From Aureimonas sp. Leaf427 (lineage in GTDB: Bacteria > Pseudomonadota > Alphaproteobacteria > Rhizobiales > Rhizobiaceae), in contig NZ_LMQW01000001.1 of assembly GCF_001425485.1 (NCBI RefSeq), positions 409,016 through 473,015 of the forward strand: a stretch of 64,000 bases of DNA, given 5' to 3'. Below the pieces are notes generated by a model. It saw only the letters and a list, made by a program, of their open reading frames with translations. It did not search any database and was not told where the DNA came from. A program made the position numbers and the translations under genes. Below are positions 1 to 64,000 of this stretch, piece after piece. How positions within the stretch are numbered: the stretch's first letter is position 1; each line of letters opens with the position of its first letter.

Positions 1-1074
1 CGCGATCCTGAGCCGTCCGTCGATGACGGCCTCCGTCTCGAAGAGACCGGCAAGACCGGGCGGGCGCTCGAAGGGCGGCAGCGAGAGGGTGAGCGCGACG
101 GGCGCGGAGATCGCCCCGGCCGCAAGGTCCTGGATCTGGGGCGGATCGGCGCTGGCCTGCGGCCCGTTCTCGGCGGCCCCGCTATCCCAGCGCGTCGTGA
201 CGGTCGCGCTGACGATCTTCTTGGGATAGGCGACGTTGCGAACCTGCCCGCGCACCGTGAGGACCCGGCCCGCCTCGGCCGCCAGATCGTCGACCACGAC
301 GATGCCGTCCTGCATGCGGGCCGTGACGCCGTCTCCCAAACTCTGCGCGTCGAGGATCAGCTCGACCGCCTCGGGCGCGACGGGCTTCAACGAAACCGGC
401 GGATCGGCGAAGAGACTGCGAATGGGCGTGCCCGGCGCGATCACGACATCGAGCGCGCGCGCCGCCGTCTCGCCGTAGGCGATGGCATAGATGATGAAGC
501 CGTTCTCGGAGAAGTTCGGCCCGACGACGCGCATGCGCAAGGGAAAGGAGACGATGCGCGTGATGAAGTCGGACTGGCGCAGGAGATCGTAGAAGCCCCG
601 CGTGTTCTCCATGACGTTCTGGCTGTTGTCGGGCGAGTTCTTGTTGTTCGTGACCATCCAGATCACGCCCTCCTGCCCCTGCAGGATGGTACCGAGCGTG
701 CTCTTGAGAGCGCCCAGGAAGTCCGCGTCGGCATAGCGACCATTGGCTCTGCGCGGCACGTCGATGCGCGACACCGCCTCGAAGGCCGCATCCGACACGG
801 CGCCTTCGAAGACGACGTCGGGCGAGCGACGCCCCTCGATCTGCCCGTCCTGATTGAAGCTCGCGATGGTGATAGGAACGCCGGTCAACTCGCTGGACCG
901 CACCAGATGGGTGACGAGGTTGAGGAACTGCGAGGTCTCGTCCTTGTAGAACGGCTCCATCCAGCCGGAATTCTGAACGAGATAGACCTGCCGCACCGTG
1001 CCTTGGGCGGCGGCGGAGGAGATCCAGCCGAAGAGGGCGAAGACCGTGGCGAGCAGGAACGCGGCAGGACGCAT
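1..1074 (-). CDS. Secreted von Willebrand A-like protein (C-terminus cut by window edge)
   Basis: Reading inward from the ATG at 1072-1074 gives 358 residues with no stop before the window edge, so the C-terminus is missing. Residues 1-23 form a signal peptide (MRPAAFLLATVFALFGW, then SSAAAQ), placing it in the periplasm or outside. The next strand (QVYLVQNSGWMEPFY) and the later VIWMVTNNKNS strand resemble a von Willebrand A fold, but the metal-site Asp of the usual DxSxS motif is replaced (QNSGW). Residues after about 230 look beta-rich. Its start overlaps the stop of the upstream gene (TGATG), so the two are translationally coupled. Function unknown; the VWA assignment is by motif only. 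Confidence 0.7.
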   Translation of the reverse strand, partial: MRPAAFLLATVFALFGWISSAAAQGTVRQVYLVQNSGWMEPFYKDETSQFLNLVTHLVRSSELTGVPITIASFNQDGQIEGRRSPDVVFEGAVSDAAFEAVSRIDVPRRANGRYADADFLGALKSTLGTILQGQEGVIWMVTNNKNSPDNSQNVMENTRGFYDLLRQSDFITRIVSFPLRMRVVGPNFSENGFIIYAIAYGETAARALDVVIAPGTPIRSLFADPPVSLKPVAPEAVELILDAQSLGDGVTARMQDGIVVVDDLAAEAGRVLTVRGQVRNVAYPKKIVSATVTTRWDSGAAENGPQASADPPQIQDLAAGAISAPVALTLSLPPFERPPGLAGLFETEAVIDGRLRIA

Positions 1075-2471
1075 CACTCGAGTTCCCATCTGTAGAAGGC
1101 GCCGTTGACCGCGCTGCCGACGATGAGATGACGATCGGTGCGATAGGCGAGGATGTCGAAGCGGTTGCGCAGCTGTGCGCTGGCCTTCAGAGAGATGACG
1201 CGCGCGCCGGACTGCCAATGAAGCGTCGAGGTGCGGATGCGCTCGGCGCTCGTGCTGAAGAGCCCGGCAATGTCGCCGTCGTCCACCAGCGCGACGAGCG
1301 TTCCCAGATTCTTGCCGTTGGCGCCCTGGTCGTAAGCCAGCGGGAGGAGGATACGGCCGGCGCCGGCTTCGATCTGGAAGGAGACCGGGTCCTCGTCCCA
1401 CGGCGTTTCGAACACGCTCCGGCTGAAGAAGCTCTGCTGCCCGGCACTGACATGCGGCCCGCTGAGCGGCGTCGTGCGCGGCGAGCGCGTCAGGCTTCGA
1501 TAGGCGAAATGGGACTGCGTCTCGACGAGGACATGCAACGTGTTGCTGCTGTCGCGCAGCGGCCGCGGGCCGAGCACGGCCTGGACTCCATCGGGGAACG
1601 GTCGCACCTCGCAGGTGCGCTCCCCGTAATCGGAGCTCATCAGGATGTAGGAATGCGCTCCCACCCAATACGTGTCGGGCAGTTGCGAGGGCACCTGCAC
1701 CGGAACGGAGAAGGCGAAATCCGAAGCGTTCGGGACGCCCGCGACCTCCATCGTCCCCCAGCGCCGTTCACGGGACCAGAAGACCTCGATCGAAATGCGC
1801 CCTTCGACGAGCATCGGAAACGCGATGCCGCCGTTTTCGATCGCGACCGGCGAGCCACAAGGCCGCCCTTTGGGAGCCGGCGGCGAATGGAGAACCATCC
1901 GGGGCAGCGAGCCGGACATCTCGCAGACGACGAGCCGCTGGCCGAAGACGCCGGCAAATCCGTCGCGCGTGGCGACGACGGAAAACGCATGGGCGGGCAG
2001 GTCGGGCGGCGCCAGCCGGTCCAGCTCGATCCAGGCGCCGGTCCGGCACTGGAAGAAGAGAACGCCCTGCGCCGTCAGGCAGAAGAGCGTCGTCGGATCT
2101 CCGCACGCGAAGAGGGCGACGATTCCCGCCGGCATGGCGACCGGCGCACGGGACTCGACATCGGGCGAACGTCCGCCGAGATCGAGATCGGGAAGCCCGT
2201 CCGCTCGCAGATACGGCGCGCCGAAGGGCGCATCGAGCCCGGCACGCCGGACGAGAGGCCGTCCGGTCTCGGGATCGAAGCGGAAATGCGGCGGGAAGAC
2301 CCGCCCTGTCCGCTCGTCGAGTTGGAGGTCGAGAAGATCGAAGGAAGCATCGCTCGCCTCGACCATCTGGTCGCCGGATCGCAGGCCCACCAGCGATCCG
2401 CCGTCGAACGACCATTCCAGATCGTCCGCGCCCGACCGCGCCTGCCGCCAGATGCCGTTCTCGACGACCAT
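1074..2471 (-). CDS. Hypothetical beta-rich protein, possibly propeller-like
   Basis: A 465-residue protein that I do not recognise. It has no signal peptide or membrane segment. It is rich in short beta-type stretches with aromatic and Gly-Asp turns, for example around residues 120-260, which suggests a beta-propeller; this is inference. It lies one base after the zinc-ribbon gene and overlaps the next gene by one base, so the three genes form one operon. It may read out or scaffold whatever the zinc-ribbon membrane protein and the secreted VWA-like protein do. Confidence 0.6.
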   Translation of the reverse strand: MVVENGIWRQARSGADDLEWSFDGGSLVGLRSGDQMVEASDASFDLLDLQLDERTGRVFPPHFRFDPETGRPLVRRAGLDAPFGAPYLRADGLPDLDLGGRSPDVESRAPVAMPAGIVALFACGDPTTLFCLTAQGVLFFQCRTGAWIELDRLAPPDLPAHAFSVVATRDGFAGVFGQRLVVCEMSGSLPRMVLHSPPAPKGRPCGSPVAIENGGIAFPMLVEGRISIEVFWSRERRWGTMEVAGVPNASDFAFSVPVQVPSQLPDTYWVGAHSYILMSSDYGERTCEVRPFPDGVQAVLGPRPLRDSSNTLHVLVETQSHFAYRSLTRSPRTTPLSGPHVSAGQQSFFSRSVFETPWDEDPVSFQIEAGAGRILLPLAYDQGANGKNLGTLVALVDDGDIAGLFSTSAERIRTSTLHWQSGARVISLKASAQLRNRFDILAYRTDRHLIVGSAVNGAFYRWELE

Positions 2472-2472
2472 C

Positions 2473-3324
2473 TCAGTTTCCCACCAGGCTGCGATTTCGG
2501 GCGGAGACGATATCGACGGTCGTCGGATCGGCGACCGCCCGCAGATCGACCTCGGAAAGCCCGCGAAGATCCAGCTCGACAGGGGTCGATCCGTTCACGA
2601 CGTAGAGCTTGCGGCCGGCGCGGATGCGGAACGGGCCTTTACCTTCGAAGGAAACGGACGCTCGCTCGCCGCCGGCGCCGAGGCTGACCGTCTTCCACGC
2701 CTTCGTCAGGCGGACGGACGAGCGCGACGGCTCGGCCGGCGACGAAGGCTTGGCGGCCGGAACGGAACTGCGCGCCGTCGGCGCAGGCACCGAGGCCGGA
2801 GCGGCGGGAAGAGCGGGCGCGGCGGCACCCGACGGGCTTCCGGCGACGTCCCTCACCCGCGAATCGGTCGAAGTCGAGGGCGAGTGCCGGGAGAACAGGG
2901 CCGCGGCGATGATTGCGATCACGACCAACGCCGCGAACCGCCGCTTGGCTTTCCCGCCCTTTTGCGCCGGAACCGTATTGTCCGGACCGGAAGGACGGGA
3001 AGCGTCGCGAGCGGGCTCGACCGTCCCGCCCGCATCCGGCGCGGATACGGCGACAAAGGACGGCACCGCAGCCGATACGGCGCTTGGTGCCGGAGACGAG
3101 GGAGAGCGGGGAGACGAAGGAGCCGGAACGGCCGCGCGCAGCTCCTTCGACCAATCGACATCGTCGAGAAGGTTCGAAACGTCGGGCGCCGCCGCTACGA
3201 CTTGCGGAGCGCTGCAGAAGGGACAGAAATCGACCTGAAGCTGCAGGTTTTCCCGGCACGAGGAACAGACCGACGGAGGACGCGATGCCGATCCCTTCGG
3301 CTCTCCTGCGTCACCGCCCGACAT
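2473..3324 (-). CDS. Zinc-ribbon inner-membrane protein
   Basis: A 283-residue protein. Near the N-terminus two CxxC knuckles (CSSC at about residue 19 and CPFC at about 34) form a zinc ribbon. A low-complexity Ser/Pro/Ala stretch follows, then one membrane helix at about residues 130-148 (RRFAALVVIAIIAAALF) and a second Ser/Pro/Ala-rich tether. A small C-terminal domain (about residues 205-283) ends in a beta-rich block. The layout predicts a cytoplasmic zinc ribbon and a periplasmic C-terminal domain. It is the first gene of the three-gene operon. Function unknown. Confidence 0.65.
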   Translation of the reverse strand: MSGGDAGEPKGSASRPPSVCSSCRENLQLQVDFCPFCSAPQVVAAAPDVSNLLDDVDWSKELRAAVPAPSSPRSPSSPAPSAVSAAVPSFVAVSAPDAGGTVEPARDASRPSGPDNTVPAQKGGKAKRRFAALVVIAIIAAALFSRHSPSTSTDSRVRDVAGSPSGAAAPALPAAPASVPAPTARSSVPAAKPSSPAEPSRSSVRLTKAWKTVSLGAGGERASVSFEGKGPFRIRAGRKLYVVNGSTPVELDLRGLSEVDLRAVADPTTVDIVSARNRSLVGN

Positions 3325-3688
3325 GGAAAATCCCCGCCTTGGCGGCAGGCCCCGGCATCGACGATCGAGAGCGAAGACGTAAGGTTTTCGGCGTGGATTC
3401 GAGACAGATGCTTCCGGCTTCCGGGGCGCGGCCTACACACCGTGCGAGCTTCGTCGCACCGTCTCCGCGAAGGGCTTCACCCGTGCCGATCATCAACCCT
3501 CAAACCACGCCGTACGCTCGATCGTCAGCACACGCCGATCGCCCCGACGAGTTTGCTAGCATACGCCTTAAGATTGTCAATATTCTGGTTGTGCACTCCA
3601 TCTCATTGTTCGACCTATGGTCATGTTGTGTGACTTTATGGCCTTAGCGGCGGCGGCGGGCGCGACCGTGCCGCGCCGAGCCGGCCGC
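3325..3688. other. 364-base intergenic region, AT-rich core
   Basis: No convincing gene. The stretch at about 3536-3650 is clearly more AT-rich than its surroundings and holds a candidate minus-strand promoter (3553-3580). The rest separates the zinc-ribbon operon from the end of the sulfur-transport operon. Confidence 0.5.
3553..3580 (-). promoter_or_regulatory. Candidate sigma-70-type promoter for the zinc-ribbon operon
   Basis: On the minus strand a perfect TTGACA lies at 3580-3575. After a 16-base spacer comes TAGCAA at 3558-3553, a weak -10. It points toward the gene starting at 3324, which would give a leader of about 220 bases. The -35 match is strong and the -10 match is poor. Confidence 0.35.
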
Positions 3689-4147
3689 TCACGCGTCGGC
3701 GGTTCGGGACGTGGAGGCGGGTCCCGGCGCGGGTTTCGGGGCGGGGAGGAGGCGGAAGAGGACCATGCCGGCGGCCATCGCGGCGACGAAGACGACGACC
3801 TCGCCCGGCACGAAGCCGAGGCTGGCGAGCGCCGGGCCGGGGCAGAGGCCGACGAGGCCCCAGCCGATGCCGAAGAGCGCAGCGCCCGAGAGAAGCCGCG
3901 CATCCACGTCGCGCCGGGTCGGCCATTCGAAGCGGGGCGCGAGGACCGGGGCGCCCATGCGGCGGGCGAGCGCGAAGGCCGGCGCCGTGACGAGGATCGC
4001 GCCGCCCATGACGAAGGCAAGGCTCGGGTCCCAGTCGCCCGCGACGTCGAGGAAGCCGAGCACCTTGGCGGGATCGACCATCTGCGAGACGACGAGGCCG
4101 GCGCCGAAGACGAGGCCGGCGAAGAGAGCGAGGAGGATGCGGCTCAT
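3689..4147 (-). CDS. YeeE/YedE family transporter, C-terminal half protein
   Basis: A 152-residue integral membrane protein with about four helices. It carries the repeat motif of the family ([17 protein letters not shown], about residues 95-111), whose Cys lies in the sulfur-compound path of YeeE-type thiosulfate transporters. YeeE proteins are often split into two half-size chains in alphaproteobacteria; this is the second half, three bases after the first. Together with the ArsR-type regulator it forms a sulfide/thiosulfate-response operon. The transported species is inferred as thiosulfate or a related sulfur compound. Confidence 0.85.
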
Positions 4148-4150
4148 GGC

Positions 4151-4582
4151 TCAGGCTCCGACGACATGGCGGGCGAGGAAGACGGTGGCCGCCGCCGCCG
4201 CCATGAAGGTGACGGTCGCGACGATCGAGCGCCCCGAGCCGCGGCCGATGCCGCAGACGCCGTGGCCGCTCGTGCAGCCGGAGCCGAGCCGCGTGCCGAA
4301 ACCGACGAGAAGCCCGCCGGCGACGACGACCGGCAGCGCCGCATCGACCGAGACGGCCGGCATCTCGTAGCCCGAAAGGACGAGAAGCGGCGCTGCCGCG
4401 AGGAGCCCGACGAGGAAGGCGATCTGCCAGCCGAACTCGCCCGCCGCCGGCCGCAGCGCGCCGCCGAGAATGCCGCTGATCCCGGCGATGCGGCCGTTCA
4501 TCAGGAAGAGGATGGCGGCGGACAGGCCGATCAGGAGACCGCCGGAAAGCGCGGATACGGGTGTGAAATGCTCCATCGTCAT
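4151..4582 (-). CDS. YeeE/YedE family transporter, N-terminal half protein
   Basis: A 143-residue membrane protein with hydrophobic segments at about 10-30, 52-70, 78-97 and 120-140. It has the conserved pore motif [18 protein letters not shown] (about residues 94-111); its Cys residues are those that handle sulfur substrates in the YeeE family. The start codon overlaps the stop of the regulator gene by four bases (ATGA). It pairs with the next gene to make a full-length transporter. It probably moves sulfane sulfur or thiosulfate across the inner membrane. Confidence 0.88.
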
Positions 4583-5004
4583 CGATCCTCGTTCTGGGCG
4601 CGGGCGTTTTCCCGGGCGCGGGGCTTCGTTTCAGCCGGGACCGGCGCCGGCGGACGGGCGGCTTCCGCGGGTGGGTGAAGCGGGGGCGGGCAGAACAGGC
4701 CGTGCAGCGTCGCGAACAGGGCCTCGATGCGCGGATCGCAGACGCGATACCAGAGCGTCTGCCCCTCCCGGCGATAGGCGACGATGCCCTTCTCGCGTAG
4801 CACGGTCAGATGCTGCGAGAGCGCCGATTGCGACAGGCCCACGGCCTCCGCCAGAGTGCCGACGCTCCCCTCGCCCCATTCCACGAGCTTGCAGAGGAGC
4901 ATGAGGCGGCGCTCGTTCGCGACCGCCTTCAGGATCGCCGCCACTTCGCCGGCCTTGTCCTCGAAGGCCTGCAGGTTCTCCGTTCCGAATTCGTCCAGCT
5001 TCAT
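4579..5004 (-). CDS. ArsR-family repressor, BigR/SqrR-like persulfide sensor
   Basis: A 141-residue winged-helix protein. The helix-turn-helix is at about residues 48-70 (LAEAVGLSQSALSQHLTVLR). Cys38 in the N-terminal helix and Cys105 in the C-terminal helix are placed like the two reactive thiols of BigR and SqrR, which form a per- or polysulfide bridge and release DNA; a third Cys is at 89. Residues 108-141 are a Pro-rich tail. It is the first gene of the operon with the two YeeE/YedE halves. An AT-rich repeat directly upstream is the probable autoregulatory operator. The sensor role is inferred from Cys placement and neighbours. Confidence 0.85.
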   Translation of the reverse strand: MKLDEFGTENLQAFEDKAGEVAAILKAVANERRLMLLCKLVEWGEGSVGTLAEAVGLSQSALSQHLTVLREKGIVAYRREGQTLWYRVCDPRIEALFATLHGLFCPPPLHPPAEAARPPAPVPAETKPRARENARAQNEDR

Positions 5005-5012
5005 CAGAGAAG

Positions 5013-5036
5013 TCTAATATAGAGTTCTCTAATATA
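5013..5036 (-). promoter_or_regulatory. Probable operator of the ArsR/YeeE operon
   Basis: The nine-base word TCTAATATA occurs twice in direct orientation (5013-5021 and 5028-5036), 15 bases apart. Between them TAGAG-TT-CTCTA (5020-5031) is an inverted repeat. It starts eight bases upstream of the regulator ATG and is the only strongly AT-rich patch here, so it probably also covers the -10 region. This matches the AT-rich, promoter-overlapping sites of BigR-type repressors. Confidence 0.6.
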
Positions 5037-5042
5037 AAAGCC

Positions 5043-5097
5043 CAAAAAGAAGGTCCCGCGAGGATCGGCCGCCATGGGCCGGCCCCGCGGGACCTTC
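5043..5097 (-). terminator. Intrinsic terminator after pntB
   Basis: Perfect 12-base arms (GAAGGTCCCGCG at 5049-5060, CGCGGGACCTTC at 5086-5097) enclose a GC-rich inner hairpin. On the minus strand the stem runs into TTCTTTTTGGG. It lies ten bases past the pntB stop and insulates the ArsR operator. Confidence 0.8.
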
Positions 5098-5106
5098 GAC
5101 GCGATC

Positions 5107-6540
5107 TCAGATGAGCTTGAGGATCTGGTCGATCGAGGCCTTGGCGTCGCCGTAGAGCATCCGCGTGTTCTCCTTGAAGAAGAGCGGGTTCTCGATGCCG
5201 GAATAGCCGGTGCCCTGCCCGCGCTTGGAGACGAAGACCTGCTTGGCCTTCCAGACCTCGATCACCGGCATGCCGGCGATCGGCGAGTTCGGGTCTTCCT
5301 GTGCCGCCGGATTGACGATGTCGTTGGAGCCGACCACGATCGCCACGTCCGTCGAGGGGAAGTCCTCGTTGATCTCGTCCATTTCCAGGACGATGTCGTA
5401 GGGCACCTTGGCCTCGGCGAGGAGCACGTTCATGTGCCCGGGCAGGCGGCCGGCCACGGGGTGGATGGCGAAGCGCACCGTCTTGCCCTTGGCGCGCAGG
5501 CGCTTGGTGAGTTCCGAGATCGAGCCTTGGGCCTGCGCCACCGCCATGCCGTAGCCTGGCACGATGACGATCGAGTCCGCATCGTCCAGCGCCTGGGCGA
5601 CGCCCTCGACGTCGATCGCGACCTGCTCGCCGGTGATCTCGGCCGCCGGTCCCGTCGTGCCGCCCCAGCCGCCGAGAATGACCGAGACGAAGTTCCGGTT
5701 CATCGCCCGGCACATGATGTAGGACAGGATCGCGCCGGAGGAGCCGACCAGCGCGCCCGTGACGATCAGGAGATCGTTCGAGAGCGTGAAGCCGATCGCC
5801 GCCGCCGCCCAGCCGGAATAGCTGTTCAGCATGGAGACGACGACGGGCATGTCCGCCCCGCCGATCGCCATGATGAGATGCCAGCCGAGCGCGCCCGCCA
5901 GAACCGCGACGAGGACCAGCGTCCAGATGCCCGCGCCGTTGAAATAGGCGATGCCGAGGATCAGCGCGACGACGAGGCCGGCGAGGTTGATCGCATGGCG
6001 CTGCGGCAGGACGAGCGGCTTGGAGCCGATCCGGCCGGACAGCTTGCCATAGGCGACGACCGAGCCGGTGAAAGTCACCGCGCCGATGAAGACGCCGAGG
6101 AAGACCTCGACGCGCATGATGGAAAGCTCCACCGGCAGCTTGTGGGCGAGCGTCGCGGCAAAGCCCGTCAGCGTCTCGCCGGTGCCCGAGGCGAGCGCCG
6201 CGGCCGCGCGGGCGGCCTCGATATCGGCGTTGAAGCCGATGAAGATCGCGGCCAGACCCACGAAGGAATGGAGCGCGGCGACGAGTTCGGGCATCTGCGT
6301 CATCTGCACGCGGCCGGCGAGCCAGCCGCCGGCGAACGCGCCGAGGACGATCATCGGGACGATCAGCCAATGCGCGCCGACGCCGGGCGCACCGATGGTG
6401 GCGACCACGGCGAGCGCCATGCCGGCGATGCCGTACCAGACGGCGCGCTTGGCGCTTTCCTGGTTGGACAGGCCGCCCAGCGAGAGGATGAAGAGGATGG
6501 AGGCGACGATATACGCCGCGCTGACGAGACCTTGGCTCAT
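5107..6540 (-). CDS. pntB: NAD(P) transhydrogenase subunit beta
   Basis: A 477-residue inner-membrane protein. With PntA it couples hydride transfer between NADH and NADP+ to proton flow. About nine membrane helices fill residues 1-270. The C-terminal NADP-binding domain III has the [10 protein letters not shown] motif and the conserved block with [17 protein letters not shown]. Start chosen at the ATG at 6540, giving the expected N-terminus ([16 protein letters not shown]); a longer in-frame extension runs into pntA and is not real. pntA is 14 bases upstream. Confidence 0.96.
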
Positions 6541-6554
6541 GGTGGTGATCCCGC

Positions 6555-8123
6555 TCAGCTCTTCTGGAACATCTTCAGCATCCGGCGCGTCACCATGAAG
6601 CCGCCGAAGATGTTGACCGATGCGATGAGGATGGAAAGGGCGCCGAGCACCGCGACGATCCAGCTGGACGAGCCGACCTGCAGGAGCGCGCCGAGGATGA
6701 TGATGGACGACACCGCGTTGGTGACGGCCATCAGCGGCGTGTGCAGCGCGTGGGAGACGTTCCAGATGACGTGATAGCCGACGAAGCAGGCGAGCGCGAA
6801 GACCACCAGATGCTGGAGGAAGCTTGGCGGCGCGACGAGTCCGATGAGGAGCAGCAGAAGCGCGCCCCCGGCGAGAAGCCCGATCTGCTGGCGGCCGGCC
6901 TTGCGGGCGGCGAGCGTCTGGCGCGCGGCCTTCTGCTCCTGCGTCTCCTCCACGACCTTCTTGACCGGTTGCCTGGCGATCGCTGCGATCTTGGGCGGCG
7001 GCGGCGGGAAGGTGATCGCGCCCTCGTGCGTCGCGGTCGCGCCGCGAATGACGTCGTCCTCCATGTTGACGACGACGACACCGTCCTTCTTCGGCGTCAG
7101 GTCGTCCATCATGTGGCGGATGTTCGTCGCGTAGAGCGTCGAGGACTGCGTGGCCATGCGGCTCGGATAGTCCGTATAGCCGATGATCTTGACGCCGTTC
7201 TCCGTCTCGATCGCCTCGTCGGGAACGGTGAGGTCGCAATTGCCGCCGCGCTCGGCGGCTAGATCGACGACGACGGAGCCGGGCTTCATCGCGGCCACCA
7301 TGTCGGCCAGCCAGAGCTTGGGCGCGTCGCGGCCGGGGATCAGCGCCGTCGTGATGACGATGTCGACCTCTGCGGCCTGGGCCCGGAAGAGCTCGAGCTG
7401 CTTCTCGCGGAATTCGGGGCTGGAGGGCGCGGCATAGCCGCCCGTCGCCGCGCCGTCGGCCGTGTCGGCGAAGTCGAGGAAGAGGAACTCCGCGCCCATG
7501 GACTGGATCTGCTCGGCCACCTCGGGGCGCACGTCGAAGGCGCGCACCTGCGCGCCCAGCGACTGCGCCGCGCCGATGGCGGCAAGGCCCGCGACGCCCG
7601 CGCCGATGACGAGAACCTTGGCCGGCGGCACCTTGCCGGCGGCCGTGATCTGCCCGGTGAAGAAGCGTCCGAAATGGTTGCCGGCCTCGATCACCGCGCG
7701 ATAGCCCGCGATGTTCGCCATAGAGGACAGAGCGTCCATCTTCTGCGCGCGGCTGATGCGCGGCACCATGTCCATCGCGATCGCGGTGACGCCGCGATCC
7801 TTGAGGCTGGACAGAAGATCCGGGCTCTGCGCGGGGTAGAGGAAGGAGATCAGCACCTGGCCCGAATGCGACAGCTCGACCTCGGAGGGCTCGGGCGGGC
7901 GCACCTTCGCCACGATGTCGGCCTCGCGCCAGAGCGCATCGGCGTCGGGCACCACGCGCGCGCCGGCTTCGGCATAGGACGCGTCCGAGAAGCGCGCGGC
8001 CTCGCCGGCCCCGGCCTCGACCAGGCAGTCATAGCCGAGCTTGCGAAGCCGTCCGACGCTTTCGGGCGTCAGCGCGACGCGCTTTTCGCCCGCGCGAACC
8101 TCCTTGGGCACACCGAACTTCAT
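6555..8123 (-). CDS. pntA: NAD(P) transhydrogenase subunit alpha, single-chain form
   Basis: A 522-residue protein. Domain I (residues 1 to about 375) begins [20 protein letters not shown] and binds NAD(H) through a [13 protein letters not shown] glycine loop. After a charged linker, about residues 425-515 carry the membrane helices of domain II. Many alphaproteobacteria split this subunit into PntAA and PntAB; here it is fused, as in Escherichia coli. It heads the pntAB operon, which supplies NADPH from NADH and the proton gradient. Confidence 0.96.
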
Positions 8124-8182
8124 GATGCTTCCTCACTCTTGCGGCCCGTTTCGGGCTTGTCGTTATCGGATATCCCCGCCGG

Positions 8183-9106
8183 TCAGGCGTCGGCGGACAG
8201 GAGGTTCTCGCGCTCGACCAGCGCGCCGTGGTGACTGATGACGCGCGCCGCGATCCCGGCGGCGAAGGCGGCTGCGGCCTTCGGGTCGCCGGTCCGGGCG
8301 AGATGGGCGAGATAGGCGCCGTTGAAGCTGTCGCCTGCGCTGGTCGTATCGACGACCTCGGCGACCGGCGCGGAGGGCACGAAATGCGACGTGCCGTCGT
8401 CGAGCGCGATCGTGACGCCGTTCCCGCCATCCTTCACGACGACGCTTTTCGCCCCGTGCGCGCGATAGCGCCGGATCGTCTCCTCGATCGAGCCGTCGCC
8501 GAAATGGGTCGTCTCGTCCTCGAAGCTCGGCATGACGATCGTCGCGACCTCGGCGCCGGCCGAGATCGCCTCGCGCATGCGATCCGCCTCGTCCCAGAGG
8601 CGCGGGCGGATGTTGGGATCGAAGACCACGGTCTTGCCGGCGCTGCGGGCCCGGCCGAGCTCGGAAAGAAGCGTGGCCAAGGCGTCGGGCGAAAGGATCG
8701 CGAGCGTGATGCCGGAGAAGACGATCACGTCGCTCGCCGCCATCGCCTCTCGCAGATGCGAGGGATCGTCCGCGAGGGCCTTGGCGGCCGAGGCGGATCG
8801 CCAATAGGAGAAGCTGCGCTCGCCGCCGTCGAGATGGATCATGTAGAGCCCGACGGTCCGGCCCTCGATCCGGCGGACGAAGTCGGTTCCGACTCCGACG
8901 CTGCGCATGAAGTCGAGGCTCTCGTCGGAGACGCGATCGGTCCCGACCGCCGAGAGATAGTCGACGCTCCAGCTTTCGGGCAGAAACATCCGGGCATAAT
9001 AGGCGGCGTTGAAGCTGTCGCCGGCATAGCCCTTGGCAAAGAGACCGGCCCCGGCCTGCCTCAGCTCGACCATGCACTCGCCGATGGAAAGAAGTCTGCC
9101 GCTCAT
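8183..9106 (-). CDS. kdgK: PfkB-family sugar kinase, 2-keto-3-deoxygluconate kinase-like
   Basis: A 307-residue ribokinase-fold kinase. It starts MSGRLLSIGECMVELRQAG, as KDG kinases do, and carries the PfkB signature with catalytic Asp (DTTSAGDSFNGAYLA, about residues 250-264). KdgK makes 2-keto-3-deoxy-6-phosphogluconate, which enters the Entner-Doudoroff pathway. Start set at the ATG at 9106; an upstream in-frame ATG would add about 57 residues unlike the family. The zinc dehydrogenase upstream in the same direction suggests a sugar-acid route. Substrate is by family resemblance. Confidence 0.85.
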   Translation of the reverse strand: MSGRLLSIGECMVELRQAGAGLFAKGYAGDSFNAAYYARMFLPESWSVDYLSAVGTDRVSDESLDFMRSVGVGTDFVRRIEGRTVGLYMIHLDGGERSFSYWRSASAAKALADDPSHLREAMAASDVIVFSGITLAILSPDALATLLSELGRARSAGKTVVFDPNIRPRLWDEADRMREAISAGAEVATIVMPSFEDETTHFGDGSIEETIRRYRAHGAKSVVVKDGGNGVTIALDDGTSHFVPSAPVAEVVDTTSAGDSFNGAYLAHLARTGDPKAAAAFAAGIAARVISHHGALVERENLLSADA

Positions 9107-9228
9107 ACCGTCTCTGCTTGCCGAGACCACCTTGCCGACGCCCCTCGGCATCGACCTTCCGCGTCTCTTTCCGAAACATCGCCGGCGAATACGACAAGCA
9201 TTCCTTATGAAATCGCCGGTCGAACCGC

Positions 9229-10239
9229 TTAGAGTTCCAGGATCGCCTTTATCACGCCCGCCTCGGGACGCAACCACTCGCTCATGAGGCGCGGGGCGTC
9301 GGCCAGCGCGCCCTTATGGGTGTTCAGCGCCCGCGTGGGCACCCGGCCCGCGCCCATCTGCGCGACGACCTCCGCGAAATCATCGGCTTGGGCGTTTCGG
9401 CTGGCGAGAAGCGTCATCTCGCGCTTGTGGAATTCCGGATCGGAAAAGGTGATGTCCTGCCGCACCACGCTGACGAGAATATAGCGCCCGGCATGGGCGA
9501 CGAGGCCGAATCCCCGCTGCATGGCGCCGGCATTTCCGGTCGCGTCGATCACGACGTCGAAGAAGTCGCCGCCGGTGATGCGCCCGGCCTCGGCCTCGGC
9601 GGTCTCGTCGGCGAGCAGCGTGCGGTCGGCGGCGAGCTGATCGACGGTGAAGGCCAGCCGGTCCGCCCGCGTGTCCATGACCGTGACGTCCGCGCCCCGC
9701 GCCTTGGCGAAGATGATCGCCGACATGCCGATCGGCCCCGATCCGACGACGAGCACGCGGTCCGAAGCCGTGATGGCGCCGCGCTTCACGCCATGGGCAC
9801 CGATGGCGAGGAACTCGATCATCGCGGCCTCGTCCAGCGAGGCCGTGCCGGCCGGCACGACGTTCTGCTCGGGCACGCAGATGAACTCCGACATGCCGCC
9901 GTCGCGATGGACGCCGAGCACGGAGATCGATTGGCAGGCATTGGTGACGCCGCGCCTGCAGGCCACGCAATGGCCGCAGGAGAGATAGGGCACGATGTAG
10001 ACGGTCTCGCCGGCGGAGAGCCGCGCCGATCCGTTGGCGTCCTCGACCGTGCCGGACAGTTCGTGGCCCATGACGCGGGGATATTCGAGGAAGGGATGCT
10101 TGCCCTGGAAGATGTGGAAGTCGGTTCCGCAGATGCCGACGCGCCGGATGCGCACCAGCACCTCGCCGGCCGCGGGCCGGGGCACGTCCCGCTCGATGAG
10201 GGACAGCTTGCCCGGCTCGTCGCAGATCAACGCTCGCAT
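9229..10239 (-). CDS. Zinc-dependent sugar/polyol dehydrogenase (L-gulonate/L-galactonate 5-dehydrogenase-like)
   Basis: A 336-residue medium-chain dehydrogenase. Catalytic zinc ligands Cys37 and His59-Glu60 and the four structural-zinc cysteines (88, 91, 94, 102) are all present. The NAD-binding loop VVGSGPIGMSA is at about residues 163-173. Closest in pattern to L-galactonate/L-gulonate 5-dehydrogenases and related polyol dehydrogenases, which oxidise a secondary hydroxyl to a keto group. It lies 122 bases upstream of kdgK in the same direction, consistent with sugar-acid catabolism. Exact substrate unknown. Confidence 0.8.
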   Translation of the reverse strand: MRALICDEPGKLSLIERDVPRPAAGEVLVRIRRVGICGTDFHIFQGKHPFLEYPRVMGHELSGTVEDANGSARLSAGETVYIVPYLSCGHCVACRRGVTNACQSISVLGVHRDGGMSEFICVPEQNVVPAGTASLDEAAMIEFLAIGAHGVKRGAITASDRVLVVGSGPIGMSAIIFAKARGADVTVMDTRADRLAFTVDQLAADRTLLADETAEAEAGRITGGDFFDVVIDATGNAGAMQRGFGLVAHAGRYILVSVVRQDITFSDPEFHKREMTLLASRNAQADDFAEVVAQMGAGRVPTRALNTHKGALADAPRLMSEWLRPEAGVIKAILEL

Positions 10240-10389
10240 GGATCACCCTTCGCCTGACGGAGGGAAATTTCGCCGCGTTCCCATCGGGATCGATCGGCCG
10301 AGCCTCTTTGCGAAGACGCCCCCCGCGCCCCCGGCCCATCTAGAGCAGGGAGGAAGGCGCGTTCAAGATGCGCAGGGCGATGCCGCCGC

Positions 10390-10415
10390 AAAAAGCGCCG
10401 GGTCGGGCCCGGCGC
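10390..10415 (-). terminator. Intrinsic terminator after the aldo/keto reductase gene
   Basis: GCGCCGGG (10395-10402) and CCCGGCGC (10408-10415) form a perfect eight-base stem with a short loop. On the minus strand it is followed by TTTTT. It lies 13 bases past the stop at 10428 and ends the MarR-MFS-reductase operon. Confidence 0.8.
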
Positions 10416-10427
10416 GTCTCATAGCCG

Positions 10428-11462
10428 TCAGCGGATGCCGAAGCTTGCCACGTCGGTGTCGCCGAGCTTCTTGGCGAAGAGCGCGCCGCGCCGTCCCGCC
10501 ACGAGATCGTGCGGGAAGCCGAGGGGAACGGCGCTCGCCCGGTCGAGCCTTGCGATCTGCTCCGCCGAAAGCGCCACCGCGGCTGCGCCGAGATTGTCCG
10601 TAAGCTGCTCGACCGTGCGCGGGCCGATGATGGGCAGGACGCCCTTGGACAGGACCCAGGCGATGGCGACCTGCCCCGGCGAGACGCCGGCCTCCTCGGC
10701 GACGGCGAGGACGGCGTCCACCACCGCCACCTTGCGCTCGTCGTCCTCGGAATGGATCACGGCGCCCAGCCCCTGCGCCCGGCCCGTCTCGCCCTTGCGG
10801 TACTTGCCCGTCAGGAGCCCGCCGCCGAGCGGCGACCAGGCGACGGTGCCGAGCCCGAACGCGGCCGCCATCGGCAGAAGCTCGCGCTCCGGCGTGCGCT
10901 CGACGAGGCTGTATTCGATCTGCAGAGCGCCGAGCGGCAGCGTGCCGCGAAGCTCGGCGATCGTGGCGGCCGTCGCGACCCGCCAGGCGGGAAAGTCGGA
11001 GAGGCCGGCATAGAGGATCTTGCCCGCGCGGGCGAGATCGTCGAGGCCGCGCAGGATCTCCTCGATCGGCGTCACGCCGTCGGGCATGTGCACCCAGAGA
11101 AGATCGATGCGGTCGGTCTTCAGCCGCTTGAGACTCGCCTCCACCGACTGGCGCATGGTCTTGCGGCTGTTGCCCGTCGCCTGGAGCCCGGCATCGGGCG
11201 CCGCGCCCAGCGCGAACTTCGTGGCGAGCACGATGTCGTCGCGGTCGTTGCCGATGAACTCGCCGAGAAACGTCTCGGACTGGCCGAACTGGTAGCTGTC
11301 GGCCGTGTCGATGAAATTGCCGCCGGCGCCGCGATAGGCGTCGTAGATCGCGCGCGCCGCCGACGCCTCGGTGCCGTAGCCCCAGCCGGTGCCGAAGACG
11401 CCGGTGCCGAGCGAAAGGGTGGAGACGCGAAGGCCCGTTCGGCCGAAGAGACGATAGCGCAT
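10428..11462 (-). CDS. Aldo/keto reductase
   Basis: A 344-residue (beta/alpha)8 NADPH-dependent oxidoreductase. The catalytic tetrad is visible: Asp52 and Tyr57 (FIDTADSYQFG), Lys82 (LATKFALG) and His125 (LLWVHMPDG). The N-terminus MRYRLFGRTGLRVSTLSLG is typical of the YajO/AKR11-like group. It lies 28 bases downstream of the MFS gene and probably belongs to its operon, so it may act on the compound that the MFS protein imports. Substrate unknown. Confidence 0.88.
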   Translation of the reverse strand: MRYRLFGRTGLRVSTLSLGTGVFGTGWGYGTEASAARAIYDAYRGAGGNFIDTADSYQFGQSETFLGEFIGNDRDDIVLATKFALGAAPDAGLQATGNSRKTMRQSVEASLKRLKTDRIDLLWVHMPDGVTPIEEILRGLDDLARAGKILYAGLSDFPAWRVATAATIAELRGTLPLGALQIEYSLVERTPERELLPMAAAFGLGTVAWSPLGGGLLTGKYRKGETGRAQGLGAVIHSEDDERKVAVVDAVLAVAEEAGVSPGQVAIAWVLSKGVLPIIGPRTVEQLTDNLGAAAVALSAEQIARLDRASAVPLGFPHDLVAGRRGALFAKKLGDTDVASFGIR

Positions 11463-11490
11463 GGCGATGATCCTCTGAAAGACGGCAGGC

Positions 11491-12828
11491 TCAGGCGGGA
11501 ACGGGCTCGGTCTTGGCGGCGCTGAGCGCGAGAAGGCCGGCGAGCAGGCACAGCGTGCCGGCGGCGTAGATGGCCGGCATGTAGGAGGCGAGCTCCGTGC
11601 GCGAGGCGCCCGCCGCCATGGCGGCCGAGGCCGCGCCGAGCTGGTGGCCCGTGAAGATCCAGCCGAAGACCATGCCCGCCTTCTCCCGGCCGAAGCGCTC
11701 GGCGGCGAGGCGCACCGTCGGCGGCACGGTCGCCACCCAGTCGAGCCCGTAGAACACGGCGAAGAGGCCTATGCTGTAGAAGGAGAAGTCGGAGAAGGGC
11801 AGGTAGAGGAGCGAGAGGCCGCGCAGCGTATAGTAGACGAAGAGAAGACGGCGGTTGTCGAACCGATCGGACAGCCAGCCCGATCCGACCGTGCCGACGA
11901 GATCGAAGAGGCCGATCACCGCGAGCGTGCCGGCCGCCGCCACCGGCGCCACGCCGAAATCGCCGCACAGCGTGATCCAGTGCGTCTGGATCAGACCGTT
12001 GGTCGAGAAGCCGCAGACGAAGAAGGTCAGGAAGAGAACCCAGAACGTGTTCGATCCCGCCGCCTCCTTCAGGACGATCAGCGGCGACATGAGAAGCGCG
12101 CCCATCGAACTCGGAACGGCGACATGCGGCAGGACGGCCGCTTCGCCATAGGGCGGCAGTCCGACATCGGACGGCCGGTCGCGCATGACGAAGGCGACGA
12201 GCAGCAGCGCGGCCAGGAGCACGGCGACGACGAAGGTCAGCGCCGCCCGCCAGCCGATCGCCTCGGTGAGGCCGGCGAGCATCGGCAGGAAGACGAGCTG
12301 GCCCGTCGCGTTGCTCGCGGTGAGAAGGCCGACGACGAGGCCCCGCCGGGCCGAGAACCAGCGCGCGGCGACGGTGGCGCCCAGCACCAGCGCCGTCATG
12401 CCCGTGCCGATTCCGATGACGACGCCCCAGAGCAGCACGAGGTGCCAGAGCTGCGTCATGAAGAGCGAGCCGACGATGCCCGATACGATCAGCCCGATCG
12501 CGAAGGCGACGACCCGGCGGATGCCGAAGCGGTTCATGAAGGCGGCGGCGAAGGGCGCCATCAGGCCGAAGAGCACCAGACGCAGCGCCATGGCGGCCGA
12601 GACGTCGGCGTTCGACCAGCCGAACTCGGCCTGGAGCGGCGCCAGCATGACGCCGGGCGCCCCCATGGCGGCCGCGGTGGCCAGCATGGCGGCGAAGGTG
12701 CAGGCGACGACGGCCCAGCCGTAATGGATGCCGCGCGCAGCAAACGCCCGCACGAGCCGCCCCTTCGGCGCGGCGCCGGCAAAGGGCGGCGCGCCGGCGG
12801 CTTTCGCCGAATCAAACGATGCGGTCAT
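11491..12828 (-). CDS. Major facilitator superfamily transporter
   Basis: A 445-residue membrane protein with about 12 helices. The MFS loop motif after helix 2 is present as AAFMNRFGIRRVVAF. The N-terminal half (GIHYGWAVVACTFAAMLATAA) resembles the monocarboxylate/oxalate-formate antiporter-type MFS group of proteobacteria. It sits between a marR gene upstream and an aldo/keto reductase downstream, all in the same direction, so its expression is probably controlled by that MarR protein. Substrate unknown; an organic acid is a guess. Confidence 0.87.
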   Translation of the reverse strand: MTASFDSAKAAGAPPFAGAAPKGRLVRAFAARGIHYGWAVVACTFAAMLATAAAMGAPGVMLAPLQAEFGWSNADVSAAMALRLVLFGLMAPFAAAFMNRFGIRRVVAFAIGLIVSGIVGSLFMTQLWHLVLLWGVVIGIGTGMTALVLGATVAARWFSARRGLVVGLLTASNATGQLVFLPMLAGLTEAIGWRAALTFVVAVLLAALLLVAFVMRDRPSDVGLPPYGEAAVLPHVAVPSSMGALLMSPLIVLKEAAGSNTFWVLFLTFFVCGFSTNGLIQTHWITLCGDFGVAPVAAAGTLAVIGLFDLVGTVGSGWLSDRFDNRRLLFVYYTLRGLSLLYLPFSDFSFYSIGLFAVFYGLDWVATVPPTVRLAAERFGREKAGMVFGWIFTGHQLGAASAAMAAGASRTELASYMPAIYAAGTLCLLAGLLALSAAKTEPVPA

Positions 12829-12961
12829 GCGACCTCCGATCCGGGGATCGCCCCGCTGCAGTCATGGCGCCCTCGAGGGCCTTCGCCGGCCCGAACGGTG
12901 CGCCCGTTCGCCCGGCACCCGCCCATCGCGGCCGATGGTCCCGACGGGCTTCGGGCGGATG

Positions 12962-13360
12962 TCAAAGCGTGGCCGCCAGGGATCGGAGCGTGGCGGCGGT
13001 CTCGGTGCCGATCCGCGCCTCGATCGCCTCCTGCGCCACGCGCCACGCGCCACCGGCGGCGTCGAGCACCGTCCGGCCCTCGTCCGAGAGGCTCACCTTC
13101 GCCTCGCGCTGGTCCTCGCCCGAGGCCGAGCCGACGAGGCCCATGGCCTCCAAGACCCGCACGTTCCGCCCGACCGTCGACCGGTCGAGTTCCGCGCTTC
13201 GGCCAAGCTCGGTCAGCGACGTCGTTCCGGCCCGGCCGATCCGGCGGAGCAGACCGTATTGCGCGATCGTGATCCCGAACGGGGAGAGCGCGTCGTCGTA
13301 GACGGCGGTCACCTTCCGCGACACGGCTCGAAGGGCGATGCAGGTGCATTCGGTCAACAT
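12962..13360 (-). CDS. MarR-family regulator of the MFS/aldo-keto reductase operon
   Basis: A 132-residue winged-helix protein. The helix-turn-helix (TSLTELGRSAELDRSTVGRN) is at about residues 47-66, and the wing (SASGEDQREAKVSLSDEG) follows. Two Cys near the N-terminus (LTECTC) could be redox-reactive. An ATG four codons upstream (13372) lies inside a palindrome and a -10-like TATATG, so the second ATG at 13360 is preferred. Neither start has a Shine-Dalgarno, so the message may be leaderless. The MFS gene begins 133 bases downstream. Confidence 0.85.
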   Translation of the reverse strand: MLTECTCIALRAVSRKVTAVYDDALSPFGITIAQYGLLRRIGRAGTTSLTELGRSAELDRSTVGRNVRVLEAMGLVGSASGEDQREAKVSLSDEGRTVLDAAGGAWRVAQEAIEARIGTETAATLRSLAATL

Positions 13361-13362
13361 GA

Positions 13363-13382
13363 ATGCGGGCATATACCCGCAT
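13363..13382. promoter_or_regulatory. MarR operator palindrome
   Basis: ATGCGGG (13363-13369) and CCCGCAT (13376-13382) are a perfect inverted repeat with a six-base centre CATATA, typical in size for a MarR dimer site. On the minus strand it overlaps a TATATG that follows TTGACC by 15 bases, and it abuts the marR start codon. It probably serves autorepression and perhaps the divergent marR gene too. Confidence 0.65.
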
Positions 13383-13484
13383 CAAAATTCGGTCAAGCCG
13401 GCGACGGGCTGTCTGCCGAAAGCTTGAACGCGGGGCACGACAAAAACCCTTTGCAATGGTGCGGCCCTCAACTACCCTAACGGC

Positions 13485-14096
13485 ATGCGCAAGACGGTAG
13501 ATGACGAGATGATCGGCGAAGCGGGCTCTGAGGGCAGGTTCGAGGACTTGGTTCTGGTCTGCACCAACGACGCGCTGCGCCGCGCGACGCGGCAGCTCGG
13601 AATGCTCTACGACGAGACCTTCGCGCCGAGCGGTCTGAAGGCGACCCAGTTCGGGCTGCTGATCCGGATCGAGCAAGGGGCGGATGGAGAAGGCCCGACG
13701 CTCCAGACCGTCGCCGATCGTCTGGGCGTCGGCATTTCGGCTCTGACCCACGCCCTCCGCCCCCTCGTCCGCGACGATCTCGTGGCCCTGCAGCCGGATG
13801 CGCGCGACAAGCGCGCCAAGCGTGCGACCCTCACGCCCCTCGGCCACCAGAGGCTGCAGGAAGGCCGGCTTCTCTGGGCGGAGGCGCACCGGCGGGTCGA
13901 AACGCTGCTCGGCAGCGAAGGCGCGCAGCACTTGCGGACGCTGGCCGAGCGCCTCTCGTCGGACGCCTTCGCCTGCGCCTTCAAGGCCGAGCTATCCACG
14001 CAGGCCGGCGGACAAGCCGCGCCGACGGTGGTGGACCTCTCGGCGTCGCCCGACATGACCGAGCCGATGCCCGCGGAATCGAAGGCCGATGCCTGA
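13485..14096 (+). CDS. Second MarR-family regulator
   Basis: A 203-residue protein with a MarR core at about residues 35-150. The helix-turn-helix is at about 72-92 (TVADRLGVGISALTHALRPL) and the wing contains DARDKRAKRATLTPLG. The C-terminal 45 residues are an extra low-complexity tail. It is divergent from the first marR gene and overlaps the haloacid dehalogenase-like gene by eight bases, so it may control that enzyme. No clear Shine-Dalgarno is present; TTGCAA (13451) and TACCCT (13473) sit so close to the ATG that a leaderless message is possible. Confidence 0.82.
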   Translation: MRKTVDDEMIGEAGSEGRFEDLVLVCTNDALRRATRQLGMLYDETFAPSGLKATQFGLLIRIEQGADGEGPTLQTVADRLGVGISALTHALRPLVRDDLVALQPDARDKRAKRATLTPLGHQRLQEGRLLWAEAHRRVETLLGSEGAQHLRTLAERLSSDAFACAFKAELSTQAGGQAAPTVVDLSASPDMTEPMPAESKADA

Positions 14097-14805
14097 GGTG
14101 AAGGCGCTTCTCTTCGACGTGTTCGGCACCGTGGTGGACTGGCGCGCCGGCGTCGCGCGCGGTCTCGCACCCTTTCTGGCCCGCCATGCCGTCGCGGCCG
14201 ACGCCCATGCGCTCGCCGATGCCTGGCGCCGCCGCTATCAGCCCGCGATGGAAGAGGTCCGCAGCGGACGCCGGCCCTTCGTGAAGCTCGACACGCTCCA
14301 CCGCGAGAACCTCCAGGAGGTTCTGCGCGAAATCGGGCTCGAGCCCTCCGCCGTCCCGCCGGACGAGATCGACGATCTCGTCCTGTCCTGGCATCGGCTC
14401 GATCCCTGGCCGGACGCGGTCGAGGGGCTGCGCCGCCTGAAGACCCGCCACATCGTGGCGCCGCTCTCGAACGGCAATGTCTCGCTGATGGTCGATCTCG
14501 CCAGATGGGGCGGCCTGCCCTGGGACGTCATTCTCGGCGCCGAGATCGCGGGCGCCTACAAGCCATCGCCGGAGGCCTATCTGCGCAGCGTGGCGCTTCT
14601 CGATCTGGCGCCGCACGAAGCCTGCCTCGTCGCCGCCCACAATGGCGACCTCGCCGCCGCCCGCGCCTGCGGCCTTCGCACGGCCTTCGTCCCCCGCCCG
14701 GGCGAGCACGGCCCCGGACAGACCGAGGACCTCCATCCCGAGGCGGACTGGGACATTGTCGCGCAAGATTTCGGCGCCCTCGCCGACCGCCTGGGCGCGC
14801 CGTAG
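14089..14805 (+). CDS. Haloacid dehalogenase type II-like hydrolase
   Basis: A 238-residue HAD-superfamily protein. Motif I is FDVFGTVVDWR with the nucleophile Asp at about residue 10, motif II is LSNGNVSL (about 124-131), the motif III Lys is in YKPSPEAY, and motif IV is VAAHNGDL. This set matches L-2-haloacid dehalogenases, which hydrolyse a carbon-halogen bond with inversion, but many relatives dephosphorylate small molecules instead. It overlaps the upstream marR gene by eight bases, so regulator and enzyme are co-transcribed. Substrate not determined. Confidence 0.85.
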   Translation: MPEVKALLFDVFGTVVDWRAGVARGLAPFLARHAVAADAHALADAWRRRYQPAMEEVRSGRRPFVKLDTLHRENLQEVLREIGLEPSAVPPDEIDDLVLSWHRLDPWPDAVEGLRRLKTRHIVAPLSNGNVSLMVDLARWGGLPWDVILGAEIAGAYKPSPEAYLRSVALLDLAPHEACLVAAHNGDLAAARACGLRTAFVPRPGEHGPGQTEDLHPEADWDIVAQDFGALADRLGAP

Positions 14806-14835
14806 CGCCGCGCCTCGCAGCCAAACACCCGACAT

Positions 14836-14864
14836 GCAAACGACCCCGCTTGGGGGCCGTTTGC
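14836..14864. terminator. Bidirectional terminator between convergent genes
   Basis: GCAAACG (14836-14842) pairs with CGTTTGC (14858-14864), and CCCC pairs with GGGG inside around a GCTT loop. It lies between the end of the plus-strand hydrolase gene and the end of the minus-strand tctA. There is no long T-tract. Confidence 0.65.
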
Positions 14865-14902
14865 CATGCTTCCATCGAGAGAGTGGGGACCGTTCCGCCG
14901 CC

Positions 14903-16402
14903 TCAGTCTTCCTGCTGCTGGAAGCGCTCGAGCCCCTTGAGGATGAACGGCGCGATCAGCGCTAGGGCGGCGATGCCGAGCAGCGTGGCCGAGCCCGGAT
15001 TCTCCAGGAGGATCATCGGATCGCCGAGGCTCATCTGGAGCGAGCGGCGCAGCTGCGCGTCGGCCATCGGCCCGAGGATCAGGCCGACGACGGCCGGTGC
15101 GACCGGATAGTCGTAGCGGCGCATGAAGAAGCCGATGAAGCCGAAGGCGACGAGGATGCCGAGTTCGACAGCCGAGGGATTGGCCGCGACCGTGCCCATG
15201 GCCGCGAAGACCAGGATGCCGGCATAGAGCCAGGGCAGCGGCACCGCGAGGAGACGCACCCAGAGCCCGATCAGCGGCAAGTTCAGGATCACCAGCATGA
15301 CATTGGCGATGAAGAGGCTGGCGATGAGGCCCCAGACCAGATCCGGCGAGGTCGCGAAGAGGAGCGGACCCGGCTGGAGGCCGTATTGCTGGAAGCCGGC
15401 CAGCATGATCGCCGCGGTCGCCGAGGTCGGCAGGCCGAGCGTCAGGAGCGGCACGAGCGTGCCCGCGGCGGAGGCGTTGTTGGCGGCCTCCGGCCCCGCG
15501 ACGCCCTCGATCGCACCATGGCCGAACTCTTCCGGGTTCTTCGACAGGCGGCGCTCGGTCGCGTAGGACAGGAAGGTCGGGATCTCGGCGCCGCCCGCGG
15601 GCAGCGCGCCGATGGGGAAGCCGAAGGCGGTGCCGCGCAGCCAGGGCTTCCACGACCGCTTCCAGTCCTCCTTGGTCATCCAGAGCGAGCCCTTGATCGG
15701 GATCGGCTTTTCCGGGCTGTGGAGATGGCGCGAGGCCACATAGAGCGCCTCGCCGATGGCGAAGAGACCGACGGCGAGCGTCGTCACTTCGATGCCGTCG
15801 AGAAGCTGCGGCACGCCGAAGGTCATGCGCGCCTGCCCCGTCAACTGATCGATGCCCATGAGGCCGAGCAGGAGACCGAAGGCGAGACTCGTGAGGCCCC
15901 GGAGCGGCGAGGAGCCGAAGGTCGCCGCCACCGTCACGAAGGCGAGGATCATCAGCGCGAAATAGTCCCAGGGACCGAAGCCGACCGCGATCTTGACGAG
16001 GAGGGGCGCCAGGAAGGCGAGGCCGAGCGTCGCGAGCGTGCCGGCGACGAAGGAGCCGATCGCAGCCGTGGCGAGTGCCGGGCCGCCGCGTCCCGCGCGC
16101 GCCATCCGGTTGCCTTCGAGCGCAGTGACGACCGAGGCGCTTTCACCCGGCGTGTTCAGAAGGATCGCGGTCGTCGACCCGCCATACATGCCGCCATAGT
16201 AGATGCCGGCGAACATGATGATCGAGCCGCCGGGATCGAGCTTGAAGGTGACCGGCAGGAGCAGCGCGACGGTCAGCGCCGGGCCGATGCCGGGCAGGAC
16301 GCCGACGAGCGTGCCGAGCAGGACGCCGATCGTGGCGAAGAGGAGGTTGGTCGGCTCGAGGGCGACCAGAAAGCCGTTGCCGAGGGCGAAGAAGGACTCC
16401 AT
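14903..16402 (-). CDS. tctA: Tripartite tricarboxylate transporter, large permease TctA
   Basis: A 499-residue membrane protein with about 11-12 helices and the usual TctA length. It has the family signatures [17 protein letters not shown] (about residues 34-50) and [21 protein letters not shown] (split here; about 67-87). TctA and TctB form the inner-membrane carrier that takes a carboxylate from the periplasmic TctC using an ion gradient. It is the last gene of tctCBA and starts ten bases after tctB. The substrate (citrate, tartrate, terephthalate or another acid) cannot be told from sequence. Confidence 0.94.
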
Positions 16403-16412
16403 CGCGGGCGCC

Positions 16413-16886
16413 TCAGAGAAGCCGCTCGAGCGGGCCCTGCGGCAGGGTCAGCGAGAGAAGGTTGTTGAAGAGGAGGAAGACGACGAAGGCGATGGCGAAG
16501 CCGATCGCCATGTCCGTCGGGAAGGCGCGGCGGCCGAAGGCGCGCGCGGTCATCGCGAAGAGCAGCATGGCGCCGAGAATGAACCCGCCGCCGAGCGCGA
16601 TGACGGCGATCAGCGCGAAGAGCCCGCCGGCGACCCAGCCGAAGCCTTTCCAGTCCGCCTCGTCCGGCACGGGCAGTCCGCCGCGGAAGGCGGTGACGAA
16701 ATGGGCGAGCGCGAGGCCCCCGAAGAAGACGACGAGCACGCGCGGCATGGCGGTCGGCCCGATCCCGTAGGTCGCGCCCTTCGACATGTGGCTCGCATCG
16801 TAGAAGATCAGCGCGGCCACACCCAGGAGGATGAGGCCGATGATCGCGGCGGGGCGGTCGAAGGACCGCGTCTTCACTGTCGGCAT
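16413..16886 (-). CDS. tctB: Tripartite tricarboxylate transporter, small subunit TctB
   Basis: A 157-residue protein with four predicted membrane helices, the normal size and topology for TctB. These subunits are poorly conserved; the call rests on topology and on the position between tctC and tctA. It has an N-terminal helix ([19 protein letters not shown]) and a C-terminal helix that ends in [18 protein letters not shown]. Confidence 0.9.
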
Positions 16887-16911
16887 CTCGGCCTCCCCCC
16901 AGATAAGGAAA

Positions 16912-16936
16912 CGGCGCGGAATGCCATCCCGCGCCG
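16912..16936 (-). terminator. Intercistronic hairpin between tctC and tctB
   Basis: CGGCGCGGA (16912-16920) pairs with TCCCGCGCCG (16927-16936) with one bulge. On the minus strand TTTCCTT follows. Placed right after tctC, it could end or attenuate transcription so that the binding protein is made in excess over the membrane subunits. Confidence 0.5.
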
Positions 16937-16950
16937 CTTCTCGATTCGTG

Positions 16951-17931
16951 TCAGTCGGCGAGGCCGATGGTCTTCAGGACGTCGTGGACGCGGGTGTTCT
17001 CGGACGTGACGAACGTCGCGAACTCGTCCGCGTTCGCATAGTAGTCGCTCCAGCCGCGCGCCTTCAGCACCTCGGCCCACTCCGGCGACTTCACGGCCTT
17101 CTCGACGACGCCGGACAGCTTGGCCTTGTCCTCGGCCGAGATGTTGGGGCCGGCGAAGAGGCCGCGCCAGTTCACGACCTCGACGTCGATGCCCTGCTCC
17201 TTCAGCGTGGGAACGTCGACGCCGGCGAAACGCTCGGGCGAGGAGACCGCGAGCGCGCGAAGATCGCCCGACTTGATCTGGCCCTCGAACTCGCCATAGC
17301 CGGAAATGCCCGCCGTGACGCGCCCGCCGAGCATGGCGGCCAGCGCCTCGCCGCCGCCGGAAAAGGCGACGTAGTTGATCTGCGCAGGATCAGCCCCGGC
17401 GGCCTTGGCGAAGAGCGCGGCGAGGATGTGGTCGGCACCGCCCGCCGAGCCGCCGGCCCAGAGCGTGCCCGCCGTGTTGTCCTTCACCGCCTTGGCGAGA
17501 TCCTGAATGGTCTTCAGCTCGGAATCCTTCGGCACCACGATGACGAGCGGATCGCCCGTGAGGCGCGCAAGCGGCGTGACCTGAGAGAGATTGACCGGCG
17601 ACTTGTTGGAGATGATCGCGCCGACCATCACGAGGCCGCCGACCATCACGTCGCTGCCGCTGCCGTCGGCGGAGTTGACGAACTGGGCGAGGCCCACCGT
17701 TCCGCCGGCGCCGGCGACGTTCGTCACCTGCACGCTGCGCACGGCGCCGGTCTGCGTCAGAACCTGCTGGAGCGAGCGGGCGGCGGAATCCCAGCCGCCG
17801 CCGGCCGCGGCGGGCGCCAGGATCTTCAGCTCCGGCAGGACCTCCTGCGCGAAGGCCGAGAGCGGGGTCGACGCCAAGAGGGCGGCCGCACCGAAGGCCG
17901 CGATGACACGGCGGCGATTGAGTTCGAACAT
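16951..17931 (-). CDS. tctC: Tripartite tricarboxylate transporter, periplasmic binding protein TctC
   Basis: A 326-residue protein with a signal peptide (residues 1-28, ends SAFAQ). The mature part has the TctC/Bug fold features: PAAAGGGWDSAARSLQ near the start, the loop NVAGAGGTVGLAQF, and WAGGSAGGADHILAALFAK. It captures a carboxylated ligand and hands it to TctA/TctB. A strong Shine-Dalgarno (GGGAGGAT) precedes the ATG. Bug-type binding proteins are often numerous in a genome; this one is the dedicated partner by operon position. Confidence 0.93.
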   Translation of the reverse strand: MFELNRRRVIAAFGAAALLASTPLSAFAQEVLPELKILAPAAAGGGWDSAARSLQQVLTQTGAVRSVQVTNVAGAGGTVGLAQFVNSADGSGSDVMVGGLVMVGAIISNKSPVNLSQVTPLARLTGDPLVIVVPKDSELKTIQDLAKAVKDNTAGTLWAGGSAGGADHILAALFAKAAGADPAQINYVAFSGGGEALAAMLGGRVTAGISGYGEFEGQIKSGDLRALAVSSPERFAGVDVPTLKEQGIDVEVVNWRGLFAGPNISAEDKAKLSGVVEKAVKSPEWAEVLKARGWSDYYANADEFATFVTSENTRVHDVLKTIGLAD

Positions 17932-18299
17932 GCGAGATCCTCCCGAGGATGGTCCGGTCGGCCGACCTCCCGCCGGCCCTTCATTCCCGACCTTCTAGAG
18001 ACAGGACAAACCGGTGCCAATGCCGGAAAGCGCCCATCCCCTCATGATTTAGGCCTATGCGATCGAGGATTGCATTGGAAGAGACGCGAAAGCAACGCCT
18101 CGGCCGCCCGGATCGGCCCGATTCCGGGAATCGCGGACGGCGCCGATCCACAGCCTCGGAGCCGTCCGCCAAGCTTATGGTTGACATATGTCGGGCAGGC
18201 GTCGAAACTTGTCGAATTGAGCGCGGGCCTTCGGGAGAGGACGGCGCCAGACATCGCAGCGTCGGCTCAGCCGGCGCGCCGTCCGGGAGGGTCGGTCAT
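17932..18299. other. 368-base divergent intergenic region (tctC / polyol operon)
   Basis: Holds the promoters of the minus-strand tctCBA and the plus-strand ABC-dha operon. The visible element is a perfect palindrome (18183-18192). A GGGAGGG Shine-Dalgarno at 18285-18291 precedes the ABC ATPase start. An in-frame upstream extension of the ATPase reading frame covers part of this region but looks non-coding. No RNA gene seen. Confidence 0.5.
18181..18192 (+). promoter_or_regulatory. Promoter/operator element of the ABC-dha operon
   Basis: TTGACA (18181-18186) overlaps the perfect ten-base palindrome GACATATGTC (18183-18192), 108 bases upstream of the first gene. A -35 box overlapped by a symmetrical site is a plausible target for the SorC-type regulator encoded at the end of the operon. 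No convincing -10 is seen at 17 bases. Confidence 0.4.
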
Positions 18300-19778
18300 T
18301 TGGAATCCTTGCTGAAGGTCGAGGGGCTGAAGAAGTCCTTCGGCGGCGTTGCCGCCCTTCGAGACGGGCGTTTCGAGCTGGCGCCGGGCTCGGTCCATGC
18401 GCTGTGCGGCGGCAACGGCGCGGGCAAGTCCACCTTCCTCTCGATCGTCATGGGCATTCAGAAGCGCGACGCCGGCACGATCTGGCGGCGCGGGCGCGAG
18501 GTCGAGTTCGCCAGCCCCGCCGAGGCGCTGGCCTCCGGCATCGCGATCATCGAGCAGGAGCTGAGCCCGGTTCCGCACATGACCGTCGCCGAGAACATCT
18601 ATCTCGGCCGCGAGCCCTCCGGCCGCTTCGGCGGCATCGACTTCAAGGCCATGAACCGCGCGGCGCAGGACGTGCTCGACGATCTCGAATTCGACATCCA
18701 CGCGGACCAGCCGATGGCGCGCCTCTCGGTCGCGCAGATGCAGCTCGTCGAGATCGCCAAGGCGCTCAGCCACGACGCCGAAGTGATCTTCATGGACGAG
18801 CCGACCTCGGCCATCGGCGAGCGCGAGGCCCAGCACCTCTTCTCCGCCATTGAGCGGCTGAAGGCCCAGGGGCGCGGCATCGTCTACGTCTCGCACCGCC
18901 TGTCGGAAATCTTCCAGATCGCCGACAGCTTCACGGTCTTTCGCGACGGCGCCTATGTCGAGAGCGGCGCGCTGAAGGACGTGGCGCGGCCCGATCTCAT
19001 CCGCATGATCGTCGGACGCGAGCTCGGCGAGGAGTACATCAAGACCAACGCACCCACCGAGACCGTCGGCCTCGAGGTCGAGAAGCTCGGCAGCCGCGGC
19101 AAGATCGAGGACATTTCCTTCCAAGTCCGCAAGGGCGAGATCCTCGGCATCTACGGCCTGATGGGCTCCGGCCGCACGGAGATTTTCGACTGCCTCTTCG
19201 GCCTCGACCGCCGCGCGGAGGGGCGCATCCTTCTGGAGGGACGGGAGGTCGCCATCGCCAAGCCCGCCGACGCGATGCGCGAAGGGCTTGCCCTCGTCAC
19301 CGAGGATCGCAAGCAGACCGGCCTCAACCTCTCCGACAGCGTGCGCGGCAATATCGCGCTGGCGAGCCTGCCGGAGATGAGCCCGGCCTTCGTCATGCGC
19401 GGGCGCGACGAGGCCGAGGCGAGCCGCTCGATGATCGAGCGCTTCGCCATCAAGGCCGCGCGCGACACGATGCCGGTCTCGGGCCTTTCGGGCGGAAACC
19501 AGCAGAAGGTCGTGCTCGGCAAGTGGTTTCTGCGCAACCCGCGCGTGCTCCTTCTCGACGAGCCGACGCGCGGCGTCGATGTCGGCGCCAAGCGCGAGAT
19601 CTACCGGGTCATCTGCGACTTCGCGGCCGGCGGCGGCACCGTCGTCATGATCTCGTCGGAGATCGACGAGGTGCTCGGGCTGAGCGACCGCATTCTGGTG
19701 ATGCGGGCGGGGCGCTCGGCCGGCATCCTCGACCGCGCCGAGGCGAGCGCCCAGTCGCTCGTCCATCTTTCGACCTGA
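18300..19778 (+). CDS. RbsA-type sugar/polyol ABC importer ATPase (two ATPase domains)
   Basis: A 492-residue double ATPase of the ribose/xylose class. Domain 1 has Walker A GGNGAGKST (about residues 38-46), signature LSVAQMQ and Walker B VIFMDEPTS. Domain 2 has the degenerate Walker A GLMGSGRTE usual for RbsA, an intact LSGGNQQK signature and VLLLDEPTRGVDVGAK. Start set at TTG 18300: it has a GGGAGGG Shine-Dalgarno eight bases upstream and gives the family N-terminus (LESLLKVEGLKKSFGG). It energises the permease and binding protein encoded next. Confidence 0.93.
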   Translation: MESLLKVEGLKKSFGGVAALRDGRFELAPGSVHALCGGNGAGKSTFLSIVMGIQKRDAGTIWRRGREVEFASPAEALASGIAIIEQELSPVPHMTVAENIYLGREPSGRFGGIDFKAMNRAAQDVLDDLEFDIHADQPMARLSVAQMQLVEIAKALSHDAEVIFMDEPTSAIGEREAQHLFSAIERLKAQGRGIVYVSHRLSEIFQIADSFTVFRDGAYVESGALKDVARPDLIRMIVGRELGEEYIKTNAPTETVGLEVEKLGSRGKIEDISFQVRKGEILGIYGLMGSGRTEIFDCLFGLDRRAEGRILLEGREVAIAKPADAMREGLALVTEDRKQTGLNLSDSVRGNIALASLPEMSPAFVMRGRDEAEASRSMIERFAIKAARDTMPVSGLSGGNQQKVVLGKWFLRNPRVLLLDEPTRGVDVGAKREIYRVICDFAAGGGTVVMISSEIDEVLGLSDRILVMRAGRSAGILDRAEASAQSLVHLST

Positions 19779-19852
19779 CGCTTCGATCGCCGCGCCTCCC
19801 GCGAAGGGAGCAGCGCCGGCAGACTTCATCCGACATGCAGCGGGAGACAAGC

Positions 19853-20857
19853 GTGTCCAATATCGAAACCAAGGCCGGACCGGGCTGGCTCGGCGCCGAG
19901 AGGCGCCGCCTCCTGATCCAGGAATACGGCATCTTTCTCGCCTTCCTGATCCTCGTCGTCATCCTCGCCTTTTCCAACGAGTATTTCCTGACCGCGGGCA
20001 ATATCTCGAACGTCCTCCTGCAGACCTCGATCAACGGCATCCTCGCGATCGGCATGACCTTCGTGATCCTGACGCGCGGCATCGATCTCTCGGTCGGCTC
20101 CGTCGTGGCGCTGGCGGGCATGGTCAGTGCCAGCTTCGTCACGACCTCGGCGACGGCCGGCGTCGCGGGCGGGCCCTATCCGGTGATCCTGGCGCTCGCC
20201 ATCGGCATTCTCGTCGGCGTGGCGAGCGGCGCGATCGTCGGGCTCATCGTCTCGCGCTTCTCCGTCCCCGCCTTCGTCGCGACGCTCGGCATGCTCTCGG
20301 CGGCGCGCGGGATGACGCTGATCTACGGCGGCGGCAAGCCGGTGCCGGGCCTCGTGCCCGCCTTCCGCTGGATCGGCACGGGCAACGTCTTCGGCATTCC
20401 GATGCCGGTCGTCATCCTCGCCGCCGTCTTCGCTCTGTCCTGGTGGGTCCTGACGCGCACGCGCTTCGGCCGCTACATCTATGCCGTCGGCGGCAATCCG
20501 CATGCGGCCAAGACGTCCGGCATCGACGTCGGGCGCATCCGCTTCCTCGTCTACGTCATTTCCGGAGCGCTCTCGGGCCTTGCCGGCATGATCCTTTCGG
20601 CGCGCACGGGCTCGGCCCTGCCCCAGGCCGGCATCGCCTACGAGCTCGACGCGATCGCGGCCGTCGTCATCGGCGGAACCAGCCTGTCCGGCGGCGTCGG
20701 CCGCGTCACGGGAACGCTGATCGGCGCGCTCATCATCGGCGTGATGAACAACGGGCTCGATCTCCTCGGCATGCAATCCTACTACCAGCAGATCCTGAAG
20801 GGCGCCCTCATCGTCGGCGCGGTCATGCTGGACCAGAAGCGAAATCACGGCGGCTGA
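19853..20857 (+). CDS. RbsC-type sugar/polyol ABC importer permease
   Basis: A 334-residue membrane protein with about ten helices and the family motifs ILTRGIDLSVGSVVALAGM (about residues 72-90) and the ATPase-contact loop region AVGGNPHAAKTSGID (about 211-225). GTG at 19853 is preferred because CGGGAGA precedes it; an ATG six codons upstream (19835) has no Shine-Dalgarno but remains possible. It forms a homodimeric channel with the preceding ATPase. The gene sits 74 bases after the ATPase gene. Confidence 0.92.
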   Translation: MSNIETKAGPGWLGAERRRLLIQEYGIFLAFLILVVILAFSNEYFLTAGNISNVLLQTSINGILAIGMTFVILTRGIDLSVGSVVALAGMVSASFVTTSATAGVAGGPYPVILALAIGILVGVASGAIVGLIVSRFSVPAFVATLGMLSAARGMTLIYGGGKPVPGLVPAFRWIGTGNVFGIPMPVVILAAVFALSWWVLTRTRFGRYIYAVGGNPHAAKTSGIDVGRIRFLVYVISGALSGLAGMILSARTGSALPQAGIAYELDAIAAVVIGGTSLSGGVGRVTGTLIGALIIGVMNNGLDLLGMQSYYQQILKGALIVGAVMLDQKRNHGG

Positions 20858-20966
20858 ACCCAAAGGGTTCGCGCGCCGCGACGCATTCGGGCCGGCGGGG
20901 AGCCGGCCGGAAACACCGGGAGCCGCCATGACGGCGGCACCCGATTCAACGGGAGGACTGACATCC

Positions 20967-21950
20967 ATGAAGAAGCTCATGCTCGCATTCGCGATGGCCT
21001 CGGCGCTCTACGCGCCCTCCGCCATCGCCCAGGAGAAGCTGAAGATCGGCGCGACCGTCTACGGCCTCAACGCCGAGTTCATGCAGATCTGGACCGCGGC
21101 GCTCCAGAAGCACCCGGCGGTGGCCAGCGGCGAAGTCGAAGTGACCGTGTTCGACGGCCGCTACGACGCGCTCGTCCAGCAGGAACAGTTCAACACGATG
21201 ATCACGCAGAAGTATAACGCGATCATCTTCGTGCCCATGGACGTGGAAGCCGGCGCCGCCCCCGTCCAGGCCGCCGTCGATGCCGGCATTCCGGTCGTCG
21301 GCTCCAACGCCCGCGTCAATTCCGACGTGCTCACCGCCTATGTCGGCTCCAACGACGTCGAGGCCGGCGAGCTGGAGGCCAAGGCCGTGCTCGACAAGCT
21401 CGGCTGCAAGGGCAACATCGTCATCATCGAGGGCCCGATCGGCCAGTCCGGCCAGATCCAGCGCCTCGAAGGCAACCAGAAGGCGCTCGCCAACTGCCCC
21501 GACGTGAAGGTGCTGGAGCAGCAGACCGGCAACTGGTCCAGAGCCGAGGCGCAGACGCTGATGGAGAACTGGCTGACCTCGCATCCCGGCCAGATCAACG
21601 GCGTGATCGGCCAGAACGACGAGATGGCGCTCGGCGCGATCGAGGCGATCAAGGCGGCCGGCCTCAAGGTCGAGGACTTCGCCATCGCCGGCGTCGATGG
21701 CGTGACGGATGCGATCACGGCGGTGAAGGAAGGCCAGATGGCCTCGATCCTGCAGGACGCGAACGCCCAGGCGCAAGGCGCGCTCGACATCGCCATCAAG
21801 GCCGCCAAGCCCGACTACGAGCCGCAGTCCCCCATCTGGAAGCAGTATCCCTCCATGCAATGGGCGGACGGCAAGGCCAAGGACTACCTCGTTCCCTGGA
21901 CCCCCGTGACGACCGCCAACGCGGACCAGCTCCTCGAATCCCGCAAGTAA
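20967..21950 (+). CDS. RbsB-type periplasmic sugar/polyol-binding protein
   Basis: A 327-residue protein with a signal peptide of about 22 residues (MKKLMLAFAMASALYAPS, then AIAQ). The mature part is a type I periplasmic-binding fold with FVPMDVEAGAAPVQAAVDAGIP and GQNDEMALGAIEAIKAAG motifs. The ATG at 20967 has GGGAGG ten bases upstream; an earlier in-frame ATG would put 13 residues before the signal peptide. The dehydrogenase and kinase genes downstream suggest a ligand such as a C3-C4 polyol or ketose; the ligand itself is unknown. Confidence 0.92.
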   Translation: MKKLMLAFAMASALYAPSAIAQEKLKIGATVYGLNAEFMQIWTAALQKHPAVASGEVEVTVFDGRYDALVQQEQFNTMITQKYNAIIFVPMDVEAGAAPVQAAVDAGIPVVGSNARVNSDVLTAYVGSNDVEAGELEAKAVLDKLGCKGNIVIIEGPIGQSGQIQRLEGNQKALANCPDVKVLEQQTGNWSRAEAQTLMENWLTSHPGQINGVIGQNDEMALGAIEAIKAAGLKVEDFAIAGVDGVTDAITAVKEGQMASILQDANAQAQGALDIAIKAAKPDYEPQSPIWKQYPSMQWADGKAKDYLVPWTPVTTANADQLLESRK

Positions 21951-21960
21951 GAGCTAAAGC

Positions 21961-21983
21961 GCGGGGCGGCCCGTCCGCCCCGC
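21961..21983 (+). terminator. GC-rich hairpin after the binding-protein gene
   Basis: GCGGGGCGG (21961-21969) and CCGCCCCGC (21975-21983) form a perfect nine-base stem with a five-base loop, ten bases past the stop. There is no T-tract. Such hairpins often stabilise the binding-protein message or reduce read-through to downstream genes. Confidence 0.5.
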
Positions 21984-22044
21984 ACCCTCTCCCCCCTCCG
22001 ACCAAGGCGCATCCGCGCCCGACACGTTCAAGGACGGCACCGAC

Positions 22045-22818
22045 ATGAGCGACAGCGCACCCACGGTGGATCTCGACTTCTCGCTGGCCGGCAAGGTGGC
22101 CCTCGTCACCGGCGGCGGCTCCGGCATCGGCGCGGCCATCGCCTCGGCCTATGCCAGGAAGGGCGCCAGGGTCGCCGTCCTCGACATCCAGACCGACCTC
22201 GCCGAAGCCCATGCGCGCTCGATCGGCGGCGGCGCCAAGGCCTTCCGCTGCGACGTCTCCGACAAGGCCTCCGTCGATGCGGCCGTCGCCGGCGTGGTGG
22301 AGGATTTCGAGCGGATCGACATCGCGGTGAACAGCGCTGGCATCGTCGCGCTCGCCCCGGCCGAGGATCTCGGCCTCGACGCCTGGACGAAGACCATCGC
22401 CATCAACCTCACCGGCACGTTCCTCGTCTGCCAGGCCGTCGGCCGCGTGATGATCGCGGCGGGCCGGGGCGGCAAGATCGTCAACCTCGCCTCGCAGGCC
22501 GGCACGGTGGCGATCGACGAGCACGCGGCCTACTGCGCCTCGAAGTTCGGCGTCATCGGCCTGACGAAGACGCTCGCCGCCGAATGGGGCCGCCACAAGA
22601 TCACCGTCAATTCCATTTCGCCGACGATCGTCCTCACCGATCTCGGCCGCAAGGCCTGGGCCGGCGAGAAGGGCGAGGCCGCCAAGGCCCGCATTCCGAT
22701 GGGCCGCTTCGCCTATCCGGAAGAGATCGCCGCCTCCGCCGTGTTCCTCGCCTCCAACGGCGCCGACATGATCAACGGGGCCGACCTCCTCGTCGACGGC
22801 GGCTACACGATCCTCTGA
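22045..22818 (+). CDS. Short-chain polyol dehydrogenase, D-threitol dehydrogenase-like
   Basis: A 257-residue SDR enzyme. The NAD loop TGGGSGIG is at residues 22-29, the NNAG equivalent is NSAG (96-99), and the catalytic Ser150, Tyr163 and Lys167 are present. It should oxidise a polyol to a ketose (or the reverse). Its place between a polyol-type importer and dihydroxyacetone-kinase subunits parallels the D-threitol and erythrulose pathways described in Mycobacterium smegmatis, where an SDR (DthD) feeds a Dha-type kinase. The exact polyol is inferred, not shown. Confidence 0.82.
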   Translation: MSDSAPTVDLDFSLAGKVALVTGGGSGIGAAIASAYARKGARVAVLDIQTDLAEAHARSIGGGAKAFRCDVSDKASVDAAVAGVVEDFERIDIAVNSAGIVALAPAEDLGLDAWTKTIAINLTGTFLVCQAVGRVMIAAGRGGKIVNLASQAGTVAIDEHAAYCASKFGVIGLTKTLAAEWGRHKITVNSISPTIVLTDLGRKAWAGEKGEAAKARIPMGRFAYPEEIAASAVFLASNGADMINGADLLVDGGYTIL

Positions 22819-22974
22819 GACCGACGGCCGAGGATGCCGACGCATCCGGCCGTTGAAGACATTGCGAATGTCTCAGCTTCATCAGAGGCTTGAGCCATCC
22901 GCAAACGGAATGCCGCAAGTCGTTTTCAATGCCTCTCGTATGACCTCTCCCCTTCCAGCGCCCGGGATTCCATC

Positions 22975-23970
22975 ATGCAGCGTTTCATCAACAATCCCGA
23001 CGAGGTCGTCGAGGACACCGTCAAGGGCTTCGTGAAGGCCCACCGGGACCTCGTGCGCCTTTCGGAGCGCAACCCGCGCGTCGTCGCCTCCGCCTTCGCC
23101 CCCGTCTCCGGCAAGGTCGGCGTCGTGACGGGCGGCGGATCGGGCCACGAGCCCGCCTTCATCGGCTATACCGGCCGCAACATGCTGGACGCGGTGGCCG
23201 TCGGCGAACTCTTCTCCTCGCCGACCGCCCGCAGCTTCCACGACGCGATCAAGGAAGCCGACGGCGGCGCGGGCGTCGTCTGCCTCTACGGCAATTATGC
23301 CGGCGACAACATGAACGTGAAGATGGCGAAGAAGCTCGCCGAGAAGGACGGGATCGCGGTCGCGACCGTCGTCGCCAACGACGACGTCTGCTCGGCCGGG
23401 CCGGAGGAGCGCGAGAAGCGCCGGGGCGTGGCGGGCGAGATCTTCCTCTGGAAGATCGGCGGCGCGAAGGCCGCGGAGGGCGCGTCCCTCGAAGAGGTCC
23501 GCGCCACCGCCCAGCGCGCGATCGACGCCTGCCGCTCCATCGGCGTCGGCCTCGGCCCCTGCACCCTGCCGGCCGTCGGCCACCCCAACTTCCAGATCGA
23601 GCCTGGCACGATGGAGGTCGGCATCGGCCATCACGGCGAGCCCGGCATCCGCGTGGAGCCTTTGAAGACGGCCGCCGAGGTGGCGCGCGACATGGCGAAG
23701 ATCGTCCTCGACGACCACGCCCTGCCCGCGGGCACCGAGGTCGCCGTCCTCGTCTCGGGCCTCGGCGCGACGCCGCTGAACGAGCTCTACATTCTGAACG
23801 ACACGATCGAGACCGAGATCGTCGCGCGCGGCCTTTCGATCCACCGCACCTATGTCGGCAACTACTTCACCTCGCTGGAAATGGTCGGCGCGACGCTGAC
23901 GGTTCTGGCCCTCGACGACGAGCTGAAGCGCCTCTTGGATGCCGAGGCGCGCTGCCCGGCCATGGCATGA
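22975..23970 (+). CDS. dhaK: Dihydroxyacetone kinase-type subunit DhaK
   Basis: A 331-residue DhaK-fold protein. It starts MQRFINNPDEVVEDTVKGF and has the substrate loop TGGGSGHEPAFIGY (about residues 52-65), YGNYAGDNMNVKMA and ANDDV. His220 in GHHGEPG is the residue that binds the ketose carbonyl covalently in this family. It needs DhaL to supply the phosphoryl group; dhaL overlaps its stop by four bases. The substrate is dihydroxyacetone or a related ketose such as erythrulose. No PTS-type dhaM is in the window. Confidence 0.92.
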   Translation: MQRFINNPDEVVEDTVKGFVKAHRDLVRLSERNPRVVASAFAPVSGKVGVVTGGGSGHEPAFIGYTGRNMLDAVAVGELFSSPTARSFHDAIKEADGGAGVVCLYGNYAGDNMNVKMAKKLAEKDGIAVATVVANDDVCSAGPEEREKRRGVAGEIFLWKIGGAKAAEGASLEEVRATAQRAIDACRSIGVGLGPCTLPAVGHPNFQIEPGTMEVGIGHHGEPGIRVEPLKTAAEVARDMAKIVLDDHALPAGTEVAVLVSGLGATPLNELYILNDTIETEIVARGLSIHRTYVGNYFTSLEMVGATLTVLALDDELKRLLDAEARCPAMA

Positions 23971-24632
23971 CCGGGGAAACCACCATGCAGCACCTTCCCA
24001 ATGCCGGCTCCGGCGGCATCGTCACCGCGATGGCCGAGCGGATCGTCGCCAACAAGGCCTATCTCTCCGAGATCGACGGCAAGATCGGCGACGGCGACCA
24101 CGGCGTGAACATGGCCAAGGGCTTCGGCATGGCCGCCGAGCGCCTCGCCGGCAAGGACGCCTCGCTGGGGCAAGCCTTCGCGGCCTTGAGCGAAGTCCTG
24201 ATGGGCGAGATCGGCGGCTCCATGGGGCCGCTCTACGGCATGATGTTCACTGAATTCTCCGATGCGATCGAGGGCAAGGACGCGATCGATCCGCAGACCT
24301 TCGGCGCCATGCTGCGCGCGGGGCTGGAGGGCGTGCAGTCCATCGGCTCGGCCAAGCTCGGCGACAAGACCATGCTCGACGCCTTCATTCCCGCCAGCGA
24401 GGCCTTCGACGCGACGATCGAAAGCGGCGCCTCCTTCGCCGATGCGCTCGCCGCGATGGAGTCCGCCGCCGAGACCGGCCGTGATTCCACGATCGATCTC
24501 GTGGCGAAGATCGGCCGCGCCGCCCGGCTCGGCGAGCGCTCGCGCGGCGTGCTCGATGCAGGCGCCACCTCCTGCGCGCTGATCCTGAAGACGCTCGGCG
24601 AGGGCGCCGCGAGCCGGCTGACCGATGGCTGA
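23967..24632 (+). CDS. dhaL: Dihydroxyacetone kinase-type subunit DhaL (nucleotide-binding)
   Basis: A 221-residue all-helical DhaL protein. The Mg-nucleotide Asp residues are in EIDGKIGDGDHGVNMAKG (Asp37, Asp42, Asp44), and GEIGGSMGPLYGMMF is the conserved loop. It passes a phosphoryl group to the ketose bound on DhaK. ATGA overlap with dhaK shows coupled translation. Because dhaM is absent here, it may use ATP directly, as stand-alone Dha-type kinases do; a remote dhaM cannot be excluded. Confidence 0.92.
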   Translation: MTGETTMQHLPNAGSGGIVTAMAERIVANKAYLSEIDGKIGDGDHGVNMAKGFGMAAERLAGKDASLGQAFAALSEVLMGEIGGSMGPLYGMMFTEFSDAIEGKDAIDPQTFGAMLRAGLEGVQSIGSAKLGDKTMLDAFIPASEAFDATIESGASFADALAAMESAAETGRDSTIDLVAKIGRAARLGERSRGVLDAGATSCALILKTLGEGAASRLTDG

Positions 24633-24728
24633 ACGCCGGCGCGGAGCCCGGCGGAAGGCTTGACGCGGGGCGGCCGGGCCGGTTTCTGAAGCGAGCCGCT
24701 CGAGCCTTCGAGCCGGAGGAGCACCACG

Positions 24729-26849
24729 CTGGCCAAGATCGTCGCAGGGGAGAAGGTCGAAGCCGCGCCGGCGCCGGCCAGGAGCCGGTCCAGGACGGCC
24801 GGCGGCGATGCGGCCGGGTCGGTCCCGCTGCGCTTCGGCGACGATCCGCAGCTCTGGGCCTCCTGGCTCTACTACGAGGACGGCCTCACCCAGAACGAGA
24901 TCGCCGAGGCCATGGGCCTGTCGCGCGCCACGGTCAACGCGACGCTGGCCGAGGCACGCGAGCGCGGCGTCGTCACGATCGCCATCGATCCGCAGAGCCT
25001 CTCCGCGCTCGACCTCGCGGAAGGCGTGAAGCGCCATTTCGGCCTCTTCGACTGTCTCGTCGTGCCGAGCGGCGGCCCGCCTGGACAGCTCATCGAACGG
25101 CTCGGCACCGCCGGGGGCCTTGCGCTCCGCCGCTTCGTGCGCTCGGGCGACACGGTCGCGGTCGCCTGGGGGCGCACGGTCCTCGCCATCGCCCGCGCGC
25201 TGCGCATTCCCGGCCTGCAGGATGTCCGCGTCGTGCAGGCGACGGGCGCCATGGCCTCCGGCGCGCCCTTCTCGCCGGAGCTTTGCGCAGGCGCCCTGGC
25301 CGAGGCGCTCGGCGCCTCGCATGTGCCCATCACCGCGCCGAGCGTCGTCTCGTCGGCCGCCATGCGCGACATGCTGCTCGCCGAGCCCCTTCTGCAGGCG
25401 CAGTTCGCCGCGCTGGACGGCGCGAACCGGGCGGTCTTCGGCATCTCCTCGCTCCGGCCGAACTCCACGATCCAGTCGAGCGGCCTCTTCGATTCCGTCT
25501 CGATCCAGGACTATCTCGCGCGCAATGCCGTCGGCGTCGTCGCCGGCCGCTTCGTCAACGCGCAGGGCAAGCCCGTCGCCGGCCCGCTCGACGAGCGCAC
25601 GATCGGCCTCTCGCTGGAAAAGCTGCGCACCATCGAGCGGCGGATCGCGGTGGCCGGCGGCTTCGACAAGGTCCCGGCCATCCTCGCGGCCCTGCGCGGC
25701 GGCCTCGCCGACGTTCTGGTGACGGATGCCGCGACCGCCAAGGGCCTGCTCGACGCAGACGGCGCGGCGCCCCTCCCCGCGCGCCGGCCGAACCGGGCGC
25801 CCCTGCCCACGAGCCCTCCCGTCGAGGCCGGCTCGACGCGCCGGCAGGTCAAGAAGTTCCTGAACGATCCGAACGACGTCGTGGACGAGATGCTGGACGG
25901 GGCGCTGCGCGCGCACCGCCGGCACATCGCCCTCGTGCCCGGCACGCACCGCGCGGTGATGGCGCGGGAGACGCCCGCGCCCGGTCAGGTCGCGCTCGTC
26001 GTCGGCGGCGGGTCCGGCCACGAGCCCTGCTTCCTCGGCTATGTCGGGTCGGGACTGGCGGCGGCGGCGGTCGTCGGCAACATCTTCTCCTGCCCGCCGC
26101 CGGACCCGATCCTGAAGGCGGCGCAAGCGGTCTCGACCGGGAAAGGCGTCCTCTTCGTCTACGGCAACTATGCCGGCGACACGATGAACTTCGAGATGGC
26201 CGCCGATCTCGCAACGGAAGCCGGCCTTGCCGTGCGCACGGTGGTCACGACCGACGACGTCGCCTCCTCCTCCCCGGAGGATCGGGACGGGCGCCGGGGC
26301 GTCGCGGGCAATGTCTTCGTCTTCAAGGTGGCGGGCGCGGCCTGCGCGGCCGGCCTCTCGCTCGACGACTGCGCCCGGCTCGCCGCCAAGGCCAACCGGC
26401 GGTCCTATACGATGGGCGTCGCGCTGGAGCCCTGCTCGATGCCCCAGAGCCGGCGCACCAGCTTCGCGCTCGGACCCGACGACATGGAGGTCGGCGTCGG
26501 CATCCATGGCGAGCCCGGCGTCGCGCGCGAGCCCCTGCGCCCCGCCGATTCCGTGGTCGACGCCATGATGGACCGCATCCTCGGCGAGATGCCGTCGAAA
26601 TCGGGCGACCGGGTCGCCGTCCTCGTCAACTCCTTCGGCGGCACGCCGCTGATGGAGCTCTACGTCCTCTATCGCCGCGTCGAGCAGCGCCTCGCCGCGC
26701 GCGGCGTCGCGGTCGAGCGGAGCCTCATTGGGCACTACTGCACCGCGCTCGACATGACGGGCGCCTCGATCTCGCTCCTCCATCTCGACGAGGAGCTGAC
26801 GCGCCTTCTCGACGCGCCCTGCGACGCGCCCTTCCTGCGGATCGGGTAA
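24729..26849 (+). CDS. SorC-family regulator fused to a DhaK domain
   Basis: About 706 residues counted from CTG 24729. Residues 52-82 form a helix-turn-helix (GLTQNEIAEAMGLSRATVN), residues 95-345 a SorC sugar-phosphate-binding domain, and residues 372-706 a complete DhaK domain with TCGGGSGHEP-like loop GGGSGHEPCFLGY, YGNYAGDTMNFEMA and the ketose-binding His593 (GVGIHGEPG). No ATG, GTG or TTG lies in frame between the stop at 24687 and the ATG at 24912, which would cut the helix-turn-helix. CTG 24729 has GGAGGAG at 24714-24720 upstream. The protein probably senses ketose or its phosphate and controls this operon. Confidence 0.88.
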   Translation: MAKIVAGEKVEAAPAPARSRSRTAGGDAAGSVPLRFGDDPQLWASWLYYEDGLTQNEIAEAMGLSRATVNATLAEARERGVVTIAIDPQSLSALDLAEGVKRHFGLFDCLVVPSGGPPGQLIERLGTAGGLALRRFVRSGDTVAVAWGRTVLAIARALRIPGLQDVRVVQATGAMASGAPFSPELCAGALAEALGASHVPITAPSVVSSAAMRDMLLAEPLLQAQFAALDGANRAVFGISSLRPNSTIQSSGLFDSVSIQDYLARNAVGVVAGRFVNAQGKPVAGPLDERTIGLSLEKLRTIERRIAVAGGFDKVPAILAALRGGLADVLVTDAATAKGLLDADGAAPLPARRPNRAPLPTSPPVEAGSTRRQVKKFLNDPNDVVDEMLDGALRAHRRHIALVPGTHRAVMARETPAPGQVALVVGGGSGHEPCFLGYVGSGLAAAAVVGNIFSCPPPDPILKAAQAVSTGKGVLFVYGNYAGDTMNFEMAADLATEAGLAVRTVVTTDDVASSSPEDRDGRRGVAGNVFVFKVAGAACAAGLSLDDCARLAAKANRRSYTMGVALEPCSMPQSRRTSFALGPDDMEVGVGIHGEPGVAREPLRPADSVVDAMMDRILGEMPSKSGDRVAVLVNSFGGTPLMELYVLYRRVEQRLAARGVAVERSLIGHYCTALDMTGASISLLHLDEELTRLLDAPCDAPFLRIG

Positions 26850-26905
26850 GAGGCCTTTACGCCGGACGAAGTCCGGCAAGAGGCTCAAGCGCCGCTCGGG
26901 CTTGG

Positions 26906-26944
26906 CATACGTTTCCACCGGGATTCTCCCGGTGGAGACGTATG
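26906..26944. terminator. Strong bidirectional terminator-type hairpin
   Basis: An 18-base arm (26906-26923) pairs with 26927-26944 around a TTC loop, with a single G-U pair. It lies between the end of the plus-strand regulator gene and the end of the minus-strand secretion genes. There is no long T-tract on either side. Confidence 0.7.
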
Positions 26945-26954
26945 GCCCTTGCGA

Positions 26955-27437
26955 TCACTGCGGCAGCAGCGCGTCCCGCGACCGGAGGACCAGCGTCTCG
27001 CCGCCCCGGCGCAGCGTCACGCGCTGCGGCTCGATGGCGCTCACCGTCCAGCCACCGATTGCGCTGCCGATGCCCTGCCAACCCTCGCCGCCGGCGAACA
27101 TGACCTTGCGCGCCGATCCTCCGACGAGAATGCCGGCGATCCGCGCCGGCGCCTCCGCGACGGGCGCGAGATCGACGACAGGTTCCACACCGCTCGGCAG
27201 GACGGCCGTCTCGTCGACCGGGCGATGCTGCACGTCGAAAGGCGAGGCCCGGCGATAGGCGCCCTCGACGGCGGAGCCGGGCGGCGTCGGCAGAGCGACG
27301 CCCGCGCGCCCCGCCCCGTCGGAGCGGCCGGGCACGACCGGCACGAGCGCGGCAGCGGCGATCGCGAGGAGGCCGAGGGCGAGCGTCGCGGCGGCGAAGC
27401 GGTCGGAGCGGCGCGACTGCGACAGGCGTATCGTCAT
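26955..27437 (-). CDS. Type II secretion GspC/PilP-like HR-domain protein
   Basis: A 160-residue protein with one N-terminal membrane helix (about residues 14-35). A linker follows, then a small beta domain at about residues 98-155 (AGILVGGSARKVMFAGGEGW and TVSAIEPQRVTLRRGGETLVL) that matches the homology region of GspC and PilP, which contacts the secretin periplasmic domain. No PDZ domain follows. Some annotations call this GspN. It overlaps gspM by four bases (ATGA) and would link the inner-membrane platform to GspD. Confidence 0.72.
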   Translation of the reverse strand: MTIRLSQSRRSDRFAAATLALGLLAIAAAALVPVVPGRSDGAGRAGVALPTPPGSAVEGAYRRASPFDVQHRPVDETAVLPSGVEPVVDLAPVAEAPARIAGILVGGSARKVMFAGGEGWQGIGSAIGGWTVSAIEPQRVTLRRGGETLVLRSRDALLPQ

Positions 27438-28000
27438 GGCGATGCCGTCGGAAAGGGCACGGCGGAGAGGATCGCCGTGCCGCGGGCCACGCGCACGGAG
27501 CCGTCGAGCGCGCTCTTCACGGAGAGCTCGCGCACGCGCACGAAGGGCGGCCGCGTCTCGAGATCGGCGAGGAAGGCGTAGAGCCCGCTCTCGGTCGCGG
27601 AAAAGCCGAGCTGGACCTCCACCGGGGCGCCCGGCTTCTCCTTGGGCGTCCCCGGCCGTTCATCCCGAGGTAAAGGAGCGAGGCTTTCGATCCGCAACCT
27701 GTCTGGCGCGACCACGCCGGAAAGCCGCGCCTGCAGCGCCTCCAGCGCCGCGCCGGCATCGGCCGCGACGAGGAAGGGCGGGTTAGCGACGGCGGCGAGC
27801 GAGGCGAGGGACGCGCGCCGCGCCTCCAGCCGGTCGAGGCGCTCGAGCAGCGCGGCCTCCGTCTCGATCGCCTCGGCGCGCTCGCCGAACCCCGTAAAGG
27901 GCGAGACGAGAAGCGGCACCGAGAGGACGAGGAGAAGCGCCAGAATCGCCAGCGCCGCGAGGCGGCGGGCGAGCGGCGAGCGGGCGAAAAGCTCCGTCAT
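27434..28000 (-). CDS. gspM: Type II secretion platform protein GspM
   Basis: A 188-residue inner-membrane protein. It has one N-terminal membrane helix (about residues 13-33), then a coiled coil (AIETEAALLERLDRLEARRA), then a ferredoxin-like periplasmic domain (about 75-180) with the FSATESGLYAFLADLETRPP motif of the GspM family. Start chosen at ATG 28000, which overlaps the gspL stop by four bases; a longer upstream reading is antisense or out-of-frame noise. With GspL it holds the ATPase at the membrane. Confidence 0.85.
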   Translation of the reverse strand: MTELFARSPLARRLAALAILALLLVLSVPLLVSPFTGFGERAEAIETEAALLERLDRLEARRASLASLAAVANPPFLVAADAGAALEALQARLSGVVAPDRLRIESLAPLPRDERPGTPKEKPGAPVEVQLGFSATESGLYAFLADLETRPPFVRVRELSVKSALDGSVRVARGTAILSAVPFPTASP

Positions 28001-29103
28001 GCGCCGGGCCCCGGCAGCGCCCCGCGCGGGGACGGCGCGGGAAGGGTCAGGACCAGCGTTCCGACCGCGCCCTCCATGGCCTCGACGCTTGCGAAGAAGG
28101 GGCTGGCGGCGAGCGCGGCCCGCGTCTTCGCCGCATCGCCGCCCTCCGTCGACAGGACGAACTGCCCCTTGCCGAGCGGCCCGGCGCCGAACTGGAACCG
28201 CGTCAGATGCACGTTGGACGGCAGTCGCGTTGCGATGTCGTCGAGGAGATAGGCGACGGGAACCTGCCGCCCGAAGCTCTCCAGCGCATCCGCGACGGCG
28301 GAGGCGGCGCGCGCGGCCGCGCCGGGCGAAAGGGCCACGGCCCGCTCGAGGGACAGCTCGGCCAGCGCCGCCTCCTGGCGGGCGGCCACGACGAAGGGCG
28401 CGGCGAGGACGAGAAGCGCGGCCAGCGCCACGACCGCCTTCGACCGGCGCGGCAGCCGCGCCAGAAAAGCGCCGAGCGTCGGATCGCGCCCGTCCATCAG
28501 ATCGACCGGCATCATGCGCCCCTCGGCCTCGCCGACGGTCAGCCGCGTCAGGGTCAGGCCCGCCCCGCCCAGCAGCTCCGCGACGCCGGCGATGCGCGAG
28601 CGCGCCAGGACGACCTGCACCAGCTGCAGCTCGCGCGTCGCGGGGTCCTCGGCCTCGACATACCAGTCGGAGAGAAGATCGGCGGCGGCGAGCGGCATCA
28701 GCTCCTCGATCTCGGCCTTCAGGATCGCGCCCGCATGGGAGAGCGCCCGACCCGGAATGCGCGTGCGCCTGACGAGGCAGAGCGAGACCGGCACGGAGAG
28801 CCGCACGCTGCGCCGGCCGGTGCTGCCGACGAGCGCCGCCACATGGGCCGCGAGCAACTCGGACGGCGCCATCGCCTCCGCCTCGCCCGGCAGAGGCGCC
28901 TTGGCATGGGTAAGCCTTGCGAAGGCGATGCTCCCGTCCTCGAAGAGCGAGCAGCCGAAGGCGGCGGGCGCGGCGACCGTTCGCGCCTTCAGGCTGTCCG
29001 GCACGAGGCCGCGCAGTTCGGCAAGCCACCAGCGCGGCAGCGAACCGAGCGTGTCGCCGACACTTCCGCCTCCCGCCCCGCCGCTGCCCCGCCCCTCGAC
29101 CAC
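27997..29103 (-). CDS. gspL: Type II secretion platform protein GspL (PilN-like C-terminus)
   Basis: A 368-residue protein beginning at GTG 29103. The N-terminal cytoplasmic part (about residues 40-235) has the actin-like GspL/PilM fold features. One membrane helix at about residues 243-263 (KAVVALAALLVLAAPFVVAA) follows, then a PilN-like periplasmic domain with a helical repeat and LPSNVHLTRFQFGAGP. It recruits GspE to the membrane. It is the first gene of the minus-strand gspL-M-C set and diverges from gspE across 152 bases. Confidence 0.85.
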   Translation of the reverse strand: MVEGRGSGGAGGGSVGDTLGSLPRWWLAELRGLVPDSLKARTVAAPAAFGCSLFEDGSIAFARLTHAKAPLPGEAEAMAPSELLAAHVAALVGSTGRRSVRLSVPVSLCLVRRTRIPGRALSHAGAILKAEIEELMPLAAADLLSDWYVEAEDPATRELQLVQVVLARSRIAGVAELLGGAGLTLTRLTVGEAEGRMMPVDLMDGRDPTLGAFLARLPRRSKAVVALAALLVLAAPFVVAARQEAALAELSLERAVALSPGAAARAASAVADALESFGRQVPVAYLLDDIATRLPSNVHLTRFQFGAGPLGKGQFVLSTEGGDAAKTRAALAASPFFASVEAMEGAVGTLVLTLPAPSPRGALPGPGA

Positions 29104-29255
29104 CCGTCAAGCTCCCGTCCGATCTTTCGTCCATCAATGCTCACGAAACCTCTACGGATTACTGAAGACGCTCGCGGACCCTGCCGGGAGCCCCCTCGCA
29201 AGGCTCGTCGGAGGCGTGGCCCCCCTGTCGGGCAAGACGGGCAAGAGAGGAACCG

Positions 29256-31010
29256 ATGCGCGTCTGGGGATCGAAGAGGCGTCCGGCCGCCCCGATGGCC
29301 GACCGCAGACTGGCCGTCCGGGGCTCGGCCATGCCGACCGCCGAGGACTTCCTCGCCCATCTCGTCGCGACCGGTCTTCTGGAGGTCGGCGCCGCCGACC
29401 GGGCCCGCGCCGCCGCCGAGACGCTGCCCTCGCTGCCGAACGTCCTCACCGAACTCGGTCTTCTCGACGAGGCCGATCTCGTCGCCGCTCTCGCCGCTTT
29501 CACCGGCCTTGCCGCCGCCGCGCCGGAGGCGCTGCCGGCCGAGCCCATCCTTGTCGAGGCGATCTCGGCCGACTACTGCCGCCGGGCCCGCATCCTGCCG
29601 CTCGCCGCCGATCCGTCCCCGGTGCTCGCCGTCGTCGATCCGTTCCGCACCGAGCGCATCGAGGCGCTTCTCTATGCGCTCGGCGGCGCCGAGCTCCGCC
29701 TGATCGGGCCGAACGCCTTCGAGACCGCCTGCCGAAGGCTCTACGGCGAGGAGGGCGCGGCGGCGGAAGCCGAGGCGGACCACCCGGTTCTCGGCGGCGA
29801 CATGGAGCGGCTGGAGGATGCGGCGCGCCAGGCGCCCATCATCCGCCTCGCCAACACGCTCTTTCGCATCGCCTTCGAGCTCGGCGCCTCCGACATCCAC
29901 ATCGAGCCCGGCGAGAGTGAGCTCGTCGCGCGGTTTCGCGTGGACGGCGTGCTCGTTCGCCCGGAAGTCCTGCCGAAATCGGCACAGACGGGCCTCGCCA
30001 CCCGCATCAAGATCCTCTCCGAGCTGAACATCGCCGAGCGGCGCCTGCCGCAGGACGGGCGCATGAAGCTGGTCGATCGCGGCCGCGAGGTGGACGTTCG
30101 CGTCTCCGTCCTGCCGACTGCCCATGGCGAGGCGCTGGTCCTGCGCCTTCTCGGCCAGTCGAAGAAGCCCGGCGGCTACGAGGCGCTGGGCTTTCCGAGC
30201 GATCTCGCCGGTCGCATCGACGCCATGGCGGCGCGGCCGAACGGCATCTTCCTCGTCACCGGCCCGACCGGATCGGGCAAGACGACGACGCTCTACACGC
30301 TCCTCCAGCGCCTGAACGACGGGCGCAACAAGATCGTGACCGTGGAGGACCCCGTCGAGTACCGCGTCTCCGGCGTGACGCAGGTCCAGACCCATTCCGC
30401 CATCGGGCTCGATTTCGCCGCGGCGCTCCGCTCCATCCTGCGCCAGGACCCCGACATCGTCATGGTCGGCGAGATCCGCGACCGGGAGACCGCAGAGATC
30501 GCGGTCCAGGCCGCGCTGACGGGCCATCTCGTCCTCTCCACGCTCCACACCAATTCGGCCGCCGCCGCCGTCACGCGCCTCGTGGACATGGGCGTCGAGC
30601 CCTATCTCCTCGCCGCCGTCCTGAATGGCGTCCTCGCCCAGCGCCTCCTCCGCCTCCTCTGCACGGACTGCCGCACGGTCGCGGTCGCCACGCCCGCCGA
30701 ACGCGCCATCCTGCGGCGCCACCGGCCCGCTCTCGCCGGGGCGGAGGGCGTGCTCCTCGCCCATGCCAAAGGCTGTCCCGCCTGCAACGGCACGGGCTAT
30801 CGCGGCCGGACCGTCGTCGCGGAAGGGCTGGAGATCGATCGCGCGCTCTCGGCCCTCGTCTCCTCGGGCGCCGGCGAGCGCGCCCTCGAGGATGCGGCGC
30901 GGGGCAAGGGCATGGAGACGCTCGCCGCCCACGGCATCGCCAAGGCGCTGGCGCTGGAGACGAGCCTGGAAGAGGTGCTGCGGCACCTGGGCGGCGGAGA
31001 CGCCGCGTGA
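29256..31010 (+). CDS. gspE: Type II secretion ATPase GspE
   Basis: A 584-residue cytoplasmic ATPase. The N1E/MshEN-like domain covers about residues 25-155. The catalytic domain has Walker A GPTGSGKTTTLYT (about 334-346), an Asp box (VTVEDPVEYR), Walker B (ILRQDPDIVMVGEIRDRETA) and a His box (GHLVLSTLHTNS). A four-cysteine zinc motif is seen as LCTDC and GCPACNGTG. ATG 29256 has GAGAGG upstream. It powers pseudopilus assembly. gspF starts inside its stop (GTGA). Confidence 0.96.
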   Translation: MRVWGSKRRPAAPMADRRLAVRGSAMPTAEDFLAHLVATGLLEVGAADRARAAAETLPSLPNVLTELGLLDEADLVAALAAFTGLAAAAPEALPAEPILVEAISADYCRRARILPLAADPSPVLAVVDPFRTERIEALLYALGGAELRLIGPNAFETACRRLYGEEGAAAEAEADHPVLGGDMERLEDAARQAPIIRLANTLFRIAFELGASDIHIEPGESELVARFRVDGVLVRPEVLPKSAQTGLATRIKILSELNIAERRLPQDGRMKLVDRGREVDVRVSVLPTAHGEALVLRLLGQSKKPGGYEALGFPSDLAGRIDAMAARPNGIFLVTGPTGSGKTTTLYTLLQRLNDGRNKIVTVEDPVEYRVSGVTQVQTHSAIGLDFAAALRSILRQDPDIVMVGEIRDRETAEIAVQAALTGHLVLSTLHTNSAAAAVTRLVDMGVEPYLLAAVLNGVLAQRLLRLLCTDCRTVAVATPAERAILRRHRPALAGAEGVLLAHAKGCPACNGTGYRGRTVVAEGLEIDRALSALVSSGAGERALEDAARGKGMETLAAHGIAKALALETSLEEVLRHLGGGDAA

Positions 31011-32221
31011 GCCGCTATCGCTACGAGGGCATCGACCGCGCCGGGCTTCTGCGCCGCGGCCGCGTCGAGGCCGAGACCCGCGCCAAGGCGCTGGCGCTGG
31101 CGGGCGCGGGGGGTCTTCGCGTCACGAGTCTCGAGGCGCTCGGCACGCGGGAGAGCATCTGGACGCGCGATCTCTTCGGCTCCGGCAAGGTCGCCGAGGC
31201 CGACGTGCTGACCGTGGTGAAGGACCTCTCGACGCTGATCGCGGCCGATCTCACGATCGACCGGACGCTCCGCCTCGTCATCCGGCAGGCGCCCAAGAGC
31301 ATGGTGCCGATCCTGGAGGCGGTCCTGTCCGACGTGCTGGCCGGCCTGCCCCTCTCCCGGGCGCTCGCCAAACATCCCAAGGCCTTTCCGCGCGACGTGG
31401 TGGAGGTCGCGGCGGCCGGGGAGCTGACCGGCACGCTCGGCCGCGTCCTCGCCGATCTCGCCACCTCCATGTCCCGCGCCCAGGAGATCCGGCGCACCAT
31501 CGTCTCCGCCCTCATCTATCCGAGCCTTCTCCTCATCCTCGCGCTCGGCATCGTCGGGCTCGTCGTCGGCGTGCTCGTGCCCGCGCTGGAGCCGCTCTTC
31601 GACCAGCCCGGCGTCGAGCCGCCGGCCGTGATCGCGCTGACGCGAAGCGTGGAAGCCGTGCTCGGCGCCTATTGGCCCGTCATCCTCGCCGCGCTCGCCC
31701 TCGCCCTCGCGACCCTCGCCGCCGCCTGGCGCCGGCCGCGCTTCGCGGAGGCGCGCGAGCGGCTGCTCCTGCGCCTGCCCCTGCTCGGGCCCGTCCTCGT
31801 CGGCATCGAGGCCGGGCGGATCTGCCGGACGCTCGGCACGCTGCTCGGCGCGAGCGTGCCGGTGCCGGCAGCGCTGGCCGCGACGCGCCTCGTGCCCCGC
31901 CGCCTCGTCTTCCGCCGGGCCGTGGACGAGGCCGCGCGCCGCGTGCCCGAGGGTGCCCGGCTGGCAAGCGCCCTCTCCGGGCTCGAACGCCTCTCGCCGC
32001 TGACGCTGCGGATGATCGCCACGGGCGAGGAGGTGAACCGCGTGCCCGACATGCTGATGCGCGCCGCCGAACTGCACGAGGAGGAGGTGCGCCTTCGCCT
32101 CGACCGCCTCTTCACCGCCATGACGCCGATCATCACCGCCGGCCTCGGCCTCGTCATCGGCGGGCTCATTCTCTCCATCATGAGCGCCATCCTCTCCGTC
32201 AACGATCTGGCCCTGCGATGA
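31007..32221 (+). CDS. gspF: Type II secretion inner-membrane platform protein GspF
   Basis: A 404-residue protein with the two-copy GspF domain architecture. Each half has a cytoplasmic helical bundle (LSTLIAADLTIDRTLRLV; LGTLLGASVPVPAALAAT) followed by membrane helices, three in all, at about residues 170-195, 218-240 and 375-398. GTG start at 31007 overlaps the gspE stop. It converts GspE movement into pseudopilin extraction. Confidence 0.95.
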   Translation: MSRYRYEGIDRAGLLRRGRVEAETRAKALALAGAGGLRVTSLEALGTRESIWTRDLFGSGKVAEADVLTVVKDLSTLIAADLTIDRTLRLVIRQAPKSMVPILEAVLSDVLAGLPLSRALAKHPKAFPRDVVEVAAAGELTGTLGRVLADLATSMSRAQEIRRTIVSALIYPSLLLILALGIVGLVVGVLVPALEPLFDQPGVEPPAVIALTRSVEAVLGAYWPVILAALALALATLAAAWRRPRFAEARERLLLRLPLLGPVLVGIEAGRICRTLGTLLGASVPVPAALAATRLVPRRLVFRRAVDEAARRVPEGARLASALSGLERLSPLTLRMIATGEEVNRVPDMLMRAAELHEEEVRLRLDRLFTAMTPIITAGLGLVIGGLILSIMSAILSVNDLALR

Positions 32222-32661
32222 GCCGGACCGGCGACGAGGACGGTTTCACCCTGGCCGAGATGCTGGTCGTGCTGGCCATCCTCTCGCTCGTCGCGGGGGC
32301 ATCCGGCCTTGCGCTGGCCTCCGGCCGGACGGCCCGCGAGCTGCCCCGCACGGTCGAGCGCCTCGCCGACGATCTCAGACGCACGCGCATCGACGCGATC
32401 CGCTCGGGCCGCATGCGCAGCCTCGCCTTCGATCTTCCCGCGCGGCTCTGGCGCCGCGAGACCGCCGAGCCCGTCGCGATCCCGCCCTCCGTGACTCTGG
32501 ACCTCACCACGGCGCGCGAGGCGAACGAGGGCGCGGCCGCCATCGCCTTCCTGCCGAACGGCCGCTCGACCGGCGGGCGCGTCGATCTCGGCAACGGCAT
32601 CGGGCGGCGCAGCCTCGTCGTGGACTGGCTGACCGGGGCGGTGCGCGAGGTCGCGCCGTGA
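32218..32661 (+). CDS. gspH: Minor pseudopilin GspH
   Basis: A 147-residue protein. The type III signal is DGFTLAEMLVVLAILSLVAG, with cleavage after Gly and Glu at +5, then a pilin helix and a C-terminal beta domain (VTLDLTTAREAN to SLVVDWLTG). ATG at 32218 overlaps the gspF stop (ATGA). GspH is a minor pseudopilin near the tip of the pseudopilus. Confidence 0.9.
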   Translation: MSRTGDEDGFTLAEMLVVLAILSLVAGASGLALASGRTARELPRTVERLADDLRRTRIDAIRSGRMRSLAFDLPARLWRRETAEPVAIPPSVTLDLTTAREANEGAAAIAFLPNGRSTGGRVDLGNGIGRRSLVVDWLTGAVREVAP

Positions 32662-33038
32662 GCGGGCCGTCCGACGAGGAGGGCTTCGCGCTGGCCGAGG
32701 TGCTCGTCGCCTTCGCGATCCTCGCGCTCGTCATGCTCGCCATGATGCGCGCCTTCGCCGGCACGACCGCGACCCTTCGCGCCACGGCCGCCGGCGAGGC
32801 TCGGCTGGAGCTGGCCGAGCGCATCGTCGCGGAGCGCCGGGCCGAACCCGGCCTTTCGCCGGGCCGGCGCGAAGGCGTGGAGGAGGGCCTCGCCTGGACC
32901 TCGGTGGTGGAGCCCGTCGACGGCGCCGAGCCGAGGCCGGGCTTCCCGCGACTGCTCCGGCTCGTCGTCGCGGTCGGCCGGTCGGCTGGCGAGCCCGCGC
33001 AGCCCGTCCTCGCCACGCTCGTGCTGGCCGGCGGCTGA
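32658..33038 (+). CDS. gspI: Minor pseudopilin GspI
   Basis: A 126-residue pseudopilin with signal EGFALAEVLVAFAILALVML, Glu at +5. The beta domain carries WTSVVEPVDG as in GspI (T2SSI family). GTG start overlaps the gspH stop (GTGA). GspI starts the tip complex with GspJ and GspK. Confidence 0.9.
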   Translation: MSGPSDEEGFALAEVLVAFAILALVMLAMMRAFAGTTATLRATAAGEARLELAERIVAERRAEPGLSPGRREGVEEGLAWTSVVEPVDGAEPRPGFPRLLRLVVAVGRSAGEPAQPVLATLVLAGG

Positions 33039-33039
33039 C

Positions 33040-33705
33040 ATGGCCGATGTCTCGACGTTTCCCGAACCCGACGATCCCGAAGGCGGCACGACGCTCGTCG
33101 AACTTCTCGTCGCGCTCGCTCTCCTCGCGCTGATCGCGCTCTTCATCGGCGAGGGCATAGCCTCGCTTCGGGCCATGGCGCCGGTGGCGCGGCGGATCGA
33201 GGCGGCCGGCGACGTCGCCCTCGTGCGCGACCATCTCCGGCAGACGCTCGGCGAGGCGCTGGCGAACCTGCCCGGCGGGGACGCGCCCTTTCGCGGACGG
33301 GCGCAGAGGCTCGCCTTCCTGGCGCCGGGCGATCCGTTTCTCGAAGTCGGCGGCGTCAGCCAGATCCTGATCACGATCGAGCCCGGCGCCTCCGGGCTGG
33401 ATCTGGTGGAGACGCGGCGCGTCCAGCGCGGCACCGGGGCCGAGCCCGGCGCGCGCACGCTCCTCCTCTCCGGCATCGAGAGCGCGGGCTTCTCCTATGC
33501 CCCGCCGATCACCGGCGATGCGCCGGACTGGCGGCCGGACTGGGACGCGGCGGGCGCTCCGCCCGCGCTCGTCCGCCTCGATCTCACGATGAAGGACGGC
33601 GCCCGCCCACTGCCGCCGCTCGTCGTCCATCCCGGCAATGCCGGGTCCGGCGGGGAGCACCGGCCCGCGCCGAAACCGGACGACGCCCCTTCGCCGGCCG
33701 GCTGA
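33040..33705 (+). CDS. gspJ: Minor pseudopilin GspJ
   Basis: A 221-residue pseudopilin. The signal is GGTTLVELLVALALLALIAL, with Thr instead of Phe after the cleavage Gly and Glu at +5. The C-terminal part is a long beta domain (about residues 80-200), then a Pro-rich tail. It begins one base after gspI and ends 175 bases before gspD. Confidence 0.88.
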   Translation: MADVSTFPEPDDPEGGTTLVELLVALALLALIALFIGEGIASLRAMAPVARRIEAAGDVALVRDHLRQTLGEALANLPGGDAPFRGRAQRLAFLAPGDPFLEVGGVSQILITIEPGASGLDLVETRRVQRGTGAEPGARTLLLSGIESAGFSYAPPITGDAPDWRPDWDAAGAPPALVRLDLTMKDGARPLPPLVVHPGNAGSGGEHRPAPKPDDAPSPAG

Positions 33706-33880
33706 GGCGGGGCGCGGCGGACGCTGCGGAAGGTCAGCCACGGACCACGTTGGCTTTCTACGGTCGTGCCGACGTTCGAATCGGGTGCGGATCATGGTGT
33801 CGCCGCGAAAGCCCGGCTGTCGGTGGATATCGCGTTCGATGAAGTGGCAGCCCGTTTCAAGCGTCGGAGTGAAGGCCCGC

Positions 33881-35959
33881 ATGCGCGCCCTGACCGCCAC
33901 GCTGCTCGGCGCGTCCATCGCCCTCACCGCCTGCACCCCGCCGGAGGGCGGCACGCCCCTGCGCAGCGGCCTCGAAGCCACGCGATCGCTGGGCGAGCCC
34001 CGCAGCGCGGACGGGCGGACCACCCTCTTCGGCTCGCCGAGAGCCCGTCCCGGCGAGATCGCCCTCTCCCGCAGCGCCGAGCGCCGCGCGGCACCGCTCT
34101 ATCTCGACCAGGGCGAGGGAGTGACGCTGAACCTCGTCGAGGTGCCGATCGCGGTGGCGGCGAACGCGATCTTCGTCGACATCCTCCATTCCAGCGTCGT
34201 CGTCGGCGACGACGTGACGGGAACGATCACCCTCCAGACCTCCGAGCCCGTTCCCAAACAGGCGCTGGTGGACAGCTTCCAGTCTGTGCTCTCCGCCAAG
34301 GGGCTCACGGTCTCCAGGGTCGGCGCGGGCTACCGCATCTCTGCCGGGCTCGACCAGGTGAACACCGGCAGCCTCTCCTTCGCGAGGCGGGCGGACGGCG
34401 TGCAGGTCGGCTCCGGCGCGCGCCTCGTGCCGCTGCGCAACATCTCGGCGACCGAGATGGCGCGCGTCCTCGCGCCGATCGCGCCCTCCGGCGTCCTTCG
34501 CGCCGATCCCGTGCGCAACGTCCTCATCCTCACCGGCACGGCCGAGCAGATCCGCTCCATGCAGGAGGCGGTGCAGCTCTTCGACGTCGACTGGATGCGC
34601 GGGCGCTCCGTCTCGATCTTTCCCCTCTCGACGGGCGCCGACCCTTCGGCCATCGCCAAGCAGCTCGAAGAGGTCTTCGGCGGCGCGAACGGCCCCTCGG
34701 AGGGCAATGTGCGCTTCGTGCCGAGCCGCGAGCTGAACTCGATCATGGTCATCGCCACCAATCCGCGCCATCTCGACCGCGCGCGCAGCTACATCGCGCA
34801 GTTCGACGGCCTCGCCTCCGCCAATTCCACGCAGACCTTCGTCTACAAGGTCGAGAACCGGCCCGCCAAGGAACTGGCCTCCATCGTTCAGGGCATGGTG
34901 TCGGGCGAGGGCGAGACCGGCCTCGGCAGCGGGCTCTCGGCCCTGCGCGGCTCGACCGACGCGGCCACCGAAGGGGACGCGGGCGCCTCGGCCGCCGATG
35001 CGGTGGCGGCGAGCCCGGCCAGCTCCTTCTCGGCGGGCCGCATGAAGGTCGTGGCCGACGAGCCGAACAACGCGCTGATCATCGTCGCGACCAAGGCGCA
35101 GTACGACAAGCTCCTGCCGATCCTCACCTCCTCCGACCGCATGGCGAACCAGGTGCTGATCGAGGCCGTGATCGCCGAGGTCACGCTGAACGACGAGCTG
35201 AAGTTCGGCCTTCGCTGGTTCTTCGAGAACGGCGAGAGCGGCGTGAAGCACCGCTCGCTTCTGTCGGACGCGGCCAACGGCGCGGTGGCCGCCGCCGTGC
35301 CCGGCTTCTCCTACTTCTTCTCCGACGTGAACTTTCAGGTCGTGCTCAACGCGCTGGCCAGCGTCACCAACGTCAAGGTCATCTCCTCGCCGACCCTCAC
35401 CGTCCTCGACAATCGCACCGCCCGCCTGCAGATCGGCGATCAGGTGCCCGTCGTCACGCAGACCGCGACCTCCACGACGGCGACGATCAACGCGCCGATC
35501 GTCAACCAGGTCGAGATGAAGGACACCGGCGTTATCCTCTCGGTGACGCCGCGCGTGAACTCCAACGGCCACGTCCTCCTCAACATCGAGCAGGAGGTCA
35601 GCGACGTCGTGCGCACCACGACGTCCGGCATCGATTCGCCGACCATCCGCCAGCGCAAGGTCTCCACCACCGTCGTCGTGGACGACGGGCAGAGCATCGC
35701 GCTCGGCGGCCTCGTGCAGGAGACCAAGGACAAGGGCACCGATCAGGTGCCGGTGCTCGGCGACCTGCCCGTCGTCGGCGCGGCCTTCCGCAACCGCAAG
35801 GACGTGAAGCGCCGCACCGAGCTCGTGATCTTCATCCGCCCGCGCGTCATGCGCAACGGATCGGAGGCGGAAAGCGTGACGCGCGAGTTCCGCGACGGCC
35901 TCGCCCGCCTCGGGCTCGGCGGCGCCGACCGCACCACCCTCCAGCGCATCGCCGACTGA
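33881..35959 (+). CDS. gspD: Type II secretion secretin GspD (lipoprotein)
   Basis: A 692-residue outer-membrane secretin. The start MRALTATLLGASIALTAC is a lipoprotein signal with the lipobox Cys at residue 18. N0 to N3 domains fill about residues 70-400, for example LNLVEVPIAVAANAIFVDIL. The secretin domain has VPVLGDLPVVGAAFRNR and IFIRPRVM (about 615-650). A Ser/Ala-rich insert lies in the N3 region (about 350-385). ATG 33881 chosen; the longer frame upstream overlaps gspJ. A lipidated secretin may reach the outer membrane without a separate pilotin. Confidence 0.94.
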   Translation: MRALTATLLGASIALTACTPPEGGTPLRSGLEATRSLGEPRSADGRTTLFGSPRARPGEIALSRSAERRAAPLYLDQGEGVTLNLVEVPIAVAANAIFVDILHSSVVVGDDVTGTITLQTSEPVPKQALVDSFQSVLSAKGLTVSRVGAGYRISAGLDQVNTGSLSFARRADGVQVGSGARLVPLRNISATEMARVLAPIAPSGVLRADPVRNVLILTGTAEQIRSMQEAVQLFDVDWMRGRSVSIFPLSTGADPSAIAKQLEEVFGGANGPSEGNVRFVPSRELNSIMVIATNPRHLDRARSYIAQFDGLASANSTQTFVYKVENRPAKELASIVQGMVSGEGETGLGSGLSALRGSTDAATEGDAGASAADAVAASPASSFSAGRMKVVADEPNNALIIVATKAQYDKLLPILTSSDRMANQVLIEAVIAEVTLNDELKFGLRWFFENGESGVKHRSLLSDAANGAVAAAVPGFSYFFSDVNFQVVLNALASVTNVKVISSPTLTVLDNRTARLQIGDQVPVVTQTATSTTATINAPIVNQVEMKDTGVILSVTPRVNSNGHVLLNIEQEVSDVVRTTTSGIDSPTIRQRKVSTTVVVDDGQSIALGGLVQETKDKGTDQVPVLGDLPVVGAAFRNRKDVKRRTELVIFIRPRVMRNGSEAESVTREFRDGLARLGLGGADRTTLQRIAD

Positions 35960-35963
35960 GCCG

Positions 35964-36989
35964 ATGATGCCGGCGCCGGACGGAACGGCCGAGGACCGCG
36001 AAGCCGGCTTCGTCCTCCTCTCCGTCCTTCTCGCCGTCGCGCTCTTCATGGCGGCGGCGGCAAGCTTCGCGATCAAGTCGCATCTCGCCGCCCTTCAGGC
36101 CGGCAACCGCCTGGAACAGGCGCGGGCCCGCGCGCTCGCCGACGGCGCCGTTCTCTTCGCGGCCGACGCGCTCGCCGCCGCGCAAGCCGAGGCCGGTCCG
36201 CCGAAGGCACCCGGCGGAACGGCTCCGCCCGCTCCGGCCAAGCTGCGGCCCCTGCCCTTCGCCGCCGACGGCTCGCCGCTCGCCTGCGCCCTGTCGGACG
36301 GGCGGGCGATCGAGATCGTCGTGATCGACCAAGGCGGGCTTCTCGATCTCAACGCCGCCCCGCCCGAGATGATCGCCGATCTCCTGCGCCGGACCGGGCT
36401 CGACGGCGAGCGCGCGCTGCAGGCGGCGGCGGGGATCGTGGACTTCCGCGACGAGAACGACCTGCCGGAAGCGGGAGGCCCCAGCGAGGCGGCGGCCTAT
36501 CGCGAAGCCGGCAAGCCCTGGGGGCCGCGCAACGGCGCCTTTCTCGATGCCGCCGAGATCGCGCAGCTCCCCGCCTTCCCGCCCGATCTCGCAACCCGCC
36601 TCCAGCCGCTCTTCACCGTCCACAACGGCGCGGCCGGACTCGACGTCTCGGTCATGGACCGCCGGGCCCGCGCGCTCCTGCCGAAAGAGATCGAGGAATC
36701 CAGCGACCTCGAGCGCTGGCGCACGCCCAGCCGACGCCGCGCCTTCGCCCTCGATGCGGCGCTCCGGCGCGAAGACGGCACGGTCGCGGCGGCCCGCCAC
36801 GGCCTCGTCACCTTCGGCGAGACCGGGCCGGAGGCGCCCGCCGACGAGGCCGGCACGCCCCATCCCCCACGCATCCAAGAGTGGCGCGAGACCCTCGTTC
36901 CGCCGAGCGCCGAGCGCCTGCCGGCATCGGCCTCGCCCCTTTGCGAGCGACTGCGCCGCGCGCTGGAAGGCACGCCCGGCGCGGGCTAG
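35964..36989 (+). CDS. gspK: Minor pseudopilin GspK
   Basis: A 341-residue protein, longer than other pseudopilins as expected. The signal AGFVLLSVLLAVALFMAAAA lacks Glu at +5, which is normal for GspK. A helix-hairpin-helix-type block (DQGGLLDLNAAPPEMIADLL, about residues 114-133) matches T2SSK. It starts four bases after gspD. Its TAG stop overlaps the TAG stop of the convergent prepilin peptidase gene (CTAG). Confidence 0.92.
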   Translation: MMPAPDGTAEDREAGFVLLSVLLAVALFMAAAASFAIKSHLAALQAGNRLEQARARALADGAVLFAADALAAAQAEAGPPKAPGGTAPPAPAKLRPLPFAADGSPLACALSDGRAIEIVVIDQGGLLDLNAAPPEMIADLLRRTGLDGERALQAAAGIVDFRDENDLPEAGGPSEAAAYREAGKPWGPRNGAFLDAAEIAQLPAFPPDLATRLQPLFTVHNGAAGLDVSVMDRRARALLPKEIEESSDLERWRTPSRRRAFALDAALRREDGTVAAARHGLVTFGETGPEAPADEAGTPHPPRIQEWRETLVPPSAERLPASASPLCERLRRALEGTPGAG

Positions 36990-37459
36990 ATGCCCGCCAA
37001 CCATGGCTCCGAGAGCACCGTCAGGAGAAGCGCCGCGGCGAGATAGGGGCCGAAGCGCAGGCGCGTCGTCCAGCCGAGACCGCCGCGGCGAAGGCCGGCG
37101 AGGCCCACCCCGAGAAGCGCGGCGAGCGAAGCGCCGAGCAGGAGAAAGGGCAGGCCCGCAAGGCCCGTCCAGAGCGTCGCGGCGGCGAGGAACTTCACGT
37201 CGCCGAGGCCGAGACCCTGCCGTCCGCGCAGGCGCCGATAGGCCGAGCGCAGGAGGAGAAGCAGGCAGGCGACGATCGCGCCGTCGAGGAGGCGCTCCGC
37301 CGCCATGCTCGGCCCCGCCACGAGCGCACGTGCGAGCCCGAGCCCGAAGACGGCCGCGTTGGCCGCATCGGGAATGCGCCCGGTCCGCGCATCGACGATC
37401 CCGACTGCGAGAAGCGGCGGGAGGAGAAGGGCGGGAAAGAGCCAGTCGGCAATCGGCAT
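36986..37459 (-). CDS. gspO: Prepilin peptidase, short form without methylase domain
   Basis: A 157-residue inner-membrane aspartyl protease (A24 family). The two catalytic Asp are in VDARTGRIPD (about residues 22-31) and GLGDVKFLA (about 84-92). The conserved FGPYLA is near the C-terminus. The N-terminal methyltransferase part with its zinc cysteines, present in PilD/GspO, is absent, so it resembles CpaA-type peptidases. It is transcribed against gspK and away from gspG. It should process the pseudopilins GspG-K. Confidence 0.88.
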   Translation of the reverse strand: MPIADWLFPALLLPPLLAVGIVDARTGRIPDAANAAVFGLGLARALVAGPSMAAERLLDGAIVACLLLLLRSAYRRLRGRQGLGLGDVKFLAAATLWTGLAGLPFLLLGASLAALLGVGLAGLRRGGLGWTTRLRFGPYLAAALLLTVLSEPWLAGI

Positions 37460-37590
37460 CCGGCTCCGAGGGGTTCTGCTGAGCGCCGGCGAAACGCGGA
37501 CGCTCTTAACGGCCTTTCAGTCTCCCTAGCATAGGGTGCCCGCCAGCATAGCGTGCTCGGCAAGACAGTCGGCCGTTCAGGAGAGTTCGG

Positions 37591-38034
37591 ATGACAATGC
37601 GTGCCAGGAAAGGCCTCACCGGGACCGAAGGCGCAGAAGAGGGCTTCACCCTCGTCGAGCTTCTCGTCGTCCTCGCCATCATCGCGCTGATCGGCACGCT
37701 CGTCGGCCCCCGCGTGCTCGGCTATATCGGCACGGCCAAGGCCGAGACGGCGACGACGCAGATCCGCAATCTCGGCAATGCGGTCGAGCTCTACTATCTC
37801 GACGTCGGCGCCTATCCGGCCGCCGACCGGGGCCTCTCCGCGCTCGTCCAGTCCGACGGCGCGGCCGGCTGGAACGGGCCCTACATCAAGTCCGCGACGG
37901 GCCTCGACGATCCCTGGGGCCGCCCCTACGCCTACGAGGCGGCGCCCGGCGGCTTCAAGATCCGCTCCCTCGGCCGCGACGGGGCGGCCGGCGGCACCGG
38001 CGAGGACGCCGACCTGGAATCGGCGGCGAACTGA
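37591..38034 (+). CDS. gspG: Major pseudopilin GspG
   Basis: A 147-residue protein. The signal EEGFTLVELLVVLAIIALIG is cleaved after Gly; Glu is at +5. The mature part has the GspG core: TQIRNLGNAVELYYLDVGAYP, WNGPYIKS, DPWGRPYAYE and a calcium-loop-like GRDGAAGGTGEDADLES end. GGAGAG precedes the ATG. It is separated from the main gsp operon by the divergent peptidase gene, so it has its own promoter, which suits its need for high expression. Confidence 0.95.
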   Translation: MTMRARKGLTGTEGAEEGFTLVELLVVLAIIALIGTLVGPRVLGYIGTAKAETATTQIRNLGNAVELYYLDVGAYPAADRGLSALVQSDGAAGWNGPYIKSATGLDDPWGRPYAYEAAPGGFKIRSLGRDGAAGGTGEDADLESAAN

Positions 38035-38227
38035 TCGCACCGGTCACGGCCGCGCCGCATGAAACGCGAGGCATCCTCGAAAGAGATCCGAAGTCGCCTC
38101 GTTTTCGATTCGAGTTTTAATCAATATAATTTTCGAGATTAACCCGATCGATACTAGCGGGAGACGGAAGCTTAAAGCTCATGCTATAGGCTGCCATCAA
38201 CTGAAATTGAACGCGCGGCACATCGTC

Positions 38228-41200
38228 ATGGCACCATCGAAGGTCTGGATGGCAGTTCTGCTGTCCGCGTTTCTCTCGGCGGCCTCTCTCGTCTCTCCGG
38301 CATCGGCCGACGCGCTTCCGCCCGCCGGGGCCGCGAAACTGACCTTCGGCACGGGCGGCCAGTGCCTTGCCAGCGCCTCCGCCACGCCCGCCAACGGGTC
38401 GGCCGCCACCGTCGCCGCCTGCGCATCCGCCTCGGACTTCACCTTCACCGCTGTGACCGGCGGCTACCGCATCAAGACGGGCGCGGTCTGCCTCGACGCC
38501 GGTGCCAACGGCGCGGCGCCCGAGTTCTGGACCTGCGACGGCTCCGCCGAGCAGGTCTGGGCGCTCTCGGCGAACGGCACGGGCTCGGCCGTCAAGAACA
38601 GCCGCTTCGCCAAGTGCATCCAAGGCGGCACCACGCCGACGCTCGCCACCTGCGCCCTGACGGCCGCCCAGAGCTGGTCGAGCCCCTCGGCGACGGGCAC
38701 GGGCGGCGGCACTGGATCGGGCACCGGCACGACCAGCGCCTTGCCGCCCGCCACCGCTTCCAAGTTGACCTTCGGCACGGGCGGCCAGTGCCTCGCCAGC
38801 GCCTCCGCGACGCCCGCCAACGGGTCGGCCGCGACCATCGCCGCCTGCGCGTCCGGCACCAGCTTCACCTTCACCGCCGTCACCGGCGGCTACAGGATCG
38901 CGACCGGCTCGGTCTGCCTCGACGGCGGCGCCAACGGCACGGCGCCCGAATTCTGGACCTGCGACGGCTCCGCCGAACAGATCTGGGCGCTTTCGGCGAA
39001 CGGCACGGGTTCGGCCCTCAAGAACAGCCGCTTCGCCAAGTGCATCCAGGGCGGCACCGCGCCGACCCTCGCCACCTGCGCCCTGACGACCGCACAGGCC
39101 TGGACCGCCTACACGGCGACCGGCACCGGTGGCGGCACCGGCGGCACGGGCGGCGGAACCGGCACGACCGGCGCCTTGCCGCCCGCGACAGCCTCCAAGC
39201 TCACCTTCGGCACGGGCGGCCAGTGCCTCGGCTCCGCCTCCGCGACGCCCGCGAACGGCACGGCCGCCACCATCGCCGCCTGCGCATCCGGCTCGGACGT
39301 CACCTTCACCACTGTGACCGGCGGCTACAGGATCGCGACCGGCTCGGTCTGCCTCGACGCCGGCGCCAACGGCACCGCGCCCGAGTTCTGGACCTGCGAC
39401 GGGTCCGCCGAGCAGATCTGGACGCTTTCGGCGAACGGCAGCGGCTCGGGCGTCAAGAACAGCCGCTTCGCCAAGTGCATTGAGGGCGGCACCGCACCGA
39501 CCCTCGCCACCTGCGCTGCGACGACCGCGCAGGCCTGGAGCGCCTATACGGCGACCGGCACAGGTGGAGGCACCGGCGGCACGGGCGGCGGAACCGGCGG
39601 CGGGGGCACGAATCCCGGCACCGGCGGGGGCACCGCCCTGCCGCCCGGCGACGCCGCGCCCGAGGGCGATCTCCTCCTGGTGAACCGCCGCAGCGGAAGC
39701 TGCCTCGCCGTTCCCGGCGCGACTCCGGCCGCCGGCATCGCCCTGAAGCAGCTCACCTGCCTTGCCAATGCGGCGGACACCTGGCGCTTCGTCGCGACCG
39801 CCGAGGGCTATCAGATCCGCAACGTCGCGACCGGCGCCTGCGCCGCCGCCACCGGAACGAAGGACGGCTCGGCCCTCGGCCAGCAGCCCTGCTCGACGTC
39901 GAATCTCGCCGCACTCTGGCGCCTGACGAAGACCGACGCCTGGTACAGGATCGCCCCGCTGAACGGCGGCGGCTGCATGACGCCGACCGGCGCGAACGAC
40001 AATCGCGACGTCGATGCCGCCATCGTCCTGTGGACCTGCGACAATGCCGATCCGCAGCGCTGGACGCTCTCCGCCGCGAAGGCCGTCTCCAGCTGGGGCC
40101 CCGTCGCCAAGCTCAGCCTCGTCCCGGTCTCGGCGGCGACCCTGCCCTCGGGCAAGCTCCTCCTCTGGTCCGCCGACACGCGAACCTCCTTCGCCGACGG
40201 CAACACGATCACCTACACGACGACCTTCGACCCCGCCACGAACACGGCCAGCGAGAAGCTCGTCGCGACCGTCGGCCACGACATGTTCTGCCCCGGCATC
40301 TCGACGCTGGCGGACGGGCGCCTTCTCATCGCCGGCGGCCAGACGGGCAATCGCAGCACGATCTACGACCCCGCCAACGACACCTGGAAGGCCGGCCCCG
40401 CGCTGAACGTCTCGCGCGGCTACAACGGCATGACCACGCTCTCCACCGGCGAGGCCATCACGGTCGGCGGCTCCTGGTACGGCGGAATCGGCGGCAAGGT
40501 GGCGGAGGTCTTCTCGCCGACGGCCAACACTTGGCGCAAGCTCGCCAACATCCCGAGCGAACGCCTGCAACAGCCGGGCATCGATCCCTATCGCGGCGAC
40601 AACTACGCCTGGCTCTTCGCGCTCGCCGACGGCACGATCTTCCATGCCGGCCCGAGCCAGGACATGCACTGGCTGCGCACGGACGGACAAGGCACCGTCG
40701 TCGATGCCGGCCGGCGCGCCGACGACGTCTTCGCCATGAACGGCAATGCCGTCATGTACGACACGAACAAGATCGCGATCTTCGGCGGCGCGGCCGACCA
40801 GACCGACGTTCCCGGCCGCGACGGCGTCTTCACCATCGACATCTCGAAGGGCTACGGCATCGCCCCGACGGTGGCGCGCCGTGCGCCGATGGCCTTCCCC
40901 CGCGCCTTCGCCAACACGACCGTCCTGCCCTCCGGCGAGACGGTGACGATCGGCGGGCAGAACATGGCGCGCGAGTTCACCGACGAGCGCCCCGTCATGA
41001 TCCCCGAACTCTGGTCGCCCGCGACCGGACAGTTCAAGCGCCTCGCCCCGCATGCCGTGCCGCGCAACTATCACAGCTGGTCGACGCTGCTTCTCGACGG
41101 GCGCATCGCGTCGGGCGGCGGCGGCCTCTGCGGCGGCTGCGACTTCAACCATCCCGACCTCCAGATCCTGACGCCGCCCTATCTGCTCGACGCTGCCGGA

Positions 41201-41503
41201 CAGGCCGCCGCGCGCCCCGCGATCGTCACGGCGACGGCGAGCGCGAAGGCCGGCGGCACGCTCGCCGTCCAGACGGACCGGGCGGTGGAAAGCTTCGCCC
41301 TCGTGCGCATGTCCTCGGTCACGCACTCGACCAACAACGACCAGCGCCGCGTGCCGCTCGCCATCGCCGCGCGGGCGGGCACCTCCTATCAGCTGAGCCT
41401 GCCCGCGCCCGCGACCGGGCAGCTCCTGGCCGGTCCCTGGATGCTTTTCGCGATGGATGCGGACGGCGTTCCGAGCGTCGCCAAGATCGTCCGCATCCAG
41501 TGA
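38228..41503 (+). CDS. Secreted lectin-galactose oxidase-like copper radical oxidase
   Basis: A 1,091-residue exported enzyme. Residues 1-27 are a signal peptide. Three near-identical ricin-type beta-trefoil modules begin at about residues 30, 172 and 317, joined by Gly/Thr linkers; a fourth, divergent module spans about 480-611. The catalytic part (about 615-1091) is a kelch propeller plus a C-terminal immunoglobulin-like domain. Copper-radical residues of galactose oxidase are all present with the right spacing: Cys688 (HDMFCPG), Tyr732 (SRGY), Trp750 (GGSW), Tyr948-His949 (RNYHS), His1033 (VTHSTNNDQRR). TTG 38207 is an alternative start. Confidence 0.92.
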   Translation: MAPSKVWMAVLLSAFLSAASLVSPASADALPPAGAAKLTFGTGGQCLASASATPANGSAATVAACASASDFTFTAVTGGYRIKTGAVCLDAGANGAAPEFWTCDGSAEQVWALSANGTGSAVKNSRFAKCIQGGTTPTLATCALTAAQSWSSPSATGTGGGTGSGTGTTSALPPATASKLTFGTGGQCLASASATPANGSAATIAACASGTSFTFTAVTGGYRIATGSVCLDGGANGTAPEFWTCDGSAEQIWALSANGTGSALKNSRFAKCIQGGTAPTLATCALTTAQAWTAYTATGTGGGTGGTGGGTGTTGALPPATASKLTFGTGGQCLGSASATPANGTAATIAACASGSDVTFTTVTGGYRIATGSVCLDAGANGTAPEFWTCDGSAEQIWTLSANGSGSGVKNSRFAKCIEGGTAPTLATCAATTAQAWSAYTATGTGGGTGGTGGGTGGGGTNPGTGGGTALPPGDAAPEGDLLLVNRRSGSCLAVPGATPAAGIALKQLTCLANAADTWRFVATAEGYQIRNVATGACAAATGTKDGSALGQQPCSTSNLAALWRLTKTDAWYRIAPLNGGGCMTPTGANDNRDVDAAIVLWTCDNADPQRWTLSAAKAVSSWGPVAKLSLVPVSAATLPSGKLLLWSADTRTSFADGNTITYTTTFDPATNTASEKLVATVGHDMFCPGISTLADGRLLIAGGQTGNRSTIYDPANDTWKAGPALNVSRGYNGMTTLSTGEAITVGGSWYGGIGGKVAEVFSPTANTWRKLANIPSERLQQPGIDPYRGDNYAWLFALADGTIFHAGPSQDMHWLRTDGQGTVVDAGRRADDVFAMNGNAVMYDTNKIAIFGGAADQTDVPGRDGVFTIDISKGYGIAPTVARRAPMAFPRAFANTTVLPSGETVTIGGQNMAREFTDERPVMIPELWSPATGQFKRLAPHAVPRNYHSWSTLLLDGRIASGGGGLCGGCDFNHPDLQILTPPYLLDAAGQAAARPAIVTATASAKAGGTLAVQTDRAVESFALVRMSSVTHSTNNDQRRVPLAIAARAGTSYQLSLPAPATGQLLAGPWMLFAMDADGVPSVAKIVRIQ
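38316..39560 (+). repeat. Three tandem about 430-base coding repeats
   Basis: The word ACCTTCGGCACGGGCGGCCA recurs at 38342, 38768 and 39203, giving periods of 426 and 435 bases. Each unit encodes one beta-trefoil module plus a Gly/Thr linker. DNA identity is high across most of the unit, which points to recent duplication or ongoing gene conversion. Confidence 0.85.
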
Positions 41504-41521
41504 TCCGGCGCCTCGCTGGAG

Positions 41522-41557
41522 GCCCGCGCGGCGACGACAACGACGCGCCGCGCGGGC
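41522..41557 (+). terminator. Hairpin after the copper radical oxidase gene
   Basis: Perfect 12-base arms GCCCGCGCGGCG (41522-41533) and CGCCGCGCGGGC (41546-41557), loop of 12 bases, 18 bases past the stop. No T-tract, so termination is likely but not certain. Confidence 0.55.
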
Positions 41558-41655
41558 GATCCGCCAACACAATATCAACGGCGGCGTGCGATGAGATCAC
41601 CGGCGCCCTCGTCGCTTCCAGAGGACCGCGCCCGCCCGCTCGAGGTTGAGAGACG

Positions 41656-42246
41656 ATGACCCGCAGCCGCCTTGCCGCCCTCGCCCTCCTCCTCGGCCTC
41701 GCCGCGCCCGGCGCGGCCTTGGCCGAGACGCTCGCCCCGGCCGCCGAGGCGGCGGCCAATCTCGTCGCCGGCCATTTCCGGCTGACGACCGGCGACGGGA
41801 CGGTGGTGGATTCCGACGAGCTGGTCGGCCGGCCCTACGGGCTCTTCTTCGGCTTCACCAACTGTCCCGACATCTGCCCGACGACCCTGTCCGACCTGAC
41901 GCTCGCGCTGCGCAGCCTGCCGCCGGCGGCGGGGGCTCTGCGCATCTACTTCGTCTCCGTCGATCCCGCCGACACGGCGGAGACGCTGACGCGCTATGCC
42001 GCCTCGTTCGATCCGCGCATCGTGCCGCTCGGCGGCGGGCCCGATGCCGTTGCGGAGGCGATCTCGACCTTCGGCGTCACGGTGCAGAAGACCGATCTCG
42101 GCGGCGGGCGCACCGCCTTCGGCCACACCGCCTCGGTCTTCCTCGTGGATGGCGACGGGCTGATCGTCGATCGCACCAACATGCAGGACGGGCCGGAGGT
42201 CATGGCCGGCAAGCTCGCCCGCCTCGCCGGCATCCCGGCGCTCTGA
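41656..42246 (+). CDS. SCO1/SenC-family copper chaperone
   Basis: A 196-residue protein with a signal peptide or N-terminal anchor (residues 1-23, ends AALAET). It has a thioredoxin-like fold. The copper ligands are Cys70 and Cys74 in TNCPDICPTT and His157 in FGHTASVFLVD. SCO proteins deliver copper to cytochrome oxidase CuA or reduce its thiols. No oxidase genes are nearby, but a copper enzyme gene lies just upstream, so it may metallate that exported oxidase. This link is inferred from position only. Confidence 0.9.
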   Translation: MTRSRLAALALLLGLAAPGAALAETLAPAAEAAANLVAGHFRLTTGDGTVVDSDELVGRPYGLFFGFTNCPDICPTTLSDLTLALRSLPPAAGALRIYFVSVDPADTAETLTRYAASFDPRIVPLGGGPDAVAEAISTFGVTVQKTDLGGGRTAFGHTASVFLVDGDGLIVDRTNMQDGPEVMAGKLARLAGIPAL

Positions 42247-42269
42247 ACCCACCCTTGCCGGATGCCGCT

Positions 42270-43019
42270 TCAGGCGCTTTCCAGCCGGTAGCGGCTGCCG
42301 GGATAGACGAGGCGCACGGCCGAGACGAGGCCGGTCTGCGAGAAGGTGCGCCGGCGAACGAGGAGGCAGGGCTCGGTCCGCGCGATGGCGAGGAGCTTGC
42401 ACTCCCAGGGCGTCGCCGTGATCGCCTCGATCTGCTGCTCCGCGCGCACGATCGGCGCGACGACGGAGAGATAGGCGTTCGGCGTCGTCGCCCCGAAATC
42501 CTGGGCGAGGTAATCGGGCGCGCTGGCCGGATTGACGAAGCGGTCCTCGATCTGCATCGGCAGATCGTCCTCGCTGTGCACGATGATCGAGTGGAACGCG
42601 GTGCCGCCGAGACCGAGATCGAGCTGGTCGGCGAGCTCCGGCCCGCAGGTCTCCGCCTGAAGGACGATGACGGCGGAAAGATGCGCGCCGCCGCGCTCGC
42701 GGATCTCGTCGGCGATGTTCGGCACGCTCTGGAACTGCGAGGAGCGCTTGCGGGCCGCCACGAAGGAGCCCTTGCCGCGCACGCGCACCACGAGCCCTTC
42801 CGCCGCCAGCTCCCGCAGCGCCCGGTTCGCCGTCATGCGGGAGACGCCGAGCATTTCGACCAGCTCGTTTTCGGAGGGGACGCGCTGGCCCGTCGTCCAC
42901 TCGCCGGTCTCGACCCGGCTGCGCACGAAGGATTTCAGGCGCGCGTAGAGCGGCGCGGCGGGCGCCTCCGGCGCATCGCCCTCCTCCAACGCCTGCATCG
43001 AAGTTCCACGCTCAACCAT
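42270..43019 (-). CDS. hutC: Histidine utilisation repressor HutC (GntR family)
   Basis: A 249-residue regulator. The N-terminal winged helix (about residues 24-90) has the GntR pattern VPSENELVEMLGVSRMTANRAL. The C-terminal UTRA domain (about 105-245) binds urocanate in HutC proteins. It diverges from hutF; a 15-base box between them is the probable operator. The upstream start at 43019 is used; Met8 is an alternative. Confidence 0.93.
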   Translation of the reverse strand: MVERGTSMQALEEGDAPEAPAAPLYARLKSFVRSRVETGEWTTGQRVPSENELVEMLGVSRMTANRALRELAAEGLVVRVRGKGSFVAARKRSSQFQSVPNIADEIRERGGAHLSAVIVLQAETCGPELADQLDLGLGGTAFHSIIVHSEDDLPMQIEDRFVNPASAPDYLAQDFGATTPNAYLSVVAPIVRAEQQIEAITATPWECKLLAIARTEPCLLVRRRTFSQTGLVSAVRLVYPGSRYRLESA

Positions 43020-43113
43020 CTGCCTCGTCTATAGCGCCAAATTCGATGGAATGCGCCTCCTTCCGATCGCCGATCGACAAGGTCGCGCTTGCCAATCCTC
43101 GCGGCTTGAGCAA

Positions 43114-43128
43114 TGTTGTATAGGCAAC
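43114..43128 (+). promoter_or_regulatory. HutC operator upstream of hutF
   Basis: TGTTGTATAGGCAAC contains the inverted repeat GTTG-N6-CAAC around a TATA centre, like GntR/HutC sites. It lies 16 bases upstream of the hutF start, in the hutC-hutF divergent region. A near copy occurs at 54201-54215. Confidence 0.7.
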
Positions 43129-43143
43129 TTTGTCGGAGCCGGC

Positions 43144-44514
43144 ATGATCCCGCAAACGCGATCCCTCTTCGCCCGCCAAGCGCTGCTGCCCGATGGCTGG
43201 GCGAGCGACGTCGCGATCCGCCTCGACGAGGCCGGCCGCATCGCCTCGATCGAGACGGACGCCTCGCCCGAGGGCTGCGAGACGCTGGCGGGACCGGTCG
43301 TGCCGGCCCTCGCCAATCTCCACTCCCACGCCTTCCAGCGCGCCATGGCCGGCCTCGCCGAGACCGCCGGCAGCGGCGAGGACAGCTTCTGGACCTGGCG
43401 CGCCGAGATGTACCGCACGGTCGGCACCGTCTCGCCCGAGGATGTCGAGGCCATCGCCGCCAAGCTCTATGTCGAGATGCTGAAGGGCGGCTTCTCCCGC
43501 GTCGCCGAGTTCCACTATCTCCACCACGGTCCCGGCGGCACGCCTTACGCCGATCCCGCCGAGACCTCGCTGCGCATCCTCGCCGCCGCGCGCACGGCCG
43601 GCATCGGCCTCACGCATCTTCCCGTCTTCTACGCCCATTCGAACTTCGGCGGCGCGGCGCCCGGCGAGGGCCAGCGCCCCTTCCTGCACGATGTCGACGG
43701 CTTCCTCTCGCTTCTCGACCGTCTGGCGCCCGCCTGCGAAAAGGCCGGGGCGCGGCTCGGCCTCGCCATCCACTCGCTGCGCGCGGCAACGCCGGACGAG
43801 ATGCGCGCGATCCTTTCCGCCGAGACGACGGGCGGCCCGATCCACATCCACGTCGCCGAGCAGGAGCGCGAGGTCGAGGAGAGCGTCGCCTGGAGCGGAC
43901 GCCGCCCGGTCGAATGGCTGCTCGGCGAAATGCCGGTCGACGAACGCTGGTGCGCGATCCACGCGACGCACATGACGGCGGCCGAGACCGAAGGGCTGGC
44001 GCGGTCCGGCGCGGTCGCGGGCCTCTGCCCGGCGACGGAGGCCAATCTCGGCGACGGCATCTTCCCCGCCACCGCCTTCCTGAAGGCCGGCGGGCGCTTC
44101 GGCATCGGCACGGACAGCCATGTCGCGACCGACGTCGCGGAAGAGCTGCGTCTTCTCGAATACGGCCAGCGCCTGCGCGACCGCCGCCGCTCGCGCCTCG
44201 CCACCGGCCCCGGCGCCTCCGTCGGTCGCACGCTCCACGACGCTGCCCTGCGAGGCGGCGCACAGGCGACGGGCGAGAGGGTCTGCGGCCTGACGGTCGG
44301 CGCATCCGCCGATCTCGTCGTCCTCGACGGCGCCGATCCCTACATCGCCACCGCCTCGGGCGACGCGATCCTCGACCGCTGGCTCTTCGCGCTGGGCGCC
44401 AAGGTCGTGCGAGACGTCCTCGTCGGCGGCCGCTTCGTCGTCCGCGAGGGCCGCCACGCTGCCGACGAGGCGGTGGACGCCGCTTTCCTCACGACGTTGA
44501 GGAGACTTGCATGA
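43144..44514 (+). CDS. hutF: Formimidoylglutamate deiminase HutF
   Basis: A 456-residue amidohydrolase. Metal ligands include His60 and His62 (NLHSHAFQRAM), the His of HIHVAEQ and the Asp of GTDSHVATD. It hydrolyses N-formimidoyl-glutamate to N-formylglutamate plus ammonia, the proteobacterial five-step hut route that then uses HutG. Start at ATG 43144, directly after the operator; a longer frame upstream is non-coding. It overlaps hutH by four bases (ATGA). Confidence 0.95.
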   Translation: MIPQTRSLFARQALLPDGWASDVAIRLDEAGRIASIETDASPEGCETLAGPVVPALANLHSHAFQRAMAGLAETAGSGEDSFWTWRAEMYRTVGTVSPEDVEAIAAKLYVEMLKGGFSRVAEFHYLHHGPGGTPYADPAETSLRILAAARTAGIGLTHLPVFYAHSNFGGAAPGEGQRPFLHDVDGFLSLLDRLAPACEKAGARLGLAIHSLRAATPDEMRAILSAETTGGPIHIHVAEQEREVEESVAWSGRRPVEWLLGEMPVDERWCAIHATHMTAAETEGLARSGAVAGLCPATEANLGDGIFPATAFLKAGGRFGIGTDSHVATDVAEELRLLEYGQRLRDRRRSRLATGPGASVGRTLHDAALRGGAQATGERVCGLTVGASADLVVLDGADPYIATASGDAILDRWLFALGAKVVRDVLVGGRFVVREGRHAADEAVDAAFLTTLRRLA

Positions 44515-46013
44515 GCGGCGCCGTCGTCCGTCTCGACGCGCCCCCGAGCCCGGCCGAGATCGCGGCCGTCGCCAAGGGCGCGCGCCTCGTCCTGTCCGAC
44601 GCCGCCCGCGCGCGGATCGGGACGGGCCGGCGCATCGTCGAGGCCCTCTCGGAGCGCGGCATTCGCGGGTACGGGATCAACACCGGCGTCGGCGCGCTCT
44701 GCGACGTTATGATCGAGCGCCCGCTCCAGCGCGCCCTCTCGCGCAACCTCGTCTTCAGCCATGCCTGCGGCCTCGGCGAGCCTCTGGGGCGAGAGGAGAC
44801 GCGCGCGATCATGGCCGCCGAGATCGCGGGCTTCGCCAAGGGCGCCTCGGGCGTCCGGCTGGAGGTGGTGGAAACCCTGATCGCGCTGCTGGATGCCGAC
44901 ATTCTGCCCCTCGTTCCCTCCAAAGGCTCGGTCGGCTATCTCACCCATGCCGCCGCCATCGGCCTCGTCCTCATCGGCGAGGGCGAGGCCACGACCGGCG
45001 AGACGCGCATCGAGGGCTCGGAAGCCCTGGCGCGGATCGGCCGGGCGCCGCTCGTGCTGGAGGCGAAGGAAGGCCTCAGCCTCGTTAACGGCACGCCCTG
45101 CTCGACGGGCTTGGCCTGTCTGGCGCTCGACCGCCTCGCGCGGCTGCTCGACTGGTCGGATGCGGCGGCGGCGCTCGCCTACGAGAATCTCGGCGCCCAG
45201 GCCGGCACGTTCGATGGCAAGACGCTTGCCCTTCGGCGCTCGGACGGGCTCCAGGCCGTGGGCGCGACGCTGCGCCGGCTTCTGGAGGGCAGCCCGCTCC
45301 TCGCCGCCCGCGCGGGAAGCCGCACGCAGGACCCCTTGAGCCTTCGCGCCGTGCCCCACATCCACGGCGCCGCGCGCGACGCGCTCGCGCAGGCCCGCAT
45401 CGTGGTGGAGAACGAGCTGGCGAGCGTCACCGACAATCCCGCCGTCGGCGGCACGCCGGACGCCCCCGTCGTGCGGTCGCAAGCCCATGCCGTCGCCGCC
45501 GCCCTCGGGCTTGCGCTGGACGCGCTCGCCATCGCGGCGGCGGAACTCGCCTCGATCTCCGAGCGGCGCACGGACCGGCTGGTGAACCCGCTGGTCAGCG
45601 GCCTTCCCGCCTTCCTCGCCAAGGAGGGCGGCGTCTTTTCCGGCTACATGATCGCGCAATACACGGCCTCGGCCCTCGTCGCGGAGAACCGCCGGCTGGC
45701 GGCGCCCGCCAGCCTCGACGGCGGTATCACCTCCGCGCTGCAGGAGGACATGCTGACCCACGCGACCCCGGCCGCGACGAAGCTCCTCGCCATCCTCGAC
45801 AATCTCCGCGACATTCTCGCGATCGAGCTTCTGGGCGCGGCCCAGGCCTACGACCTGCAGGCGGTGCAGGACCGCGCGCCCGGAACGGACGCGCTCTACC
45901 GCCGCATCCGCGCCCTCGTTCCGGCCTATGCCGACGACCGCCCGATGAACTGGGACATCGCGGCCTTGCGCGCGCTCCTGGCCACCCCCGCCTTCGAGGA
46001 GATTTCGGCTTGA
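44511..46013 (+). CDS. hutH: HutH-like histidine/aromatic ammonia-lyase homologue lacking the MIO triad
   Basis: A 500-residue member of the ammonia-lyase fold. Conserved family blocks are [30 protein letters not shown] and the Glu412 block. But the cofactor-forming Ala-Ser-Gly that should follow KGSVG is absent: residues 138-146 read KGSVGYLTH, about three residues shorter than canonical. The catalytic Tyr of DPYSLR is Leu276 (DPLSLR), and QEDHVSM reads QEDMLTH. It sits exactly where hutH is expected. By position it should deaminate histidine; by active site it may not, or may do so by another mechanism. Confidence 0.85.
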
Positions 46014-47227
46014 AGACGCTTCTGACGAACGCCCGCCTCGCCACCCTCGCCGAGGACCGCCCCGGCCTCGGCATCGTGGAGGACGCCGCGGTCCTGATCG
46101 AGGACGGGCGCATCGCCTTCGCCGGCCCCGCCGCCGAACTGGGGGCCGAGCGCTCCGCCGGCGCGAAGGTGCAGGATCTCGAAGGCCGCTGGGTCACGCC
46201 CGCCCTCGTCGACTGCCACACGCATCTCGTCCATGGCGGCGACCGCGCGCGCGAGTTCGAGATGCGGCTGGCCGGCGCCAGCTACGAGGAGATCGCGCGG
46301 GCCGGCGGCGGCATCGTCTCCTCCATCGCCGCGACGCGGGCGCTTTCCGTGGAGGATCTCGCCCGCACCGCGCTGCCCCGGCTGGATGCGCTTCTGGCCG
46401 AGGGCACCTCGACCGTCGAGGTGAAGTCCGGCTACGGGCTCGATATCGAGACCGAGATCGCCATGCTGACGGCGGCCCGGCGCCTCGCCGAGCTCCGCCC
46501 CGTCCGCATCGCGACGACATGGCTTGCCGCCCATGCGACCCCGCCGGACTACAAGGGCCGCAACGTCGCCTATCTGGACGAGGTCGCCATTCCCGGCCTG
46601 AAGCGCGCCGCCGAGCTCGGCCTCGTCGATGCCGTCGACGGCTTCTGCGAGGGCATCGCCTTCTCTGCCGAGGAGATAACGCCGGTCTTCGAGGCGGCCA
46701 AAGCCCTCGGCCTGCCGGTCAAGCTCCATGCCGAGCAGCTCTCCCATGCCGGCGGCGCCGCGCTGACGGCGCGGTTCGGCGGGCTCTCGGCCGACCATCT
46801 GGAATATGCGACGGCAGACGACGCGCGAGCGATGGCGAAGGCCGGCACGGTCGCCGTGCTCCTGCCCGGCGCCTATTACTTCATCCGCGAGACCAAGCTT
46901 CCGCCCGTCGATGCCTTCCGCGCGGCGGGCACGAGGATCGCGCTCGCCACCGACTGCAATCCCGGCACTTCGCCCCTGACCTCGCTGCTCCTCACCATGA
47001 ACATGGGCGCGACGCTCTTCCGCCTGACGGTGGAGGAGTGCCTCGCCGGCGTCACGCGCGAGGGCGCGCGCGCGCTTGGCCTCCTCGCCGAGACCGGCAC
47101 GATCGAGGCCGGCAAGTCCGCCGATCTCGCCGTCTGGGACATCGCGAGCCCCGCCGAACTCGTCTACCGCATCGGCTTCAACCCGCTATCCGCCCGTTAT
47201 TTCAAAGGCGAGGAGATCCGCCGTTGA
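46010..47227 (+). CDS. hutI: Imidazolonepropionase HutI
   Basis: A 405-residue metal-dependent amidohydrolase. His70 and His72 ([10 protein letters not shown]) bind the metal; KLHAEQLSH and [10 protein letters not shown] hold further active-site residues. It opens the imidazolone ring to give N-formimidoyl-glutamate. It starts at TTG 46010 in a TTGA overlap with the hutH stop. Confidence 0.95.
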
Positions 47228-48054
47228 CACCCTTCCAAGTCCGCCGGGGCTCCTCCCCCGTCATCCTCGGCCTGCCCCATACCGGCACGCATGTGCCGCC
47301 GGAGATCTCCGCCCGCCTCAACGCGGAGGGGCTGCGCCTGCGCGACACCGACTGGCACATCGAGCGCCTCTATGACGGGCTCCTGGCCGACGCGACCATC
47401 GTGCGCGCGACCTTCCACCGCTACGTGATCGACGCCAATCGCGACCCGGACGGCGTGAGCCTCTATCCCGGCCAGAACACGACGGGCCTCGTGCCCGAAA
47501 CCGATTTCGACGACCAGCCGATCTGGCGGGAGGGCGAGGCGCCGACGCCGGACGACACCGCCGAGCGCCTCGCCGCCTTCCATGCGCCCTATCATGCCGC
47601 GCTCGCCGCCGAGATCGACCGCGTCAAGGCGATCCACGGCACCGCGATCCTCTACGACTGCCATTCCATCCGCTCGGTCGTGCCCTTCCTCTTCGAGGGC
47701 ACGCTGCCGGATCTCAATGTCGGCACGGCCGGCGGCACGACCTGCGATCCGCGCATCGAGGCCGCGACGATCGGGGCCTGCCGCGCGGCAGCGGGCTACA
47801 CGTCCGTCCTGAACGGCCGCTTCAAGGGCGGCTGGACGACCCGGCATTACGGGCGCCCGGCAGACGGCGTCCACGCGATCCAGATGGAGATCGCGCAAGT
47901 CGCATACCTTTCCACCGAGGCGCCGCCCTTCGCCTACGACACGGAGAAGGCCGACCGGCTGCGCGGCGCCGTCCTCGCGCCGCTGCTCTCCGCCCTCGAA
48001 GCCCTCGCTCCCGCCCTCGCAAACGCCTCCCGCGCAGAAGGTCCCGCCCGATGA
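47224..48054 (+). CDS. hutG: N-formylglutamate deformylase HutG
   Basis: A 276-residue N-formylglutamate amidohydrolase. It has [12 protein letters not shown] near the start, [20 protein letters not shown] and the TTRHYGRP block, all typical of HutG. It releases formate to give glutamate and completes the HutF route. TTG start at 47224 overlaps the hutI stop (TTGA); the longer open frame upstream is antisense-free noise inside hutI. Confidence 0.94.
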
Positions 48055-49730
48055 CCCCGATCGACCGCAGCCACAACTCACGCACCGTCCGCGCCGCGCG
48101 GGGCAACGAGCTGACCGCCAAGCAGTGGACGACCGAGGCGCCGCTGCGCATGCTGATGAACAATCTCGACCCCGAGGTCGCCGAGAACCCGAACGAGCTC
48201 GTCGTCTATGGCGGCATCGGCCGGGCCGCGCGCACCTGGGACGATTTCGACAGGATCGTCTCCGCGCTTCGCGAGCTGTCCGAGGAGGAGACGCTGCTCG
48301 TCCAGTCGGGCAAGCCGGTCGGCGTGTTCCGCACCCACAAGGACGCGCCGCGCGTCCTCATCGCCAACTCCAACCTCGTGCCGCACTGGGCGACCTGGGA
48401 CCATTTCAACGAGCTGGATAAGAAGGGTCTGGCCATGTACGGCCAGATGACCGCCGGCTCCTGGATCTACATCGGCACGCAGGGCATCGTTCAGGGCACC
48501 TACGAGACCTTCGTGGAGGCCGGCCGCCAGCACTATGGCGGCGACCTGAAGGGCCGCTGGGTCCTGACCGGCGGACTCGGCGGCATGGGCGGCGCGCAGC
48601 CGCTCGCCGCCGTCATGGCGGGCGCCTCGTGCCTTGCCATCGAGTGCAATCCGGACTCGATCGACTTCCGCCTGCGCACCCGCTACGTCGACGAGAAGGC
48701 GGAGACGCTGGACGAGGCCATGGCGATGATCGAGGCCTGGACCAAGGCCGGCGAGGCCAAATCCGTCGGCCTTCTCGGCAATGCCGCCGAGATCCTGCCC
48801 GAAATGGTCAGGCGCGGCATCCGGCCGGACATGGTGACGGACCAGACCTCCGCCCACGATCCCGTCAACGGATACCTGCCCGTCGGCTGGTCGATGGCCG
48901 AGTGGAAGGCCAAGCGCGAGAGCGACCCCAAGGCCGTGGAAAAAGCGGCGAAGGCTTCGATGCGAAGCCATGTCGAGGCGATGATCGCCTTCCGCAACGC
49001 GGGCGTCCCGACCTTCGACTACGGCAACAACATCCGGCAGGTCGCGAAGGACGAGGGGCTGGAAAACGCCTTCGACTTCCCCGGCTTCGTGCCCGCCTAT
49101 ATCCGCCCGCTCTTCTGCCGGGGCATCGGCCCCTTCCGCTGGGCCGCGCTCTCCGGCGATCCCGAGGACATCTACCGGACGGACGCCAAGGTGAAGGAAC
49201 TCACCCCCGGCAACACCCATCTCCACCGCTGGCTCGACATGGCGCGCGAGCGCATCGCCTTCCAGGGCCTGCCCGCCCGCATCTGCTGGGTCGGCCTCGG
49301 CGACCGCCACCGCCTCGGCCTCGCCTTCAACGAGATGGTTCGCACGGGCGAGCTGTCCGCCCCCGTCGTCATCGGCCGCGACCATCTGGATTCCGGCTCC
49401 GTCGCCTCGCCGAACCGCGAGACCGAGGCGATGAAGGACGGCTCGGACGCCGTCTCCGACTGGCCGCTCCTCAACGCGCTCCTCAACACCGCGTCCGGCG
49501 CCACCTGGGTCTCGCTGCACCATGGCGGCGGCGTCGGCATGGGCTTCTCGCAGCATTCCGGCATGGTCGTCTGCGCCGACGGCACCGACGACGCCGCCCG
49601 CCGCCTGGAGCGCGTGCTCTGGAACGACCCCGCCACCGGCGTCATGCGCCACGCCGACGCCGGCTACGACATCGCGCTCGACTGCGCGAAGGAGCAGGGG
49701 CTGAACCTGCCGGGGATATTGGGGCGGTAA
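48051..49730 (+). CDS. hutU: Urocanate hydratase HutU
   Basis: A 559-residue urocanase. The NAD-binding loop [15 protein letters not shown] is at about residues 173-187, and the conserved active-site region [20 protein letters not shown] follows at about 408-427. It hydrates urocanate to imidazolonepropionate using tightly bound NAD+. The start overlaps hutG (ATGA). The operon is then interrupted by a palindromic element before hutD. Confidence 0.97.
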
Positions 49731-49756
49731 CACTCGCGTTGCGATTGAGGCAGCGT

Positions 49757-49884
49757 GAGGCACCCCCCTCTGTCCTGCCGGACATCTCCCCCGCAAGGAG
49801 GGAGATCGGCAGCTCGACGGTCGAGAGAAGCCTGATCTCCCTCCTTGCGGGGGAGATGGCTGGCAAGCCAGAGGGGGGTGCCTC
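49757..49884. repeat. 128-base palindromic intergenic element (REP/MITE-like)
   Basis: Nested perfect inverted repeats: 16-base outer arms (49757-49772 and 49869-49884), 25-base inner arms (49783-49807 and 49834-49858) and a small central CTCGAC-G-GTCGAG (49813-49825). It encodes no protein; spurious short frames read through it. Its position between hutU and hutD could give an RNA hairpin that tunes downstream expression. Similar dispersed palindromes are common in Hyphomicrobiales. This is the only copy seen in the window. Confidence 0.85.
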
Positions 49885-49926
49885 CCGCAAACGTCGGCAA
49901 CGAGCCGCACCAAGGACCGATCCACC

Positions 49927-50496
49927 ATGCGTCTTCTCCCCGCCGCCGGCCACCGCCGCATGCCCTGGAAGAACGGCGGCGGCGAGACGATCGAGATCGC
50001 GGTCTATCCCGAAGGCGCCGGTCTCGACGCCTTCGACTGGCGCGTCTCCATGGCGATCGTCGCCGGCGACGGGCCCTTCTCCGTCTTCCCCGGCATCGAC
50101 CGCACGCTCGCGATCGTCGAGGGCGAAGGCATGGTGCTCGACATCGAGGGTCTCGGCCGCCATCGGCTGACCTGCGAGACGGCGCCCCTGCCCTTTCCGG
50201 CCGACGCGCCGACCAGCGCCCGTCTGGAGGACGGCGCGATCACCGATCTCAACGTCATGACGCGGCGCGGCGTCAGAGCCCATCGCGTCACGCGCCTGGA
50301 CGCGCAGGCGCCGGCCCGGATCGAGGCCGAGACCGGCTGGCGCCTCGTCGTCGCGCTCGGGGCGATGGTCGTCTCGAACGGCCGCGAGGAGCTGGAGCTT
50401 TCCGAGCGCGACGTCGTCCTCCTCGAAGGCCCCGGCACGATCGGCCTCTCCATCCCCTCGGCATCGCGGGGGGGATATCTCGTCACCATCGAGTGA
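49927..50496 (+). CDS. hutD: HutD-family protein
   Basis: A 189-residue cupin-like protein. It has the HutD signature RRMPWKNGGGETIEIAVYP (about residues 10-28) and FDWRVSMAIVAGDGPFSVFPGIDRTL, split here across residues 36-61. HutD is conserved in hut operons and is thought to act as a governor of histidine breakdown, possibly by binding urocanate or its products; the exact role is not settled. It follows hutU across the palindromic element. Confidence 0.93.
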   Translation: MRLLPAAGHRRMPWKNGGGETIEIAVYPEGAGLDAFDWRVSMAIVAGDGPFSVFPGIDRTLAIVEGEGMVLDIEGLGRHRLTCETAPLPFPADAPTSARLEDGAITDLNVMTRRGVRAHRVTRLDAQAPARIEAETGWRLVVALGAMVVSNGREELELSERDVVLLEGPGTIGLSIPSASRGGYLVTIE

Positions 50497-50520
50497 CGAG
50501 CGCGCGTCAGTAGGCCCCAA

Positions 50521-50562
50521 ATGAAAAGGCCCGGCGACATCGCTGTCGCCGGGCCTTTTCAT
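50521..50562. terminator. Bidirectional intrinsic terminator after hutD
   Basis: ATGAAAAGGCCCGGCGACA (50521-50539) and its perfect complement (50544-50562) form a 19-base stem around TCGC. CCTTTT on the plus strand and the same on the minus strand give U-rich tails for both hutD and the convergent binding-protein gene. Confidence 0.88.
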
Positions 50563-50596
50563 CTGAACGTCATACCGATGGCGAAGCGAGGAACCC

Positions 50597-51511
50597 TTAG
50601 TTCAGGCCCTTCTCCTTCAGCCAGTCCTCGGCCACGACGTCGAAGCCCTCATGCGCGGCGAGACGACCGTTCATCTTGACGAGGTCTTCGGTGGTCAGCG
50701 CGGCGGAGACGGCGTCGAGCGTCTTGGTGACGGTCTCGCTCGCCTTCGGCGTCGAGATCACCGGCACGATGTTCTGCGCGGGGAAGAGGTTCTTCACGTC
50801 CTCCAAGACGACGAAGTCGTTGGCGGCGAGCGCCGGATCGGTCGAGAAGAGGTTGGCGGCCTGGACCTGGCCGTTGGCGAGCGCGGAGACCGTCAGCGGA
50901 CCGCCGACGTCGAGCGCGCGGAAGGACTTGAACTCGAGGCCGTAGACGTCCTTGAGGCCGATCACGCCTTCCTTGCGGGTCTTCCACTCCGGGGGACCGC
51001 CCAGCACGAACTCGGCCGCGACGGGCGCGAGATCGGCGATGGTCTTCAGCTTGTGCTTCTCGGCGGTGGCGCGCGTCACGGAGACGGCGTCGGAATCCTG
51101 CGCTGGCGACGGCGTCAGCATGGAGACGCCCTCCGGCAGCGCCGCCTTCAGCGCGGTCGCGACGTCGGCCGGCGAATGGGCCGTGGCGGACTTGTCGAGA
51201 TAGCTCAGCGCCGCGCCCGCATATTCCGGCAGGAGATCGATCGAGCCGTCGAGCAGAGCGGGCATGTAGACCTCGCGGCTGCCGATGCTGGCGCGAACGT
51301 CCGTGGCGACGCCCTTGGCCGCGAGGGCCTTGGCGTAGATCGTGGCGAGAAGCTGGCTCTCGGGGAAGTCGGCGGAGCCGACGATGAGGGTGGACGTGTC
51401 GGTGCGCGCGGGCGTGTCGGCCGCCAGCGGGTTCGACTGCGCGAGGGCGGGCAGCGAGGAGAGGGCGAAGAGCGCGAAGGCGCCGGCCGCCGTGAAGGTC
51501 CTGAAGGCCAT
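50597..51511 (-). CDS. OpuC/YehZ-type ABC binding protein, probably hut-linked
   Basis: A 304-residue periplasmic protein with a signal peptide (residues 1-24, ends LPALAQ). The mature part is the OpuAC/ProX-like glycine-betaine-binding fold (IVGSADFPESQLLATIYAKAL; DGSIDLLPEYAGAAL). AGGAG precedes the ATG. It is the last gene of an ATPase-permease-permease-binding protein set. The family binds quaternary amines, but relatives such as HutX carry histidine; the HutC-like box upstream of this operon favours histidine or a hut intermediate. Confidence 0.88.
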   Translation of the reverse strand: MAFRTFTAAGAFALFALSSLPALAQSNPLAADTPARTDTSTLIVGSADFPESQLLATIYAKALAAKGVATDVRASIGSREVYMPALLDGSIDLLPEYAGAALSYLDKSATAHSPADVATALKAALPEGVSMLTPSPAQDSDAVSVTRATAEKHKLKTIADLAPVAAEFVLGGPPEWKTRKEGVIGLKDVYGLEFKSFRALDVGGPLTVSALANGQVQAANLFSTDPALAANDFVVLEDVKNLFPAQNIVPVISTPKASETVTKTLDAVSAALTTEDLVKMNGRLAAHEGFDVVAEDWLKEKGLN

Positions 51512-51541
51512 GCGGGAAACTCCTGTTGAAGGGTGATCGGT

Positions 51542-51558
51542 GGGGGGGGGGGGGGGGG
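51542..51558. repeat. 17-base poly-G run
   Basis: An uninterrupted run of 17 G lies 30 bases upstream of the binding-protein start. Such tracts slip during replication and sequencing, so its length may vary between cells or be an assembly uncertainty. On the minus strand it is a C-tract in the untranslated leader of the binding-protein gene. Confidence 0.9.
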
Positions 51559-51684
51559 ATCATACCGGAAGCCATTGGAAACGACCCCGGCATTCCGCCT
51601 GCGACTGTCTCAAGCCTCGGACACATTCGAGACTTTCGCAATCTCTTCAACGGCCGGATGGGTCGGCATCCTCGGACGTTGGCA

Positions 51685-52383
51685 TCAGGTCGCCTGACGC
51701 TTTTCCCGGCGGGTCAGGCCGGGCGAGATGAGAAGGCGCGAGGCGAAGCCGATGAGAAGGTCGACCACGAGGGCGAGACAGCCCACCAGGATCGCGCCGG
51801 CCGCCATCTGGTAATAGTCGTTCTGCGCGCGCCCGTCGATGATCAGCCTCCCCAGTCCGCCCAGCGAGACATAGGCCGCGATCGTCGCGGTCGAAAGGAT
51901 CTGCAGCGTCGCACTGCGCAGGCCCGAGACGATGAGCGGCATGGCGCAGGGCACCTCCACCCCCATGAGGATCTGCATCGGCGTCTGGCCCATGCCGCGC
52001 GCGGCGTCCACCGCGGCCGGATCGACCGCCGCGATGCCGGCATAGGTCGAGGTCATGATGGGCGGCACGGCGAGCAGCACGAGGACTGCGAGGCAGGGCA
52101 CGATATAGGCGAGATCGGAGGCGAAGACCGGCCCGAGCAGAATGACGAGGAGCACGATGAGGCCGAGGCTGGGCAGCGCCCGCAGCGCATTGGCGAGCCC
52201 CGCGACGAAGACCACGCCCCGCCCGGTATGCCCGACATAGAGCCCGACCGGTATGCCGATCGCGCAGGCCAGGAGCAGCGCGACGGCGCTGTAGGTCAGA
52301 TGCTGGAGGACGAGGGCCGGAATGCCCTCGGCTCCGCTCCAATGGGCGGGGTCGGCGATCCAGCTGGCCGTGGCGGCGAACAT
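51685..52383 (-). CDS. OpuC/YehY-type ABC importer permease
   Basis: A 232-residue permease with about six helices. It has the binding-protein-dependent transport motif with GMGQTPMQILMGVEVPCAMP (about residues 145-164), the EAA loop that contacts the ATPase, and an N-terminal LTYSAVALLLACAIGIPVG. It lies one base downstream of the other permease gene and 173 bases upstream of the binding-protein gene, a gap that contains the poly-G run. Confidence 0.9.
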   Translation of the reverse strand: MFAATASWIADPAHWSGAEGIPALVLQHLTYSAVALLLACAIGIPVGLYVGHTGRGVVFVAGLANALRALPSLGLIVLLVILLGPVFASDLAYIVPCLAVLVLLAVPPIMTSTYAGIAAVDPAAVDAARGMGQTPMQILMGVEVPCAMPLIVSGLRSATLQILSTATIAAYVSLGGLGRLIIDGRAQNDYYQMAAGAILVGCLALVVDLLIGFASRLLISPGLTRREKRQAT

Positions 52384-52384
52384 C

Positions 52385-53029
52385 TCAGCGACCCTTCGGC
52401 TGCCAGGGCGTCAGGCGCCCGGCGATCAGGAGAACCAACCCGTCCAGGATGGCGGCGAGGAGAATGCAGAGGACGATGCCGGCGATGATCGGCGTCAGGA
52501 AGCGCAGCTGCAGCCCTTGCGTGAAAAGCATGCCGAGCTGCGGCGTGCCGACGAGGGCGGCGACCGAGACGATGCTGACATTGGACACGACCGCGACCCG
52601 GAGGCCCGCCGCGATGACGGGCACGGCGAGCGGCAGTTCCACGAAGAGAAAGCGCGGAAGCGCGCGGTATCCCATGGCGCTCGCGGCCTGTTTCACGTCC
52701 GGCGAGACCGCGTCGAGCCCGTCGCTGACGGTGCGCACGAGAAGCGCCAGCGCGTAGATCGTCAGCGCCACCACGACGTTCATGGGATCGAGGATCTTCG
52801 TGCCGAGGATCGCCGGCAGGAGAACGAAGAGCGCGAGCGAAGGGATGGTGAATAGCAGCCCGGCCGCGCCGAGGAGGATCGCCCGGAAGAGCCCGGCCTT
52901 GTGCGCGAGCCAGCCAAGCGGCAAGGCGAGGGCGAGGCCGATCAGGACGGGGAAGACGGACAGGCCGAGATGCCAGAGGAAGAGCTCCCCGATGCGGCCG
53001 GATTCGCGATAGAGCCAGTCGAGGTTCAT
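52385..53029 (-). CDS. OpuC/YehW-type ABC importer permease
   Basis: A 214-residue permease with about six helices. The EAA-loop region is AMGYRALPRFLFVELPLAVP (about residues 138-157). It overlaps the ATPase gene by four bases. Together the two permeases make a heterodimeric channel, as in the YehWXYZ and OpuC systems; HutW-type transporters usually have one permease, so this is a variant. Confidence 0.9.
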   Translation of the reverse strand: MNLDWLYRESGRIGELFLWHLGLSVFPVLIGLALALPLGWLAHKAGLFRAILLGAAGLLFTIPSLALFVLLPAILGTKILDPMNVVVALTIYALALLVRTVSDGLDAVSPDVKQAASAMGYRALPRFLFVELPLAVPVIAAGLRVAVVSNVSIVSVAALVGTPQLGMLFTQGLQLRFLTPIIAGIVLCILLAAILDGLVLLIAGRLTPWQPKGR

Positions 53030-54129
53030 GCCGCCGCCCCCGCCCGGGCGTCCTCGATGGCGGCGACGATCTCGGGCAGCCGGGCGGTGCCCAGAAGCCC
53101 GCCGTCGGGGCCGACGACGACGCCCCGGCCGGAGGGCGAGCTCAAGGCGGCGTCGAGCACATGGCGCAGCGTCGAGCCCTCCGGCGCGAGCGTGCCGGAA
53201 AGGTTGAGATCGCCCTCGCGGATCGGCTCGCGCAGCGCATCGGCATCGACCCAGCCGAGCGGCTGGCGGGCCGCGTCGGCGACGAGCACCCAGCGGTCGA
53301 GCGCGGCGCCCCGCGCCTCCTCCGGGCTCGCGCCGAGCGCGACGGTCGGCTCGGCCGCGAGCGCCAGCGATCCGTCGAGCGCGGCGAAGGACAGGAACCG
53401 ATAGCCCCGGTCGCGCCCGACGAAATCGGCGACGAACCCGTCCGCCGGCCGCGCCAGGAGCACCTTCGGAGAGGCGACCTGCGCGAGCTTGCCGCCGGTG
53501 CGCAGCACCGCGACCTGATCGCCGAGCTTCAGCGCCTCGTCGATATCGTGCGTCACCATGATGATCGTCTTGCCGATCTCGCGCTGAAGCCGCAGGAACT
53601 CGTCCTGCAACTGCCCGCGCACGACCGGATCGACCGCGCTGAAGGGCTCGTCCATCAGCATGAACTGCGGGTTCGAGGCGAGCGCGCGCGCGACGCCGAC
53701 GCGCTGCTGCTGGCCGCCGGAGAGCTGGTAGGGATAGCGGTCTGCGAAGCTCTGGGTGAGGCCGACGCGCTCCAGAAGCTCGTGCGCCTCCTTCAGTGCC
53801 TTGGCCTTCGGCACGCCGTTCAGCCGCGCCGTCGTCGCCACGTTCTGGACGACGGTGCGATGCGGGAAGAGGCCGGCATGCTGGATGACGTAGCCGATGC
53901 GGCGGCGCAGGAGCGCGACATCCATGCGGTCGGTCGGCTCGCCGTCGAGAAGGATGGAGCCGGATGTCGGCGTGATCAGCCGGTTGATCATGCGCAGCGA
54001 CGTCGTCTTGCCGCAGCCGGACGGGCCGACGAAGACGGTCAGCTTGCCCTTGGGCGCGACGAGCGACAGGCCGTCCACCGCGGTCGTCGCACCGGGATAT
54101 CGTTTGGTGACATTGTCGAAGACGATCAT
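53026..54129 (-). CDS. OpuC/ProV-type ABC importer ATPase with CBS domains
   Basis: A 367-residue ATPase. Walker A GPSGCGKTTSLRM (about residues 36-48), signature LSGGQQQRVGVARALA and Walker B FMLMDEPFSAVDP are intact. The C-terminal 115 residues have two short CBS-like repeats (LGWVDADALRE; GLLGTARLPEIVAAI) typical of ProV/OpuCA. Start at ATG 54129; the longer frame upstream runs through the operator. First gene of the operon, with a HutC-like box 72 bases upstream. Confidence 0.92.
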   Translation of the reverse strand: MIVFDNVTKRYPGATTAVDGLSLVAPKGKLTVFVGPSGCGKTTSLRMINRLITPTSGSILLDGEPTDRMDVALLRRRIGYVIQHAGLFPHRTVVQNVATTARLNGVPKAKALKEAHELLERVGLTQSFADRYPYQLSGGQQQRVGVARALASNPQFMLMDEPFSAVDPVVRGQLQDEFLRLQREIGKTIIMVTHDIDEALKLGDQVAVLRTGGKLAQVASPKVLLARPADGFVADFVGRDRGYRFLSFAALDGSLALAAEPTVALGASPEEARGAALDRWVLVADAARQPLGWVDADALREPIREGDLNLSGTLAPEGSTLRHVLDAALSSPSGRGVVVGPDGGLLGTARLPEIVAAIEDARAGAAA

Positions 54130-54200
54130 CCCGCGCCCTTCCGCATTTGCTCCACGGCGCAAACGTCCATGGTTCCGACCGTCCGACAAGTCTCGACGAC

Positions 54201-54215
54201 CTTGTCTATACAACA
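54201..54215 (-). promoter_or_regulatory. HutC-like operator upstream of the OpuC-type operon
   Basis: Read on the minus strand this is TGTTGTATAGACAAG, which matches the box in front of hutF (43114-43128) at 13 of 15 positions. It is 72 bases upstream of the ATPase start. HutC probably represses this transporter until urocanate builds up. Confidence 0.62.
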
Positions 54216-54363
54216 TGCCATGCTGCCGGATGGCTCACAAGACGGCTTGATAGAAAGAATTGCGCAGCCGGAAACTGCCCGCCTTTTATGCAGCGTCGTT
54301 GCGAAAATGGTCGGTGGCGAAGGTGGTTCCGTTCCTCCGCGATCGGTCGCGGCCCCTTGAGCG

Positions 54364-55188
54364 TCACTCTCCCCCGGCGGCCGACACGGGCTTCTGCGCC
54401 ATGAGGCGGCGGGCGATGACGATGAGGAGAAGCGAGGCGACGAGCACCATCGTCGCGATCGCGTTCACCTCCGGCGTGACGCCGCGCCGGATGGAGGCGA
54501 AGACGTAGATCGGCAGCGTCGTGTTGGAGCCCGCCACGAAGAAGGCAACGATGAAGTCGTCGAAGGAGAAGGTGAAGGCGAGGAGAAAGCCCGCCAGAAT
54601 CGAGGGCAGGATCTGCGGCAGCACGATCTGGCGAAACGTGGTGAGAGGCGTCGCGTAGAGATCGGCCGAGGCCTCCACCATGTCCCGGCCGAGCCCCGCC
54701 ATGCGCGCCTTCACGATCATCGTCACGAGGGCGAGCGAGAAGAGCCCGTGCGCTGCCACGACCGAGCCGTAGCCGAGCCCGAGGCGCGGCGGCGCCTCGC
54801 CCGGCCAGAGAGCGGCGAGCACCGGATTGACGAGGGCGAAGACCTCGACGAGCGCGACCAGCGTCGCGATGCCGATGACGACGCCGGGCACGACGATCGC
54901 CGCGGCGAAGAGCCCGTCGAAGAGGCTGCGCGCCTTCGGCCCGAGGCGCTGGAGACCGAGCGCCGCCATGGTGCCGAAGACGGCGGCGAGGCCCGCGCTG
55001 GTCAGCGCGATGACGAGGCTGTTGAGAAGCGCCTCCATCAGGAAGGCATTGGACAGGGCCTTGCCGTACCAGAGCGTCGAGAAGCCCACGAACTCGCTCG
55101 CGCTCCGCCCCGAGTTGAACGAGAAGAGCACGACCAGCGCGATCGGCGCATAGAGGAAGACATAGACGAAGAGGAGCAGCGCGCGCAT
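54364..55188 (-). CDS. PotC-type ABC importer permease
   Basis: A 274-residue permease with six helices. It starts MRALLLFVYVFLYAPIALVV, as PotC/YdcV permeases do, and has the EAA loop EASADLYATPLTTFRQIVLP (about residues 180-199). It overlaps the PotB-type gene by one base (TGATG). Start at ATG 55188; the longer open frame upstream is a shadow inside the neighbour. Confidence 0.92.
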   Translation of the reverse strand: MRALLLFVYVFLYAPIALVVLFSFNSGRSASEFVGFSTLWYGKALSNAFLMEALLNSLVIALTSAGLAAVFGTMAALGLQRLGPKARSLFDGLFAAAIVVPGVVIGIATLVALVEVFALVNPVLAALWPGEAPPRLGLGYGSVVAAHGLFSLALVTMIVKARMAGLGRDMVEASADLYATPLTTFRQIVLPQILPSILAGFLLAFTFSFDDFIVAFFVAGSNTTLPIYVFASIRRGVTPEVNAIATMVLVASLLLIVIARRLMAQKPVSAAGGE

Positions 55189-56054
55189 CAGACGAGGTCC
55201 ACCTGCCGGCTGCCGGAGACGGTCCAGGCGATGCGCATGGCGGCGCCGAGAACGACGACCACGACGAGGACGAGCGTCACCGCGATTGCCGAGCCGAAAG
55301 GCCAGTTGCGCGACTGGAGGAAGAGGTCGACCAGCGCGTTGCCGATGAAGAAGACCTTGCCCCCGCCGAGAAGCTGCGGGATCAGATACTCGCCGAGAAG
55401 GAGGATCGTGACGAGCGCGACGCCCGTCATGACGCCGGGCAGCGAAAGCGGCAGCGTCACGTTGAGGAAGGTGGAGACGGGCCGCGCGCCGAGATCGGCG
55501 GAGGCCTCCATCAGGCGCCGGTCCAGCCGTTCGAGGCTCACATAGATCGGCATGATCATCAGCGGCAGATAGCCGTAGACGATGCCGAGGAGGACCGCGC
55601 CCGGCGTGTTCAGGAACCTGAGATCGGGCAGGCCGATCGTGCCGAGCAGGCTCGGAATGCCGCGCGAGCCCAGAATGTACATCCAGGCATAGGTGCGCAC
55701 GAGAAGGCTCGTCCAGAACGGCACGACGATCAGCGAGATCAGCACCAGCCGATGCCGCGGCGCCGCCTTGACCGCGATGTAGTAGGCCACGGGATAGGCG
55801 AGGAGGAGGCAGAGCGCGGCGCCCGCCGGCGCCAGGAGCAGCGTGTTCCAGAAGGCGGTGGCGCGCGCGGGAAGATTGGCGAAGTTCGCGAGGGTGAAGG
55901 CCGGCTGGTAGCCGCCCTCCGGCGCCCGCTCGCCGAAGGCGAAGACGAGCATGGCGGCGAAGGGCAGGACGAGGAACAGGACGAGCCAAAGACTCGCCGG
56001 CGCCATCAGCGCCGCCGTCACCAGCCTCTTGCGCGTCGTCTCGGCCAGCGCCAT
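55188..56054 (-). CDS. PotB-type ABC importer permease
   Basis: A 288-residue permease with six helices. The EAA loop EASADLGARPVSTFLNVTLP is at about residues 184-203. It pairs with the PotC-type permease to import a polyamine or similar small cation, using the ATPase encoded upstream. It is 43 bases downstream of the binding-protein gene. Confidence 0.92.
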   Translation of the reverse strand: MALAETTRKRLVTAALMAPASLWLVLFLVLPFAAMLVFAFGERAPEGGYQPAFTLANFANLPARATAFWNTLLLAPAGAALCLLLAYPVAYYIAVKAAPRHRLVLISLIVVPFWTSLLVRTYAWMYILGSRGIPSLLGTIGLPDLRFLNTPGAVLLGIVYGYLPLMIMPIYVSLERLDRRLMEASADLGARPVSTFLNVTLPLSLPGVMTGVALVTILLLGEYLIPQLLGGGKVFFIGNALVDLFLQSRNWPFGSAIAVTLVLVVVVVLGAAMRIAWTVSGSRQVDLV

Positions 56055-56097
56055 CGTGAAGGTCCCCCGCGAAGATCCGCCCGTCGCCGACGGTCGG

Positions 56098-57246
56098 TCA
56101 GGCCGACTTGAAGCGCGCCATGACCTCGGCGCGCGCGGGATCGGTCAGCGTGACGGCCGCGCCGAATTCGAGCGGCGTCAGCGCGGCCTCGTCGGGATAG
56201 ACGATCTTGTTCTGCGTCACCTCCGCCGGCAGAAGCGCGATGACGCGGCTATCGGTCGCCGGCGCCCCGTTGGCGATGTGCTCGCGCACGGCGTTCTTCG
56301 GGTCCATCAGGAAGTTCAGAAGCGCATAGCCCGCCGGCTTGTTCGCCGCGCTGGAGGGAATGGCGTAGAAGTCGGTCCAGATCTCGCCGCCGTCCTTGCC
56401 GAGCACGAAGCGGATTTCGGGCATGTCGCGGTTCAGCTGCGCGCCGTCGTTCGTCCAGCACATGGTCATCCAGGCATCGGTCGCACGCATGCCGGGCTGG
56501 TAGTCGCTGTTGATCGCGAAGAGATGCGGCTTGACGCCGACGAGCAGCGCCTCTGCCTCGGCGAGTTGCGCCGGGTCGGTGGAGTTGAAGTCGTGTCCGA
56601 GCGAGACCAGAGCGCAGCCGATCGTGGTCAGCTGATAGTCGTGCACCATGGCGCGCCCGTCGCCCTCGCCGGCCGCGACCTCGAAGAACTCCTTCCAGGT
56701 GGTGATCGGGGTCGTCAGCTTGGCCGAATTGAAGGCCATGCCCGTCGTGCCCCAGTTCTTGGGCAGCGCGAAGGTTTTTCCGTCGATCGTGCCTTCGCCG
56801 GTGAAGCGGGTGCTCTCGGCCCGGCCGTCGAAGTTCGGCACCTTGGACAGGTCGATCGTGTCGATCAGGCCGAGCTTCACATAGGTCGAGATCGTGTAGT
56901 TCGTCGGCACGAAGAGGTCCCAGCCCGCGCCGCCCGCCTGGAGCTTGGCCAGCATCTCCTCGTTGGAGCCGAAGACGTTCAGCTCGACCGCGACGCCGGT
57001 CGCGGCGGTGAAGGCCTCGAAGGTCGCGGGATCGTGGTAGTTCGGCCAGGTGGCGAGCGACATGCGCGAGCCGAGATCCTGCGCAAAGGCCGGCGAGCCG
57101 AAGAAGCCCGCGCGCCCGCCGAGAACGGCGACGGCAAGGCCGAGACCCGTCACGCCGAGGAAATGGCGCCGCGTGACCGAGCCGCGCTTCAGGCGCATGA
57201 ACTCGTCGGTGAAGCGCTGCGGGGTGATCCCATCGGATGTCGACAT
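56098..57246 (-). CDS. PotD/PotF-type binding protein with Tat-like signal
   Basis: A 382-residue periplasmic protein. The signal contains SVTRRHFLGVTGLGLAVAV, a twin-arginine motif (RRHFLG), with cleavage near AFAQD at about residue 55. The mature domain has NYHDPATFEAFTAATGV and YTISTYVKLGLIDTIDLSKVP, as in the spermidine/putrescine-binding family (SBP_bac_8). GAGGAAGAG precedes the ATG. Ligand inferred as a polyamine or an amino-acid-like cation. Confidence 0.92.
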   Translation of the reverse strand: MSTSDGITPQRFTDEFMRLKRGSVTRRHFLGVTGLGLAVAVLGGRAGFFGSPAFAQDLGSRMSLATWPNYHDPATFEAFTAATGVAVELNVFGSNEEMLAKLQAGGAGWDLFVPTNYTISTYVKLGLIDTIDLSKVPNFDGRAESTRFTGEGTIDGKTFALPKNWGTTGMAFNSAKLTTPITTWKEFFEVAAGEGDGRAMVHDYQLTTIGCALVSLGHDFNSTDPAQLAEAEALLVGVKPHLFAINSDYQPGMRATDAWMTMCWTNDGAQLNRDMPEIRFVLGKDGGEIWTDFYAIPSSAANKPAGYALLNFLMDPKNAVREHIANGAPATDSRVIALLPAEVTQNKIVYPDEAALTPLEFGAAVTLTDPARAEVMARFKSA

Positions 57247-57280
57247 CGGTCTCTTCCTCGGTTTTGCGTGGGACGTTCGG

Positions 57281-57370
57281 GTTCAAGCGGGCGGGGTTCA
57301 AGCGGGCGGGGTTCGGGCGGGCGGGGTTCGGGCGGGCGGGGTTCGGGCGGGCGGGGTTCGGGCGGGCGGA
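57281..57370. repeat. Six tandem 15-base repeats between ATPase and binding-protein genes
   Basis: Two units of GTTCAAGCGGGCGGG (57281-57310) are followed by four of GTTCGGGCGGGCGGG (57311-57370, the last one ending in A). The array fills most of the 130-base gap between the ATPase stop and the binding-protein start on the minus strand, just upstream of its Shine-Dalgarno. A frame through it would encode PEPRP-type repeats, but no gene uses it. Confidence 0.9.
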
Positions 57371-57376
57371 AAAGGT

Positions 57377-58495
57377 TCAGGTGGGAAAGACGTGGGCCGC
57401 GGCGGGATCGAAGGAGAGGACGACCCGCTCGCCCGGCTCGATCAGCGGAGCGTCCCCCGCCCCGCCCCGCTCGGCGGTGACGAGAAGATGGCCGAGCCCG
57501 GGCACGGCCAGCGAATACTCCGCCGCCGAGCCGAGGAAGATGCGGTGGGTGACGATGCCTTCGAACCCGGCGGCCCCGGCGCCGGACAGCGCGCCGCGCG
57601 AAAGCCGGATCGCCTCGGGCCGAAGCGCGACGGTCACCGGACCGCCGGAGAGACCGGCGCGCGGCGGTCCGGCGATCACGCGCCCATCGGGCAGGCGCAA
57701 AGCGCCGCCGGCCTCCAGCACGGCCGCGATGCGGTTGGTCTTGCCGACGAAATCGGCGACGAAGAGATCGGCGGGATGGTCGTAGACCGCCTGGGGAGGC
57801 GCGATCTGGCGGATGCGTCCAGCGCTCATCACGCAGACGAGGTCGCTCATCGAGAGCGCCTCCTCCTGGTCGTGGGTCACGAGGACGAAGGTGATGCCGA
57901 GGTCGCGCTGCAGGGTCTGGAGCTCGATCTGCATGGCGGTGCGCAGCTTCTTGTCGAGCGCGGCCAGCGGCTCGTCGAGAAGGAGCACGGAGGGCTTGTT
58001 GACGAGCGCGCGCGCCAGCGCCACCCGCTGCTGCTGGCCGCCGGACATCTCGTGGATGCGGCGCTTGGCATAGGTTCCGAGCCGCACCATCTCCAACGCC
58101 TCCCCGACCCGCCGCCGGATCTCGCCCGCATCGAGGCGCGGACGCATCTGCTTCAGCCCGTAGGCGACGTTCGCCTCGACGTCGAAATGGGGAAAGAGCG
58201 CATAGTGCTGGAAGACCATGTTGACCGGCCGGCGATAGGCCGGAACGCCCGTCATCGGCGCTCCCGCGATCAGAACCTCGCCGGCCGTCGGCTGCTCGAA
58301 GCCGCCGATCATGCGAAGGCACGTCGTCTTGCCGCAGCCGGACGGCCCGAGCAACGCGACGAACGCGCCCTTCGGCACGGCGAGATCGATGTCGCTCACC
58401 GCGACGACCGAGCCGTAGCTCTTCGTCACCGAGCGAAATTCGATGTCGTTCTCTGGAGCCGGCACGAGAACCCCGCTGAGCCGAGCGCCGCGCAT
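57377..58495 (-). CDS. potA: PotA-type ABC importer ATPase
   Basis: A 372-residue ATPase. Walker A GPSGCGKTTCLRM (about residues 50-62), signature MSGGQQQRVALARAL and Walker B VLLLDEPLAALDKKLR are intact. A C-terminal TOBE domain (about 285-370) is typical of PotA/FbpC-like importers. It is the first gene of a potA-D-B-C-type operon. The first 15 residues before DIEFRSVTKSYGS are not conserved, so an internal GTG could be the true start. Confidence 0.93.
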   Translation of the reverse strand: MRGARLSGVLVPAPENDIEFRSVTKSYGSVVAVSDIDLAVPKGAFVALLGPSGCGKTTCLRMIGGFEQPTAGEVLIAGAPMTGVPAYRRPVNMVFQHYALFPHFDVEANVAYGLKQMRPRLDAGEIRRRVGEALEMVRLGTYAKRRIHEMSGGQQQRVALARALVNKPSVLLLDEPLAALDKKLRTAMQIELQTLQRDLGITFVLVTHDQEEALSMSDLVCVMSAGRIRQIAPPQAVYDHPADLFVADFVGKTNRIAAVLEAGGALRLPDGRVIAGPPRAGLSGGPVTVALRPEAIRLSRGALSGAGAAGFEGIVTHRIFLGSAAEYSLAVPGLGHLLVTAERGGAGDAPLIEPGERVVLSFDPAAAHVFPT

Positions 58496-58559
58496 CCCCG
58501 ACGACGCACGAAGGACGCTCCATCCTGCCCATCATAGAGCATTCCCGGATGGCGCGAGT

Positions 58560-58575
58560 CCATCCGATCGGATGG
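58560..58575. promoter_or_regulatory. Perfect 16-base palindrome upstream of the PotA-type operon
   Basis: CCATCCGATCGGATGG is fully self-complementary and lies 64 bases upstream of the PotA start. Its size and place suit a dimeric repressor site. No regulator gene is adjacent. Confidence 0.45.
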
Positions 58576-58657
58576 GGTTTGCAGCGACGCCCATCGAAGT
58601 TTCGGCAAGGCCTCGAGAAATTCGCCGATACCGCTTCGAGCGAAGCATTCTGAAACG

Positions 58658-58686
58658 CGAAAGGCCGCCGGAGCGGCGGCCTTTCG
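58658..58686 (-). terminator. Terminator hairpin after the transaldolase gene
   Basis: CGAAAGGCCGCC (58658-58669) and GGCGGCCTTTCG (58675-58686) form a perfect 12-base stem with a five-base loop. On the minus strand CCTTTCGCGTTTC follows, so the U-rich part lies within the stem. Confidence 0.75.
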
Positions 58687-58712
58687 GATGGGGCGGAAAC
58701 GTCGGATCGAGA

Positions 58713-59696
58713 TCAGGCGGCGGCGCGCGAGCCGCCCTCTTCGAGGCGCTTGGCGACGAGCGTGCGCAGCGAGGTCAGATCCTTGGCGAAGGAGCGGATG
58801 CCCTCCGAGAGCTTCTCGGTGGCCATCGCGTCCTCGTTCATCATCCAGCGGAAGGTCTTCTCGTCCACCGTGACCGGCTCGACCTTGGAGAAGGTCTGAG
58901 GGCTCAGCTTGCGCTCCAGCGGGCCGGTCGCCGCGTCGAGCTCGGCCAGAAGGTTCGGCGAGATCGTCAGCCGGTCGCAGCCTGCCAGCGCCTCGATCTC
59001 CCCGACATTGCGGAAGGAGGCGCCCATGACCACGGTCTTGATGCCGTTGAACTTGTAGTAGTCGTAGATCGAGCGGACCGAGAGCACGCCCGGATCGTCC
59101 TCGGGGCCGTAGGTCTTGCCGGTCGACTTGGCGTGCCAGTCCATGATGCGCCCGACGAAGGGCGAGATCAGGAAGACGCCGGCATCGGCGCAGGCGATGG
59201 CCTGGGCGAGCGAGAAGATCAGCGTGAGATTGGTGTCGACGCCCTCCTTCTGGAGAACCTCGGCGGTGCGGATGCCCTCCCAGGTGGCGGCGAGCTTGAT
59301 GAGGATCTTCTCGCGGCCGACGCCGCGCGCCTCGTAATCGGCGACGATGGCGCGCGCGCGCTTGAGCGATCCCTCGACGTCGAAGGAGAGATCGGCATCG
59401 ACCTCGGTGGAGACGCGGCCGGGAACGAGCGCGGCGAGCGCCGAGCCGACGGAGACGGCGAGGCGGTCGGCGACCGCATTGGCGACGGCCGTCTTGTCGC
59501 CGCCCTTCTTGGCGCCCCAGGCGAGCGCTTCGGCGAAGGCGTCGTCGAACATCGGCGTGCCCAGCGCCTTCAGGACGATCGTCGGATTGGTCGTGCAATC
59601 CACCGGCTTCAGCGTGCGCACGGCCTCGATATCGCCGGTATCGGCAACGACCGTCGTCATCTCGCGGAGCTGTTCGAGCTTGGATTTGGTGCCCAT
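58713..59696 (-). CDS. tal: Transaldolase (TalB-type)
   Basis: A 327-residue (beta/alpha)8 enzyme of the pentose phosphate pathway. It interconverts sedoheptulose-7-P plus glyceraldehyde-3-P with erythrose-4-P plus fructose-6-P. The Schiff-base Lys134 lies in [11 protein letters not shown], and VDCTTNPTI (residues 32-40) and [15 protein letters not shown] are family signatures. It is a single gene with its own terminator. The long plus-strand frame over this gene is its antisense shadow. Confidence 0.96.
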
Positions 59697-59883
59697 CGTC
59701 TCATCCCTGTTCGCATCGTTCGGATTGTGCTTCAGATAGTCCTGTTTCGGCCCTCATGCGAGCCCGAACCGCCCCTTTTCGCCCCGCCCAGGTACGGATT
59801 GTTCGATCCCGCCGCTTGCCCCCGAAGCATCGGCGCCGTCTCTGAGAAGGGCGCGACCCGTCACACGAAGGAAGGACCCGGCC

Positions 59884-60291
59884 ATGGCGACCGTCAAGCT
59901 CTGGAGCGATGCGGAGGTCGAAGCCGACCCGCGCGTGGCGGCGATCTTCGCCGATATCCGCACCGTGCGCGGCTCCGACTTCGTCAACAATTTCTGGCGC
60001 GGGCTCGCCAACCAGCCGGACGTGCTGGAGCGCACCTGGGATGGGTTGAAGGCGGTGATGATCGCGCCGGGGGCCCTCGATCCGCTGACGCGCGAGCTGA
60101 TCTACATCGCCGTCTCCACCGCCAACGGCTGCGGCTACTGCATCCATTCCCACACGGCGGCGGCGAAGGCCAAGGGCATGACGGACGCCCAGCACGGCGA
60201 TCTCCTCTCCGTCATCGCCATGGCCTCGCAGACCAACGCCCTCGTGAACGCGCTCCAGATCCCCGTCGATCCCGAGTTTCAGGCGGGCTGA
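59884..60291 (+). CDS. AhpD-like carboxymuconolactone decarboxylase-family protein
   Basis: A 135-residue all-helical protein. Glu71, Cys83, Cys86 (CGYC) and His90 match the Glu-N11-Cys-X2-Cys-X3-His relay of AhpD, a thiol peroxidase/disulfide reductant. It probably reduces peroxides or alkylhydroperoxide reductase-type partners. It stands alone between transaldolase and the hydroxyacid dehydrogenase. The partner is unknown. Confidence 0.88.
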   Translation: MATVKLWSDAEVEADPRVAAIFADIRTVRGSDFVNNFWRGLANQPDVLERTWDGLKAVMIAPGALDPLTRELIYIAVSTANGCGYCIHSHTAAAKAKGMTDAQHGDLLSVIAMASQTNALVNALQIPVDPEFQAG

Positions 60292-60308
60292 CCAGCGCAT
60301 CCGACATC

Positions 60309-60360
60309 CCACGGCCCGGCATTTCCACGGCCAGATATTCCACGGCCCGACATTCCACGG
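60309..60360. repeat. Short 15-16-base tandem repeat
   Basis: Three units of the type CCACGGCCCGACATT (60309-60324, 60325-60339, 60340-60354) and a partial fourth (60355-60360), directly before the hydroxyacid dehydrogenase gene. Units differ at a few positions. No gene uses it. Confidence 0.75.
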
Positions 60361-60371
60361 AAAGACAGACC

Positions 60372-61328
60372 ATGAACCGACTGATCGTGACGCGGCGCCT
60401 CCCGCCCGCCGTCGAGGCGCGCTGCGCCGCCGAGTTCGATGCCAGCCTCCGCACCGACGACGCCGTCCTGTCCGCCGACGATCTCGCGGCCCGCGCGGAC
60501 GGCGCCGAGGCGATCCTCTGCGCGCCCGGCGACAGGATCGACGCGGCTCTGGTCGAGCGCCTTCCCGCCAGCGTCCGGGTCGTCGGCACCTTCTCCGTCG
60601 GGACCGACCACATCGACGCGGCCGCGCTGAAGGCGCACGGCATCGCGCTCTGCAACACGCCGGACGTGCTCTCGCGCGCCACCGCCGAGATCACGCTTCT
60701 CCTCATTCTGGCCGCCGCCCGGCGCGCCGGCGAGGGCGAGCGCATGGTGCGCGCCGGCCGCTGGACCGGCTGGGCCCCGACGCAGCTGATCGGCACCGAG
60801 ATTTCCGGCCGCCGCCTCGGCATCTACGGCATGGGCCGGATCGGGCGCGAGGTCGCCCGCATGGCGCGCGGCTTCTCCATGGAGGTCCACTACCGCAACC
60901 GCTCGCGTCTTGCGCCCGAGGAGGAGGCCGGCGCGATCTACCATGAGAGCGACGAGAGCCTGCTCGCCGTCTCCGACATCCTCTCCCTGAACGCGCCCGC
61001 CTCCCCGCAGACGCTGCGCTGGCTGAACGCGGAGCGCATCGAGCGCCTGCCGCCGCACGCGATCGTCGTCAACGCGGCGCGCGGCACGCTCGTCGACGAC
61101 GAGGCGCTGATCGCGGCGCTCGCCTCCGGCCGCGTCGCGGCCGCCGGGCTCGACGTCTTCGCGGGCGAGCCGAAGCTGCATCCGGGCTATCTCGACCTGG
61201 AGAACGCGGTGCTCCTGCCGCATCTCGGCAGCGCCACGCAGACCGCGCGCGACGCGATGGGCTTCCTCGCCCTCGACGGCATCGCCGCGGTCCTGCGGGG
61301 CGAGCGTCCGGCGAACCTCGTGGAATAG
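60372..61328 (+). CDS. D-2-hydroxyacid dehydrogenase (glyoxylate/hydroxypyruvate reductase-like)
   Basis: A 318-residue NAD(P)-dependent dehydrogenase. The coenzyme loop GMGRIGRE is at residues 153-160. The catalytic residues Arg237 (NAARGTL), Glu266 (FAGEP) and His284 (LPHLGSAT) are present. It fits glyoxylate/hydroxypyruvate reductase or D-glycerate dehydrogenase. Start at ATG 60372 is set by the family N-terminus; the frame upstream runs through antisense of other genes. Confidence 0.9.
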   Translation: MNRLIVTRRLPPAVEARCAAEFDASLRTDDAVLSADDLAARADGAEAILCAPGDRIDAALVERLPASVRVVGTFSVGTDHIDAAALKAHGIALCNTPDVLSRATAEITLLLILAAARRAGEGERMVRAGRWTGWAPTQLIGTEISGRRLGIYGMGRIGREVARMARGFSMEVHYRNRSRLAPEEEAGAIYHESDESLLAVSDILSLNAPASPQTLRWLNAERIERLPPHAIVVNAARGTLVDDEALIAALASGRVAAAGLDVFAGEPKLHPGYLDLENAVLLPHLGSATQTARDAMGFLALDGIAAVLRGERPANLVE

Positions 61329-61352
61329 ACGACAGCCCCGACCATTGCCCTC

Positions 61353-61952
61353 ATGCGGCCGAAAAGCGGGCCGAGGACTCGGCTGCACCGACGCCTTTCG
61401 AAAGACCTGTCCTTGACCCGCCGCATCGCGCTGTTCCTCGCCCTCCTCATCGGCCTTCCCGGCATCGCGCAGGCGCAGCACGCGCCGACGCGGGCCAAGC
61501 TCACCGAGACGATCGAGATCGCGGCGGCGCCGGAAAAGGTCTGGGCGCGGGTCCGCGATTTCTCCGACCTCTCCTGGAATCCGCTCGTCGCCACCGTCGA
61601 GACGGCGCCGGGAAACGTTCTGGAAAGCGCGCGGCTGGTGACGCTGAAGACCGGCGGCGAGATCGCCGAGACGCTCTATCGCTACGACGAGGACAAGCGC
61701 ATGTTCGCGACCCTCGTGCCCCACATGGATCTCAAGGTCCTGCCGGTCTCGACCTATTCCTCCTATCTCTACGTGAAGCCCGGCAAGGCTCCCGGCACGA
61801 CGCTAGTCGAATGGCGCGCCGCCTTCTACCGCGGCTGGCCGAACAACAATCCGCCGCCGGAGCTGAACGAGGCAGCCGGCATCAAGGCCGTCGGCGCCTT
61901 CGTGCGCGCGGCTCTGACGGGCCTGAAAACCTCGGTCGAGTCCGGGTCCTGA
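61353..61952 (+). CDS. SRPBCC-family exported protein, MxaD-like
   Basis: A 199-residue protein. A hydrophobic signal segment (about residues 22-42, IALFLALLIGLPGIAQAQ) precedes an SRPBCC lipid- or ligand-binding barrel (about 50-195) with PEKVWARVRDFSDLSWNPLV. The pattern resembles MxaD, a periplasmic helper of methanol oxidation, but no methanol dehydrogenase genes are near. TTG 61413 would give a more normal signal peptide than ATG 61353. Function unknown. Confidence 0.75.
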   Translation: MRPKSGPRTRLHRRLSKDLSLTRRIALFLALLIGLPGIAQAQHAPTRAKLTETIEIAAAPEKVWARVRDFSDLSWNPLVATVETAPGNVLESARLVTLKTGGEIAETLYRYDEDKRMFATLVPHMDLKVLPVSTYSSYLYVKPGKAPGTTLVEWRAAFYRGWPNNNPPPELNEAAGIKAVGAFVRAALTGLKTSVESGS

Positions 61953-62021
61953 GACGGAGCCCTTCGCGGACGAGGGTCCTCGACCTCCGATCTCGCCTCG
62001 ACAAGGCCGCATGAATTTTCT

Positions 62022-62221
62022 TGCGTCTTAAGTCTTGCGCAAGGCTTCCGGCGTATCCATCTTGTGAGGACACGAGGATGGTCGGAGAAATCCAGACCTC
62101 TCGCCGTCCCGGCCTTCGCGGCTCGTCCGACCACGGATGTACTGGCGAGGTGAGTCAGAAGGCCTCGAGACTCTTAGCAATAAGACGCAGAGCCGCCGGC
62201 GGAAACGCCCGGCGGCTTTTT
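62022..62221 (+). ncRNA. Candidate structured small RNA, about 200 bases
   Basis: TGCGTCTTA (62022-62030) can pair with TAAGACGCA (62181-62189), closing a domain of about 150 bases, immediately followed by an intrinsic terminator. The nearest upstream plus-strand stop is 70 bases before, so the terminator is not adjacent to a gene end. I cannot assign a known RNA family, and the promoter is not clear. Alternatively it is only a long 3' tail of the SRPBCC transcript. Confidence 0.3.
62191..62221 (+). terminator. Intrinsic terminator
   Basis: AGCCGCCGGCG (62191-62201) pairs with CGCCCGGCGGCT (62206-62217), one bulge, loop about GAAA, followed by TTTTT. A textbook rho-independent terminator for the candidate RNA or the SRPBCC message. 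Confidence 0.85.
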
Positions 62222-62330
62222 CGTGTCCGGGTCTCCCCACCGTCAGCGGCGCCCTGCCGCAGCCCCCTCTCCCCCGCATCCTTCGCGGCGCGACCGGCGT
62301 TGCCGTCCGAGGAAACCCCGGAGAGGCGAG

Positions 62331-62678
62331 ATGGCCGAGAGCAAGACCGACCACGACGACACGATGAAGGACTTCGCCGAGGCCGTGAACATGACGCCGG
62401 CCGAGCTGGAAAAGTGGCTGAAGACCGAGGAGAGCAAGGAGGTCGGCTGGCCGAAGGATGGCAGCGCGAAGGAGTCCGTCGGACATGCCTCGGGCAGGCG
62501 CATCGTCGAGATCAAGCGCACGAAGAAGGCCGATCTCACCGAGGACGATCTCGCCCATATGAAGAAGGTCGTCGGCTACGTGCATCGCCACCTGAAGCAG
62601 CGCCCGGACGGCGACGTCTCGCAAACCCGCTGGCGCTACTCCCTGATGAACTGGGGCCACGATCCGCTGAAGACCTGA
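62331..62678 (+). CDS. DUF3140-family protein
   Basis: A 115-residue, highly charged, soluble protein with no signal or membrane segment. It has the DUF3140 pattern MTPAELEKWLKTEESKEVGW (about residues 20-39) and a C-terminal VVGYVHRHLKQRP block ending in RWRYSLMNWGHDP. GAGAGGCGAG precedes the ATG. Found in many soil bacteria; function unknown. Confidence 0.85.
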   Translation: MAESKTDHDDTMKDFAEAVNMTPAELEKWLKTEESKEVGWPKDGSAKESVGHASGRRIVEIKRTKKADLTEDDLAHMKKVVGYVHRHLKQRPDGDVSQTRWRYSLMNWGHDPLKT

Positions 62679-62731
62679 CCGGCGGCACGCGGCGTCGCGA
62701 GAGCCCGCGACGGGCCGGGCCGCCGGTCAGG
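62674..62731. terminator. Bidirectional terminator-like hairpin
   Basis: CCTGACCGGCGGC (62674-62686) pairs perfectly with GCCGCCGGTCAGG (62719-62731); inside, CGTCGCG (62693-62699) pairs with CGCGACG (62706-62712). It overlaps the DUF3140 stop and lies between convergent genes. Confidence 0.7.
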
Positions 62732-62802
62732 GCGCTTCAGTGTTCGACGAGCAATCGAGGCGTCGCGGCGCCGGATGCCGCGACGCCGGCGGGCTGCGCG
62801 GT

Positions 62803-63552
62803 TCAGCTTTCGCGGTGGACGGCGAAGGGCCCGAAGCTCTGGCTGACCGGCATGACCTCCAGGCTGTTGACGTTCACATGCGGCGGCTGGTTCGCGACCC
62901 AGAAGATCGTCTCGGCGATGTCCTCCGGCTGGAGCGCGTTGGCTCCGCCATAGAGCTTGTCGTAGGCCTCCTGGTTGCCGCCGGTGCGCACCAGCGTGAA
63001 CTCGCTTTCGCAGAGGCCGGGCTCGATCGAGGTGACGCGCACGCCCTTGCCCTGGAGATCGGCCCGCAGGCCCAGCGAGAACTGGCGCACGAAGGCCTTG
63101 GTGCCGCCATAGACGTTGCCGCCCGGATAGGGCCAGTTGGAGGCGACGGAGGCGATGTTCACGATGGCGCCCCGCCGCTGCACGAGCCCCGGCAGAAGCT
63201 GGTGCGTCACCGTCACGAGCCCGGTCACGTTCGTGTCGATCATCGTCGTCCACTGGTCGAGGTCGCACTGGTCGGCCGGCGCCGTGCCGAGGGCGAGACC
63301 GGCATTGTTGACGAGGAGATCGATCTCCGCGAAGGCGCCGGGCAGGCCGTCCAGCGCCGCGCGCGTGGCGGCGGCATCCGTGATGTCGAAGGCGAGCGGG
63401 TGGAAGCTGGCTCCGAGTTCCTCGGCCAGCGCGGACAGCCGCTCGGCCCGCCGTCCCGTGCCGACGACCCGCCAGCCTGCCCCGGCGAAACGCCGTGCCG
63501 TCGCCGCGCCGAAACCGGAGGTCGCGCCGGTGATGAGGAGGGTCTTCGTCAC
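62803..63552 (-). CDS. SDR oxidoreductase, YdfG-like 3-hydroxy acid dehydrogenase
   Basis: A 249-residue short-chain dehydrogenase. The NADP loop is TGATSGFG (residues 8-15), then NNAGLALG, the catalytic Ser in NIASVAS and the Tyr and Lys in YGGTKAFV. The C-terminal AETIFWVANQPPHVNVN matches YdfG, an NADP-dependent dehydrogenase of 3-hydroxy acids and serine. A single gene. Substrate not proven. Confidence 0.9.
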   Translation of the reverse strand: MTKTLLITGATSGFGAATARRFAGAGWRVVGTGRRAERLSALAEELGASFHPLAFDITDAAATRAALDGLPGAFAEIDLLVNNAGLALGTAPADQCDLDQWTTMIDTNVTGLVTVTHQLLPGLVQRRGAIVNIASVASNWPYPGGNVYGGTKAFVRQFSLGLRADLQGKGVRVTSIEPGLCESEFTLVRTGGNQEAYDKLYGGANALQPEDIAETIFWVANQPPHVNVNSLEVMPVSQSFGPFAVHRES

Positions 63553-63781
63553 GATGGCTGTCCTTGAGAAGGAGGAGGAAGAAGCGTCGGAAGGGAGATC
63601 GACGATTCGAAGCGCCCGATCAAGACCTCGCCCGCCGCGTGGGGCGCCGGCTGGAAGCTCAAAGTCAAGCCGCCGCCATTGCGTGGCCGGCTATAAATTG
63701 CCACCCGGCTAAAATCTTGTCCCGTTGTCGAAGGGGCCGGACGCGACGTAAGCTTTTCAAAAAACGGAAGCATTCTGGCCG

Positions 63782-64000
63782 GTGACGATCGACCTTCAGA
63801 CCTTATCGCGGGACGGGCTCGAAGCGGAGGTGAGACGCCTGCGCGGGCTCCTGCGCGGCGATCCCGAAACGCGGCCCGAAACGCGGAACGCGCCGGATCT
63901 TTCGGACGGCGCCGGCGGGACGGTGGCGCACGACCGCACGCGTCTGGCCGAAGAGCGTCTCGACCTCGCGCTCGAGGCCGCAGGCGCCATCGGCTGGTGG
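63782..64000 (+). CDS. PAS-domain sensor protein, N-terminus only
   Basis: The window ends after 73 residues. It starts at GTG 63782. The first about 55 residues are charged and partly coiled-coil (LEAEVRRLRGLLRGD; RTRLAEERLDLALEA). The last residues, LDLALEAAGAIGWW, match the beginning of PAS domains in sensor histidine kinases or diguanylate cyclases (typically followed by D and a beta strand). The effector domain lies outside the window. Start and class are tentative. Confidence 0.6.
   Translation, partial: MTIDLQTLSRDGLEAEVRRLRGLLRGDPETRPETRNAPDLSDGAGGTVAHDRTRLAEERLDLALEAAGAIGWW

Follow-up and report, generated by a model that had tools for sequence, protein, structure and literature searches.

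The window, i.e. the 64,000-nucleotide stretch of Aureimonas sp. Leaf427 DNA analysed here, encodes a SorC-family transcriptional regulator fused in a single chain to a complete DhaK domain that retains the active-site residues of DhaK; a conserved candidate operator precedes its operon, and the second dhaL gene (dhaL2), which adjoins every other continuous fusion surveyed, is missing. We lean slightly towards the view that a SorC regulator of its own operon has been chained to the DhaK subunit of a second kinase, that the two would be coupled, by analogy with DhaK proteins acting on regulators elsewhere, and that the copy in the window is an orphan which either borrows the DhaL subunit encoded upstream (DhaL1) or acts in sensing. 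The fusion is probably a repressor of its own operon, comprising an ABC transporter, a GolD/DthD-type dehydrogenase, dhaK1, dhaL1 and the fusion gene itself, and would bind the palindrome of site 1 (Table 1) and the weaker copy further on. Across the family, the fused DhaK half and its dedicated DhaL2 would constitute a second ketose kinase; the state of the DhaK half (empty, ketose-loaded or DhaL-bound) would be transmitted to the DNA-binding half, and the SorC pocket would read the phosphorylated product. In this genome, the DhaL2 of this copy would have been lost and the DhaK half may draw on DhaL1 or may only sense the ketose, the latter in the manner of DhaQ or of E. coli DhaK acting on DhaR.

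Cases in which an enzyme controls its own gene are usually assembled from separate proteins; here, the parts lie in one chain in many alphaproteobacteria. The natural loss of the partner, together with the candidate operator, makes the question of sensing versus catalysis by the kinase half directly testable, and the analysis provides a candidate function for a protein that is named in public records.

The organisation that had been predicted, with helix-turn-helix, SorC effector domain and full DhaK domain in one frame, is borne out, as are the separate dhaK and dhaL genes upstream (Table 1). The frame is open from stop to stop over 24690-26849 (719 codons), and translation from 24729 gives 706 amino acids. 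In the comparison with Pfam, Sugar-bind (PF04198) matched residues 93-341 with 195 bits (cut-off 27) and Dak1 (PF02733) residues 391-701 with 400 bits (cut-off 31). The helix-turn-helix, the PF04198 match and Foldseek matches to 2w48, 8r7y and 4go1 place the protein in the SorC family, DeoR, SorC and LsrR being the PDB relatives of the SorC half; SorC followed by DhaK in one chain, with adjoining dha-type genes, identifies it as a bifunctional SorC/DhaK protein. The Foldseek search returned E. coli DhaK, Lactococcus DhaQ, SorC, DeoR and LsrR, the DhaK half aligning with E. coli DhaK (3pnk) at 44% identity. The AlphaFold model, built with a 46-row alignment, has high confidence in the effector and DhaK domains, about 65-71 in the helix-turn-helix and below 50 in the linker at residues 352-372; its pTM is 0.53 and therefore the relative arrangement of the two halves is not predicted. 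Two well-folded halves joined by a loose linker are consistent with the preferred reading.

Table 1. Positions in the window of the candidate operator sites, the genes of the operon and the domains of the fusion
Feature	Positions	Strand	Remarks
Candidate operator site 1, TTGACATATGTCGG	18181..18194	+	Conserved palindrome
Weaker candidate operator site 2, TCGAAACTTGTCGA	18202..18215	+	4 mismatches; 21 bp on from site 1
ABC ATPase	18300..19778	+	Start probably TTG at 18300 rather than the ATG of the mechanical ORF
ABC permease	19835..20857	+	Start uncertain, with ATG at 19835 a candidate
ABC sugar-binding protein	20928..21950	+	Orthologs in related operons
SDR polyol dehydrogenase, GolD/DthD family	22045..22818	+	NF005309, 393 bits (cut-off 286)
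dhaK1, stand-alone DhaK	22975..23970	+	PF02733, 372 bits
dhaL1, DhaL subunit	23967..24632	+	TIGR02365, above cut-off
SorC-DhaK fusion gene	24729..26849	+	Start taken at CTG 24729; 706 aa
Helix-turn-helix, residues 38-92	24840..25004	+	HTH-like Pfam models at residues 46-88
SorC effector (sugar-phosphate) domain, residues 93-341	25005..25751	+	Sugar-bind PF04198
Flexible linker, residues 352-372	25782..25844	+	pLDDT <50 in the model
DhaK domain, residues 374-704	25848..26840	+	Dak1 PF02733; Foldseek alignment to 3pnk

The start of the fusion gene is likely to be the CTG at 24729, as judged from the sequence. No ATG, GTG or TTG occurs in the fusion frame upstream of 24912, the earliest standard in-frame start, which sits inside the helix-turn-helix; the CTG is favoured since a start at 24912 would remove the first half of this motif. 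A GGAGGAG sequence lies at 24715-24721, seven bases ahead of the CTG. Most relatives have an ATG, GTG or TTG 15-38 residues ahead of the conserved DDPxLW block; L181 is among those that have none, L097 and L183 being unsuitable for this comparison.

The fusion survey started from 100 sources, which yielded 84 distinct SorC-DhaK loci and, among these, 81 continuous fusions including the one in the window; some of the 84 rows are near-identical, L017 and L023 for instance being two strains of one species. Three loci were dropped: L096 was rejected as its frame is broken by stops, and L102 and L103 were rejected as they carry separate adjacent genes with SorC at 27% identity. The SorC and DhaK domains are separated by 24-35 residues in all 81 continuous fusions. 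At E-values of 1e-130 or better the fusion query matched 28 of 397 genomes sampled for the order, 66 of 394 for the family and 3 of 6 for the genus, counts that include the genome under study and some matches covering the DhaK half only; at 1e-150, the class sample gave one match among 385 genomes and the phylum sample 5 among 398. In PLSDB, 327 plasmid records matched at 1e-60, and in 103 of them a single place spans 80% of the query or more. The name given to several is 'bifunctional sugar-binding transcriptional regulator/dihydroxyacetone kinase subunit DhaK'; others are labelled DhaK or bear no feature. The fusion is thus common across rhizobia and their relatives and has a database name already, and the novelty that the original prediction had attached to the architecture does not hold. 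No paper on a SorC-DhaK fusion was found in the literature searched, which lay mostly outside subscription journals.

The original prediction had also called for a search for the fusion across genomes with its neighbours tabulated, and it is here that the window differs from its relatives. A dhaL2 gene lies within 3 kb on the same strand in 80 of the 81 continuous fusions, the sole exception being the window; the corresponding figure for all candidate loci is 82 of 84, the second exception, L096, being a broken locus that ends 4 bases later. The motif D-G-x-(I/V)-x-D-x-D-H-G, whose aspartates are metal-binding, is present in 83 of the 84 DhaL2 hits. A stand-alone dhaK1 was found within 9 kb in 64 of the 84 loci, all of them among the 81 continuous fusions. 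Of the 17 fusions with no dhaK1 in view, 6 have another unfused DhaK in the operon, and for 11 of the 81 the fusion and DhaL2 are the sole DhaK/DhaL pair in the flanks examined. As DhaL2 adjoins nearly all the fusions and supplies the sole pair in these 11, the DhaK half in the family is most simply a working kinase subunit. The built-in ketose sensor proposed originally is thus not the simplest account of the family, and a sensor or DhaL-sharing role becomes arguable for the window since it alone has no adjoining dhaL2.

A tblastn search of the window with DhaL2 at E-values up to 10 returned only dhaL1 and short chance pieces, with no second dhaL or remnant; a dhaL2 remnant downstream of the fusion, looked for in the same relaxed search, was accordingly rejected. 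The genome search with the DhaL2 of A. ureilytica gave four hits, namely a 53% match on contig C34, dhaL1 at 40%, a 40% match on C13 and a partial match on C12. The C34 protein is the only one with more than 40% identity in the genome and is located beside a second fusion; it could serve the window's fusion in trans. At 26955-29137 on the minus strand, where many relatives have dhaL2, the window carries type II secretion-like genes (GspM/GspL-like by eye), and the loss of dhaL2 may be linked to a rearrangement near these positions.

The DhaK half carries the motifs GGGSGHEP from residue 426, GNYAGD from 479 and GIHGEPG from 591. His431, Asp484 and His593 correspond to E. coli DhaK His56, Asp109 and His218, the last being the covalently binding histidine and all three being active-site residues of that enzyme; His593 is therefore the carbonyl-binding histidine that had been proposed. 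The three equivalents are kept in all 81 rows with letters at these positions, 3 of the 84 rows having gaps. The position of E. coli Ser80 is Cys in the window alone among the fusions (68 Ser, 12 Ala), and Cys also occurs there in 2 of 20 unfused rows. Against the NCBIfam equivalog TIGR02363 the DhaK half scores 386 bits, below the cut-off of 406; the stand-alone dhaK1 scores 352 bits, likewise below, and thus this cut-off does not separate the fused DhaK from dhaK1.

Residues of the SorC half were tabulated for 79 of the 81 fusions, L097 and L183 being omitted as their SorC part is cut short. The helix-turn-helix residues T54, Q55, S65 and R66 are invariant in all 79, as is Lys314, which is equivalent to the lysine at the phosphate end of the LsrR ligand pocket. 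The fusion's SorC half shares the helix-turn-helix, the effector domain and this lysine with LsrR, SorC and DeoR. The LsrR-type pocket also has an aspartate at position 270; it is present in all seven unfused references and in none of the 79 fusions, the window having Val. The four nearest unfused SorC relatives are also without Asp270 and yet keep Gly240, a position at which each of the 79 fusions has Ser, Ala or Cys. Loss of the pocket aspartate was therefore rejected as a hallmark of the fusion, the change probably predating it, and Asp270 was not counted as defining the SorC family since unfused members also lack it.

An operator had been guessed near 18181-18192, and the guess agrees with a palindrome, TTGACAWWTGTCRA, that precedes all 45 orthologous transporter operons, frequently as two copies spaced by 21 bp, the motif having been derived from the same 45 upstream regions in which this count was made. 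SorC-family regulators are expected to act at palindromic, commonly tandem operators in the promoters they control; the sites described here are candidates from sequence comparison. With up to 3 mismatches, TTGACAWWTGTCAA occurs upstream of the orthologous ABC ATPase gene in all 45 loci, with 79 sites over 16.2 kb; the full 1.63 Mb of fusion-locus sequence contains 208 matches, a total that includes these 79 and in which overlaps were not thinned. The exact 21 bp spacing between sites was seen in 21 pairs among the 45 upstream regions. The 36 fusion loci of other layouts were scanned over the 400 bp preceding dhaK1 or the 350 bp preceding the SorC match of the fusion: 20 have a site with up to 3 mismatches (0.9 expected from base shuffles) and 16 one with up to 2 (0.1 expected). 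Such sites precede dhaK1 in, for example, L017, L081, L084, L143, L149, L152, L171 and L172, and the fusion in L178, L179, L180 and L182, with weaker ones in L090, L095 and L134. At the promoters scanned, 16 of the 36 loci, including the second fusion of this genome (L074), have no site with up to 3 mismatches, the best operator-like site near L074 having 4. Among loci with unfused DhaK, none of 7 has a site with up to 2 mismatches in 700 bp upstream, L045 having one with 3. In the genome of 5.43 Mb, site 1 alone matches TTGACAWWTGTCRR without mismatch, and three further sites have a single mismatch. As the predicted site contains a perfect TTGACA, binding of the fusion could block a -35 box; the sigma-70 promoter scan called no promoter at the operator.

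The operon content suggests, from sequence similarity, that a small polyol is oxidised to a ketose and then phosphorylated; conversion of D-threitol to D-erythrulose would be a guess from the name DthD. The ABC ATPase ortholog in L009 starts MQPLLKVEGL, and the family matches start at residue 83 of the longer ORF. A tripartite tricarboxylate transporter is encoded at 14903-17931 on the minus strand (TctA and TctC by Pfam, the small middle gene by position) and, since these genes diverge from the operon, the operator at 18181 may also control them.

Several alternatives to the preferred reading were weighed, mainly with respect to the missing DhaL2 and the rates of change. A tentative one, to which we give distinctly less credence, is that DhaL1 is common to dhaK1 and the fused DhaK, and that the two compete for it, the regulator being adjusted by DhaL in its free or loaded state. 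The gene dhaL1 lies directly upstream of the fusion, no other dhaL was found in the window, and DhaL1 is the other fast-changing protein of the operon, with a mean distance to eight outgroups of 0.807 as compared with 0.46-0.58 for six of seven relatives. In comparisons with a consensus ancestor (15 loci), faster change at p<0.05 was obtained for DhaL1 in 4 of 6 comparisons and for the DhaK half and SorC in 1 of 6 each. The end branch of DhaL1 is 0.335, that of the SDR is intermediate (0.153), and those of dhaK1, the sugar-binding protein and the ATPase are not long, none of these four being clearly fast. However, L019 keeps DhaL2 and its DhaL1 is nearly as fast (mean distance 0.78, end branch 0.308; 16 to 16 in direct comparison with the window), which weakens a simple tie of the fast rates to the loss of DhaL2; moreover, the two kinds of DhaL are about 40% identical and hence cross-pairing is not assured. 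A related possibility, given a similarly guarded degree of belief, is that the DhaK half, after the loss of its own DhaL, has turned into a ligand-sensing or DhaL-counting decoy, by which the promoter would learn from the shared DhaL1 how far the real kinase is charged.

Somewhat more doubtful is a pure ketose sensor, in which the DhaK half of the window no longer phosphorylates after the loss of DhaL2 and would signal just the presence of free ketose to the DNA-binding half, making the protein a one-chain analogue of DhaQ/DhaS. The absence of DhaL2 in the window only would fit this role, as would the end branches in trees of 19 of the 81 rows, long for the DhaK half (0.378; L011 0.080, L019 0.277) and not for the SorC half (0.202; L011 0.218, L019 0.319), the private residues (42 in the DhaK half, 28 in the SorC half) and Ala at residue 553 (E. 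coli 178), where 95% or more of 71 close fusions have Arg. L011, L019, L009 and L014 have the opposite balance of private residues between the halves, and L012 (20 and 16) has the same direction as the window. Against such a sensor, all three active-site residues are present; the window has 5 of 112 conserved DhaK columns altered, similar to L011 (4) and L019 (6), which keep DhaL2; and in relative-rate tests of the DhaK half p<0.05 is reached with 6 of 8 outgroups when the window is compared with L011, with none of 8 when it is compared with L019, and in one of the six consensus-ancestor comparisons above. The DhaK-family score (386 bits) also exceeds that against the DhaQ model TIGR02362 (221 bits, below its cut-off of 413). 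With the rate evidence thus mixed, a clear decay of the DhaK half is not borne out, and the data on the DhaK half and DhaL1 give a hint of changed selection.

That the DhaK half has no regulatory role, being an ordinary kinase subunit joined to an ordinary SorC repressor for co-expression, is improbable. The loose linker of the model would permit it, and there are unfused DhaK2-DhaL2 pairs whose flanks, over the length covered, show no SorC match (L022, L045, L098-L101); however, the join is kept in 81 loci across varied operon layouts, and DhaK proteins do act on regulators, as the PDB titles for E. coli DhaR-DhaK and Lactococcus DhaQ indicate. A sequencing or annotation artefact, for which the missing standard start codon might speak, can be dismissed, because the same unbroken fusion recurs in 80 other distinct loci, and the contig here is 632 kb long in a genome rated 100% complete.

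The preferred reading, a regulator coupled to its attached kinase subunit, has parallels in two systems. DhaQ and the TetR-type DhaS of Lactococcus lactis are separate chains, as are DhaR and DhaK/DhaL of E. coli, where DhaR belongs to another regulator family. Like the fused DhaK half, L. lactis DhaQ is a DhaK-fold protein in transcription (PDB 2iu4, 2iu6), although the window's half, unlike DhaQ, scores higher as DhaK than as DhaQ. In E. coli, DhaK contacts DhaR (PDB titles 4lrx, 4lry), a parallel to the DhaK and regulator fused here, and a passage in PMC6643234 states that DhaR controls dhaKLM in response to DHA. The same architecture as in the window occurs beside dhaK and dhaL in Aureimonas sp. 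AU20 (WP_082639879.1, 73% identity) and S. meliloti (WQP11238.1, 63.5% identity); both these fusions have a second dhaL directly downstream, whereas the window's has none, and the S. meliloti locus has transporter genes of a different kind from those of the window.

In the DhaK tree, dhaK1 forms one clade and the fused proteins form two, of 71 and 10 rows; the clade of 10 groups with 13 unfused DhaK2 proteins (90%). In the SorC tree the two fused clades join (89%). These trees are more simply, and more probably, explained by one fusion event after which some lines lost SorC. In L140, L160, L161 and L168-L170, the fusion adjoins an unfused DhaK2, as if it had been duplicated and one copy had lost SorC. 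The distant SorC genes (27%) beside unfused DhaK in L102 and L103 are a possible parallel to a step preceding fusion.

The second SorC-DhaK fusion of this genome (C34, 89846-91900; L002, L074) is 53% identical to that of the window and has its own dhaL downstream, along with an ABC transporter and PfkB kinase in divergent orientation. L178, of clade B, adjoins a maltose-type ABC transporter, and both L178 and L074 adjoin a PfkB sugar kinase; as these neighbours differ, the substrate probably varies within the fusion family. LsrR, a relative of SorC, binds phospho-AI-2. In L191 (S. meliloti CP140944.1, 6025-10793), the fusion has as its neighbour an ABC transporter with a binding protein that the annotation assigns to the autoinducer-2 type.
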